Positions 1-64,000 of a DNA stretch of 64,000 bases are shown here, piece by piece; position 1 is the first letter of the stretch, and each line of letters begins with the position of its first letter. Source of the stretch: Hericium rajendrae. Its lineage: Eukaryota; Basidiomycota; Agaricomycetes; Russulales; Hericiaceae. Position numbers and translations under genes: made by a program. Where the stretch lies: assembly GCA_033439255.1 (NCBI GenBank), contig CM065881.1, positions 1,488,001 through 1,552,000 on the forward strand, given 5' to 3'. The notes below the pieces were generated by a model. That model did not search any database. It was not told where the DNA came from and was given only the letters and a program-made list of their open reading frames with translations.

Positions 1-1329
1 GACAATGCCAAAGGCTACGCGAAAAGTGCTGGTGCACAGCTACGGAGGTATGGGGAGCAAGCTCTCCGAGATGTAGGTGTCCTCGCACATGCTTTTGCGC
101 ATGCTTATCTCATCTCGCCGGATAGGACATTCGAAACCTTTTGCAAGACTGGGCTGAAGAGATCGACCAGTGCGAGAGGATATGGATACGTGCCAGCGCG
201 TCGAACAGACGCATATTTCTGGATTACGATGGTGCAATCATAACGAAGGGTATGTAATGAATACGTTGGCTCCATGGTTTGTCAATGCTCACTATTCAAT
301 CTCAGGTGACGAGCGCCTGCGAACGTTCCCCTTTCCAACTCGTCGACCGGTGCGCTCATTTAACTCTTGAAGTAATTCGCCATTCTCATCTTTTCGCAGA
401 CGCAATCCGAACTCGTTCGGTGTCTTACCGAACTGACCAAAGTCAAGGTATCTCATCTTACCGAGGAAGCTCTCCGAGCGCAGGACGAAGCATACCTCGC
501 CTCCCTTCCAAAGCCAAAGCCGAAGATTCAACCTGCTCCAACGCCGCCGCAACCAGAGAAGCAACCAAAGCCTCAGTTGTCAAAAGAAGAGGAGATCCTG
601 CGAGACAAATGGGCGCGTCTACTGGACATGGTACATCGTGGTCGTCTTGACGCACTCAAAACCCTCTGGGAACGCGAGCATGCCAACCTCGGGGGCATCG
701 ACACCACTATACCGGATTGGGCTGGTGAACGATATCGAACACTCTTGCAACTCGCTTCGCATCTCGGCCAAGAGGAGGTCGTGAGCTGGCTACTTGAAGA
801 TGCCCACGCGGATCCCACTGTCCCAGTTCCCTCAACGGCTCCCATCGACAAGGCACCAGATGAAGACGAGTATACCTCAGACGTGGCCCCTGCACACTTG
901 GGCTCTCATCGAACAGCATATGACCTGGCGCGCTCCCGAGCCGTGCGCGATGCGTTCCGACGTGCCGCCGGCGCTCACCCGGACTGGTGGGACTGGCTGG
1001 GTGCGGGGCACGTGCCCAGCATCTTGAGCAAGGAGATGGAGGAAGGCAGAGAAGAGAGGAAGAAAACCAGACGGAAGGGACTGAAGGACAAGGTACGGGA
1101 GCGCGAGGCTAGAGAGAAGGAGCGGATCAAGGAAAGCGCGGTCGAGGAGGAGGTAGAAGTCGCGCCAAAACCGGCAGAGGAATCCCGCACCGGACCTCGC
1201 AAATTGGGAGGTGGTTCTGGTGCAGCGGAAGGTGTCGCCGGCCTCACGCCGGAGATGCGTGCCAAGATTGAGCGGGAGAGGCGTGCGAGAGCTGCTGAAG
1301 CGCGCCTGAAAGCACTTGGTGACCGGTAG
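1..1329 (+). CDS. VMS1: Vms1/ANKZF1 peptidyl-tRNA hydrolase, 5'-truncated
   Basis: C-terminal part of Vms1, which releases nascent chains from stalled 60S ribosomes in ribosome quality control and binds Cdc48/p97. Exons are 1-72, 126-249, 306-349 and 400-1329, with introns of 53, 56 and 50 nt. The first exons encode the end of the VLRF1 domain (KSAGAQLRRYGEQAL, then RIWIRAS and FPFPTRRP bloc). They are followed by ankyrin-like sequence (around 710-980 nt: LLQLASHLGQEEVVSWLL, then AYDLARS) and a charged coiled coil. Near the end lies RERRARAAEARLKAL, a perfect RX5AAX2R VIM motif for p97 binding. The N-terminal zinc finger and the catalytic Gln lie outside the window. The ORF ends with a TAG at 1327-1329. 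Confidence 0.93.
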
Positions 1330-1981
1330 TCGCGGCGCATGATGTAGTTGCAGCTTAGGGTGATATGGGTAATTGAGCCTCCCTTTGTTAATCCATATCA
1401 TCTCATTTCTTCATGACCTTGTAGCCTGCAACAACTAATATGCAAGTGTCGACTGTGTGCACTCTGAGTGTGGGAAAGGTGTGTTACAACAGGGCTATGC
1501 CACTGGAGCAGAAATGCAGAGTCGCAGTGCCTGGTTCCTGGTCTGCACTCCATACAGTTTTACATTGAATGGACTACAACGGAGAGGCCTTTTTGATAGC
1601 TTGTTGCAGAGGCTTGACAAGGATGATATGATGCTACTCTGTTATTAAATCAGCATCTTTGCAGACAATGTTGCCACCTCTACTATAATTCATCCGAAAT
1701 GCACTGGCAATGATGAGGACCCATGACATTTCACAAATCCATATGCAGGCATGGTTGGTTGTAAAACAAGCCAAAAGGCCCATGACTCAGTTATAATATG
1801 CAGAAGGAATGTTCATTATTCTGTTATCCTGTCTCTACAACATTTTGATGAAATAAGGCAATTGATTGTCACAAATTCTGTGACATATATATGTGACTGT
1901 GACAGCTTCGAAAAGCAGCTGGGGGTTTGATGTTCAAAGTAACCTTTGCTACCAACTTCTTCTTCCTCTCCATTTATTTTC
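1330..1981. other. Intergenic, entering the CpG-poor block
   Basis: This stretch holds the VMS1 3' flank and the presumed promoter of the zinc-finger gene. CpG becomes rare from about 1440 onward. A 12-nt palindrome, ACATATATATGT, lies at 1883-1894, about 90 nt before the next start codon. No convincing gene is seen. Confidence 0.6.
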
Positions 1982-3490
1982 ATGGCTTCAATTACAGTGA
2001 AGCTGACTCAAGAAACAGTCATTGATATATCTCAGTCAACTCTGATACCTCTGAAATGCACTTGGAAGCAATGCTCAGTCATTCTGAATAGCTGGTCGAT
2101 GCTTCAAAAGGTATAAAATTCTCCGAAAAAGTGTTATTTTAAATGCTGATTATATTTAATCATTACTTTTCACAGCATCAACATCTTCATTGCCTCAATC
2201 AAAGATTGCATCACAGGCAATTTAAATGCCGAATCACACCATGCAGTAGCCAGCATCATAGTTCTAGAGCTGCACTAGTTGAACATGTGAATACATGTCA
2301 TCTTGTTCAGATTTCTTTGCCTTGTCCTCTTAAAGGTTGACTCTATTCTCAGACCAAGATATGAATACTTGCTTATCTATTGTTTCTTAGATTGTTCAGA
2401 TTCCGTTGCTCCTTCTGCCTCTTTCATTGCTCATTTCAAGATGAAGCACCATCATCTTCTTGATCAGCCATGCATTCCATTTAACATTATGAAAGATTAT
2501 CACTCTCAACCATATCTTCACACTCCTCAGCATCCTCCATCACCAACTCTTTTATCAGAGAGATTACTATCTCATCATATGCTCCATTCAGTGGTGAAGC
2601 TTCCACCTATCAGAATGGTAGCAAGAACTAGCAATTCTCCATCCATTCAAAAGGAGCAATGGTCATCTTTTGGCTCAGAATCAACAGAGGATGAAGACGT
2701 CATAGAATTTGCAGATCTACCAGCTTCAGAATCCTCATCCCTTTATCATGATTGGAAGAGCTGTAAACAAAATAGCAATCTGCATTGCACACAGGACCTG
2801 CTTGTTCAGCCAAAGCCTGTACCATTGGAAGGCTTTTCAGCACCACAGCCAATCATTGGCCAGCATGTCTCTGAAGAAGGCCCTCCTCTCAGCATGGGCT
2901 ATCAGGTTTTCTCTCTTCGAGTTCAGGAGCTGGAGGAACAGGATATTCTTGCCACTAAAGGGCATCAGAAGAACTGATTTTTTGTTGTAGGTTATCTTTA
3001 TATACTCTAGCTAGCAGAGCTAACATTGCTTTGTGCAGGAAGGTCCTGCTATGAACTGCTTTCTTGATATCTCCTGCATTTTTCTGTAATTGTTGATACC
3101 ATTTGCTTTCTTCACACTTTGATCATGCTTTGATCACATCACATACTGAGCTTGTTAGTTTCATCCAACATCAGATTCTGTTTCATGATGTCCAATCTCA
3201 TATCTTCATAGATTCAAGCTTTGCACATATCTGTATCTGATATGTTACAATCAGTACTCTTGCATGATTGTTACATGCTAAGACTCTGAAAGCACCACAT
3301 CTCATCCAGTTTGCACAATCAGCCAGAATAATATCAATATAAAGCACAGAAGCTCAAACTGTCCATTGCAAAATGCAAGCACAAGGGAGTCAAAGCATAG
3401 CCTCTTTTAATCAGAATCAAGCCACTTCACTTGCAATGAGCATCACAGAAAGTGATTTACAATAGGGATATAAGGATACATCTTTCTCGG
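1440..3490. other. CpG-depleted, AT-richer block
   Basis: Over these roughly 2 kb most 60-base lines contain zero or one CpG, whereas flanking coding lines (for example 901-960) contain about nine. TpG and CpA words are abundant. The change is sharp on the right, near 3480-3510, where CpG returns with the SET gene. The block carries an intact spliced gene at 1982-2977, so it is not simply a dead transposon. Its base composition suggests long-term cytosine methylation with deamination, or foreign origin. Confidence 0.85.
1982..2977 (+). CDS. Three-finger C2H2 zinc-finger protein
   Basis: Predicted 291-residue protein from exons 1982-2110, 2176-2335 and 2391-2977. The introns (65 and 55 nt) have GT/CAG and GT/TAG ends, and total length is in frame. 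Splicing creates three C2H2 fingers that no single ORF shows: Cys26, Cys31, His44, His48 (C-x4-C-x12-H-x3-H); Cys61, Cys66, His80, His85 (x13 spacer); and Cys93, Cys98, His111, His116 (C-x4-C-x12-H-x4-H). Fingers 1 and 3 are assembled across introns. The remaining 170 residues are rich in Ser, Pro, His and Gln with an acidic patch (STEDEDVIEFADL), as in a transcription regulator. The whole gene has only about six CpG dinucleotides, unlike every neighbour. The start is the ATG before ASITVKL. The family is not recognised more precisely; nuclear DNA binding is inferred from the fingers. Confidence 0.75.
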
Positions 3491-3507
3491 CAAGACAAAC
3501 AGTCACA
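2978..3507. other. Convergent 3' flanks, CpG-poor
   Basis: This is the region between the convergent ends of the zinc-finger gene and the SET gene. It remains AT-rich and almost free of CpG to about 3480. I see no further gene. Confidence 0.6.
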
Positions 3508-4376
3508 TCAGTATGCAATTGGGCGACAGCCGCAGACATTTGCACCACCCGCATAGCCCACGCCACACGATTCACAATCTCTAGTGGCCTTAGCTGTCAG
3601 GTTCTGTGGTGCAGGGTGCACCGAGGCTCCAGACTTTGCTAAGGGCGAAGCATCTCGCTGCTTGACCGCGTCAACGATCCAGGGACTGACGAAGCCGCGC
3701 GCTGTAAGCTCGTCGAGCTTGAGGAACGCCGCACCCTGCACTTTTCCGAGGCACGACTGACGAAGACAGCTTAGCATTAGAGCATCCGGCAAAGACAAAC
3801 GGGTAACTTACTAGAGTGCCGCACGTACAGTCAAATGGCTGGTCCATATGCCATTCCGTGCTCGGGTAGAAGAACGTCACTGCGAGTCGGGGCACAGCCG
3901 TCAGACGCGGCGCAGAAAGCACAGGGAGGGATGTGGAGACTTACGCGGCTCTCCGGAGCGAATGGGCTTCAGAGCACGGGCGTGCCACTGTGTGCGGTCG
4001 GGCGAGGACAGGTCGAACGCGACGTTGGGCTCACAGGAGTGGTTTACTGGGCGCTCGACTCAGACGCAAGCTTGGGTATCGAGGAATGAGCACGGCGCAC
4101 CATATACGAGGTCCGAGTTGAGCTCGATGTGGTCCTCAGGACCGGGCCCGCACTGCACGGTTGTGTATGATCTCGGGCTCGCTGTCAGGCCCTCGAGGCG
4201 CGCGATGGTCTCGCCCGCTCTGAAGTCCTGTGTTCGTGTTAGGAGCCGTGCGCACTGAAAGTACGAGAAGTACGGACCTTCTGAGCAATGCATGCGGAGG
4301 AGAACGCACCCGGTTTGAACGCTACGGCGAACAGTCCGGGGTGGGACGGGGTGTAGGATTCCTGGGCGGGCTTCAT
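3508..4376 (-). CDS. Small SET-domain protein
   Basis: Predicted 214-residue stand-alone SET-domain protein, probably a protein lysine methyltransferase of the short fungal type. Exons on the minus strand are 4278-4376, 4101-4227, 3945-4046, 3812-3879 and 3508-3756, and the sum is in frame. The diagnostic VNHSCEPN motif (SAM- and substrate-binding NHSCxPN) is restored across the third exon junction. It is followed by LTFFYPSTEWHM and a post-SET cysteine pair (FDCTCGTLSCLG). A second cysteine cluster lies at the very C terminus (CESCGVGYAGG, then CGCRP), which could bind zinc. There is no pre-SET region and no accessory domain. The substrate is unknown. The start is the ATG giving MKPAQESYTPSHPGL. 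Confidence 0.83.
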
Positions 4377-4736
4377 GAGATGCACGGTTCGGCAAGTCAG
4401 GCTGCGGTGCGTTCAACGGGGTGTTCGTACATGGTCCGTCAAATACTGAAAATCAGGGCACTCGTGATTTCCGCGAGTAAGACGGGCCGTGAGCGCGACG
4501 TCCGGCTTGAACACGGTCATCGAGCTCGAGCTCATCGATTAGCAGGCCAGGTCGCGGGAGCGCGCGGGGTCGCGTCGAGCCAAGCCAAGCGCGTCGCGAC
4601 CCGCGTGACCCCGAGCGGACGAAATCGGAGCTGGAACTTTACCCAGCTGCACGGAACACGCCGAAACTCTAATTCGCCCATCGACGGATACCGACCGACG
4701 CTGCGCGAAAGTCTTCACGCCACTCCTCAAGACCTC

Positions 4737-4759
4737 CGCCGCCGCCGCCGCCGCCGCCC
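4737..4759. repeat. (GCC)n microsatellite in RPL30 leader
   Basis: Uninterrupted GCC trinucleotide run about 25-48 nt upstream of the RPL30 start codon, so probably transcribed as part of the 5' leader. Confidence 0.8.
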
Positions 4760-4784
4760 TACCCACCCGCCTACCCACGACGCA

Positions 4785-5274
4785 ATGGCCCCCACGAAGA
4801 AGTCCAAGGCGGCGAAGTCGACCGAGTCGATCTCGGCGCGCCTCGCGCTCGTCGTCAAGTCGGGCAAATACAGCCTCGGCTACAAGAGCGCGCTGAAGCA
4901 GATGCGCAACGGCAAAGGTGCGTGCGCCTGCCCTTCTGCTCGGGGCTGGAGCGCAGGCTGAGAAGGCCCCTTGCTGACGTGCGTATGTTATGTGTGTGCT
5001 GCAGCCAAGCTCATCCTCATCGCGGGCAACTGCCCCCCGCTGCGCAAGTCGGAGATCGAGTACTACGCCATGCTGTCGAAGACGACCGTGCACCACTTTG
5101 CGGGCACGAACGTCTCGCTCGGCACTGCTGCTGGAAAGCTCTTCCGCGTTGGGTGCGTGTTGCTGTTTGTTCTGGTGGAATATATGCTGAGATGTGCTTG
5201 ATTTTAGTGTTATGACTATCACCGACCCGGGTGACAGTGACCTGCTCGCCGTGGCCGAGGGCCAGGCTGCATAA
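4785..5274 (+). CDS. RPL30: 60S ribosomal protein L30 (eL30)
   Basis: Ribosomal protein eL30 of the large cytosolic subunit. Exons are 4785-4917, 5005-5152 and 5208-5274, giving 115 residues, the normal family length. Diagnostic segments are [38 protein letters not shown] and [13 protein letters not shown]. The start follows a CGCA-ATG context just after a GCC-repeat leader. In yeast eL30 autoregulates splicing of its own first intron; the first intron here is 87 nt, longer than most introns in the window, but I see no proven eL30-binding kink-turn. Confidence 0.97.
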
Positions 5275-5642
5275 AAGGCTTAGCTTAAGTCAGGGAGCGG
5301 ATGCTTGTATGCTATATGTTGCTGGCTTTATGACATAGGTACCCCCATGATTTTTTTTGGCCTATCCTGGTTCCGTGTGCGGAGAAGCAAGCTGCAATTT
5401 GGAAACTCAGTACTCGGCCTTGCATGGTATGAACAGGAATATACTCTCTGGTAGCGATGACAATCTGCCGATATTGGTACGTTCATCGACGAAGAGACAC
5501 ATGGACGCTTCCTTTGTGCTCTGCGAGAGACAACATAACCGCCGGGGCACTGCCCGCTCCGAGAATAGTTTGCAGGTTGATACACCATTACATAAATAAC
5601 ATTGCGAGACAACAAGAATACAAACTGCACAGTGATCTAAAG
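5275..5642. other. Convergent 3' flanks
   Basis: Region between the convergent RPL30 and actin-related protein genes. It holds only presumed UTR and terminator sequence; no gene is seen. Confidence 0.5.
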
Positions 5643-7415
5643 CTATAAGAGACACGGTGACATCTCGAGCACGGTTTTTGGCCCATGCTCGGTGTAGTCT
5701 GCCTTGGACGCAAAATTTTTCGCGTTTGGATCGTGGAATGTGATCTACACGGAATGTCAGCATCCGTAACTGTCACCGAAAGCGAGAGACTGACTTTGGC
5801 AACGATACATGAGCCCAAGAACGCCGCAAGCCCATCGCCTTTCTCGCGAAACTCTGCAAAGTACTCAGGGACTTTGATGATGCGGATCTGGCGTGGCTGG
5901 ACGTCGGTCTGTTGGTCGGGGTTACTGAGAATGTATGGTGAGAGGCGCGACTGGAGTGCGGGGCCAATGCCTACAAACAGAGATGAGCGAAGCCCTTGAT
6001 AACCCAATGCGACGGAACACACCTTTCACAGAACCAGTAATGTCGCCCGTGACAAACAGTCCCATCCAGATATACTGCCTCTGATCGACCTCCGTCTGCC
6101 CGACTGCATGCCCCGCCGCATCATGCAGCGGCATGACCAGCCCGTCTTTCGACCGCCTCTCGACCTCCTCCGCACCCATCAAGGACGGGTCGAACAGCGG
6201 CTCACAGAAGCGATGGCGTTCCTTCCCCAGCGTGACCTCCTTCCCGCGGAACTGCAGAGTAACAAGGTCGAGTGCCTCGATCTCCCTCGCGCGCGCCTGC
6301 TCCGCCGCGCTCGCCTTGGCCGTGGCGCGCTTCTTCATCCCGTTCTCGATGACGGCTTTCTCCTTCCCGGCGACGAGCACCGCCGCGATGTCCGTGACGC
6401 CCTCGTCCTCGGGCGGCGGTGCAGCCTCGCCGGATGAGGGCACCTTGACGAGGCCGTCGCGCCACGCCTGCCGCGCGAGTGCGCGGAGCGCGTCGTCCAG
6501 CGCGGGCGCGTCGAGCGGGGCGTCAGGTGGAGAGAGCGTGGACATGACGGAGGTGTTGGACCGCAGGAGCTGGGCGAGGTAGCGCTCGCAGTCGGCGGTG
6601 CCGACAAGGGTGGTGGTGCGCGCTAGGTTGAGGGGCACGCCGTCGTAGACGGGCGTGATGTCTGTGTGGGACTCGTGGATGTCGACAACGACGCCACTAA
6701 GCGCGTTCGCGGCGTAGAGCTGCGCGACGGTGCGGTCGAGGACGCTGAAGGCGGCAACGTTGAAGCGCTCGAAGAAGATCTGGCAGATGCGCTCGTGGGC
6801 GTCGCGCGAGAGGCCCGGATAGATGCAGAGGAGGACGGGGTTTTCGAATTGGACGCGCCGGAGTTGGAGGGCGGTGAAGAGGACGTATTTCCTGCGCGTG
6901 GTCGGTGGACGGGAGACGGGCGGGCGGGGGAGGGACATACCATAGGGCTTCAGCCTGGGTCCAGTCGCGGACTTCACCATGTGCGAAGGGCCAGAAGACT
7001 GTGATGTCCTGTCCGGCTTCAAGGGCCTCGTCGAGCTGTCTTCCGACGAGATAATCGGTGAGTCTGGGTGCGGATGCCGAGTGAGCTTGGGGCATGGCAG
7101 AAGCAGCTCTGCTGGTAGAGGCGGATGGCTGCACATCTAGGCCTTCACCAAGCCTAAAAAGCGGCCTTGCACTCGCAGGAGTCGCATTGCCGTTGGTTGC
7201 TTGAGAGTCGGCACCGAGAAGGCTGGTTCTTACGCCGACTCGCGCAGGGATTTCCTGAGAACGAGATGAGCATAGTGCATCAAGGGCTGGAATTATGAGA
7301 CACATACGACGGTGGGTGCGCGTAAAAGGTCATTTAGACCGAGACCAGCGCGGATAAAGTCGGTGGTAGTCTCGAGGATGAGGATGCTCGAGTCGCGAAA
7401 GGCCAAGCTGCTCAT
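5643..7415 (-). CDS. Actin-related protein, Arp9-like
   Basis: Predicted 522-residue divergent actin-fold protein, likely a nuclear ARP subunit of the SWI/SNF and RSC remodellers (Arp7/Arp9 class). Exons are 7308-7415, 6941-7254, 6023-6891, 5795-5970 and 5643-5744, in frame. The N terminus (FRDSSILILETTTDFIRAGLG) corresponds to the actin phosphate-1 loop but lacks the canonical Gly-rich nucleotide motif. VVVDIHESHTDITPVYDGVP is the actin phosphate-2 region, and SVLDRTVAQLYAANA the connecting segment. A Ser/Ala-rich insert follows the first strand (about residues 45-90), and a Lys/Ala/Glu-rich insert lies near the middle. The C terminus reads FHDPNAKNFASKADYTEHG, close to the end of nuclear ARPs. 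An in-frame ATG at 7476-7478 would add 21 residues; the inner ATG fits the family better. Confidence 0.75.
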
Positions 7416-7597
7416 GGTCGATGGAGAACCGGCGAGGGTTAGGGTCTCCCATGACCGCGCGTTGTTTGTCACGAACAAATACCGCGACGCGTCGCGCGAT
7501 TCACGAAATTCGGTTCATACAAGTATGCCTCCGTAACTCCGGATTCCATGCAGGATCAGCTCATTTCCTGTCTTTCACCTTCACCATCGTTTCAACC

Positions 7598-10347
7598 ATG
7601 TGGAGCCGCCTTGACATCCCCATCGACTCCACCAAGCCTTTCACCGATTATTCCCGCTGGAGACTGCGCGATACCACCGACGGCAGCCATCTCTGGGACT
7701 ACCTTCATACTGATGAAGAGTGTGCTGCTAGACCGCAGACGGACAAGGATAGATACTTCTTGGGCCAACCCCTGGTGCGCCTATCAATACAGTCTAGAAT
7801 TATCTCTAACCTTTATTTCCCCGCGCAGAACTTACCAGCGCTCCCCGAGCCTCACTCTCCACTAGACTCTGCTCGCAATGGCTTCGAGTTCTACAAAAAG
7901 ATCCAATCTTCGGATGGACACTGGGCGGGAGAGTATGGTGGCCCCATGTTTCTCCTCGTTGGCTTCGTCATTGGCTCCTACGCGACTGGCATGTCCTACT
8001 CCGAGGTTGAGAGGCTTGAATTAATCCGCTATATCTTGAATCATGCCAACCCTAAAGATGGCGGCTGGGGCCTGTAAGTTCTTTTCTGTCCTGAGCTTAA
8101 TGCTGGTGTTCAAATGCTTTCAGGCATACCGCAGGAGAATCTACTGCCTTCGGAACTGCCATTAACTATGTCGCTGTCCGACTTCTTGGCATCTCCGCTG
8201 ACCATCCAGCTATGGTTAAGGCGCGAGCCACGTTGCACAAGCTAGGTTTGCAATTTGGAACCGACGTTTAGCTCAGTTTCTGATTTGAGTTTAGGTGGAG
8301 CGACGGGCGTGCCGTCTTGGGGCAAGTTTTGGCTTTCGATATTGGGCGTGTACGACTGGGACGGGAATAACCCGGTTCCTCCTGAGCTATGGTAAGCCCC
8401 ACGCTAAAGTGCTTGGCGTCGCTGACTCCCAGGCAGGGTTCTTCCAGACTGGATACCCTTCCATCCCTGGAGGTGGTGGATACATACCCGGACGGTATAC
8501 GTCCCCATGAGCTACCTCTACGGTATCCGCCATACCGCAGAGATAGACCCGCTCATCCTCTCTCTCCGCGAGGTACGTCTCTGCGCTTCCGTCTTGCTCC
8601 AAACCTCACATCCCATACCAGGAACTGTACACACAACCGTACGACAGCATAGACTGGCCGGCGCAGCGCAACAATGTCTGCGCTGTCGACCTCTACTCAC
8701 CCCACAGTAAGCTCTTCGACTGCATCAATGTCGTTCTCGACATGTACGAACACTGCACGGTCCCGCCCATACGCCAGGCAGGGCTCGACCGCGCATACAA
8801 GCTCGTCGTCGCCGAGGACGAGAACACGGGCTACCAGACGCTCGGACCCGTGTCGAAGATGATGAACCTCATCGTACGCGCACACGTCGAGGGCCCCGAG
8901 AGCGACGCATACAAGCGCCACGAGGCTGCGCGGTACGACTTCCTCTGGCTCGCGGGCGAGGGCATGATGGTGTGCGGCACGAACGGGAGCCAGCTCTGGG
9001 ACATCGGGTTCGTCACGCAGGCGCTCGTCGAGACGGGGCTTGCGCGCGAGGAGGCGAACCAGGAGAGCTTGATCAAGGCGCTCGGGTGGTTGGATCAGTG
9101 CCAGATACAGCGGAACCCGCCGTATTTCGAAGGATGGTATCGGCACCGGACGAAGGGCGCATGGCCGTTCAGCACGAAGACGCAGGGGTATACGGTGAGT
9201 GACTGCACGGGCGAGGGGTTGAAGTCGGTGTTGTACCTGCAAAATCAGCTCGAGTGCGTCGTATCCGTGCTTTTGTTTGGGAAGATGCTCACGTGGTTTC
9301 AGCTTTACGCCGAAGCGGGTGTCTGAGCGCAGGATGTTCGACGCTGTGGACACGTTGCTGACGATGCAAAATGCGGACGGCGGCTTTGCGAGCTATGAGC
9401 TCGTGCGCGGGCCTGCGTGGCTCGAGCTCTTCAACCCGGCAGAGGTGTTCGGTACGCAATTCTCTGTTCTCCTCTTCAGCTAATATTAACCCTGCGCGGA
9501 TAGGCAACATCATGATCGAGTACGAGTACCCCGAATGCACGACCTCCGTCATCACCTCCCTCTCCATCTTCCACAAGCACTACCCCGACTACCGCGCCGC
9601 CGAAATTGAGTGCGTAACTCCTTCCCTCCCGAATGTCGTACACTGAAGCGCGTCGCAGCGCGACAATCCGCGGGGCGATCAAGTACCTGCACGCCGCGCA
9701 ACGGCCCGAAGGCGGCTGGTTCGGCTCCTGGGGAATCTGCTTCACCTACGCGACGATGTTCGCGCTCGAGAGCCTCGCGCTCGTCGGCGAGACTTATGCG
9801 ACGAGCACGAGCGCGCGGCGCGCGTGCGACTTTCTGCTGTCGAAGCAGCGTGCGGACGGCGGCTGGGGCGAGAGCTACAGGGTGCGTGGTGGTGCTGGTG
9901 CTGGTGCTGGTGCGCGGCTGACGGTTTGGTCTTGCGTGTGCGACAGACGTGTGAGACGGGTCTGTGGGTCGACCACGAGCACACGCAGGTCGTCGGCACG
10001 GCGTGGGCGGCGATGTCGCTCATGTACGCGCGGTATCCCGACCCGGCACCCATCGCGCGCGCCGTGCGGCTCGTCATGTCGCGCCAGCTCCCTGTAAGTG
10101 CATACGCGCCGCCTTGCGATTGCGCCTCGCTGACGGGCATCGGCAGGACGGCTCGTGGCCGCAAGAGGCGATCGAGGGCGTGTTCAACAAGAGCTGCGCG
10201 ATCTCGTACCCGAACTTCAAGTTTGCGTTCACGATATGGATGCTCGGGAAGGCGCAGCGGTATTTGGAGGAGCGTGACGCGCTGGGGCTTGTGTGGAGCG
10301 AGGAGCGGGTGGGTGGGAAGGTGGGGGATGGGAATGGATACCGTTGA
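7598..10347 (+). CDS. ERG7: Lanosterol synthase (oxidosqualene cyclase)
   Basis: Cyclises 2,3-oxidosqualene to lanosterol in ergosterol biosynthesis, at lipid droplets or ER. Eleven exons (7598-7774, 7829-8073, 8124-8245, 8295-8391, 8437-8572, 8622-9253, 9303-9451, 9504-9609, 9659-9881, 9947-10093, 10147-10347) give 744 residues, the family length. Several QW repeats are visible ([34 protein letters not shown]). The catalytic aspartate lies in [10 protein letters not shown], which aligns with the DCTAE motif but has Gly for Ala. The [17 protein letters not shown] block and a C-terminal [16 protein letters not shown] are typical. The intron at 9882-9946 contains a short GGTGCT tandem repeat. 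The gene is divergent from the Arp9-like gene across about 180 bp. Confidence 0.96.
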
Positions 10348-10772
10348 TGGGTGGAGGGTTGTGCTGCCAACATCTTGTGGATCTAGGCCATTTGTATATA
10401 GTACTTTTCTCGGTCAAGATGATGGCGAGGGTTCGCGGCAGACGGTAGAGCATCCTACCAAGCTTGCAAGCATGGTAAGCAACTGTGGGATTTCTTCACC
10501 GTTGGCTCGGAGTAAGTAGTACAGTATCCGTGATCTCGTGAACCCCAAGAAGGGTACACAATGTACATATAAGTTTAGACGAGACAGGCCATGAGCAGTG
10601 TGGAGAACACGGTCCAGCACAGTGGGCACCGATCGCGACGACCCTCTTCAATACATTGTGGAAGGGTGTATTATCGACCATATACAAGGATTAAAATCGG
10701 CCTTTTATTTTATCCTTGGAGAAAGTCAGAGTAAATTGATAGTTCGTGGCGATGGGCTGATTATCTAGTCAC
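10348..10772. other. Convergent 3' flanks
   Basis: Sequence between the convergent ERG7 and Crinkler-like genes. No further gene is seen. Confidence 0.5.
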
Positions 10773-11929
10773 TCAATAACCGTAAGGTGTAAGGTAAAAT
10801 CTCGAGACACCGTCGGGCGGACACTCTCCACCAGCAGAGGCCAAGAGCTGCCTAGTGATCCGCCCTGGCACTATGACGCGTCGAAATAACAAGCCATACA
10901 TCGTGGACATGAAGATACGGTCGTCGTAATAGAAGAAGATGGACGAGGGAGTTTCCGAGTCCACTCCTGGGAGGTCGACACCTTCGACTGCTGCCATTGC
11001 AACATCCTTCAGGTTTCCGGTCGCCACCGCCTCCAAAACGTTTTGTTCCATCCGCGCATGGTAAGCCTGCACCCTATCGACGGGCGCCGTCACGAGCGAC
11101 TTGCAGACGCGGATGGATGGACCCCAGTCGTCAAAAATGGAGCGCAGGCGTTGGAGGTCCCAGCCGTGGAGCGCACTGCTGCAAGCCGTTGGCTTCTGGA
11201 CATGATATGCAGACTGTGTTAGCACGCACCCGATTGCTTCCATCTCGTCCCACGAGGGAAGTGCCATGATATACTGGTTGGAATTTGGCAGAATCTTCAT
11301 CAGACGATCGTTGGTCCTGAAATCTCTTGGCAGTCCCGTTTGGATGACGACATGCGCCAAACGGGCCACGATCATGTACGCCGGCTGTATACACGGGCTG
11401 CAGACGGTCAGGCCCCACGAGTCCCTCGGCAGCTCGGCGGCATCTACGTCTCTGCCTGCGACTCTGTGTGCGCCAGTGTTGTCGAAAAGATAATATTCAT
11501 CTGCGTGAATTTGGAACGCGGTGGGCAGGCCGTGGTGGAGGCGATGGACGAGAATGTAGTACAAGCAATGTTTTATACCTGGAATGATGCATGTCGCAGG
11601 TCTGTCAAACATGAAGATATCAGAAGAGAGTGACCCCTACCGGTACTAGGCTGGCCTAGGAGCAGGCAGCGGAATGCCCTGTCTGGTCGATCAAGAAGGC
11701 CTCTGAGCTTCTCATACTCCTCGCGGACGAGGATTGTCGAGGAGAAATCAGAGCAGCCGGTGAGAGAGGCCCAGTCGAAGTATGTGACAGGAGCCCACCG
11801 CATACAAGCGGTCTCAGCCGTAAAAGGGTTTGGCGAATGACGATATATGCGCGACTGACCCGCAGAACGGAAACAGTGGGGCCAGAGGTTTGCATAAAGT
11901 TGTCGAAAGTGCTCTGTTGTCAGATCCAT
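10773..11929 (-). CDS. Crinkler/RHS-like P-loop protein with degenerate Walker A
   Basis: Predicted 364-residue protein from exons 11641-11929 and 10773-11578 (intron 62 nt, in frame). The layout matches a large basidiomycete family of Crinkler- or retrotransposon-hot-spot-like P-loop proteins: an N-terminal segment, then LLLGQPSTG joined by splicing to IKHCLYYILVHRLHHGLPTAF, then a beta-rich EYYLFDNTG segment and a long helical C-terminal part. In active relatives the Walker A reads GQPGIGKT or similar. Here one residue is inserted after the Gly and the Ser/Thr after Lys is missing, so ATP binding is doubtful. No secretion signal is seen. Function is unknown; the assignment is by pattern, not by search. 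Confidence 0.55.
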
Positions 11930-12461
11930 GGCGAGAGGTTTTTATCATTTGTTCGCCAGCTTGCAGTATGATATATACGAGAAAGCGCGCGGCGGATGCA
12001 GGCGGGAAATGGGCCATGTTGTGGAGGTTGCAAGACTCAGACACGAAGGAAGGAAGGAAGCACAGCCCGGGATTGGCCCGGGACGGAAGTAATTCAACTC
12101 GGCGCTCGCGGGTTCCATGTCAGCGCCATGTCAGCAACATGTCAGCGCTCAGATTCTCAGTACTCTCAGTGTAGTTCTCCTGATTTCTTTCCCCTCGAAT
12201 CCAGGTGTTTGATGACCTCCATATGACTCTGCATCGCCGTACAGACAATCCCAGATTTCTCTGTTCGTTGTGCTTGCAGTTGAACATCGTTCGAGCTGCC
12301 GAAGAAGGCTATTCAATGCCCTCTGATGATCACGGCGCTGCGCCCGACGCCCGTGCACTTCGAAGGACGAAGTCTCGCTCTTGGCCGATGGCCTACTGCA
12401 CCTTACGACAGGCGCTACAGGTACCTCACATCCGTCTGACACTATTTGACCCTCCCCCGGC
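11930..12461. promoter_or_regulatory. Divergent intergenic promoter region
   Basis: The 532 bp between the Crinkler-like gene (-) and the monooxygenase (+) must hold both promoters. It contains two direct copies of CCCGGGA near 12066-12082 and three copies of CATGTCAGC listed separately. Confidence 0.5.
12116..12146. repeat. Three CATGTCAGC repeats at 11-bp spacing
   Basis: CATGTCAGC occurs at 12116-12124, 12127-12135 and 12138-12146, exactly 11 bp apart start to start, so all copies face the same side of the helix. The reverse complement GCTGACATG carries a TGACA core. Position in a divergent promoter suggests a transcription-factor array. Confidence 0.7.
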
Positions 12462-14828
12462 ATGAGCAGCACAGGCTTCCAACTCGGTGAGTTCAGCATA
12501 GATGAGTACCGGCCGATGAAAGTCGTGTGCATCGGTGCAGGGAACTCGGGGATCATTGCGGCGCTGAGGTGCGCTTTCCATATTACCATGCAGTTCTGCC
12601 TTTGAAGGGATATGCAGGTATCTGGAGAAAGTCCCGAATGTGGAGTTGACGATCTACGAGAAGGAGGCGCGGATCGGCGGTGTGTGGTATAACAATATCT
12701 ACCCTGTACGTCGTTCTCCGTCGCGATGAGGCGGGAAGCTGACTGGGGAGTAGGGCGTCGCGTGTGATATCCCGTCGCATATCGTAGGCTCTCGTCTCTC
12801 ATATGCGTGGACTGTTGCCTGACTTCCTTATACAGTACCAGATTCCTTGGGAACCGAACGTACGCACGGCTTGCACGCAGTCCTACGACGGCGCTGACCT
12901 CCCCTTCACAGTCGCAATGGTCGTCGTTTTACGCGCCGGGCGCCGAGATACACGCCTACCTCGAGCGCGTCGCCGCCAAGCACGATCTCGCCCGCTTCAT
13001 CAAGCTGCAGCATGAGCTGCTCGCGGCGCAGTGGGACGCGGCGGACGGCAAGTGGCGCATCCGCGTGCGCGGGCCTCAGGGCGAGATGGCGGACGCGGCG
13101 GACGTGCTGCTACTGTGCACGGGGATCGTCAACCGCTGGGCGTATCCAGATATCGAGGGGCTGAAGGACTTTGAGGGACGGGTACTGCATAGTGCCGATC
13201 GTGCGGCGTGGAAGGAAGGAACGGAGGGCTGGGAGGATAAGCGCGTCGGCGTGATTGGTGCTGTGCGTTTGCGCGTCGAGTACGCGTCTGGTGTTGGTGT
13301 CGCTGATGGGCTTTTGGATTGGTTCAGGGCTCGTCGGCGATTCAGATCGTGCCGGCGCTGCAACCGAAAGTGCGGAAAGTTGTTAACTATGTGCGCGGGA
13401 AGACTTGGATATGTGCACCGTGGGGCCCGCCGCGGCTGAATGAGCTAGTAGGAAAGGATGGAAATGACGAGGAGTGTAGGTCCTTCAGCGTTGGTACTAG
13501 TCGGCAGCTACTCATTCCATATCGCAGATGTGTTTACGGACGAGGACAGAGAGAAGTTCAAGGATCCGGAGCATTACAGGTGGTTCAGGCGCGAGCTGGA
13601 AATAGCCATGAGCGTACGTGTTTTTCATGTCATAGTGCAGTCTTTAATGTAAAGGGGCTGAGACAGTCTGCACATCCGCTCATGAATCCCAAGTCGGAGA
13701 TGCAGGAGTGGGCAAGACAGTTCTTCGAAGAGGACATGAAAAGGAAACTAGCGAAGAAACCCGAGATTGCAGAACATTGCGAGTTACCCTCCCTATATCT
13801 CACCAGCCTTGCTAATGCCGTATCATCCAGTGATACCCCAATTTGCGGTGGGGTGTCGACGTTTGACGCCTGGGCCTGGGTATCTCAAAGCTTTATGCGA
13901 GGATAACGTGAGCCCGATGCCAGCTTTAACGCGATAGATGTTGATCAGCCCTCCCCAGGTTGACTTCATACCTGCTGAGATCAAGCGCGCGACTCCCAAG
14001 GGTCTCGAGACTGTCGACGGAAAGCACGAAGAACTGGATATCATTGTGTGTGCCACTGGTATATTTGATAACCTTTAAGACCTCGATGGATGTTCTGAAC
14101 CAGCCGCTTCGATTCTACAGGGTTTGATGTCTCCTACCATTACCCATATACAGTCGTTGGCCGCAATGGCGTCACTCTAAGGGACAAATTCACACCTCAC
14201 CCTGTCACATACCTGGGCGTCGCTGTCGACGAGTTTCCGAACATGTTTATGGTCGGAGGCCCTAATGCAGCTCTGACGACTTCATCGTTCCACACGTGGC
14301 TGGATAAACAGGTCATGTTCTCTGTGGAGGCGACGCTGAAGATGCAGCAGGAGCGCCTGAAGAGCATTGAGGTGAAGAAGGCGGCCGTGGAGGACTTCGA
14401 CGAGTACTTGGAGGTAGGCACGTCCGGGACAACGAGGGGCGGTCTGCTGACACGGCCCGCGAGCAGGCGTATTTCCCAGGAACTGTGCATGGCCAGAAAT
14501 GCAGAACATGGTTCAAAAATGGCGAAGCTGAGGGACGCGTCGTAGCGCTGTGGCCAGGTAGAAATGATGTCTGTCTGCGTAAGTATTGCGTATTCACGCA
14601 CCTTGGCAGGATCGGGTCTTCACGGGATCCGGGCCCTAAGTCACCCGCGGTGGGAGGACTTTGACTACGAGCGCCTCGGAGGTGTCAGGAACAGGTTCCA
14701 CTGGTTTGGCGATGGGCAGACGTTGAATGAGAAAACTATGAGTGGAGATCGTGAGTGTTCTGTTGATTGACGCTGCGATGGGACTCATGACCTGGGCAGG
14801 TGTGTGGTATCTGGAGGAATATTTGTGA
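12462..14828 (+). CDS. FAD-dependent monooxygenase, Baeyer-Villiger/FMO type
   Basis: Predicted 558-residue flavoprotein monooxygenase using FAD and NADPH. Fourteen exons: 12462-12568, 12618-12705, 12754-12783, 12836-12859, 12912-13262, 13328-13475, 13528-13613, 13667-13778, 13831-13907, 13959-14058, 14121-14413, 14467-14557, 14610-14750, 14800-14828. FAD Rossmann motif is CIGAGNSG (residues about 22-29); the NADPH motif is VIGAGSSA, restored by splicing; ATGFD closes the second Rossmann fold. The Baeyer-Villiger fingerprint F-x-G-x3-H-x3-W appears as FEGRVLHSADR, with Arg at the Trp position. It resembles fungal secondary-metabolism or detoxification enzymes, but no cluster genes are nearby. 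The intron 13779-13830 appears to begin with GC (GCGAGT); no GT donor keeps the frame. Confidence 0.88.
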
Positions 14829-15352
14829 GGCACTCCGGGTTTCTCCAAGCATGTCTTTGGGAGCTGGCGTAGCAAAAAGACGGGCTTCCGTGATATAGGT
14901 CTGGGTTTGCATGCTAGTTTGTGTATGGTCCTTCGAATCCATGGAGATATTTAATCAGCGCCGAGCAAGCGCGTTGGGTAATGGTGTGGACACTATCTGC
15001 GTGCTGGTTTACATCTCATTCAATCCATTCACCTGGCCGCTGCCTGGCCCCAGCGTTACGGCAGTTAAAATGATGGTTAAAATGATCCTGGTGAGCCGTT
15101 AGCGGAGGTCGTCGGAGACGGCGCTGAAAATGTGGGGAAAGCGTGCGAAGGGGGAGCCAAATACATGCAAAGTGATGAGGCGTGCATGATGTGCTCAAAT
15201 CTTCAATTCGGAATTCGGAGAGTGGCTGGTGTATATAGTCCAATGCAATTTCTCTCATTGTCCGTAACGTGCTCCTCGACATCGTCTACGAGGTGAGTTT
15301 CAAATATCACAATTCGAGGTTATCGCTCTAACTTCATTTCCAGTCTACCACC
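14829..15352. promoter_or_regulatory. MET5 upstream region
   Basis: Gene-free 524 bp upstream of MET5. A TATATAG element lies at 15232-15238, about 115 bp before the start codon, and could be a TATA box. No Met4/Cbf1-type CACGTG was recognised. Confidence 0.35.
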
Positions 15353-18300
15353 ATGCCGCTGACCCCCTCTGTCGCTGCCGTAGCCCGGGTAGCGCAGCTC
15401 GCCTCGGATGTCGTCGTCGAATCAGATTCCATCTTTTCCGAATATTGGAAATCACCGAGCACCAGCGCTCGCAGGACGCCCGTGGTATCTTTGCCGCGCG
15501 GGGCAGATGTTGCCTCTACGCTTCTGCGCGAGCAGAGCGCGACCCTCCTCTCGTACACTTCGTCCAGCTCGCAGTCCTTGACGCGCTTGCTCCCCCATCT
15601 GCCCGAACTCTCTACGCAGCCGGTCGTTTTCCACATAGCGGTGCAGAAGGATCTTGCGGACGTGCTCGTCCTTCGGTCTTCTGTCCCCTACTTCCTCCAC
15701 TCCTCGACTGCGCAACAGGCACACGATACCGCCTTGCTTGCGTCCCGTCTCGCGCGCACGGAGCGGAGAGCCGTCATTCATGTGTTCCATGTCGGAGACG
15801 CGAGCGAGGAAGTAATAGAGGTGGAGGAAGAGAAGGTCCAGCCATTCTTGCTCGCTGAAAAGCCTGCCTCGCCGAGGGCGTCACCAAAGCCCAACGGGAA
15901 CGCAGGTCTCCATGCGAACGGGCACGGGCACGGCACGGAAAATGGTACAAATGGCCAAGCTATACCCACACCTCCTTTATCTCCCAAGAGCACGACGGCG
16001 TCAGTCCCTGCCGACTCTTCTACCGCCGTCTTGATTCGTGCGTACGAAGCTGCTGCACTTACTACCCTAGCTCTCGTCCGCCGACCACAACAGCCCTGTA
16101 TCCGACGTGGTAGTCCCTCGGCCGAAACTACCATCGTGACGCTCGGTCGAACAGATTTCAAGTTCGACCTCGACGGCGTGTCTTTCGTCGATGTGTCCCT
16201 GGTCTCGCCATTCCCGGCGCCCCAGCTGCTCAAGGCTATCGGCGCGTCCGCTGCACACGTGGTCGTTCTGGAGCAGATCTCGAAGTGGTCCATGAAGTGG
16301 ACGCCGCTCTTCCTCGACGTGATCAGTGCCTTGCAGCAACGCGACGCCGAGTCCCGTCCGACGGTCCATAGTGCGACATTCGTGGACGGCAGCGCCATTG
16401 AAGCTGCCGATCTCTCCAGTTTCCTTGAGAAGACCGCAGCCGCATCTCCTTCGACTCGTTTGCAGCTGGGTCCTGCGACAGCACGTCAGGCCCATGTGGA
16501 GGCCCCGCATGTCCCCAGACACGAGGCGTCCTATACCAAGATCCTGTCGCACCTGTTCTCGGACCGAATGGAGATCTCGAATGCACCGTCGCTGGTGCCT
16601 GCGCAGGGTGAGATGGCCACCAGTCCCGAGTTCGCGCTTGGTCGGATTCGAGGAGACCTCGAGCAGCGCGCGGAGCTCATCAAAGCCGTTCAAGAGCTTC
16701 TGCGAGACGGAAGTTTTTCCAGCGATCTCCATTCTCTCCTCAGCCGTTGGGTCCTAGCCAAAGACGATGGCATCAAGAGCCGCGTGTTGGGAGAAGAAGT
16801 TGTGCAGAGCTTGGAGTCGAGTCCGGCCGAACACCCAGCAGCGGCGCGCATATTGGCCCTGCGCCAACACTTCCCTGCTCTGTCAAGATGGATCATCGGG
16901 TCTGATGCGTGGTCGTACGATCTTGGCGCGTCCGGATTGCATCATGCTATCGCCTCGGGCCTGGACATCAACATCCTTATCCTCGACACCCTGCCCTACA
17001 CGTCCCGGAACTCCGCTGATCCCCACCGCCGCAAGCGCGATGTCGGTCTTTACGCAATGAACCACGGAGACGTATACGTCGCCAGCATCGCTGTGTACTC
17101 GTCATATGCGCAAGTTCTCCAGTCCTTGATCGACGCCGACAAGTTCAAAGGCCCCAGTGTTGTGCTCGCATACCTGCCCTACAAGACCGAAGAGTCGCCT
17201 GCGCTTGATCTCATCAAGGAGACGAAGCTTGCCGTCGATTCTGGCTACTGGCCCCTCTACCGCTGGGATCCTAGCAAGGAGAAGGAGGGCAAGGAACCGT
17301 TCTCGTTGGACTCGGATGCCGTGAAGCACGACCTGCAGGCATTCCTCGACCGCCAGAACCACCTGTCGCAGCTGACGCGCTCCAAGCCGGAGCTTGCCTC
17401 GGAGATCGTCAGCAGCCTGGGCGAGAGCGTGAAGGAGGCGCGCAAGAAGCGCGCGCTGCAGGCGTACGAGGAGCTGCTCTCCGGAATCGATGCGCCGCCA
17501 ATCACGATTCTGTACGCATCCGACGGAGGCGCGGCGGAGAAGAAGGCGAAGCGGCTTGCGGGGCGTGCGAAGGCGCGGGGGCTGTCGACGACACTCGGGA
17601 CGCTGGACTCGATGAGCTTGGATGAGCTTGCGCAGCTCGAGGAGCACGTCGTGTTCGTCACGTCCACCGCCGGCCAGGGCGAACCGCCGCAGAACGGCAG
17701 GACGTTCTTCAAGGCGCTCAATGCCGCTGCCGCACAGGGCGTGAAGGCGCTCACTAAGCTGAAGTACTCCGTGTTCGGCATGGGCGACAGCCATTACTGG
17801 CCACGACCTGAGGACGCGCACTATTACAACAAGCCGGGCAAGGACCTCGATGCGCGCCTTGCGCAACTTGGTGGAGAGCGCTTTGCGGATCTGGGCTTGG
17901 GCGATGACCAGGATGCCGATGGTCCGGAGACGGGGTATAAGGTGTGGGAACCATTGATCTGGAAGGCACTCAAGGTCGACAGCATCGAGGTCAGAGAGGC
18001 GGAGCCCGAGCCCATCACGAACGAGCACATCAAGGTCGCTTCTCAGTATTTGCGCGGGACAATCGCCGAGGGTCTGGAGGACCAGTCGACTGGTGCTCTT
18101 GCGCCAAGCGACACGCAGCTCACGAAGTTCCACGGGATATACCAGCAGGACGACCGCGATATCCGCGACGAGCGGCAGGCGCAGGGCGTGGAGCCGGCGT
18201 ATAGCTTCATGATTCGCGTGCGGTTACCGGGTGGTGTGTGCACGCCGCAGCAGTGGTTGGCGATGGACCAGATCGCGGACGAGCATGGCAGTGGAAATTT

Positions 18301-20053
18301 CAAGCTGACGACGCGGACGACCTTCCAGTTCCACGGCGTTATCAAGAAGCACTTGAAGCCCTCCATCAAGCAAATTAACCGAGTGTTGCTTGATACCCTT
18401 GCGGCATGTGGTGATGTGAACCGGTAAGTGTCCCGATGGTCGCAGATGTGGTCGTGACTGACTCATGTCGAATGACAGGAATGTCATCGTCTCCGCCATT
18501 CCGAGCTTGTCGAAGCTGCATGCGCAGGTCTACGAATTTGCGAAGGATGTCAGTGAGCATTTGCTGCCGAGGACCTCTGCCTACCATGAGATCTGGTTGG
18601 ATAAAAAGATGGTGGCCGGTGGTGCGCTGCAAGACTTCGAGCCACTTTATGGTGAATTCTATCTTCCTCGGAAGGTTTGTCTTACCTTGATCATGCATAT
18701 TTCCATCTGTGACTTATAATGCGTCTTGCAGTTCAAAATCGCAGTCGCAGTTCCTCCAACGAACGATGTCGACGTGTTCGCAAACGATCTCGGATTTATT
18801 GCGATCATTGAGAACGGAGAACTCATTGGCTTCAATGTCACGGTTGGTGGAGGTATGGGTGTCACCCATGGAAACAAAAAGACCTACCCTCGCATTGGCA
18901 GCCTTTTTGGCTTCATTACCCCCGATCAAGGCAAAGCTGTTGCAGAGAAGATCATGCTGGTGCAGAGGGATAACGGCAACCGAGCAGAGTGAGCCGTTTT
19001 CACTTATGGTCTTGCCTTATTATCAAGCCGCTGACTCGTTTCCAGTCGTAAGAATGCCCGATTGAAGTACACCATCGACCGCATAGGTCTCGATGTCTTC
19101 AAGGCAGAAGTCGAGAAACGCCTCGGCTTCGAATTCCAGCCTGCGCGCCCGTTCACATTCGATCGCAACGTCGATGACTTCGGCTGGACCACGGGCGAAG
19201 ATGGGAGGCATCATTTCACCTGCTTCGTCGAGAACGGCCGCATTCAAGACGAGCCTGACAGGAGCTACAAGACGGGCTTCCGGGAAATCGCGAAGACTGG
19301 CAAGGGCCGTTTCAGACTTACTGCAAACCAGCACATCATTATCACCGACATCGAGACCGAGGACGTTCCCCTGATCAAGAGTCTACTTGCTCAGTACAAG
19401 CTCGACAACTTGAACTACTCGGGTTTGCGTCTCTCTTCGTCCGCCTGCGTGGCATTCCCGACTTGCGGTATGTCTCATAACGCGTGTCTGGTCGGTATGT
19501 TCTGACGTTATGTTGTGTTAGGTCTCGCCATGGCCGAATCAGAAAGATACCTTCCCCTTCTGATCGACAAAGTTGAGAAAATTTGCGAGGACAACGGCCT
19601 GCGCAATGACTCTATTGTCATGCGAATGACGGGTTGCCCTAATGGCTGCGCCCGGCCTTATGTTGCTGGTGAGTTGTTCTGCTAATCACGCTGCGAACAA
19701 AGCTCACGAGATTTCGCAGAGGTCGCATTCGTCGGCAAGGCACCAGGAACATATCTCATGCTGTTGGGTGGTGGATACCATGGCCAACGTATGAACAAAA
19801 TTTACCGAGGTGCGTTATCTTGAAGTTCGCAGTGGTATAACATGTACTGACGAGAGGTGCAGAGAGCGTTACCGAGCCAGAAATCCTGGCCATTCTCAAG
19901 CCTATGATCAAGCACTACGCGCTGGAGAGGCTCGAGGGTGAGCATTTCGGTGACTTCGTTATCAGGGCGGGCTATATCGCCCCTACCACATCCGGGGTTG
20001 AGTGGTATGATCGCATGGGCGGAGAGGGACCACACAGGGAGATTGCAGCGTAG
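15353..20053 (+). CDS. MET5: Sulfite reductase (NADPH) beta subunit
   Basis: Reduces sulfite to sulfide in sulfate assimilation. The 1,457-residue product matches Met5/Ecm17 length. Exons are 15353-18423, 18479-18674, 18732-18988, 19046-19467, 19522-19668, 19720-19809 and 19863-20053, in frame. The N-terminal third is a pyruvate:ferredoxin-oxidoreductase-like region. A flavodoxin-like domain follows ([43 protein letters not shown]). The hemoprotein part has two ferredoxin-like half-domains and the siroheme/4Fe-4S cysteines in CVAFPTCG and [12 protein letters not shown]. Six introns all fall in the last third, while the first 3,071 nt are uninterrupted. Confidence 0.97.
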
Positions 20054-20415
20054 ATCTTGGATAGACTTGACGAAGATTTTACCCGATATGCTTGTATAGT
20101 ATATATCTAATTGCTTGGCAATGTATTTTAGATCACTTCTCCGTGCATGCATGTGTCCATCGGGTGAATGTTGTTGCAGTTGCTCGAGCGAATTTTCACG
20201 TGCATGCGACGTCGGCGCCTTTTATAGTTCTGCATTTATCAGAGCAAGTGGGTTTAGAGTCTTTTAAGACACTAAGATCGAAGCAGACCCACTGGTCATC
20301 ATCGCTGCTTCGGTAGATGGAAGTTCAGACACAAGGATATGCTGCGTCAAGGCTACCAGACGCAATTCATGCGTATATATGTATTATTGATACATTTCTT
20401 TCACGGCTTTCCGGG
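20054..20415. other. Convergent 3' flanks
   Basis: Between the convergent MET5 and AGX1 genes. GTGCATGC occurs twice near 20141 and 20200; no gene is seen. Confidence 0.4.
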
Positions 20416-22304
20416 TTACGCACTCTGTCCGGTCGCTTCCGCGATCACTTCCTGCAGTACTCTGATGATCTGGTCGACGTCCCCGCGGGCACTGTCTACG
20501 GCTGTAATGCCAAGATGTCTGTCGAGATAAGAAACGTCAGTAGCGTTCACGGCTTGCAGGAGAAGGGTAGTACCCAATGCGGAAGTAGGTATCTGAGAAC
20601 GGGTCAGTGTGAGGCTAGAGGTATCCAGAGACGCGGAGAGCAACATACCTTTCAATGGACCAAGGCCTCCCGCAACGATCACACCCTTCTTGAGGAATAA
20701 TGGGAGAATCTGAGAGGCTTTCACGCCCTCCGGACACCACAACTAAACTCGCAATTAGTGGCGGCCAGGACGAGTTAATATATGGCAGCTTACAGCAGTC
20801 ATCCCGGTGGCTGCTGCCGCGGGATCCAGAGGCACCTCCTTCAGTCCCAAAGCGTGAGCAGCTGCTTTGATCCGCTTGCTCGTCTCGCCGTGGAGGCGGA
20901 ACCGGTCATCCAGAGACAGCGATCCCTTCGTCAGTTGGACCAGGGATTCACGGTATGCGTAAATCAAGTTGACGGGCGGTGTCGCGAAGTAAGCCGCAGA
21001 GCCCGACTCGTAGGCCTTCATAATCGGCAACCATCTATAGGCACGTCAGCCATGGGGGAGTGTACGACATACGGGTGTGGGTGGAGGCTTACCTCTTCCA
21101 GCTGGCGTAATATGTGGTGATGGGCGCCTTCCGCGTTTCAAAGACCTGAAGGAGACCTGTCAGAAAGATGGTTGTGTTCTGATTATCCGTCGACTTACCT
21201 TCATCGCTCGCTGGCTTGCGACGACGATGCTGAGCCCTGGCGGTGCGCCCAAGCCCTTCTGACTAGCAGTCAGGACAACGTCGAGCCCCCAGTCGTCGAA
21301 GCGGATATCTTCGCTCGCGACCGAGCAAACGCCATCCATGACCACGAGCGTTTCAGGCGACAACTTCTTCACGGCATTGATGACGGGCCTAGGGTCAGAC
21401 AGGACGGCTGTGAAATTTGTGTCAACAAAGTTGCATGTCCTGACCGAGGGGCGCCCACGAACCTGACGATGTATCGACATGTGTTACGGTCACAATCTTG
21501 TACTTCTTGGACTGCAGAGCCTTCTCGACTTCTGCGATGTCGACCGTAGCGCCAAAGCGCGCTTTGATCTCGTCGACCGCCGCGCCATACGTCCGGAGAC
21601 TGGTAAAGATATGAGGACTGTCTTCGCTGATGCGGTGCGCGATGGGACCTACCAGTCTGCGAAGCTGTCGCCAAAATAGCCGGTGTTGAGCACCAGCGCA
21701 TTCTCACCGGGCTCGATGAGGTTGGCGGAGATCTGGGGTGCGTCGCCGTGAGCGTGTGCATCCACGCCAAGGCTGCAGCCCTACCTGATCCCACCCAAGC
21801 GTGCCCGACCCGGAAATCAGGAATGGCTGGGCTGTCTTCGAAAAGACGATCTCTCTGGTGGTGTGCGGGATACGACGTCAATTGCCATATGCTGCTTAGA
21901 GCATGCAGGGCCGCGCACCTCGTCATGCGAAGACTGTCACCGAAGACAGGCACAAACTCCGCAGATACATGGGAAACGGAAGGATGCGCATTGGCGTATA
22001 AGACCTGGGGTTAAGAGCACGTCAAGGCAGTGAGAAGGGCGTATGGAGGAAGACGTGCCTCATCGGTGACTTCAATCGGGCCAGGGATGCTGCAGCATGG
22101 GAATCTAAGATTCGAGCGAAGATGCGATAACGAGATACTTACACTAGCAACCTTCATGGAGAGCCAAAAACGTTGAGCAGAGATTTAAGGATGTCACGGG
22201 CACTACTCACTTGTGCGGCGCCTGATGAAGAGGGCGCATCGATCATTACATTATAGGCCAGACACGAGCAGAACACGCACCTGCTTGAATTGTTTCGATG
22301 ACAT
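20416..22304 (-). CDS. AGX1: Alanine-glyoxylate aminotransferase
   Basis: PLP enzyme transferring the amino group of alanine to glyoxylate to make glycine. Fourteen exons: 22281-22304, 22211-22221, 22143-22151, 22059-22089, 21919-22004, 21785-21854, 21653-21732, 21463-21599, 21199-21407, 21093-21145, 20794-21034, 20649-20742, 20574-20592, 20416-20518. They sum to 388 residues in frame. Three are tiny: 11, 9 and 19 nt. Together they rebuild FKQAPHKLLVIPGPIEV and KDTYFRIGHLGITAV, both conserved in the family, which is strong support. The PLP lysine lies in LTASQKGLGAPPG and its aspartate partner in VVMDGVCSV. The intron 22005-22058 uses a GC donor (GAG|GCACGT). Another candidate start inside the third exon would lose the conserved N terminus. 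Confidence 0.92.
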
Positions 22305-22695
22305 CTCGCGTCTTGAGAGGAAAGAACGGTTGAGGAAGGTATATAAGGGGTTTGGACGGGCAGCGTGTCTGACGAGGAAGGGAGACGAGTAGATTCTCGA
22401 TAGCATACTTATCGGGACTCCGTGTCCCACCGTGCCCATGGGAATAATTGAAATACCGCGTTGCGTGCAACTCTGCGGCTGCGGCATTTGCGTCTTCCGC
22501 CAGCTGACCCACTGCTGACCCTTATGTATGTGAACGATGCGGACTCCCGATGCCCCCATCACGGAACGGGTGCACGTCGGCTACGGACTGCCCCGCTTAC
22601 TGCGTCGCTTGTCGCAGGCCACCGGCAACTCCATGGGGAGAAATGGGTATTGTGGGGTATACATATTCTAGTCACACAGCAAGCGTAGCAATAAT
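22305..22695. other. AGX1 upstream region
   Basis: Lies between the AGX1 start and the 3' end of the dynein gene on the same strand; presumed promoter and terminator. No gene is seen. Confidence 0.4.
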
Positions 22696-25187
22696 TCACC
22701 GTCCAGCGAGAATGCGAGCAGAATCTCCCTCTGCAACACCGTTCGTCTGACTGCCCGCTCCCACAAACCCGGCAATCGTCTTCTGCATGTCGTTCCACTC
22801 CGTCTCCCGCGGCATCGCCATGTCTCCGATGTCGTAGACGTAGAGCTTTCCTTCGCTTCCACCCATCATCGCCCGACGGCCATCTTTCCGATCCCACTGG
22901 AGCTTGTTAATGGCATGGTCGGGGCTCACGGTCGTCGACACTACGGGAACCTAAAAAAAGGTAGACGCGTTAGATCAGCTAAAATTACTTCCGCAGGACG
23001 CCAACGGACCTCCGTATCGATATTCAGATTCCATAGATCGAATTTTCCTGATCCATCGACTGAGCCAAAGACAGCGGGATGCGCGGGGTGCCACTTGACG
23101 TCGTAGACGTAGTCGTCGGCTTCGTCGAACGAGTATATGGGCGACACCGTGTGCGCCGTCGTCGAGGGCTTCGCCAGTGACTTTGCCCTCCAGAGCTTGA
23201 CGGTCCAGTCGACCGAACACGTCAAGAACAGGTCGGAGAAATCAACAGGACCAATGAGGGGATGGAAGTGCAAGCCCATGACCGGGCCTGAATGGCCACG
23301 GTAGACGTCATACTGGTTGAGGCCTGCCTTCGCACCAGCGCGATCGTAGCGATTCGCTTGATAGACGTTGCCCTCTTCTGTGCCGACCCAGAAGGTAGTC
23401 GTCTCATTGTCTGGGAAATCCAATGTCGTGATTGCGACTTCGCCTGTCTTGTTATGACCTGCATGCACTAGCTCGAGGGTTTCCTAAAAGATGTTCAGAG
23501 TGAGCCTGGGTATATATAGCTATTATTGTGAGGAATTACCTGAGGCTGTGCCAACATATCAACGAGCCAACTGCACACCATGCCGTCCGTGCTGCTCGTG
23601 ATCAGATTGTGCGCATTCTGTGTACCCACCATCTGCATCGCATAGACCGGATGCGTATGTCCGGCAGCCGATAGTGGCGTCTTCAAGACCGGCAGGTGTT
23701 TGGAGCGGGTATCCCACAGCAGGATTTGTCCCGAGTATGTTCCGCCAAACACGAGATTCGAGTGGAAAGGCGAAAAGGTGACGGAAAGAACATCTGACTG
23801 CAAAGAGGTCTGCAACAGGCCAAGAATGTCGCTCTCACATCCACGCTTACCTGGGAATGGAACACAAATTCAGGGCGCTCGAGCAGGTGGAGGTTCCAGA
23901 CGGCGACGATGCCGTCAGGCTCGTTGAGAGCAGCGGGATTCTTGTTATATGAGGCGACGCTGAGCTCGGGGAACTACAATATATGGTCAAAGAGAATGAA
24001 GAGAGAAACGTTGCATGTCCGTACCTTTGGCGACCAATCCACATCGGTGACGGATCTGTTCTTGCAGTAGCGCTCGTCCCAAAACGTGCACACACGCTTA
24101 ACCCGCTTTCCCTCAGAGTCGTCACTAGCGGAGACTGCATCAGTAAAAACGAAGACGACTGGATGCGGATACTCACACCCCAGTCTCAGCACCGCTTGCG
24201 TAGTCTCTGATGTAGTCATAATTGTCGTTCAACGCTCGTTGAACGATTTTTGATGACTGCTCAACGAAATCTAGGAACTCTGGTGCTGTGAAGATACTCG
24301 TCCTTTCCTCCTCGGTGAGCTCTGGGAGGGGGGTTACATCAGTGACTGACGTCCCGAGATACTATTTCACAAACCTCGAATTTCCTGCTCAATCTCCTTG
24401 TCAAGCTGCACGCTCTCCTCATCTAGCTCGTTTTCTCGGGCTCGCTCGGCTTCCAAGGCATCCCGTTCGCGGTTGACGCGCTGCCGAATCTCCTCTTCCG
24501 ACGGCGGGGAGGAAGAATCCGACTCGAAGTTGGCCGTCTGGATTTCTTTATTGTACGTGACGCGTTCCTGCAATCTGGCGAGTTATTGGTTGAACTTACG
24601 GAGGGCGCGAATGTATGCATACCCGCTGCGGTAACTCGAAGAGTTCCTGCTCTACGTCTATGAGGTCCGGGATGAATCGAGGGGAAAGTGAGCTATTCAA
24701 AGAAGATTAAGTGCGGAGGCAACTTTTCGTGAGGCGATCTTACCGTTCGACAACATTTTCGGTCGCAGATTGAACGAGGGTGGTGGTGATGGAATTGCGG
24801 TCGAAGAAGCTTATGTCGCTTTGCCTGCTCCCTCTGCCGGATATGTGTAGCGATGAAGGCCCGGGAAGGGCTGCAGCATGGCCCTGGGCTGGTGTCCCCG
24901 GAACGGACGATGCAGGCGTGAGATCTGGGCTGCGAAGGCCCAAGCTTGAGCTGCTCTCCCCGACGAGGGCATTTACGAGCGAGTCGACGTCTACTCTGCG
25001 TGAGATGGACGACGTTCCTGCCTGAAAAGACACGTATAGCTATCTCTTGGAAGTATGTATAACTCGTGCAACTCACGTCGGATGTGCGCCTCTCCGTCTC
25101 GGCTTTCTGTCTTTCTGCGCGGGCCTTGCGAAGCTCGGTTAGCTTCTGCCTCTTTGCCTCTATCTCAGCCCTTCGTCTGTCCGCCAT
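22696..25187 (-). CDS. Cytoplasmic dynein intermediate chain
   Basis: WD40 subunit that links the dynein heavy chain to dynactin and cargo. Ten exons (25077-25187, 24744-25021, 24623-24692, 24375-24567, 24177-24321, 24025-24124, 23851-23973, 23540-23809, 23010-23483, 22696-22950) give 672 residues in frame. The N-terminal coiled coil ([19 protein letters not shown]) is the p150Glued-binding helix. A Ser-rich linker and an acidic segment follow. WD40 repeats are evident ([71 protein letters not shown]). Nuclear migration and endosome transport are the expected roles. It is divergent from SEN2 across 221 bp. Confidence 0.95.
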
Positions 25188-25408
25188 AGCTTCGGGCCGT
25201 TACAATCGTGTAAACCGAGGAGAGATGGATATGCGGGTCGTGAGGGCGCTGCTTGAAGGCTGGAGACCGCCACTGGCAGCGACGATGGAGGCTCACGTGG
25301 AGTCGCGCTGTTGACGCGCTGTTTGGCAACAGCATCTTTCTATTGCACCTCTCGGGGTTGACTCGCATACCTCATCCACCTTTTAACTTGCAGGTCTTTA
25401 CAACCGAT

Positions 25409-26837
25409 ATGGCTTCACGAGGAGGCCGTGGTTCTGGAGCCAGGAAAGGTGGCGCAAGACGCAATGAAAACAACCGCATCTACGGAAATCCACTTCCCAT
25501 CCTCTTCTCCCCTCCAGAAAATAGACTAGTATCGTCTGCTCTAGGTCTCTTCGGTATTTCTGGAGCGCGTATCCTGAATCCGCATTGTGAAGGAGTGTTT
25601 GACCCTACCACCCGATCTGTCTGGGTGACGAACCCCAAGGATTCCACGATCCTTTGGCAGCGAGGTTTCTTCGGAAAGGGCAATCTGTCGAGAAGTGAGC
25701 CGAGCTGGCTCACACGGCAGATAAACACTCGAAAAATGGCGGGGAAGAGTATGTGCATTTCGGGCTCGATATCACAGTGCTTTGCTCATGAGCTCATGTT
25801 TTGTTCTCTTTAGAAACGGCTTCTGAGGAAATTACTGCGAAACGCAGAGCGGAACGAAAACAATTCAAGCTTGACCGAGCGCGGGCTATGGCTGCCGCTG
25901 CTGCCGAAGCGGAGGCAGCGTTTGCGGAGGGGCGTATCATCTCCTCAGAAGAGTTGAAGGCATCGATTCCGTCCGCAGCAACATGGAAGCCTTCACCCTC
26001 GGTACGGGCTGAAGTGACTGTGCCGGAGACGCCTGCACAGGACGAGGACGAGGAAGAGCAACCCGAACCGGAGCCAATAGAAGACCTCGAGCACCTGCAG
26101 CTCACCCTCCCCGAGGCTTTCTTCCTCGCATGGGCGCTTGATTGCCTGACGGTCCTCAATCCCAAAACAGTGCGCTCGCTTCTCACATGCTGTCGCCCGT
26201 GGCCTGAACTTCCCTCGTAGATGGAACCGATGACCCTTCACGACATATGGCACGCTTTCCAACAAGCCCATCGGCCACCGCATTTGTCGCTTCTTTCTCC
26301 AACACCGCAAGGCCTGCGCGCGGACAGTCCGTTTCTTATCAACTATGTCTTCTACCATCACTACCGATCCCTTGGATGGGTAGTCAAAAGCGGCATTAAG
26401 TTCTGCGTTGATTATATGCTATACAAGCGTGGACCAGTGTTTCAGCATGCCGAGTAAGTGTCCGTCCCCGGAGTCTTTATCGCATTTGCTGAGGGTCGGT
26501 TAGATTTGCAATGGTCATCATCCCCGTTTACGAAGATCCGGATGACGAGAAAAATTCGCCTTACACCTTGCAGAATGTATCCCCGTTTTCTTGGCAGTGG
26601 TTGAGTACTGTCAATCGTGTCAACTCGCAGGTCCAGAAGGTATGATTTTTATGGTTGAACTTTCGTCCATTCATACCTTGACATGCCATGCCGTAGACTC
26701 TGATCCTGTGCTACGTGACGATACCCGCTGCGTCGAGGGTGACTCCCGAGCTCCTTGCGTCACCTGCAGCCTTTGCTCAATACTCCATTCGGGAGGTCAC
26801 ACTACGTCGCTTTATACCCGCTCGAATGCGCGATTGA
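25409..26837 (+). CDS. SEN2: tRNA-splicing endonuclease catalytic subunit Sen2
   Basis: Cleaves the 5' splice site of intron-containing pre-tRNAs. Exons are 25409-25748, 25814-26169, 26221-26453, 26504-26639 and 26697-26837, giving 401 residues. The C-terminal endonuclease domain contains YHHYRSLGWVVKSGIKFCVDYMLYKRGP, with the catalytic Tyr, then FQHAEFAM with the catalytic His, and VNRVNSQVQKTLILCYV with the catalytic Lys. A central Glu-rich linker (DEDEEEQPEPEPIEDL) separates it from the basic N terminus. The triad is complete, so an active enzyme is expected. Confidence 0.95.
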
Positions 26838-27572
26838 TCACCACTGAAGTACTTTTGGGGCTTTGATCCATGTGGGCGAGGTGTGTGAATGAGGTCTCAT
26901 GGCCCTGACCTTTCCGCACGGCGTCCCGACATCACAGCACCGTAGAACGCGTTGCTGCTGTAATTTGATCGACAACTCTGTTGATGTCGTTGGCGGCGAC
27001 GCGCGCGTCTGTCCGCGACATTCAAGTACGCGCTGTCTGTTGGATTACTTGATTGGAGTCGTGGAGATGATCGAGAAGGTTGGGCATCTCGGCATATGGC
27101 ACAGCGTTTGACAAGGATCTATGATAGTTTTCGCACTGCATGGTTCGTGGCTGAATTAAAAAGGATAGAGAAAGAGAAGCGATTGGCCCGAGCGAGATTA
27201 CGAGCGCGCGTTGGAGGAGAGCGTGTACGTAGACGCATTAGAAGCTACCCCCGGGCAAGGCTCGAGGCCCGCAGCAAGGCCCGCTTATCACGTTTCGCTT
27301 CTGCGACGAGACGACCAATGGATCTTCTGGATCCCTTATTATAGCTACAGTAGCTCTGAGCCAGTCTCGTGCACGCCAATTGTGTCCAACCGTTACCAGC
27401 AAGATCACTTCGGCCCATGCCACAAAACGCAGCGTGCCAGTCATTCCCGCAGCACAAATCACGACCCCGCGGTCTCTCACAAAGTCTTATTCTGGGAGAG
27501 TCGTCCTCGCAGCGGGTCATCCAGTACCTGGTACCGCTAGACTTCGACTGGAGCAACGGGATCGCGTTCGAC
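26838..27572. other. Intergenic upstream of Zn2Cys6 gene
   Basis: 735 bp between SEN2 and the transcription factor. An 82-codon Arg-rich frame at 27096-27344 (+) has no recognisable domain and may be chance or an upstream frame in a long leader. Otherwise nothing is seen. Confidence 0.4.
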
Positions 27573-30500
27573 ATGACCGCGAGTACTCAGGATAGAAACG
27601 TGCACGGCGGCCAGAAGGCCTATCCCTTCCAGACCGCATTCATTTTTCCGCCTTCTCGCCCGCAGTTGCATGTCGGTGGCGATTTCATTTCCCAGGAAGC
27701 GCCGCTGTCTGCTGGGAGCAATATACTGTCTGATGCCTCCCCCACTGCACTCGACCCCTCGTCATCTGCACCCTTTGCGCCGCCCCACTCGTCAACTTCA
27801 TCCGACTCGCCTGACCGGGCCCTGCGCAGGCCGCGAAAAGAGAAGGCCCGCATTGCGCTCGCTCCCGATCAACCACCTACCACTCAGGGGAAACCGAGGA
27901 CGAGGGTCTACGTAGCGTGTGCACAATGGTGCGTGGTTATAATCTCGTGCACAGAATCCGTATATATTGAATTCGTGACAGTCGAGGCCGCAAGATTCGC
28001 TGCGATGGTGCCCGCCCCGTTTGCCACAATTGCACCCAGAGGGCAGACGGAGAATGTAACTACGATTCTGCACCGAAGCGACGAGGGCCTGACAAGGTCC
28101 AGGGCGCCCGCACGCGCACGACGAGGGCGAAGGATGAGGAGGGTAGGCCTATCCAGAAGAAGCGTCGGAGGATGGGGTCGACGACTGTTCAAGAGGAAGT
28201 GACCAGCCCAGTTGCCGCTGCACCCCCTCCTCCTACCGAAGCGACGCTCGGTGCGACTTTCGTGAATGACGTGCCTATTCCGCTCTCTCCATTTGAGCCA
28301 AAGCCCACCCAATATCCTTACGCCCAGTCTGCCCGAATCCCGCCAACCCACCTGCGCCAGCCCATTCTCGAACCACCTGGCAGCAATGTCCGATTTACAT
28401 CGACCTCGTCGTACGACCAGGGGCTCATATCGTCAATTGCATCCGACCCTGCTATGGTATGTAGCATACTGCATATAGCCTCTGTATCGCCACCTATTCA
28501 TTCATGCTTCTTTCTTCTGCTTCTCATAGATTGCAGCAGACCACTCTGCTGGATTCTCCGCAGCGGTTCCATACCCGGGCCTCTTTGCATCCGCCCCCGT
28601 CTCTACCGCATACATCGCGCCTGTGGATGACGATCATGACGACGAGAACATCGTCGAGCTCAGTGCTGAGCCCTCCATACAGTTCTCGCGCAAGATCTGG
28701 TGGGACCACCTGTTGTTCATCTATTCGTCATCGCGGCGGCCCTCGCACTCGGATATGCCGACCTTGACGAATGCCCAGCGAGAGTATAGCATGCGGAGTA
28801 TTGTGTCTGACCTCCGCTCCCTGTTCAAGATCACAAACTACTGGTTTTCGTTTTTCAATGTACCGCGATTCTACGCCAACTTCATGGATCCTGTCAGAAG
28901 GAGCCGGATGCAGCCCAGCCTGGTTCTCGCTGCGCTCACGGTGGGGATGTACTTGCAGAGCTCTCAGCTTGGAAGAGGCGAAGAAGGCCGGCGGCTGGCA
29001 TTGATACTGAGGGACGAGGCTCAGAGCGCATTGGACGCGAGCTTGGCCTCCAGGAGCGTTGACGAAGAGCTCGCTCAAGCAGCATGGGTAATTCGGGTTC
29101 AGATTCTACGTCCTCTTCATAATTTTGATCGGATTTGCCATTCTAGATTTTGGCATTCTTTGAAATTTGCGCCCACCCGCATCATCATGGACACAGGGTG
29201 TTTTCTTCTATGGCCGTCTGCGACGCCATCATTCGCTCGCTGGCCTTGACGAAGCTGGATGCCAATGACCCTCAGGCATCCTCGTACTGCGCACAAGTCA
29301 CGCATATGGTCACGTCCGGCCCCCACACGAACGCATTGCTCTACGCCTCCGGGCGCTACGGCTCTGAGGCAACGTCTGCACCGATGCGGGTAGGCATCCC
29401 GCCGGCAGGGCCATCCATCACGACGCAGCCTAAACAATGCTCGTGCGAGACCATGTCGCTCGGGCACAATTGGCCCGAAGCCTATGAGGAGACACCGCTG
29501 TGGATCGCGACGCCTGCGTGGAACTGGGGGTGGTCGGAGGGGGAGGTACGCAAGGAGGAGTGTCGGAGGCTGGTTTGGAGCTCCATGATGCTCGCTGCCG
29601 GACTCAGCTCGTTCACCTCAGCATCTGGCTTGCAAACAGCGGATCTCCATGTCACTCACCCATGCAATGTATGTGTTTTCTTTCGTGCTGAATACACGCG
29701 CTAAAACCGGATGCGGATCCATAGTACGCATTGTTGTTCCCGGGAGACACGCTGACGCCGCACGCCTATCCTGGAGCCGGCCTGGGCAAAGAGACGGTGT
29801 GGGCCTTGTACATCCGCTCCATGCTGCTATGGCACAGCTGTCTGCGCGTTCGGCAGGACGAGACGATCAGCGCGACGGAGAAGTCCGACTTTACGCTGCG
29901 GGCGTGGCTGGAGACTGAGGAGATCGAGAAAGCGCTGAACAGGCATACGTGCGGGGTCGAAAGGGCGTTCTTCTTTGTCGGCCGCGAGTACCTGTTCAAG
30001 TGCGTTTTATGTCCGCCGTCAGAGCCCGGGACCGAAGATGCTGATTGTGATCTTGTCAACAGCACCCGGATGTGCATATCGTACGAATTCCAGCGTTTCA
30101 TACCCCATGTGTAGGCGGTCTGGGCTACGTGCGCGTCCATCGTGACTGACTGTTTTGTGCTTTAGGCTGATAGGGCTAAATCGAGAGAAGTCCATTGAGT
30201 GGTGTCAGTCCTCTTGCTGCGATTGCACCCGTCTTAGCGCGCTGACGCTTCCCTTGCAATTTTCTTGCAGTGCGTGATCAAGAACAGCGGGCCAAGATGG
30301 TGATGCAGGGAATGTATGCTGTCACCGGGAATATGAAGCATGACCTGGCGCAGAGGCCGTGGTTCGTCTGGTGGTTCATGGGGCAAGTGTCGCGGTAAGC
30401 ACAAAGCTTACTCGACGCTTCTGGCTCGCTGACTATGCTTGAAGGGCACTTACGTTGTGGACCCTCGACAATACACTAACCGTTGCCCTCGATGTGTGCC

Positions 30501-30712
30501 GAGCCTTCTTGGAACCTATTGAGTTCCTTGCGTCTGTGTGGCCATGTCAAGGTACGCACATCATATCCAGATACGTTATCGCCGCTCTTCTCATGTCGCA
30601 TGCAGAACAACGCAACCGCTATAACAGCCTAGTAGAGCAGGTGAGGCAGGCATGCCTCTCGGCACAAGCTTCGATCACCTACGCCCCAGCGCGGCTCGAC
30701 AGGACGCTCTAG
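27573..30712 (+). CDS. Zn(II)2Cys6 transcription factor
   Basis: Predicted 869-residue fungal regulator. Ten exons: 27573-27928, 27982-28456, 28530-29087, 29147-29668, 29725-29999, 30063-30110, 30166-30203, 30271-30394, 30445-30551, 30606-30712. The DNA-binding Zn2Cys6 cluster is rebuilt by the first splice: VACAQCRGRKIRCDGARPVC followed by HNCTQRADGEC. It is preceded by a 110-residue Ser/Pro-rich arm and followed by a basic linker (KRRGPDK). The remaining 600 residues match the fungal-specific middle homology region (RKIWWDHLLFIYSSSR, and AVCDAIIRSLALTK). Intron 30204-30270 uses GTCAGT, as TGG|TGT splitting otherwise creates a stop. Target genes cannot be inferred from context. Confidence 0.9.
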
Positions 30713-31286
30713 TTGCACGGTTTCTTTTTCCTGCCTAACTTTACCTGTATCATTATTGCATCTTATACTGAACTGTCCACCTCACGTACTATCTCCGCAC
30801 CCTTGTAGCATCTATGTGCCTTCTCGAGCGGGGCCGTTTTCTTGTCTGTTCCATACTTTACTCATCTGCATTAGTTTGATTTCACAATGTTGTACCATCA
30901 CCTGCGTCGTGCTGGTCGGACTACCGGATATTCTTGTGCTTCTCTGTTATGCCTTTTCATGCCCTTCATCGCATTTGACTTTGCTACTTTGCCATCCAAT
31001 ACACGTACTTCGGTCCTCTTCACCAGAAAATGCTTAGAATTCGGGTGCCGCTCCCCGTGCCGGACTCATGCACCAGGGGAGTTAGCGTGACCAGTCCTAT
31101 ACTTAGCGTCTCCCACTGCTCATTTGTGTCTGACGAAAGCTATCAAATAAAGAACCTGTCACGCTGCGTCGCTCATAACAACCACCACTTCCGCGTGCAA
31201 TTATGGCATCCGCATCCGTAAACTCAATGAATTGATGTGAATAGATACGCAAGGACAGTACAAACTCGCGACGGTACAGAAATAAC
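30713..31286. other. Convergent 3' flanks
   Basis: 574 bp between the convergent Zn2Cys6 and THP3 genes; T-rich on the plus strand, consistent with 3' UTR. No gene is seen. Confidence 0.4.
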
Positions 31287-33154
31287 TTAAATCGCACCCT
31301 TGATCTGCACCTTGCGATACTTCTCCTCAAAGGCGATCGCAAGCTGCGGCGCCGCGGCCCTGCAGTCCAGCATCTTCTCCGCGTCGCGCGCGTTCGGGTT
31401 GGCGTAGCGGTTCGCGGCGTGTGCCTCCAGGAAGGCAGTGCAGAGCTGCAGGCTGTCGAACACGAGCTCCTGGACGATGAAATCCAGCGGGATCTTCTGG
31501 TACCTGGTTCGCGTGTCGTGAGAAGAAGTATGTGGGGGCGATAGATGGGGCTCACGCTTTCGACATGACGAGCAGCGCGCGGATGCGCTCGCGGTCCATG
31601 AAGTGGTCCATGATGTAGGCCCCCATGTTCGGCGCGTTCATGTAGAGCTCGCCCAGCGCGTGGTAGTTCCCCATCGCGATGGCGCGCTGCACGCTCAGCG
31701 CGTGCTGGACTGCGTCGTTCTCTTTCTGTTTGGGCGTTAGCTGACCTACGTAAAGATTTAGTTCTGCAGACCAGAACCGGATTCGGCATAAAGAAAGGAG
31801 AGTGGGATGGACGTCAGTCAGGGAGTGTTCTGATCGGAGAGGAGAAAGTGACGGACCACTGCGATTGTGGCCGTGCACAAGCATCAAGATGCGGTAGGCC
31901 GTGAACTCCTCCACCTTGCCGGGGATGCCCAGCTCGTAAAGCGTCTTGAGCGTCGCCTGACATGAATTATATTCGACCATGTCGCCCTGGGCACGACGTC
32001 TCAGCCAACGAACTGCGGGCCACGAGGAGAATAACATACGACTTCCAGTGCCATGCGTGCATGGATCTCATACACGGCAACCGTGAATTCATTCTTTATT
32101 CGTTGGACCTGAATCATGCATCAACGCAGAAATAGACATCACGCAGAGCAGGCAGACGACGCGGAGACGACGCACGGTGAGGTCTTGCCGGAGACTCTTG
32201 AACTGACTGCATATCCAGTTGTAGTTAGCTTTCTCTCGCCAGCGACGCTTCAGTTCGGTGAGAGCTTGCTGCAGCACGGGGTATGGTCGTATCTGTTCTG
32301 GTTTCGGTTCCTGCTGTGCATCAGCACAAGAGTTTTAATTCAGTCAGAGGGACGACGGACTGATGTTAAGCGGAGATAGTCCTTGAAGATCTCCTGCGAC
32401 GTCCCGACGATCGTATACCGGTCCCAATTCGGGACATTCTGCAGCCCGCTACCGTCAGCACCAACCACACGAGCCGAAAGCGGCGCTACGCACCGGGTCC
32501 GCCTCGGGATCGTCGGGGTTCACGCCCGGCGTCGCCGAGCGCGACGAGCGCATGGAGGTGTTGAAAACGTGAGAGGTATGATGGTTAGCCTTGAGAGATG
32601 CCTGACCGACACGCCGTGCCTTCTGCTGCTCCAGCTCGTGCTCCCGCCGGAAACGCTCCGCGCGGCGGTCGAGCGCGGCGCGGTCGTTCACGTCCAGCGC
32701 GGCGTGCTTGCCGATCTGCGTCTTCTTTGCTTTCTTAGGGTGCAAGGGGACGCCTTCGTTCCTGGGGCAGCACGAGATCAGCGGGTGCGGGGAGGATGCG
32801 GGAGGTGAGACGCACATCTTGCGTTTGAGAGAGCTGGACGTCGGGAATGGCTTTGGGATGAGGCTTTGCGAGGCAAGGCAGCCCGGTGAACGGGGACGAA
32901 CTAGACGGGAGGTAAGTCGGATCTGCGCACCTCTGCAGCTGCACTGCCGCCCAGTCTGTCGTCCACAGCGTCTGGGAGCTAAAAGCGTCAGATATCACCT
33001 TGCGCAGTTCTGCCTGTGCCTCTTCTCTGTTTGCATCGGTCATCTGTCCGAGGCAGTCTGCGACCCATGCTCTGGAGGGCGTATGTGAGCATGGCCGACA
33101 TTCAATGGTCAGGAGGACGCACTTCAGTGGTGGTGGCCAGCTCTCGCTAGACAT
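31287..33154 (-). CDS. THP3: SAC3/GANP-domain protein, Thp3/LENG8 type
   Basis: Likely homologue of yeast Thp3, which with Csn12 acts in transcription elongation and mRNA maturation. Nine exons (33123-33154, 32931-33071, 32494-32863, 32361-32438, 32176-32310, 32040-32108, 31857-31986, 31556-31763, 31287-31503) give 459 residues in frame. The core reads NVPNWDRYTIVGTSQEIFKD, LTSEPKPEQIRPYPVLQ, KANYNWICSQFKSLRQDLTV and RIKNEFTVAVYEIHARMALE, then the PCI-like SAC3 helices (YNSCQATLKTLYELG, NYHALGELYMNAPNMGAYI). The third exon is low complexity and basic; its acceptor (AAAG) is weak, so residues about 58-90 are uncertain. Confidence 0.87.
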
Positions 33155-33582
33155 TGTAAATAATAGTTTCTAGTAACGTTTGCAAGGAAAATTGGACGTG
33201 TATGGAGTGAAATGCAGAGAGATGAAGAGGTGTAATTGTGTAGGCTCGGAGCAGCTTGCTCAGGCCCTTCTCTTCGCTAACAAGCCGTGAGAACTTCGCT
33301 CCCCTTTTGTCCTCGTCGCCTCATCTCTGATCTGACAGCCTAGGCGAGGTAGACGCTGCTCTCCATGATCCACAGATTCTCCCTATTATTGCTCGTAATT
33401 ATCTCCTCAATATTACGCTCGCCAGAAGTGTAAAAAGTAGAGAGGATCTAGAATTGTGCCTCCATCAAGCCGCATTGTTCAACGTCAACAGACCACTATC
33501 CATTTCTACGTGAATAATTACAGGAACACTTGTACGAAGGCCCTGGCCAATAGTAAAGAAGAAGCCCATCCCGGACTCGTTT
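33155..33582. other. THP3 upstream region
   Basis: Between the THP3 start and the CYT1 stop on the same strand; presumed promoter and terminator. No gene is seen. Confidence 0.4.
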
Positions 33583-34933
33583 CTAGTGGCCCTTGTCCGA
33601 AGGCGGGTAGTACTCTGGAAATAGAACACCAAGTGAGCAGGACATTTTATACAACAAGACAGCCAGTGCGTACGGATTTTCCTGTTCTTAAGGACGGTCC
33701 ACTTGAAGCGCTTGACGTACAAGCTGATGGCGGTCAGAGCAGAGAACAGAATGACGGCCTTGATCCCGGTCTTCTTGCGCTCGTCGTGCTCCGGCTCAGC
33801 GGCCCAGTTCAAGAAGGTGGTGACGTCCTTGGCCAGCTGCGCGGTGGTCGCCGGGGTACCTATATGGCGTGGCATGTCAGCTTGCAGAACGGTAACGCTT
33901 CATGGCAGGTAACGTACCGTCGTCGTACTCGACGAGACCGTCGAAGATCACACGGGGCATGGAGATAGCACCTCCGGGGAAATACGGGTTGTAGTTCATG
34001 CCCTCGCGTATTTCGACACCGGCCGGGGGGTCGACGTATCCGGTGAGCAGGGAGAAGATGTAGTCCTGGATAAATATCCTCAATCGCGGTATCTCCAGTT
34101 ATGAGTGAAGTCTACTGACAGCAGCACCGTGACGGGCCTTGACAATCAAGCTGAGATCAGGAGGAAGAGCGCCGGCATTGCCGGCACGGGCAGCCTCCTC
34201 ATTGGGGTAGGGAGCAGGCATGTAGTCGGAGAGCTTTCCGGGCCTCTGGAACATCTCACCCTCGTCGTTGGGGCCGTCGGTGTACTCGACCTCCTCGGCC
34301 ATCGCCTTGGCCTCGTCAGCGGTGTGCGACACACCGACGAGGTTGCGCCAGGCAATGCGGTCAAGCGAGTGGCAGGCGGCACAGACCTCGCGGTAGACGA
34401 CATAACCTCTCCGGATGCTACGACGCGTCGAGGAGAAGGCGGGGTAAGTTGAGGTAACTCCGAAGTCGGCAGAGGCGTTACCTGGCGTGATCGAACGAGT
34501 CGAACCAGCCCTTGTGCGACCAGGGGTATTGCGGCGGGTGGAGGCCCTCTTCCGCAGGCGACGAGGCGTGCGCCTCGCCGAGGAACGGAAGAGTATCGTA
34601 GAGGTGGGTATACCAGGCTATTGAGCCGACGGTCAACACTGTCGCGGAGGCCAACGTCGCGCGCGAGTTCAGGAACGTCTGCATCGCCCCGTCACCTCAG
34701 TGAGATGCTCGCGCGTCATGAATGGTTTGCATACCTGGAAAGCACTCTCCGACGCAGCGTTGGAAGACGCAAAGCGGACCTGCTGGCGACGACGGGTCAG
34801 CAACCACGCGCTCCGCGCCCATTCTGTGAGTGCTCACCGAACCAGCGCGCGCCGAAGACCGCAGGTTTGCGGTGCGTGCTGCACTGAAAGGCGCAGACTT
34901 TGCGAGAGCGGCCGCAGGGAGCCTGGAGAGCAT
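33583..34933 (-). CDS. CYT1: Cytochrome c1, mitochondrial
   Basis: Heme-bearing subunit of respiratory complex III. Exons 34780-34933, 34482-34695, 34120-34417, 33918-34065, 33674-33859 and 33583-33614 give 343 residues. The N terminus ([20 protein letters not shown]) is an Arg-rich mitochondrial presequence, followed by the hydrophobic inner-membrane sorting segment ([17 protein letters not shown]). The heme motif CAACH lies in [13 protein letters not shown], created just after an exon junction. The axial methionine is in [18 protein letters not shown], and a C-terminal anchor is [20 protein letters not shown]. The first intron ends in an unusual TGAG acceptor, so the presequence boundary is less certain. 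Confidence 0.95.
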
Positions 34934-35908
34934 TTTGGTGGAGGAATTTGGGAGGAAGGGGACAAGTCACACCGTCACGCCCGTTCTTAGCGGGTCCTAA
35001 CGGAACTCGGGCAGGCCAATCGCGTCACTGCGGTTTATCCCCCGGCTGCAGCCGACATCCGTTCAACTCTCGCCCAGGGCAATGCATCGAGCTGCATCGA
35101 GGCTCACGACGTCAGCCTTCGGGCGTGCATCGGGGACGTGCAACTCGAGTGCCACCTGCGGTAGCAGAGCCCTTGCTCGGATTCGACAATGACATTCAGC
35201 ATAAATTGAGACCGCCTGCGTGTAGCAGAGAAGTGGCATTTATTTCAGTCGTCTCGAGTATATGCGTCCGATTCTTTCTACAAATTTTGCCCACGTCTGT
35301 CTCCGGACGAGCGTTCAACGGCATGAGGCCAGAGGTCTTCGGGCTACAGTGGGCGGACTACAGGCAGAGTTCGCTCCTCGTTCTACTTCTTTACTTTCTT
35401 CATCCCCTCCAGCAAAATGCGTGTCCCGATCCGACCAAAAGATAGCTTAGAAGAGAATTAATAGTGGTGACGCACTGCAGCCCAGCAAAGAGGTAGCCCA
35501 GTTGAGCCTCATCTTGAGTTTGATTTGCTCAGAAACACATCATAACATAAATCAATTCCTGGGGAAGTCACCCACTATATATCAAGTCTTCTCGGACGTG
35601 TTAATCTACATACTGGGAAGGAGCACGGAAAACGTGCCAGCCATGAGAGACACGCGTTCCGCGGGTATTCCGAAACATAGACATAACTATCTGAGTTATG
35701 AACACCCGAACTGATATAAAGCGCTCAAAAGTAAATATGTTTCGGGCATCAGATGGAAAAATAAAAGATAAAATCATTCATAACATGGTCTGGACATGTC
35801 GCAGACGGCGTCCTGTCCGTAACGGAATCGTGTAAGGTATGAACAGCGTAAAGCACAATAGGCGTCTGCCACATCATCATGAGAAAGCGGGGGCGTGGCC
35901 TCACCGCA
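34934..35908. other. Gene-free interval
   Basis: 975 bp upstream of CYT1 and downstream of the CYSTM gene. It holds the CYT1 promoter; no further gene or RNA was recognised. Confidence 0.4.
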
Positions 35909-36379
35909 CTAGAATAGACAGTCGCATATCTCTGCATGGATGGGAGACGTGTCAGCGACAAGAACGGACCACAGAGGTCTGGGCGCGCACCTTCCGCGCA
36001 GCAGCACAGACACATGCCCGTCAGACACGCCGTGCAGCAGTCGGGGCCCTTACTCTGCGGTGCGGGTTGCTGGCTGCAGCGCATAAAAGCGGGAATCGTA
36101 AGGGCTTTGAGTTCTGAGCGATCGAGAGCACTACTTACACGTAGACGGTCTGCGGCGGAGGCTGAGGTTGGTAGCCTGGCTGTCCCTGGTAGCCACCCTG
36201 GTACGACTGTGGTGGTTGCTGGGGATAGTAGCCGCCCTGCTGTGGGTAGCCTTGCGGCGCGCCTGGAACGGAAGAGGCGCATTAGGCGACGGAGAGATGG
36301 GAAGATTGGCATTCTACAGACCTTGCGGAGGGTAGTACTGCTGCTGCTGGCCGCCGGCGTAGTAATCTTTGTTGGACAT
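35909..36379 (-). CDS. Small CYSTM cysteine-rich tail protein
   Basis: Predicted 95-residue protein from exons 36322-36379, 36139-36262, 35991-36073 and 35909-35931. The N-terminal two thirds is Gln/Pro/Tyr/Gly-rich (repeats like GYPQQGGYYPQQPPQ and GGYQGQPGYQPQ). It ends in a CYSTM module (GPDCCTACLTGMCLCCC AEEICDCLF) expected to sit in or on the plasma membrane, probably palmitoylated. Family members are linked to stress tolerance in fungi and plants. A strong TATA element lies 92 bp upstream of the start, consistent with an inducible promoter. Confidence 0.85.
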
Positions 36380-36470
36380 GGGTGGAAGGAAGAGAGAAGT
36401 GGTTGACAGTGGACGGAAGTTTGGATGGACAGGGCCGAAAGGTCTCACGATGCTGAGGTCATCTATTCAA

Positions 36471-36480
36471 TTTATATATA
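36471..36480 (-). promoter_or_regulatory. TATA box of the CYSTM gene
   Basis: TATATATAAA on the minus strand, 92 bp upstream of the CYSTM start codon. Confidence 0.55.
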
Positions 36481-36934
36481 GCCGTCCGGCCGCTATCCGG
36501 CCCCGCTGTCCGACCTGCGTTGTTGCTGCGGACTCAAAACTGCACGATCGCTTTCACAATACTTCAAAGCATCCATGGTTGTCGATGCTGTGGCCGTACA
36601 GCATCCCCCCAATGCCTTCTTGTTCGCCTTTTTACCCATAACACTGCCCTATTGTCCCTCAGATGGGAAAAAGGCGCCCGTATGTCTGTCCGATGTCAAG
36701 TAAGTGCGTAACTGTCGGTCCTGCTGCGGTCAGCAGGCTGTGCTACAGCCTCCTCGAGGCCTCTCAACCGACCATAAATGGGTCGAAGTACGCGCAGTAC
36801 GTATTTGCTGCCATGCAGCGAACAGCTTTAAGGCGTATTCCCCGTGCTGACCTGAATTCTCCTACGTACAGGACTCATGGTTAGGCGCGTGGCACTTCAG
36901 CGCGTCCATGCAGTGTTCTACATAAACGCTCTCG

Positions 36935-36951
36935 CTCATGCCTGGCATGAG
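36935..36951. repeat. 17-nt palindrome
   Basis: CTCATGCC and GGCATGAG separated by one T form a perfect 8-bp inverted repeat. Confidence 0.8.
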
Positions 36952-37093
36952 AATGCCAAGTCTACTGTGTTGTTGTTGGTATTGTGTTCCGCCTTATAGC
37001 AAAAGAGAAACCAATGTTACCTTTTTCTTTCTTTTGTTAGAACAAGGCAGATCGTAACCTGGAGACATGGAGTGCTGGACAACGGCTGAAAAG

Positions 37094-37120
37094 GACAGAT
37101 CGAGTGAAGCTAGATCTGTC
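37094..37120. repeat. Inverted repeat, 8-bp arms
   Basis: GACAGATC at 37094-37101 and GATCTGTC at 37113-37120 are perfect inverted arms around an 11-nt loop. Confidence 0.75.
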
Positions 37121-37206
37121 ATCAGACAGCCAGTCAGTCCCAGTGCTTCTTGAATACCAAGCCCTCGATCTCCCGGGGTGGTCGTGGGTTGACCATATCT
37201 TCAATC

Positions 37207-37228
37207 GGAAATGTCATGCGACATTTCC
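37207..37228. repeat. Hairpin, 9-bp stem and 4-nt loop
   Basis: GGAAATGTC and GACATTTCC flank ATGC, giving a perfect 9-bp stem in a gene-free stretch. Confidence 0.8.
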
Positions 37229-38098
37229 TTCAATGACCCACATCTCGTCCTGCACATCGCATTGCTAGATCCTATGCCCAGGTTCATATAGACGTCATGA
37301 GGCTGCCTCGGTCAAGCATTCCGAGATACCACTGTCAGGCTCTTGATCGCTGTCCCCAGATTTTTGCGGAGCGCCCGGCCGAGTCTAATGCTCTGCGGTC
37401 CCTTGCAAAAACGGCCTTGTTGTGCGTTCAAACGTTGTTATGTTCAAATGTGGTAATCGGACGCCTGCGTATGTCCACAACGACAGGAAACTCTGTGCGC
37501 CATCTCGATTCAAAGTGAACAATCGACCTTGCAACGGCTGCCGTCATGGGCAAGCTGCTGTCTAATCTGATATCCACGCTGTCGATCAGGTGTCGGCCCT
37601 AACTCCTCGGCGAAAGGAAATTCAGACCACGCGAAGCTCGCCAACGTTACCGTCTCCCAGTCAACTCGAGAACTCGCGCGCATTGTATCCAAAATGGCAA
37701 GACTTCTACCAAAGAAACAGCGGGACGTGGAAGAGGTCGTCTCGGGATCTGACCTTCTAAATCCAGTATTATCCTAGATTGATTCAGCAAGGTGGTTCGT
37801 CGTCGTAACTGTAAGAACGTCCTGAAGGATCGCGCGCTCTGCAAACGGCTCTTTTGGGTCAAGAAAGAAATGTAGAAACATATGTAGACGGGGCCGCACG
37901 AAGGCGAGATAAGAATGGCCCGCGGCAGGAGCGGCGCGCAATGAAAGATTTTCCGTTTTCCAAACACCAACCCGCCAGAACGAAGGTATCGATATTGCGG
38001 TACACGGCACACAAGAGCGGTACGAGCACGCCACGTCAGTGCGGTCTGTGAACGAAGAATGAGCCACACGTCCGCGCACGCAGCACACAATGGGGGAC

Positions 38099-39552
38099 TC
38101 AGAAGGGGTGGTCGTAGAGCCGGGCAGAGCGAGAGGCAAACGCATACATTCGGGCACCCTGCTGCAGGAAAAACTCGGTCAACGGCGTCTGGGCTGCATT
38201 CGGCGCGTCAGCGCTGCGTCTGGACGGGAGGAGAGGCGCGCACGCACGCGGGGCGACATAGTTCTGGCGGGCCCGGACGTCGAAGGACCGCGTGTGGGCC
38301 TGGGCGAGCACGGTGCCGCTCTCCCCGACGCGCATCATGCCCGACGGGTCGATCCTGCGGGCGGGTCAGCAGGCGCACGGGATGCAGAGCGCGGGCGGCG
38401 ACGTGCCCTGAGAGCCGCATGAGGGTGACGCGCAGCGAGTAGCGCCCTTGCACGCGGATGCTGACGTCCGGAAAGAGGAAGTACACGCCCGCGCGGCCCT
38501 GCAGGTTGCGCAGGTGGTGCGGCGAGGAGACGAGGTTGCCGTACAGCAGGCGGTCTGGAGGGAAGTGCGTGCCTGGTCTCGAGGACGTGTCGAGTGCCGT
38601 CGCCCCGTCCGCGGTGTACAGGGACAGGTGCGAGATGAGGAACGGCAGGTCCGGCTCGCTGTGAAAACAGTTACTTATTGGACGGCACGCCGCATGGCGA
38701 GTTCCGTACCTATCCAGGACGTTTCCGCGGCCGTCACGAATTATCAGCTGCACGACCAGAGGTGGAGCTAGTGGCAATCGCGATAAAGCCGCTGTGCCAA
38801 ATTCGGCTGAGGTCTCGGGCTGTTGGACGATCTCGAGGTGATATATCCTAAGACATATTGATCAGCGCACGATTCCGAGGAAACGAGAGAAAAGTTTGCC
38901 TTGCATCGCCGTCCGACGTTATGGGACTTGGAGTGGCCTGAAGAAATACGTCTGGAGCAAGAAATGACGATAAGGATGTATCCAGGGCGCGAGACGACTG
39001 TCTGCCCCAAGACGCTGCGCTGCTGCCCGACGAGTAATACTGGGATGAGGACGTAGGTCTGTTGCTCGAGTTGTAGGAATGCGAGCGGGAGTAATTCTCG
39101 ACGTTCGAGTTCGCTGCTCTGGGCGTTGAAAATCCGTTTTCGTAAGCGGCGACCGTTAGGCGCTGTACTAACAACTTGTCGGTTCTATCACATGAACAGT
39201 TGTCGTGGTGTAGTTTGAGATACACAATTCCAAGGCGAAGGATCTCCGTGAAATGGTGGACATGTAAGATCAGATGAGTTGCTCGCGAGGCGCAAACGAG
39301 CCACGGGTGCAGCCGCTGTGGCGCCTGTAGACCGAATCAGAAGTATTCCCTTTGAGTAAGCACACCAAAACGGCTTCGTACGGGCGGGGAGCACATCTCT
39401 AGTGCGGCATCACGGCGAGCTTCTTCGGTTAATCGTTGATGGGCATCAAAGGCACTGGAGTATTCAATGAAGTAGACGGAAAATATTGTGGAAATAAAAT
39501 CATCAAGCGACGTGTCTGCGAGGATCGGGGCTCGCGACGAAAGGGAAGTCAT
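38099..39552 (-). CDS. Velvet-domain protein, N terminus uncertain
   Basis: Fungal velvet factor (VosA/VelB-like) expected to bind DNA through the velvet fold and regulate development. Model exons 39382-39552, 38900-39324, 38710-38847, 38407-38658 and 38099-38354 sum to 413 residues in frame. The velvet domain occupies the C-terminal 220: YHLEIVQQPET, LAPPLVVQLIIRDGRG, FLISHLSLYTADG, LYGNLVSSPHHLRN, GVYFLFPDVSIRVQGRYSLRV, FDVRARQNYVAP and TPLTEFFLQQGARM. The 189-residue N-terminal part (Ser/Tyr-rich near its end) is not recognised and may belong to another model. Two introns seem to use GC donors (GCAAAC at 38899, GCACGT at 38406). A further small intron within the last exon is possible. Confidence 0.72.
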
Positions 39553-39978
39553 CAGGAAAGAAATCGTCTGGGCAGACGAAGCCAGTCAGGGCAGCATATG
39601 AGCTGCAGACGACCCAGCTGAGAAGGTCGAAGGGACGTTGCTCGGGAAAGCGTCAAGCTTTTCTGACACTTGGCGAAGCTCCATATATACGGAGTTATGT
39701 CGAAGCAGGGTCGGAGAACGAGGACCACGAGAATTAGGTGGATTGATGGCCAGGTCGGTACGCACTTCACCGTCGAGGTGGGTCCGATCTAGGGAAAGCC
39801 GCGCAACCTCGTCTGTTGACCCGACGTAACCGGTACAGCGGCACCTGTAGTCAGAACTCAGCTCGTTTTACTCAACCTTCACGGAAATCGAGAAGGCATG
39901 AGATGGGGGGTGATCGGGGTGAAACGCTGTAAGCGTGAAATAGGAGAGATCTAGATATTACATAGGATATAATGTATC
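39553..39978. other. Coding-like frame upstream of the velvet gene
   Basis: On the minus strand an open frame from about 39850 to 39583 (TDEVARLSLDRTHLDGEV, then NSVYMELRQVSEKLDAF) is in phase with the velvet first exon but is broken by one TGA near 39583. It may be an upstream exon whose junction I could not place, or chance. Confidence 0.3.
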
Positions 39979-40889
39979 TCAAACGCGTCTCTTCACATAA
40001 CTCCATGCTCCTGCCAGACCTGAGACCAAGGTGGCCGCTGCCAAGGCAGGCTTTACACCGGCTAAAAGGGGATGCAGACTGAGAAACAGAACACTCTGGA
40101 AATGGGAATGGAAACACACCTGTCGATTTGTAGAGGGCACCGGTCAATGCACCAGCCGTCATACTGCCGAAAGTGTCATGTTTTCCCCGCAGAGCGTCGA
40201 TGGTCGAGTTAATCCCATTATATGCCAAAGCTGTAATGCGAGCGCTAAGTACAGAACAAAAAGGATGGGTGAATGAAGAAGGAGACTGACCCACGACGCC
40301 GGCTGAATTGCCTAAGAATGTGCCTCTTCGCGTGATGGAGTTCAAGATGCTGTTGATTCGCAATCGCGTGTTGGACACTGCCAGCGGACGGCCCGCGCCT
40401 TCGCGGAAACCCCAAACACCACCGAGGGCCAGACCTGTGGGAGGTGGGGGACATGTGATGGTGCAAAGACAATAAGGATGATGAGATAAGGAGAGAGGGG
40501 GTGAGCAGAGAGCGCCATAGACGGACACAGGGCAAATCTCGTCAGAAGGAACGGGAGATTAGAAGAAAGATGGATGACGGACCGCTCAAGTACATAGTTC
40601 CTGTGCCGTAGCACAAGTCATCGCTCCAACCCCTTGAAGGAATGGCAGTTCCTGACCCCGGCAGTTCGCTGACCTTATCGTCATCTAAGAGCAGGTAATC
40701 AAGCTTGTCTCCGAGACCGGCCAAGGGGTGCAGCTTTGCAGGGTCGTATGCACCGAGAAGGAGGTCGGACGCGGTGACGCTTTCGGGCGGAGGCGCAGAC
40801 TGCTCGCCACGAGAAAAGGAAGCTTTACGGAGGAAGTCTGTCGCGTCTTGCGAAGAAGACGGCTGATTTGGGGCGTCTGGGGATGACAT
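39979..40889 (-). CDS. TIM23: Mitochondrial import channel subunit Tim23
   Basis: Channel-forming core of the presequence translocase of the inner mitochondrial membrane. Exons 40583-40889, 40291-40434, 40120-40230 and 39979-40061 give 214 residues, close to the family norm. The N-terminal intermembrane-space segment has KLDYLLLDDDKVSELPG. The conserved SRGWSDDLCYGTGTMYLSGL leads into four membrane segments with Gly-rich packing motifs (LALGGVWGFREG, GTFLGNSAGVVAL, GSMTAGALTGALYK) and a C terminus of VSGLAGAWSYVKRRV. Its promoter is shared with the divergent TPR gene (267 bp). Confidence 0.95.
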
Positions 40890-41156
40890 TAGGAGGGTAT
40901 GAAGTGAGATAAAGGAAAAGGAGGACGAGTGAGCACGCGAGGTCGCCACTGCAGACAGCGACGAGCAAGTTGCGGAAACTGCTGTCGTGGCCCAGATTTT
41001 TGAAGCGGCGCGATGATTGGGTGGCGCGCCTACTTCCCGGGTCGAGGAGTGCCAGGTCGGACGGTCAGAAGGAGACGTGCCACAAACCGTCATTCGACTC
41101 TGCTGCCCTCGGCGCCTCAGAAGACTGCAAAGACAATAAGCTCTTCATTACTTCCG

Positions 41157-42299
41157 ATGTTTCCTCGTCAACGTGGCCCCGACCTCGCGCGAAAGTTTGT
41201 CCGTGCTGCCACCCCCGCTGCAAACTCTACTAGCCGTGCAAGGCCTCTGCACTCGGTATCAGCTCTAGCTCGCAATGCCCAAACGACCCTGCCCGGTCGC
41301 TCATCCAAATTCCCGGCTCGAGCAGCAGCCATAGCTCCTGCGTCCCAGCGTAAGTCTCGTTCCTTTAGAGTTTCGGTCCATCTGAGCGTCAGCCCCGTAA
41401 CTCATATCGTTCAGTCCTAATCTCTCGTTCCACCAGGTTGGGCAACTTCGACGACCCCGCATTCAACCGCGTCAGATCCGGCTGAAACTGAGGCACTGCA
41501 ATGTCTGGAACAAGGCACCCAGAAGCTCGAGGAAGGGGACGTTCAAGGCGCTAAGGAGGCGTACCAGCGCAGCGTTGACATTAAACGTAATGCAAGTTCC
41601 CTCTTTAACCTGGGTGTTACCCACTACCACCTCAGTGAGTCGTCTGATCGTCCGGCCTGCTCACGGCCCCTTCTGATCTATATGCTACTATCCCAGAGGA
41701 GTTTGATGAAGCCATTAATGCATGGAAGGAATCCATTGCTCTCCAGCCGTCCAGCGCGGACGCCCATACTAGTCAGTTTCCCATGCATGATGCATGCCGG
41801 ATAACATACTCATTCCATCACAGACCTGGCTAGTGCCTACATCATTTCTCCTATCGCACGGCCCGACCTTGCCCTGCATCATCTGAGGTATGCATTATGT
41901 ACATCCGCCTTGCCATACGCCATCTGACCCACTCTATCTTCAAGCATTGCCTCTTCACTTGCGCCCGAGGACCCAGAGATTGCCTTCAATCTCGCAGCCG
42001 TCCTCGAAGCCTGTGGGTACATCATTACTCATGCCGATAGGCTACTGACGCTTTTGTACCGCAGGCGGCCGCCTCGAAGAAGCCCTCGAGCACTACAAGC
42101 GCAGCAGGGACTTCGGCGTCGACCGCGCGGCAATGCACATCCGGAACGTGAGTCGCGCAGGATGACACTGCACGCCGCTGAGCAATGAAATGACATGCAT
42201 TCCGTTTCCGTTTCCCAGGTCAGCGCGAAGATCCTAGGCCAGAAGCTCAAGGCGGAGGAAGAAGCGGACGCGGCGACCAAGGCGACCCCGGAGTCCTAG
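41157..42299 (+). CDS. TPR protein with mitochondrial presequence
   Basis: Predicted 253-residue protein from exons 41157-41349, 41437-41634, 41697-41771, 41824-41887, 41945-42012, 42065-42147 and 42219-42299. The N-terminal 65 residues are Arg/Ala/Ser-rich without acidic runs (MFPRQRGPDLARKFVRAATP), typical of a mitochondrial targeting sequence. It continues with tetratricopeptide repeats (EALQCLEQGTQKLEEGDVQGA, NASSLFNLGVTHYHLKEFDEA, ADAHTNLASAYIISPIARPD, EIAFNLAAVLEACGRLEEALEHY). The ending is Lys/Glu/Ala-rich. A scaffold role is inferred; divergent pairing with TIM23 fits a mitochondrial job. Confidence 0.82.
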
Positions 42300-42556
42300 A
42301 CGTCACCGGCGCGGGTCAAAGTTAGCAGCGCCCGCGCGATAGATAGGGGCCTCTTATTGTCTTGCGCTCTTCTCAGAATGCCATACTGTTCATACACACA
42401 CGCTGTAAGCTGCCGGTCTCGCCGCGCCCCGCTTGCAGGTGTTCATGTCATGGAGCTGCCCGAAAGCGAAAGTGACGTTGTGCCACGATCTCGATTATCC
42501 CATTACTGCAAAGAGATACTACGTGTACATGTAGCGTACACAGCGCTCGCCGGCAT

Positions 42557-43635
42557 TCAGTCGAAAACGACAGGATCGCCTGCGGAGCCGCTGCCTCGCC
42601 ACGGCGCATTGCCTGATGGGCTCCCTCTGGACCACCCTCTCCCTCGCGAGCCGCCGCGATATGTATCGTGTCCATTGCCTCTGCCCACATTCCTGCCGCG
42701 CACGGTGGTGCTCCCGCGCGAAGAACCGTGCGGCATCTGCGAGGCCCACGATCCCCCGCGCCCGCGTGCCCGTGAAGGTAGCGACGTGGCGCCGCGACGG
42801 TAACCCCCGCCGCCACGGCGGAAGTAGTGCGGGATGCGCGCCTGCGCAGGCGGCTCGACGGGCGCGCCGTCGCGCAGGCGGTGCAGCACGGCGCGGACGT
42901 CCTCGCGGGTGTACTCTGCGGCGGGGTGGTCCGCGGGCGCGAGGCGCAGCAGGCGCGCGTGGCCCTCCCAGGGCGCCGGGGGCGCGAATGTGTCTGCGAA
43001 GCGCGCGAGGACGCGCAGGCCTGTCGTGGCGTCGGGTATGGTGGGGTGGTTCGATCCTGCGGCGCTGTGTCAGCTGGGCTATGAGAGGAGGGGGGTGCAG
43101 TGCATACGTTGTTGGAGGCGTGAGGCGCAGATCTGCGGGTGGGGTGTTAGTTGGGTGGGGGGTGGGGAGTGGGAGGACGGACGGACGGAGTAGGGCGTGT
43201 CGAAGAGGAGGACCCAGGTGGGCGTGCCCGGGAACTCGCGCGCGATGGCGATCCAGTGCGCGCGCTGCCTGTGGGCCGAGGTCAGACGTGCTTGTGCTTG
43301 CGCGAGGATGCGAGGGTGCGGCTCACGATGCGTCCGCGTTCGTGCGGTCGATGCAGACCGAGAGGCCCTGCTGCAGGCTGTGGCGCGCGGCGGCTTCGAC
43401 GCGTCTGCGGTCGCCGAGCTCGTCCTGGCTGCACCGGCGGAAGTGGGGGAAGTGCAGCTGCAGCGCCTCGGCGAAGGTCGACTGTGTTTCGTGAAGGGGC
43501 ACTGGTGTTAGCACGCGAGGGGAGAGGTGTTGTGTTGGGTGTGCGTACCTTGCCCGATGCGATGAGGCCTACCAGGATGAGCACGACTGGGTGGTCGATT
43601 CCGAGATCAGCGTCGGGCTGGGTGGGCTCGGACAT
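42557..43635 (-). CDS. P-loop kinase-like protein with Arg-Gly-rich tail
   Basis: Predicted 282-residue protein from exons 43549-43635, 43327-43481, 43187-43268, 43108-43132 and 42557-43056. The Walker A motif GLIASGKS is split by the first intron. CSQDELGDRRRVEAAARH and SVCIDRTNADASQRAHWI resemble the lid and acceptor regions of polynucleotide-kinase/AAA proteins, followed by a conserved CASRLQQRSNHPTI segment and FAPPAPWEGHARLL. The last 90 residues switch to an RG/GR-rich tail (RRGGGGYRRG, SRARGRGGS, GSRGRGWSRG), usual for RNA binding. A nucleic-acid or nucleotide kinase is inferred; the substrate is unknown. It is GC-rich, about 70 percent. Confidence 0.8.
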
Positions 43636-44615
43636 CTGGTCGAGTCCTGGGCACGCCTGTGTGATGTGCGCGCGTTGGAGTCGAGTTGGACGCCGTTCCG
43701 TAAGGGTGCATCGACGTTATTGTATGTAAGCGCCGCCAAGTAGGAAATATGCTGTGAGTGACAAGTGAGTGGTGTATTGGATCGGGCCAGTGGAAGCGCC
43801 CGAGGCTGGCGTTGAAGATATCCGTTGATACTTAAGAGCGTGGTCGTCAATCTCGAAGAGATTTTTAGAGGAAGATAGCGGTCATTTGACAAATTTCACG
43901 CTGAAAAGCGAGCGTGTTCAACACCAGGAATACAGAAATGTTGCGATAACAATCCTCAGACGAATCGAGTCTGACGTCGTAGTCGAATAAAGTCGAGTGC
44001 CTTATAGCCAAAATCTCAAAAGGTCTTCCAAAGGTTCTACTCACATACCGCAAAATCTAGTCAAAGGTCTTCTCATTATTCTACGCGATCCACCTAACGC
44101 TCCGGACACAAGCCTCATTCGATTCGCACGCGCTGATTACGCCTACAGCAACAGAGTACAGCGACTTTTGGAAACACGTATATAGAGCAAACGCCCGCGC
44201 CGGGGCAAAGGCAAAGCAGGAGTCAGAGTCAGACGCGAAGAGAGATGTGTGAGATGGGATGGGGGCGCGGGCGGGGTTTTACAGAGCGACGGTACACTTT
44301 TGGACAGGGTGGGGGACGCAGGGAGCGAAACGATATTATAATAAAGAAGTCGAATGGATGGAACAGAATGGATGCGAATGTGGGGCGCGCAAGGCGCGGG
44401 TGCAAGTGATAGGTACCGTATCGTGGAAGGGATAGCTCAGATGGGACAAAGCAAGTGGAGGGAGACGAGTCCTGGATGGATGGACGGAGATGGAGATAGA
44501 AAGAGACGAAGCGGCGCGCACGCGCGCCGGCCCACGCACACTAAGTACAGCAGCAAGTTACCTGAGAGACCAAACGAAAACACAGCGTCGCAGGCCGCAC
44601 GCGCCCGCTTTTAAC
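43636..44615. other. Gene-free interval
   Basis: 980 bp containing the kinase promoter and the 3' flank of the next gene. A purine-rich stretch runs from about 44215 to 44330. No gene is seen. Confidence 0.4.
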
Positions 44616-47394
44616 CTACAGACTGAGCGGCGGCACCGCGCCGCCGTACCCGCCCCCGCGCTGCACGCCGCCCAGCGCGCGCCCCTTCGAGTTCGGATGG
44701 TGCTGGTGATGCCGGTGGTGCTTCCCGCCGGAGCCCCCGGGGCTGACCCCCATCATGCTCTTGCGCTTCATCATCTTGTCGCGCCGGCTCTCCTTGCTGC
44801 GCTTGCCGCCCTTCGGCGGCGAGAGCAGCTGCTCCGCGGTCGTCGGCGTGCGGTCTCCGTCGCGGTCGCGCACGGGCAGGATCACGGGCGAGATGACGAC
44901 GTCGCGCCGCGCGCTGCTGCCGCGGCGCGTGGCCTTCGCTTTGCCCTTGCCTTTGCGCGCGGTGGGGCTGGCGGGCTCGGTGGGCGCGGCGGCGGCGCCC
45001 TTGGCGGACCAGAGGACGCCGCTGAAGGGGCTGCTGCGCATCATGCCGTCGAGAACGAGGTCGTCGCCGGCCTCGCGCGTGCGCCGGAACGTGCCCATGG
45101 GAATGCGGTCCCAGCGTTGCAGGTGTCGCCCGTGGTTGTCGGCATTCTCGTCTTCGTAGGGCGCGCCGGTGCTGGAGGACGGCAGCGGGAGGCAGGAGGG
45201 GTCGGTGGAGGGTGGCTCGAAGGGGTCAGAGTCGAGAAGGGAGGCGTCGAGCACGTCGGAGAGGAGGACGGGCTCGGGTTCGGGTTCTGGGGAGGGTTGA
45301 ATAGAGGGAGGTGGGAGTTCGAGGGAAGGGCTCATAGGGGTTTCGGAAGGGGCGAGGGGCGAGGGAGAGAGTGGATTTGATGATTGCGCGACGGAGAGCG
45401 CAGAGAGGGACAGCGAACGAGCGCGACTCTGTGACATGAGGACGTAAATGTCAAGATCGTTTGGAACGATGGAAAGGATAACGTACGTAGCTCATCTCAC
45501 GTCCAGATCCGACGTCATCCTCTCCTCTTCTCCGTTTTCTGGTACATGTTCTTGGGAACGGACTGGGTACATCAGCCGGGCGTCCATCCGACCCATCGAT
45601 GACCGCTCTCCGGAGCGCATCACCGCCGCTCATCGCAAACGTGCCCATTCTCGGGCCTGACTTACGTTTCTTTGACAGACACCCGCGCTTCTCTTCCTCT
45701 TCAGACGAGCCACGCAACGTGAGTCCCGCAACGTCCTGCACGGGCACTCCTCCCTCCTCGGCGCTGCAGTCTTCCTCGTCGTCATACCCGGGATCCCAGA
45801 AAGCGTGTCGGCCCTCGAGAATGTCCAAGGGCCGGGGTGATTGCAAGTCGGCAGAGCTTCGGCGCCGCGACCTGTGTTCAATAGGCCCGGGGCTCATAGT
45901 TGACATTGGGTTGATAGCGGAAACAGGGATGGAGTTGAAGGGCGGAAGGAGCGGCAGCGGGCGGAAGAGGCGCATAAGACGCTCGGTGGGCAATCCATTC
46001 TCGTCGACGAGCTCCTCATCCGTCGTCGCGCCGTCGTCGCTGTCCATCGCCATCTCCGCAGCGCTGTCGCCCTCATCCTCGTCGCGTTCGTAGCCAGTCT
46101 CCCACGCGCCAAAGTCCTCATCCATCTCCATCTTGACGTCGACGTCGCCATCCGAATCGCAGCTCGACCCAGAGGAGTGCGGCGCAGCGAGGAAGAGCTG
46201 CGCGTGCGCCGCGTCGACGTTCGCGTCAAAGTCAAAGTCGAGCAGACCCTGGCCGGGGCCGAGCCCGTTCGTGAAGATGTACGTACCATCCCAGCCCTCA
46301 GTCACCTCGAAGGCGACACCCTGGCGGTGGTCGCCCTCGCCCTCGGAGACGGTCTCCTCGCCGTCGTCGCCATCGTCCATGGGTAGCGGTGCATCCGAGT
46401 CCGACGAGTCGGTGAGGCCGGCGAAGAAGAGCTCGGCGTCCTGGCTGGACTCTTCGTCATCCTCGGACCAGCCCGTCGCGATTCCGGCATAGGTCACGGT
46501 CTCCTCATCCTCCTCGCCCTCGCCCGTCTCCTCGCCGCGCACGGGGCCAGGCCCCTCCTCCTCCGCATCCGCCTCGTCTGCATCTTCGCCATCCTCGGCC
46601 TCCGTCTCTTCGTCGTCGTCGTCCTCCGTGTCCGCATCCTCGCTATCTGCATCCATCGCGACGTCCATCTCGTCGCCGCTCGCCTTGCGCGGGCGGATTT
46701 CCCAATTACTCGTGCGCCGGCGCGTGCCGGAGCCAAAAACGGGGTCGCCGAGGAGCTCGCGGCGGACGCGCGCGCGCTCGTGCTCGCGATGCCGTTCCTC
46801 CGCGACGATAAACTGCTCCTCCTCGCCCTCGATCGACGAATCGCCGTCAAAGTCGAACGTCTCCGTCTCGCTCTCGCTGGACGACGACGACGACGCGGAG
46901 GACAGCGCGGACATGGACATGAAGGTGGGGAACGGGATGGTGGGGTCCGGGTCGGGCGCGGAGGGCGGCGCGCCGGCGGGGCAGTATTCGTCGTCGCTGC
47001 CGCGGCGGGGTGGCGGTTTGCGTCTGCCGGTCGTGTGGCTGGCCCGCGGGGCGGGCTGGCTCTTTTTCGGGTTTTGGTTTTGGGTGGGTGGGGGCGCCTT
47101 GGCGGCGACGGGTCTGGGTTTTGACGGGCGCCCGCGCCGCTTGGAATTGTCGTTGTGTTTTGCGGCGCTGGGGGAGGGCGCGTGCGGGCGCTTGAGTAGT
47201 TTTGCGGGTACGGTCAGCTTGATTTTTAGTGGTGCAGGAGCGGCAGGACGAGCAGCAGGCGCGGCTGGTGTCGGGGTGTTGTTGGAAGAGTTGCACGTGC
47301 AGTCCCCGTCGCATATTGGGCATATGTCGCCTATGTCGATGTCGTCTCCCATGGAGAGATCGGAAAATCCGGTATAGGAGTGAGAAGGCGGCAT
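44616..47394 (-). CDS. Large acidic protein with CPICDGDCTC motif
   Basis: Predicted 906-residue protein from exons 45487-47394 and 44616-45428 (58-nt intron, in frame). Near the N terminus lies DICPICDGDCTC, a compact cysteine cluster that could bind zinc, then a basic Pro/Lys-rich part with an AT-hook-like KRRGRPSKPRP. Several acidic tracts follow (EDADTEDDDDEETEAEDGED, and further Asp/Glu/Ser runs). The second exon carries Ser/Pro-rich and basic stretches and a His-rich KHHRHHQHHP. The whole chain looks disordered, suggesting a nuclear chromatin or transcription role. The family is not recognised. An ATG at 47572-47574 could extend it by 60 residues. Confidence 0.7.
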
Positions 47395-47998
47395 TGCGGG
47401 AGGCTGTTGGGTCTGTGGATTGGCTGCGGAAAAGAGGGGGCATGCGCGTGAGCAGGCGTTGGAGATGGATTGGAGATATGTAGTGAGAAAAGAGAGGAGA
47501 TCAGATGATGGATGGCGACCTCGAGGCAGACACAGCAGAGAATGTGACGAAGGATCCGACCATGTACGAGGCATGCCAGGCCCGGGAAGGCAAAGAAGAG
47601 AAGGAACGGAGATCTAGAGGCGTACTCTACATGGCAGGCGACGACTGAAATGAAGAGAGATCGAGGACTGCTACTCCCGGCACCGAGTATCTACGTAATG
47701 GCACATACGACACTTACTGATAAAGAACGATTTTTTGGGATGCATGGTTTGCAGCGATTGAGCATGAGGAGAGACTTGGGAGGGGAAGAACGGCCAGGGT
47801 GTGTAGGGAGAGTAAGATGGGCCCGGAGGCGATGGGAGACGAGCAAGAAAGCAACGGCCGCCCCATATCACCACGCTTCAGACCCTAACCCCTTCCCCCA
47901 ATTTTACTTTTCGCTCCCGAGCCGAGCCCCGACTCGACTGATCTGCTCTCTGCTCTGCTCGTGCTCGTGCTCGTCAAAGTACTGCCTACGCTGCCGTC
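47395..47998. other. Divergent upstream region
   Basis: 604 bp between the acidic protein gene (-) and BFR2 (+). Polypyrimidine-rich before the BFR2 start; no gene is seen. Confidence 0.4.
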
Positions 47999-50369
47999 AT
48001 GTCCAATCACCGTATGTGTTCCCACAAGCTCTCACTCTTTTCACCGACTAACCCCCCTCTGACCGCCCCTTCCCACTTCGCGATCCTCGTGCTACTGAAC
48101 CCGTTCATGCTCTTCTTCCAGGTCTCTCCCTCGCACAACAAATCGCCCTCCTCGACCAGCCCACTCCCATAGGTATGCCCGCCTTTGACGTGCTCTGTGT
48201 CCCCGCTCATCCTCATGCGTACCGCTATTTCAGACGTAGACCCTGAAGACGACCAGGGTCACGAGCACATCCGCACTGGCTCCGGTGATCCAGAAGACGC
48301 GAACGACGCGTCTGCCGCCGCCAGAGAGCACTATGTTGATGTTGGGTACGTGCTTTTGTGTGTGCGTGGTAGTGGGGCTCGGCTGATGCAGTTTAGCCCG
48401 TCCGCGCTGAGAAAGGCGCAGCAGAGCGTCAGCGACCCAAAATATGACGGTGTCAAGACTAGTCGGAAAGCACTACTTGATGACAGCGAGCCGTCAGAAG
48501 ATGAGCAGGACGACGAAGGCGCGGAGGAGCCCGCTCAAAATATTGATGACGAGGAATTCCCCTCGGGCGGCGAGGAGCAGCCCGACTCTGACGAACAAGA
48601 AGACGAAGACGAAGACGAGGAACAAACCGACGAAGATGAATCCAGGCCTCCACCTCCTCCGAAGTCTAAACCTCGCGCTTCGGAGCCCGACTCTGAGGAA
48701 CCCGAGCCCGATCTCGCGTCGACACTGCGCCAAACGCGCGCCGAAGACGTCAAGAAGGGCAAAGCAGTCAAGCGACAACTGGTACGTGTCGATCTCATTC
48801 GCTTAATATTATATCATTCATGCAGTTTCCGAACAGGCTTTATGGGACACCCTCCTTGACGCCCGCATCCGCATGCAAAAATCCGTCGTCGCCGCAAACA
48901 CCCTCCCCCTCGTAAGCCCGCGAAAACTGCATTCACTTCCCGCTCCGTGCCACTAACTACTTCAAATCGACATTCCCAGCCGGCGCATATCCCCCAATAT
49001 GCTGCAAGCCCCCGGTGCGCCGCGGCGCGCTCGGCCTTCCTCGCCGAGGCGCTCGCGCTCGCGGACGAGCTCTCCCTCCTGCGTGTCGTACGTCCCTTAC
49101 TTCTCGCCCGCCTGCTTCCTGCCCCCGCGTGCCCCTATCTCCCATCGATGCCCGGCGCTGCTTCCGCATGCCGTAGGTCGCGCGCGGGGGGCTGGCGCGC
49201 CGCGTTGTCTGTTACGTCTAGGGGTCCTGATCGTGTGCGTTTGCAGGACATGATGAGGCGCGAAGACGTCAGTGTGGACAGGCCGAGGCCGGGAAAGCGG
49301 CGCCGCATCGATGGGGATCAGCTGGATCGAGATGGCGCTTCGGAGGACGGGCGCGGTGAGGTGGAGGAGGACTGGGAGGAGAGCGTGCGGGAGGCGAGCG
49401 AGTGGGCTGCGGGGCTCGAGCATGCGTGAGTTGTATTTTCCTTACAATGTTTTTCGTGGGCTTGGGAGGTGGGACGACGAGGCAAGGTGCAACGCGCCGC
49501 GGAATTTCGACATAGAACGTCCCTCGTCGTCAGTCTTTGCCTTCGCCCGTGCTTCTTTCTTGCCTTGCGTTGCGCGGGTCGAGCCCCGCTATCATCCATG
49601 CTCCATTCGAGCAACGCACGAAGCTCCGCGCTTCTCCAAGAGGACGTGCCGCCGGACCTCACCCGTGCAAACGCCGCTGACACGCCCTCGCAGATACCAC
49701 CCGCACCTCACGCGCACGCTCGCAAAGTGGAGCGCAAAGATCGCGGCCGTCGCGCCCGGCGCGCTGCTCCCCACCGGCGCCAAGGCGTTCTCGCGCGGCG
49801 CGCCGCCCGTCGGCGCCGCGCAGCAGGTCGACGCGATGTTTCCGGGCGCGGGTGCGCGGACACGCGTGCGGCGGGGGAAGGGAGGGCGCATTGGCGATGC
49901 GGGCGCGGGAGAGGGGGAGGGGGAGAAGGAGGGCGGGGATGGGGAGGTGTTTGATGATACGGATTTTTATCAGCAGCTGTTGAGGGATGTGATTGATGCG
50001 CGTGGGGCGGGGGCGGGCGAGGACTGGAAGGCGGCACAGAAGGAGCGGAAGAAGCGGAAGGGCGCGGTGGATACGAAGGCGAGCAAGGGGCGCAAGCTGC
50101 GGTGCGTTTTTTCTTTGTCTATGCAGGCGGGGTGCTGATGGGTTTGCAGGTACGAGGTGCATGAAAAAATGCAGCATTTTATGGTGCCGATGCCGATGCC
50201 GTTTTCGGGCGGTGGGTGGCATGAGGAGCAGGTCGATGAGCTGTTTGCGTCGTTGTTGGGGCGGGGCTTTGGGGATGCGGGGGCGGGGGCGGGGGTGGCG
50301 GATGGCGCGGTGCCGACGGGCGATGCGCTTGGCACGGACGTGTTGAAAGGATTTAGAATGTTTGGATAG
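47999..50369 (+). CDS. BFR2: Bfr2/AATF ribosome-biogenesis factor
   Basis: Nucleolar protein of the early small-subunit processome (yeast Bfr2, human AATF/Che-1). It begins with a 13-nt first exon (47999-48011) and contains many short introns. The N terminus reads [21 protein letters not shown] long acidic region follows ([15 protein letters not shown] and then [18 protein letters not shown]). The AATF core is [21 protein letters not shown]. The C-terminal TRAUB domain contains [38 protein letters not shown] and [17 protein letters not shown]. The middle exon junctions, about 49000-49700, were not all resolved. Confidence 0.9.
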
Positions 50370-50685
50370 GCATTATGTACATGTTTGTACCATACTCCCC
50401 GTTCTCAATGTTTTGCATATGGGCAGCTTCGCATTTTCATGAATTTTGTGGAAATTAGTTGAGGGCGGGGTGCTCGGGCAGTACGTAACCGGAGATATAA
50501 CCGAAGTGGACATGGAACGGCCATTGAGTTGCCATCGAGTGACGCGCCTCGTCGGTCGTCCATACGCTCTCACCGACGACTCGCACGCTCTTGCCGTCCC
50601 ATGCAGCACACCCTATCCTAACTTTGCTCTCCTCCTTTGAATCCATTCCTGCACATCCAGTAGTATCTGACCCCCCTGTGGCAAG
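50370..50685. other. Sorting nexin upstream region
   Basis: 316 bp between BFR2 and the sorting nexin gene; presumed terminator and promoter. No gene is seen. Confidence 0.4.
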
Positions 50686-52879
50686 ATGGACTTCGAGGAC
50701 GAGAACCCTTTCACCTCAGACCCCCCGCTCTCCTCCGCATCCTCCACCTCCCATGTGAACGTCTCCCCACCGCCGCCCGCTACCAATCTGCCCTCGTCTC
50801 CGACGTCCCGCCCCCCTTTTCCCTCGCCTGGATCTAATGCCGCGCCGCGGCAGCCTGCGCAGAAGAGCGACTACTGCTGCTTCAGGGACCAGTGGCTGCA
50901 CTCTGGCGAAGACGTCGAGATCCTGGTATGGTCTGGCGCCTTACATGTGGGGCAGTGCTAATGCATGTAATTGTGCAGATTATCGATGCGGTCAAGACGA
51001 GCGAGAATGCGACCTCGCCGTACATCACGTATCTTATCCGCGCAGGCGTACGTCTCCATCTCCCATCCACGAAAAGGTACAGTACGACTGAACCACATGC
51101 GCACTGCAGAACGCAACCGCCCGGCACCGCTACTCCGAATTCGAAGCCCTGCGGGTGTCGCTCACGCAGCTGTACCCGACGCTCATCATCCCGCCCATCC
51201 CCTCGAAGCAGACCCTCGGCGACTACGCGATCAAGCAGGGCAAAGCGAAAGAGGACGCCGCGATGATCGCGCGCCGCCGCCGCATGCTGCAGACGTTCCT
51301 CAACCGCATCGCGCGGCACCCCATCCTCGCGAACGGGCACGTCTTCCACCGCTTCCTCGACGGCGACGTCTCCTGGGTGCGCCCCCCTCCTCATTGATTG
51401 TGCGTATAACTGCTGATTGGAATTGGGGTGCGGGCGCAGACGGAGATCACGCACTCGCCGCCGCTGTCGAACCTCCCGAAGAACATCCTCAAGGCGCCCG
51501 CGCACAACCCGACGGACCCGAACGCGTCGCCCGCGTACGCGGCGCTGCCGAACCCGAGCGCGGCGCACCCGCTACGGCGCCCCGACCAGCGCTTCCTCGA
51601 CTCGGAGGTGTTCACGAACAAGTTTGCGAGCCACCTCGGCGGGCCGATGGAGAAGGTCACGCGGCGCTCGATGAAGCGGTGGTCGGGCGAGTGGTCTTTT
51701 CGTACGCGTGGACGCCGTGTGCTGATTTTTTGTTTGGGTAGAGTACGCGCAGGACCATATGGATCTCGGGGCTGCGTGGAATGGGTTTAGCTTGAATGAG
51801 CATGGCGAGCTCTCTGCTGCCATCGAGCGCACGGGCCAGGCCATCGACGCAACGTACATGTCCACCACGCGCCTTGTAAGTCCCTCCCGCTTTTTCGCCC
51901 GCCTGATGCTGACCGCGCGGCAGCTGCAGGACCTCGAGCAGAACTGGCAGGAGCCGCTGCATGAGTATACGCAGTTCGCGGGGATCATCAAGAAGCTGCT
52001 CATGTACCGCCATCAGAAGCACGTTCAGCTCGAGATGACGCAGGACGCGCTCGAGGCGCGGCGCGAGGCGCTGGGCGAATTGGAGAAGAGCGAGCGCGAG
52101 GCGCGGAGGTTGGAGGAGGCGCTGGGGCGCGGGCGCGCACGGCCGGCGGGCGTCGAGAGGAGCGAGAGTGGCGGTAGTGTTAGTGCCAGTGCCAGTGGCG
52201 GAGAGGACCGCGAGGAGAGCGGGGCAGAGGCGCAGGAGGGCGAAGGGGAACGCGAGGGGGAGCGGGAGGACGAGACGGACCCGAGTTCGGCGTACTTGCC
52301 GCCGCATCCGGGGCCCAGTCCGATCAAGAGGCGGGCGCCGGGGATGGGGTTGCTGAGTGCGCTGAGCTACACGTTGCATGGGATGATGGACGCGGATCCG
52401 GAGACGGCGCGGAGGAACGGTATCAGCAAGACCAGGGAGAGCATTTCTCAGGTGCGATGCTCGTCCATTCTGTTCTCGTTTTCTCCTTGCTTAATGGGTT
52501 TCTCGCTAGCTCGAGGATGCTCTGCACCTCTCGGCACAGGACTTGAAATACGCGAGCTCGACGATTCAGGCAGATCTGGACCGCTTCCAGCGGCAGAAAG
52601 TCGCCGACCTGCGCGAGATGGCGATCAGCATGGCGCGGACGCACCGCGATTGGTGCCAGAAGGTGCGCGCTGCCGAGCTTCCGCTTTTTATATTACGACA
52701 ATTACATTGATCGCCTGCAGAACCTCGAAGCATGGGAGGAGGCGAAGCGCGAAATTGCGAAGATCCCGGACCACCCGAACCGCATGCCGCCGGAGGAGGC
52801 GCAGTCGCCGCGGGCGGGGCCTTCTGCTGGGCCGTCGGCCGCTCGGCGGGACTCGACGGCTACGATTAATGGAAGGTGA
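50686..52879 (+). CDS. Sorting nexin with PX and BAR domains (Snx41/Atg20-like)
   Basis: Endosomal sorting nexin of about 600 residues, needed for recycling of membrane proteins and selective autophagy. The N-terminal arm is Ser/Pro-rich. The PX domain spans roughly residues 70-200: EILIIDAVKTSENATSPYI, then RHRYSEFEALRVSLTQLYP (with the RYSEF lipid-binding Arg), PPIPSKQ and RRRRMLQTFLNRIARHP. A C-terminal BAR-like helical region (AAIERTGQAIDATYMSTTRL, DLEQNWQEPLHEYTQFAGI) is interrupted by an acidic low-complexity insert (SESGGSVSASASGGEDREE). Seven or so short introns. Which of the Snx4, Snx41 or Atg20 groups it belongs to is not certain. Confidence 0.88.
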
Positions 52880-53361
52880 GGTGTGGTTAGAGTTGGACAG
52901 CAATGGGGTGTGTAGGCTTTCGTGCTTTGCTTATTCTTTTGTACATACGCGAACATTGCTTTACTTGTTCATGTCGTGGATGAACTTTTGGATTGGAATT
53001 CATGGGAGAAAACGCAGCTTCCACCATGTCTGACAGCAGTCAATGGGAACTGAAGGACATGGCAGCCCGCGGCGGACAGTTCGACGATAGCTCGACAGTA
53101 GTCTCCGATCTCGAGGGTTGTCGAGGAGACGGATCTAGGCACGTGGCCGGAGCAGGATGCCCACACCGAGCATCTTCCCTTAGCCGCAACAAGCGCAGCT
53201 TGATACGAAACGGCAGCCGTCTGCCTCCCCATCATCCTTCTTCTCTGGATCCTGTTATCTCCTTGCCTCCGTGGCGGTTCCATTCTTTTCTCAACCACTT
53301 CCTAGTCGCCACTCGCGCTGGCTAGGACATCACCTATCCGTCGCATTTGATCCTCATTGTC
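52880..53361. other. VRG4 upstream region
   Basis: 482 bp containing a plus-strand frame at 52996-53325 without recognisable domain; more likely leader or promoter of VRG4 than a gene. Confidence 0.4.
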
Positions 53362-54875
53362 ATGGCTAGCACGTCTGCTGACCGCGGGGAGTACAAAAAT
53401 GTTGCGCTGGAAGAAGAGGATGTCGTCGAGATGAGGAAGGCGGTGGCGACGGGGAGCGCGAAGGACGCGCCGGTGTCGTCGGGTGAGTGTGCTCTCTGCT
53501 CTGCGCTTCGGACGTTCGTGACACCGCAGCCATGCCTTGCAGTCCCGCCTATTGTGTGCTATTGCCTCGCGTCCATTCTGATGACGATCGTAAACAAGGT
53601 GTGTATATCTGCGTGGTGACGCTCGACTGACGCTGACGGTTTGGTAGTTCGTCGTGTCGGGGCGCAACTTCTCGATGAACTTTCTGCTGCTGTGCATACA
53701 GTCGTCCGTCTGCGTGTCCTGCGTGCTGCTCGTCAAGCGGCTGGGCATTATCTCGTTTCGAAGTTTTGACATGGCAGATGCCAAAATGTGGTTTCCGATC
53801 AGCTTTCTCCTCGTCAGCGTCATTTACACAGGTTCGAAGAGTCTGGTATGTCCATTGTGTGCATGCGTGCTGAATGTAGTACTCATACCGAGCAGCAATT
53901 CCTTACCATTCCGGTGTACACGATATTCAAGAACTTGACTATTATACTCATCGTACGTTTCATTTCATCTTTAGTTCACTGGTTATTTGAAGCTGACACG
54001 CACCAGGCATACGGGGAGGTCCTGTGGTTCGGCGGACGGGTCACAGCACTTACATTAGTATCTTTCGTCTTCATGGTGCGTGCCTTCCACGAGTCAGTCT
54101 TGGCAGATACCTTCACATCTATCTATGAAGGTCGTGTCCTCGGTGATTGCTGCATGGACAGATATCAATAATGCTATGAACGAAACCCTCACGAATGGTC
54201 TCCCCGCTACGGCAGTCGGAGGCCTGTCCGCAGTGACCGGCGCCGTCTCGAAGATGAACATCGGCTACCTTTGGATGTTGGCGAACTGCGTGACGAGCGC
54301 CGCATATGTCTTGACCATGCGGAAGCGTATCAAGGCGACGGGGTTCTCGGACTGGGACTCCATGTTCTACAACAATCTCCTCTCTATCCCCGTCTTGATT
54401 GTCTTCTCGTTCCTTGTCGAGGACTGGGGCGCAGAGAACTTGAACCGCAATTTGTGAGTCTTGGCGAGTCCTCGGCGGCAAGATGCTGACACGCGTGACA
54501 GCCCTCCCGAAACCCGCAATCTCTTGCTCTTTGCTATCGCGTTCTCGGGCGCCGCGGCAGTGGGCATCTCCTACACGACAGCGTGGTGCATTCGCGTGAC
54601 CAGCAGCACGACATACAGGTCGGTGCATACCTTGCCAAGACGAACGTTCGCTGATCCGATTGCGTAGCATGGTGGGGGCGCTGAACAAGCTGCCCGTCGC
54701 GGCGTCAGGCATGATCTTCTTTGGGGATCCTATCAACTTTGGCTCGGTGTCGGCAGTGGGAGTGGGGTTCTTCGCGGGTATCGTGTATGCGGTCGCGAAA
54801 AACAACCAGAAAAAGGCAGAGGCTGCTGCGAAGGCTCCCGAGACGATCATCCCGTTGGCGAATCGGAAAGCGTGA
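53362..54875 (+). CDS. VRG4: Golgi GDP-mannose transporter
   Basis: Nucleotide-sugar transporter importing GDP-mannose into the Golgi for mannosylation of cell-wall glycoproteins and lipids. About 390 residues over several short introns. After a short cytosolic N terminus the chain has about ten membrane segments ([78 protein letters not shown]). The diagnostic GALNKLP substrate-binding motif lies in [20 protein letters not shown] and is complete, and the FYNNLLS motif is present. The C-terminal tail is Lys/Ala-rich. The gene is well conserved and fully intact. Confidence 0.95.
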
Positions 54876-55413
54876 TACGGGTGGGGGTGGTTTATGCGCT
54901 TGTCAGATGATATTTCCGGTCGCACGTAGATTAGAGCTGCTGTATACAGCCTGGGACATAAGTTACAACACGGTAGGATTTGCGGGAAGTTACGGAAGGA
55001 ATGCGGAGCACCGCGGGCTGCTGGCAGGTCAGTTTTCTGCGCATATATACAAGTGACAAGGACAAGAACTGGCAATGTGATTCATCGCTCAGGAACAGAG
55101 AATGTGGGGAAGTGGAGTTTGCGGATGATAACCGTTCAGCGAGAGTGCGATCCGCTCTAAATCCGGCGAGTACTCCGGAAAATTTGCGAGTATAGATTTG
55201 CGACGCTACTTCACTCCGAACCACACTGTAAGCAAGGTAGGCCCGCAGGACGTGTCACGCCGTCGAAGTTCCAGTCTGGTCGCATATTAGCAGAGCTCCA
55301 TTCAAGCTGCAAGAGCCGCGTCCAATCCTGGCCGTCCTTTTTCGGCTAGATAAGCGCGTCGCTTAGACTTATATATAAGATCCCCATCCCCAGCTTGTTA
55401 ACCATCTACCACC
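54876..55413. promoter_or_regulatory. Upstream region of pyruvate carboxylase
   Basis: 538 bp between VRG4 and PYC. A TATATATAAG element at 55369-55378 lies 35-45 bp before the start codon. Confidence 0.5.
55369..55378 (+). promoter_or_regulatory. TATA box of PYC
   Basis: TATATATAAG, 36-45 bp upstream of the PYC start codon; implies a short leader. Confidence 0.55.
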
Positions 55414-58400
55414 ATGTCTCTCCATCCCGCCCGCCTTAATCCTCTGTTCGCCGTCACCCCCAGTGCACCGGGCACGCCGGTGCACTCGATCCAGACGATG
55501 AGGAGAAAGGCCGCGGGTCACAGCGGGCCCTTGACCAAGATCCTTGTCGCGAATCGCGGGGTACGATCCATTCGAGAGCTTAGAGTGTCCAGGTTGGCTG
55601 AACAAAGGCGCGCAGGAAATCGCAATCCGTGTTTTCAGGACTGCTCATGAGCTTGCGATGCACACCGTAGCCATCTACTCGTATGAAGACCGCATGTCTG
55701 CTCATCGGCAGAAGGTATGCCTCCGTTCCGTCCCGTCCCTTCGAACGACGCTGACGGCCTACCGATAGGCCGATGAGGCGTATCGTGTCGGCCAGGGTCT
55801 GACTCCCGTCGGGGCATACCTCGCCCAGGACGACATCATCCGCATCGCGCTCGAGCATGGCGTGGACATGATCCATCCAGGGTGAGTATATGCGCCTCAT
55901 CAGTTATCTATACCATCACTGACGTATGTCATGACGCATATATAGCTATGGCTTCTTGTCTGAGAACGCCGAGTTCGCTAGGAAGGTCGAGCAGGCGGGC
56001 ATTGCCTTCGTTGGGCCCTCGCCCGAGGTCATTGACGGCCTCGGCGACAAGACCAAGGCGCGTGCGCTAGGTAAGAGATCACTCCACGCATAATTCCGCA
56101 TCAGCAGTGCTCAGACTGATGATGTCTGGCAATAGCCACCAAGGTCGGCGTGCCCGTCGTTCCTGGGACTCCAGGAGCCGTTGAATCCTGGGAGGATGCC
56201 GAGTCCTTCATCAAGGAATATGGCTTTCCAGGTGTGTAGAGACCCAAATCCAGCAGGCAATATTGTGCTAATACATCTCAGTCATCATCAAGGCTGCTAT
56301 GGGAGGCGGTGGTCGTGGCATGCGTGTCGTGCGTGAGAAATCCGACTTCAAGGACGGGTTCGAGCGTGCCACTAGCGAGGCCAAATCCGCCTTTGGCGAC
56401 GGCACTGTCTTCATCGAGCGATTCCTCGAGCGCCCCCGTCACATCGAAGTGCAGATTCTCGCGGATGCGCAGGGGAACACTGTACATCTCTTTGAGCGCG
56501 ATTGCTCTGTCCAGCGCCGCCATCAGAAGGTCGTCGAGGTCGCTCCCGCGACCCATCTGCCTGAGGAAGTCCGACAGGCGCTTCTTGCGGATGCCATCAA
56601 GCTTGCGAAGAGCGTGAAGTACAGGAATGCCGGTACCGCAGAGTTCTTGGTGGATCAGATGGGCAGGCATTATTTCATTGAAATCAATCCTCGTATCCAG
56701 GTCGAGCATACCATCACTGGTTCGTTTCTGATCATCACTGGCTTGCAGGTTATTAGTTGACGATTTTTCTTCAGAGGAAATCACCGGTCTCGATATCGTG
56801 GCTGCTCAGATCCAGATTGCAGCAGGTGCGACCCTGCCCCAGCTCGGACTTACCCAGGAGGCTATCACGAAGCGCGGCTATGCCATCCAGTGCCGTGTCA
56901 CCACCGAGGATGCGTCCCAGAACTTCCAACCGGACACGGGGAAAATTGAAGTGTACCGTAGCGCGGGTGGTAATGGTGTCCGTCTTGATGCTAGCTCGGG
57001 CTTTGCTGGTGCTCAGATCACGGTAAGCTCTCGACCCCGTTTGTGGAAGGCGAAGATCGTTGATGTCGCTTCTTTTAGCCCCATTACGACAGTCTGTTGG
57101 TGAAAGTCACAGTCACTGGTACGACCTACGAAGTCGCCCGCCGCAAAATGCTCCGTGCTCTGGTGGAGTTCCGTATCCGAGGCGTCAAGGCATGTATTCC
57201 GTTTTACGCCTCAATTAGTCCGAGCTGACATCGGACATTTAGACCAACATCCCCTTCCTCTTCCGCCTGCTGACTCACGATGTATTCATCGGAGGCAAGA
57301 CTTGGACGACGGTGCGCGTTTATTTTTCGAAAATTTTGAGCACGTTGCTGACTCCCGATGTAATAGTTCATCGACGATACGCCTGAGCTCTTCAAGCTTG
57401 TGCAGAGCCAGAACCGTGCGCAGAAGCTGCTTGCCTATCTCGGCGATGTTGCTGTCAATGGCAGCGCTATCAAGGGTCAAACTGTACGTACGCTTCGTCA
57501 GCTATGCGTTGACTGTGCTGCTCACAATTGAGTAAAGGGTGAGCCAGGATTGAAGGACGATATCGTCATCCCTCCCTTCCAGAACCGCGATGATCCCAAC
57601 GGACCGCCTCTTGATTCCTCTAGGCCCTGCGAAGCTGGCTGGCGTAACATCATCGTGGAGAAGGGTCCTGAGGCATTCGCAAAGGCCGTGCGCGAGTACC
57701 CTGGCACGTTGATCATGGACACCACTTGGAGAGACGCGCATCAGTCGCTGCTCGCGACGCGTCTGCGCACCATCGACATGGTCAACATTGCGAAGGAGAC
57801 GAGCCACGCGCTCTCAAATGCGTACAGCTTGGAGTGCTGGGGTGGTGCAACGTTCGATGTGGCCATGCGCTTCTTGTATGAAGACCCATGGGAGCGTTTG
57901 GTGAGACGTTTATTGGAGTTGTTCTCGTCTGCAGAGATTAACGTCTTGTCCTTAGCGCACCCTTCGTCGCTTGGTTCCCAACATTCCTCTGCAGGCACTT
58001 GTTCGCGGCGCCAATGGTGTCGGATACACGAGTTACCCGTCAGTTTAATACGCACTGACGTCTTGTTAACGCGCTAATATACCGGTAACAGAGACAATGC
58101 CATCTACGACTTCTCGAAGAAGGCCGTAGAGAATGGTCTCGACATTTTCCGTGTCTTCGACTCGTTGAACTACATCGGTACGTCAATCTTCATGCAGAGA
58201 CTTCCTGATGTCTGACAATACCATCGCAGAGAACATGAAACTCGGCATCGACGCGGCTAAGAAAGCTGGAGGCGTAGTCGAAGGCGTCGTCTGCTACAGC
58301 GGAGATGTCGCAAGCCCTAAGGAGACAAAATACACTTTGCAATACTACATCAACTTCGTTGACCAGCTCGTAGCAGAGGGTATTCATGTCCTTGGGATCA

Positions 58401-60323
58401 AGGACATGGCAGGCGTGCTGAAGCCCGAGGCTGCAAGGGTGTGAGTATTTTATCTGGTTTTCTTCTCAATTTAAGGCTGATCTCTTGCTAGGCTGATCTC
58501 TACCATCCGAGCGAAATACCCTGACCTGCCGATCCATGTGCACTCGCACGACACAGCTGGTATCTCCACCGCCAGCATGCTTGCTGCGGCAGCGGCAGGC
58601 GCCGACGTGATCGATGTCGCTATCGACAGTAAGCTTTTTTTCTCCTGGCGAATACGAGCTTGGTTTGAGACTGATGTGTCGGACGATAGGCATGTCTGGC
58701 TTGACATCTCAGCCGCCCATGGGCGCTATCTGCATGGCTCTTGAGCAGACCGGGCTGGGCACTGGCATTCGCTACGCAGATATTCAGGCTCTCAACCTCT
58801 ACTGGACCCAAGTCCGCCTTCTGTATAGTTGCTTCGAGGCCAACGTCCGTGCTTCTGACTCCAGTGTCTTTGACCACGAGATGCCGGGCGGTCAGTACAC
58901 CAACTTGATGGTGAGTAGGCGTGTGTCATTTGTTCATTCGTGGCTCTGACCTCTTGTCGCGTAGTTCCAAGCATCGCAGTTGGGTCTCGGCACACAGTGG
59001 ACCGGTAAGTGTACGTTGAATATGCGTAACTTTCATTACTCATATGTCGGCAGAAATCAAGAAGAAGTACATCGAAGCGAACGACCTCGTAAGTCTGATG
59101 GCTCTTCACAGCAAATTGCTGCTAACCTTTTTGAACTAAGTGCGGCAACATCATCAAAGTGACGCCGTCGTCTAAGGTCGTCGGCGATTTCGCTCAATGG
59201 ATGACGCAAAACGAGCTTTCCAAGGAAGATGTCATCGCCCGTGCCGACCAGCTCGATTTCCCATCCTCGGTCGTCGAATTCTTCCAGGGCTACCTCGGTC
59301 AACCGGTTGGCGGTTTCCCCGAACCTCTGCGGACCAAAATCATCAGGGACAAGCCAAGGATCGACGGTCGTCCCGGAGCAAGTATGGAGCCGTTGGACTT
59401 CAAGAAGATTAAGGCCGAGTTGCGCAGCAAGTTCGGAAAGCATATTACTGACGCCGATGTGACGTCCTATGTGATGTATCCCAAGGTACGATAAGCAGTG
59501 CTTATTAGGTGGTTTGCGAGTTGATTGTGTGTGTCACAGGTCTTTGAAGAGTACCAGAGCTTCCAGGAGAAGTACGGGGACCTCAGGTGATTAACTTCTT
59601 TTGTAAAGAAGGGAAGCGATGGCTCATTAATTTTCATCAATCAGCATCATTCCTACACGCTACTTCCTTGGGCGGCCTGAGATAGGCGAGGAAATGCACG
59701 TCTCCCTCGAGCAGGGCAAGACGCTCATCATTCGGCTTATGGCGGTGGGGCCCGTGGTTGAGGGCCGCGCACAACGCGATGTCTGGTTCGAGGTGAACGG
59801 TGAAGTAAGTGATATCTGTGACATTCCAAGGTGGAGGTGCTTACTGGGTATGCGATAGGTGCGGGCGGTCTCTGTTGAGGATAAAAACTCCGCAGTGGAA
59901 ACCGTGTCACGGGAGAAGGCGACGTCTGACCCTGGCTCTGTTGGAGCGCCGATGTCGGGCGTCGTGGTGGAGGTGAGGGTCAAGGAAGGCCAAGAGATCA
60001 AGAAGGGCGATCCTCTTTGCGGTGGGTGAACTTAGATCTGCTCGAAGTTTCCAGCTAAAGGTTATTCTTGTAATCGTCCAGTGCTGAGCGCCATGAAGGT
60101 AAAGATACCTGCATCATCACCCGCATTGCAGCCTACTGACCCCGACATGTGAACAGATGGAATCTGCTGTCACAGCGCCCGTTTCTGGTCGCATCAAACG
60201 TGTGGAAGTGCAGGAAGGTGAGTGGCTGATAGTCAAATCTAGTGGCCGTATGCTCATGCCTCAATTTGTATTCAAGGCGATTCTATCACTTCGGGCGACT
60301 TGACCGTTGAGATCGTGCATTGA
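55414..60323 (+). CDS. PYC: Pyruvate carboxylase
   Basis: Biotin enzyme converting pyruvate and bicarbonate to oxaloacetate in the cytosol; about 1,190 residues with numerous 50-60 nt introns. Biotin carboxylase domain: [35 protein letters not shown] (ATP grasp), [29 protein letters not shown]. Carboxyltransferase domain: [62 protein letters not shown] and HVHSHDTAG. The C-terminal biotin carrier domain has LSAMKMES with the biotinyl-lysine. Start is ACCATGTCT, a good context, 36 bp below a TATA element. Confidence 0.98.
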
Positions 60324-61231
60324 GGAATATTGTTTGGACCCACAAGAATAGCGATGAATCATGAAGGTGCATAATATCACTAGTAGCAAACTAGTAGCGG
60401 GCTGGAATCCTGTCAGAGTACGTCACGTAGAAATTTCAATGTTAGCTTGCAATTAGTTGCAATCTCTTCTGGTCCGAGTATAAGCCGGATAACAGTCTAA
60501 ACCAAGATATGAATAATTCGTTGGTGGTGAGCAGCGAACGGTAGTCTCCCACAGGCTGACCATGAAGCTTGAAGCTTGGAAGAACAGGCGACAGATCGAT
60601 CTCTAGCTGCGTGTAAAAGGCGAGGAGTGACTTTCCGGGCGTAAAGAAAGATCATGCATTGCAAATTTCGCGCGCTAGAAACCTACTCACCAAAAGGAAC
60701 CAGACAGGGAAGGACACGTATGGTGTCAAGTCAACAGAGTTTGACAGAGCTTAGTTTAGTACTTTGTCACCGACAGTGCCGCTTGGCCAGCTTATCATGT
60801 GTACACTGTAGAGCCTATGGAGAAGAAGCGGGGGCCGCTAGATCAGATGGTCCCAAGGCGAACAGACGATGCAACCAGCTGAGTGATTGGTTAGTCCATA
60901 TACGAACCATCAACGCTTTGCGCCGCCGATGGACCAGGATTGGATTAGGAGGTCGTGTATATGCGTGGCTTCAGCCCTTCTAGGGTGGGTGTTCTTCGAG
61001 TTCTCGAATTCAACCCAACAACAGACGTCATAATTATTAGAACGTGCGACCTGAGAAGGACATCGGCTCGGCTAGCTGCGCCATGAACTTCGAGAAACTG
61101 GACGGAGTCGCGCCGGAACGCAGATAGAAGAGGGTTGCCCTGAACCCGGGGTCAAATCAAGGAAGGGACAGGTCCATCCGTCGAAAGGCGTCATCGTTCA
61201 TTACAACTCACAAAATTACAATGAACTGGTC
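60324..61231. other. Convergent interval without genes
   Basis: 908 bp between the convergent PYC and nitronate monooxygenase genes. Two ACTAGTAGC copies 11 bp apart occur at 60379-60398. No gene or RNA gene was recognised. Confidence 0.4.
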
Positions 61232-62483
61232 TCAGACGGCCACGAGACGCGAAGCAGATTGGAGCCGCTCAATAATCTCATCATGCAGCTCATGAACGAT
61301 GTCCTATGGGAGTTTTATGAGGACATCACCGGCAGAATAACGGTGAGAAGCCCACGCACCTTTGCCGGCTTCACTTCCTTAACGAGCCCCACGCCTGCGC
61401 CCGCGTAAACCACCATGGCCTGCGGGTCACCCCTCTGTGCGCCCTCCGCAAATTCTTTCTTCACATCCCCGATGTCTGCGCCATCGGCAACCTTCTGCAC
61501 GGCAGGGATGCGCAGCCCGCGGCCGTTAACGCCAGCAGGCCATCCAAGTGTGTTGTTCACGATGTCAAACACGCCCGAACGCACGCTGGAGTCGGTCTTC
61601 GCCGTGAGGATGGCCTGCTTGCGAGGCTCGGGGCACTGGGCCTCCGGAGTCAGAAGGAAACGCGTCCCAAGGACTGCACCGCCCGCGCCGAGGGTCAGGT
61701 ATGCGGCAGCTTGGCTGCCATTCATGATTCCGCCAGCGGCGAGAAGGGGCGGTGCTGTCTCCTTCGGGAGAGCGGTGGTGATTTGGGATAGGAGCGTGAC
61801 TAGCGATGGAGCGGCGGCATAACCATGTCCCCCTGACTCGTTTCCTGTTCGGATGTGAATCAGGGAGTCGGCGAATGTGGTAAAGGGACAGTACCTTGCG
61901 CCACGAGGACGTCAACTTTCCAGTCCCGGACTGCGACCAATGCTTGCTCCAGAGTGCCGACCTGGACAAATATCTGCGTCTTCTGGCCTTGGCCTGTCTT
62001 CTTGTCGAATTCGCGGATGAATTCTATCCAGCGGAGGGTGTCCTCGCCACATGCAAACCATATTGCTTGCACTTGATTTTGGAGCGCAATTGCGAGCAGT
62101 TCGACATCGGAGGACTTAGGTTTCTCAAGCTTCCAAGCAAGGAAACCAACGCCAATTGGCAAGGGCCCTGAGGGGATGTTGAGGGCCGATCTGGCGATAT
62201 TGATTTGATTGGTGAATTTGGCTGGGCCGTCATACGCTAAGGTCCAGGAATATCTAAGCTCAATTTATTGAGACGCCGAAGGGGCCTGACATACTGGGAG
62301 CTATAAATCCAAAGCCTCCTCCGATGGTGACTTGGGCAGCCAGAGCACCCCCGCTGGCCCCTGCCATGGGCGCCAGCACGACAGGAGTGCGCACGCCTTC
62401 GTGAATGATATCAGTGAGGCATACTCCGAGGTCGGCCAAGATAACTCACGCAAAAGGCTTGTAATCGACGTCTTGATAGACAT
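61232..62483 (-). CDS. Nitronate monooxygenase (2-nitropropane dioxygenase family)
   Basis: FMN enzyme oxidising alkyl nitronates such as propionate-3-nitronate. The predicted protein, about 350 residues, starts MSIKTSITSLLRVRTPVVLAPMAGASGGAL. It continues with PLPIGVGFLAWKLE and VAVRDWKVDVLVAQGNESGGHG, holding the catalytic-type His, and MNGSQAAAYLTLGAGGAVLGTRFLLTPEAQ, which binds the FMN phosphate. The last exon (61232 upward) reads DIVHELHDEIIERLQSASRLVAV, joined after VKEVKPAK across a 57-nt intron. A second copy lies 980 bp downstream in plus coordinates, on the same strand. Confidence 0.88.
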
Positions 62484-62855
62484 GCCGGTGGTCTGAGATG
62501 TCGAGGTTCAAGAGACGACGCTCACCGTTTAATCAGTGCTAATAGACCCTAAAATGCCGAGCAAGACACGAGTATTGCCTGAAGATCGGCCGAGCGATCA
62601 GCTGCTGAACTTAGACTAAGGGTCGTGCACTCCAATAATGTCGTTAGCGAACAGAAGCGCCTTGCAGAACAAGTGGTTTCGGCCGTGCACGAATCGAAAG
62701 GACCCGAAAGCACGCGCACCACCGACATTGAATATTTTGAATGGGCCAGTCTGCGCATCGCGTCGGACGATCCCCGCGTTGCTTGTCCTTGTTTGTCGCC
62801 GTCCAATCTGGCTTCGCGTCGCGACTGTGAGCACACTGTCCTCACCATCGCTGCC
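62484..62855. other. Divergent upstream region
   Basis: 372 bp between the first nitronate monooxygenase (-) and bL34m (+); presumed shared promoter. No gene is seen. Confidence 0.4.
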
Positions 62856-63206
62856 ATGCCCAGGCTCCCCCTCCACCTCTTCAGGGCCTTGCGCACTGTA
62901 CAAGCGCAGGCCCACCACCTTCCAGTTGTCAACCGTCATGCAGCAGTCATCCCCGCGACCCGTCTCTCATTCCTTGCCACGCGTCCTCCGCCCATGAGCC
63001 TCGGCAGTCTTCTTCCTATGGCCAATGGGCCCACCTTCGCGCCTGCTTCCGTTCAAGTCCGGCATAAAGCCCGCGGAAACGAGTACCAACCGTCACAGCG
63101 AGTCAGGAAGCGTAGACACGGGTTTCTCGCGAGACAGAGGTCTGTGGGTGGACGGAAGATTCTGGCGAGGCGGAAGGCGAAGCAGCGGCGCTTTTTGAGT
63201 CACTAG
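62856..63206 (+). CDS. MRPL34: Mitochondrial ribosomal protein bL34
   Basis: Predicted 116-residue intronless gene. The N-terminal 70 residues are a mitochondrial presequence ([22 protein letters not shown]). The mature part [20 protein letters not shown], then [19 protein letters not shown], is the bL34 signature with its very basic helix-turn-helix. It lies between two paralogous nitronate monooxygenase genes. Start is the ATG after CGCTGCC. Confidence 0.94.
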
Positions 63207-63464
63207 CTTGGTATGGTCCATTGCTAGTCACCATCTGTCTTGCTTCTGATTTTGAGCACCGTTCTAAGGCTTTTGTTCTCGGAGATGCACTCCGGCAGTA
63301 CAGCACGCTAGGAGATTCGTCGCGGCTAAGCCGGGTAGAGTGGATAGGGCTCATACACTCATACGTCCACTTTGATCCAACACGATGGCAACGTCAGTCA
63401 TCGTAGAAAAGGTCCTATTTACATGATAATACAACAAATTCTACAAACACTATCCATTCCGAAT

Positions 63465-64000
63465 TCATGCTTCAGACACCAGACGCGAAGATGCCTGCAA
63501 TCGCTTGACAATACCGCCATGCAATTCACGGACGATATCCTGGAATACCCAGATAAGCATATCGTGTCTAGACAACGTAAAGGAGAAGGCAAGCAACCAC
63601 TCACTTGAGCCGGCATTATTTTCTTCGCCAATCCCGACCCGGCCCCGGCGAAGATAATCAGTGAATCGAGTTGGCCCTTCTGCATACCCTCTAAAAACTC
63701 TTCCCTCACTTCCTTGAGGTCTCTGCCCTCAGCTACTTTTTGAATAGCAGCGATGCGCAGCGCGCGCCCGTCAATGCCATCAGGAAACCCGCTGAATCCA
63801 CCCATAACGTCGAATAACTCCGACCGCACGGTCGAGGACGGGTCGGCCGCGATAATAGCCTGCTTGAACGGCTCGGGATATTGTGTCTCGGGGGTAAGCA
63901 CAAACCGGGTGCCGAGGAGTGCACCGGAGGCGCCGAGTGTCAGATATGCGGCCACTTGACTGCCATTGGTGATGCCGCCTGCTGCCAGAACGGGAACGGG
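63465..64000 (-). CDS. Nitronate monooxygenase paralogue, cut by window edge
   Basis: C-terminal part of a second 2-nitropropane dioxygenase family enzyme; its start lies beyond the window. It aligns along its length with the copy at 61232-62483: AAYLTLGASGALLGTRFVLTPETQ, then SGFPDGIDGRALRIAAIQKVAEG and FAGAGSGLAKKIMPAQ, with the last exon DIVRELHGGIVKRLQASSRLV joined across an intron at the same place. Conserved position of that intron supports duplication of an intron-containing gene. Confidence 0.87.

Follow-up and report, generated by a model that had tools for sequence, protein, structure and literature searches.

What history leaves a stretch of fungal DNA almost without CpG dinucleotides and yet with an intact gene inside it? 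Such a loss is what long-lasting DNA methylation typically leaves behind, and the window considered here (the whole 64 kb stretch of DNA that was analysed, G000:C4:1488001-1552000) contains a block of about 2.15 kb that is nearly devoid of CpG and encodes a complete protein with three finger-like units.

Extent and composition of the CpG desert

A two-state score placed the limits of the desert at 1337-3523. Over 1337..3487, CpG O/E is 0.13 and GC content 0.40, compared with a CpG O/E of 1.09 in the remaining window; TpG (1.40) and CpA (1.63) stand above their values outside the desert (1.07 and 1.06), and TpA is not raised (0.61 vs 0.69). When 500-base bins were used, CpG O/E was 0.06-0.25 in the four bins covering 1501-3500 and 0.74-1.45 in all others. 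A sequence-only reading of this DNA had described a CpG-poor block at 1440-3490, with about six CpGs in its gene and CpG-rich neighbours, and that description holds: there are 11 CpGs in 1441-3486 (0.54 per 100 bases, where the window has 8.6) and six in the gene span, 1982-2977.

Upstream, the last dense CpG lies at 1336, a few bases beyond a frame that stops at 1329 and whose ankyrin match is weak and below the cut-off. Downstream, the next CpGs are at 3488 and 3524, and the desert edge falls just short of minus-strand frames ending near 3508, three of which gave no Pfam match. The noncoding parts of the desert (1337..1981 on the 5′ side and 2978..3487 on the 3′ side, with no CpG between 2918 and 3488) yielded no second genome copy and, in the frames tried, no Pfam match over the cut-off. 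Noncoding and coding desert have similar figures for CpG (0.15 and 0.13), TpG (1.47 and 1.28) and CpA (1.60 and 1.65), so both have been affected alike; CpG depletion joined to TpG and CpA excess in coding and noncoding DNA is the pattern by which CpG-methylated chromatin would be recognised.

No second desert was found, at the score used, in the 64 kb window or in 9.9 kb upstream of it (L008), and a search of the genome (46.8 Mb, 19 contigs) with the DNA of the block, which strongly decayed or lost copies would escape, turned up nothing beyond the block itself. A transposable element within the desert was considered and rejected: neither the genome copy search nor a comparison of five flank frames with Pfam (no match over the cut-off) produced a recognised element that would explain why the block was targeted.

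The zinc-finger gene and its paralogue

The gene lies on the plus strand. Exon 1 (1982..2110), which is shared with the paralogue described below, provides the start codon and C26, W28 and C31 of finger 1; exon 2 (2176..2335) provides H44 and H48 of finger 1, all four ligands of finger 2 (C61, C66, H80, H85) and C93 of finger 3; and exon 3 (2391..2977) provides C98, H111 and H116 of finger 3, a poorly conserved middle, the C-terminal motif SMGYxxFSLRVxELE and a TGA stop. Both introns run GT...AG: intron 1 (2111..2175) is in phase 0 at the position of paralogue intron 1, and intron 2 (2336..2390) is in phase 1 at the position of paralogue intron 3. The spliced frame of three exons gives 291 aa without an internal stop, which upholds the earlier proposal of three C2H2 fingers assembled over two introns and continued in an open last exon.

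C2H2 fingers contain two Cys and two His each, in the order C-x2-4-C-x12-16-H-x3-5-H. Those of the window protein read C-x4-C-x12-H-x3-H, C-x4-C-x13-H-x4-H and C-x4-C-x12-H-x4-H, so that ligand order is kept in all three. A Pfam search of the protein returned 0 families at E up to 10, including no curated model of zf-C2H2 type, and our claim is therefore one of finger-like anatomy, not of Pfam membership. Matches in PDB were weak (AEBP2, E 0.039; ZAP1, E 0.071; FZF1, E 0.03). The closest known fingers are C2H2 fingers of the Gli/ZIC/Zap1/AEBP2 type, which those of the window protein resemble in C-x4-C spacing, a CxWxxC first finger and ligand order, but from which the window protein differs in its lack of a Pfam match, in linkers unlike the usual short ones and in a C-terminal motif that was not recognised. 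The protein is probably a nuclear DNA-binding regulator; it would enter the nucleus and bind DNA there, and its gene would be expressed at some stage.

The sequence-only reading had held that a genuine gene should have homologues with conserved Cys and His positions, and one is present on the minus strand of contig C6 (matches spanning 2057050-2058064; spliced product 301 aa). This paralogue is full-length and diverged, with 36% identity to the window protein, and all 12/12 zinc ligands, W28 and SMGYxxFSLRVxELE are invariant in the pair. Both window splice junctions are common to the two genes; the paralogue has one extra intron, and its finger 3 is longer by two residues. Its coding sequence has a normal CpG O/E of 0.96. 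Across the finger region of the pair pN is 0.38 and pS 0.80 (saturated), a contrast between two sequences that may mostly predate the CpG loss or stem from the paralogue branch. The two genes look like old paralogues of a fungal family, and since the CpG-normal copy shares ligands, intron positions and C-terminal motif, the window gene looks like a member of that family mutated in place. About 330 bases past the paralogue's stop, an inverted repeat (L007:3488-3657, G000:C6; 61-base arms, 90% complementary, 48 bases between them) overlaps a CpG-poor 250-base bin (O/E 0.23); it is perhaps a small transposon.

CpG loss reaches deep into the coding sequence. With codons drawn at the frequencies seen in the paralogue and in the upstream frame, the same protein would be expected to contain 42 +/- 5 CpGs (minimum 28 in 2000 draws), and five are observed; across codon borders there are two, against 7.1 predicted from the gene's own codons (1.1% of 2000 reshuffles). 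Among NCN codons, 1/76 ends in G in the window gene and 23/76 in the paralogue. At codon positions 2|3, the synonymous outcome was not significantly preferred (Fisher p=0.31).

The protein has changed as well: it has 8 Arg to the paralogue's 21, 23 His to 10 and 23 Gln to 18. At the 16 positions where a paralogue Arg is aligned with a different residue, that residue is Gln or His in eight (BLOSUM62 expects 1.8, p=1.3e-4); in the reverse direction, 1/5 differing window Arg faces Gln or His. Just four of the eight Arg-to-Gln/His positions carry a CGN codon in the paralogue, which we count against our preferred explanation, set out below. Random complete CpG decay of the paralogue's coding sequence, simulated from the paralogue and not from the true ancestor, introduced a mean of 2.5 stops and 34 changed residues over 20,000 runs and left the frame free of stops, as the window gene is, in 3.2% of them. 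An open frame of at least 228 codons occurred in 2/3000 order-1 random deserts, a result that we set against our preferred explanation.

CpG-biased mutation and deserts elsewhere in the genome

Retrotransposon copies offer a view of mutation in this genome. We examined 30 RVT_1 loci (L015-L044) among 150 scored matches; they include many near-identical copies, with open frames up to over 1000 aa. CpG O/E is 0.83-0.84 for two copies that do not differ over 1486 bases and 0.50-0.52 for a pair at 94%, with exceptions such as L020 (0.69 at 99%), and over 29 copies it falls with divergence from L043 (rho -0.63). Among 27 copies at <10% divergence, the two most diverged having been left out of the pool, CpG transitions account for 919 of the 1821 differences counted against one copy, although CpG sites contain 17.7% of C. 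These differences are not independent, because the copies share history, but their number indicates that a CpG-biased mutation process acts in the genome. That process is not purely CpG-directed, since the most diverged pair (L015/L016) shows 41 CpA beside 44 CpG transitions among 125 differences.

Matches to Plavaka and DUF6535, together with short introns, suggest that the genome is that of an agaricomycete. We also surveyed 120 kb of it in 28 stretches at predetermined positions (eight of 5 kb and 20 of 4 kb) and found deserts in five, amounting to 11.8 of 120 kb or about 10% of bases, some of them running off the stretch. Those of L048 (continued in L075) and L049 hold no open frame over 78 aa; that of L068 holds a 387-aa frame that opens with a 36-residue match to a Plavaka transposon; and that of L054 holds two frames (132 and 115 aa), neither with a match above the cut-off. 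The fifth, L062, is continued in L074 and contains a 500-aa frame with DUF6535 (E 8.6e-46) followed by a 309-aa frame. At L074:1087-3460 (G000:C4:3303087-3305460) the DUF6535 frame begins in CpG-normal DNA and enters the desert, where GC falls to about 25% per 250 bases, with the edge near L074:1240, inside the DUF6535 match. With deserts this common, and with one of the five sampled loci crossing a long frame that belongs to a known protein family, the view that the window locus is in an unusual state has to be toned down.

Origin of the desert

We give a probability of roughly 0.6 to the explanation that the locus has long been CpG-methylated, or otherwise targeted, and has lost its CpGs while selection kept its protein. 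Most likely it would have lain in CpG-methylated silent chromatin, with methylation of the DNMT1 type; deamination of 5-methylcytosine would bring about long-running, CpG-directed C-to-T mutation, and selection would remove the changes that break the protein. The CpG loss with TpG and CpA gain itself is seen throughout the block, in its introns and flanks as well, and the genome contains methyltransferase-like genes, with five PF00145 matches at four places. We infer both the agent, methylation, and the action of selection during the CpG loss. The block would thus have been cleared by the same kind of CpG-biased process as erodes the retrotransposons, and methylation and deamination under selection would be the simplest account.

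An unlikely rival is a RIP-like burst, in which a short-lived duplication of the locus led to CpG mutation of both copies within a few sexual cycles and one copy was later lost. RIP of the Neurospora type targets duplicated DNA and has a CpA-to-TpA bias that raises TpA. TpA is not raised in the window desert, but in five other zones poor in CpG it is 0.75-0.84 and so exceeds the 0.69 of the window outside the desert, which together with the CpA transitions in the one old retrotransposon pair and the CpG-biased ones throughout speaks for such a process. RIP-like CpG-biased mutation has been reported in Ganoderma sinense (PMC4457147), and in Rhizoctonia solani AG8 genes are reported to be among the targets of a CpG-biased hypermutation (PMC4014442). 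A burst would nevertheless leave no time for selection, and stop-free outcomes are rare in simulated full decay; the genome search, which would miss strongly decayed or lost copies, showed the block only once, and the paralogue, far too diverged and not depleted, is no candidate for one.

A decayed relic, whose frame stays open by chance or because silencing is recent, is likewise improbable. Deserts are often decayed DNA, as the lack of long frames in L048/L075 and L049 and the transposon piece in L068 indicate, and to that extent the sampled deserts favour a relic; against it stand 291 stop-free codons, splice positions shared with the paralogue, and the retention of every ligand and of the C-terminal motif. 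The coding sequence is, moreover, depleted as deeply as the noncoding part, so the frame itself went through the CpG-loss process.

The other origin raised by the sequence-only reading, acquisition from a CpG-poor genome, whether by horizontal transfer or by introgression, is very unlikely: sharp edges against CpG-rich neighbours and a codon use unlike the paralogue's would suit it, but the same genome holds a paralogue with shared introns, the TpG and CpA excess is that expected from in-place CpG decay, a desert edge inside DUF6535 is not explained by acquisition, and a search confined to viral contigs (with the paralogue alone) and prokaryote genomes (with the pair) found no relative and led us to reject a prokaryotic or viral origin. 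The CpG-normal paralogue with its shared introns, the CpG-biased mutation of retrotransposons and the DUF6535 edge thus favour that reading's alternative, a methylated host gene kept by selection, with methylation as its inferred part.

Known systems match this case in part. In Ganoderma sinense methylation was measured, 98.7% of methylated cytosines lie in CpG and transposable elements are more methylated than genes (PMC4457147). The CpG-methylated, RIP-like mutated transposon DNA of that species (PMC4457147) resembles our case in CpG-biased loss, low GC, methyltransferase-like genes and CpG decay of transposable elements, but the window block is single-copy as far as found, contains no recognised transposable element, carries an intact conserved gene and is the sole desert found in 74 kb. 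Rhizoctonia solani AG8 shares CpG-to-TpG mutation within protein-coding genes of an agaricomycete; there it takes the form of scattered heterozygous SNPs between nuclei, unlike the near-complete, sharply bounded clearance seen here in an assembly (PMC4014442). In a limited literature search, which is no proof of absence, this was the one report of intact CpG-depleted fungal genes to come up. According to a review, fungi have for the most part lost gene-body methylation, possibly because deamination is a burden on coding sequence (PMC13297926); a conserved gene that loses nearly all its CpGs yet keeps its protein would allow that burden to be measured. If our explanation is true, low CpG in intact genes (e.g. 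O/E below 0.3) would offer a cheap genome-wide mark of a long methylation history.

A broader proposal is more tentative, and we think it rather doubtful: that certain host genes, among them the zinc-finger gene and a DNMT1-like gene, form a class kept under regulatory CpG methylation over evolutionary time, their proteins remodelled (Arg lost, Gln and His gained) but functional. If true, this would be a fungal counterpart of the persistent gene methylation that reviews call largely lost in fungi. One of the four places with a PF00145 match, L073, is DNMT1-like by its PDB matches and has a BAH match below its cut-off; the locus (L073:3020-4302, G000:C12:757520-758802, minus strand) is CpG-poor in part of its catalytic region, so the gene that encodes the methylation enzyme may itself be a target. 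Its intactness was judged by eye from motifs, and no rate can be derived from it, because it lies outside the 28-stretch sample and was chosen through the methyltransferase search. CpG O/E is 0.30 over L073:3020-4100, against 1.08 in 1-2700 with 4301-6000. Frame by frame, it is 0.12 at 3356-3616, 0.0 at 3684-3986 and 0.5 at 3913-4302, reaches 0.75 at 3173-3352, a frame that also matches the methylase model, and is normal (1.07) in the frame with the weak BAH match.
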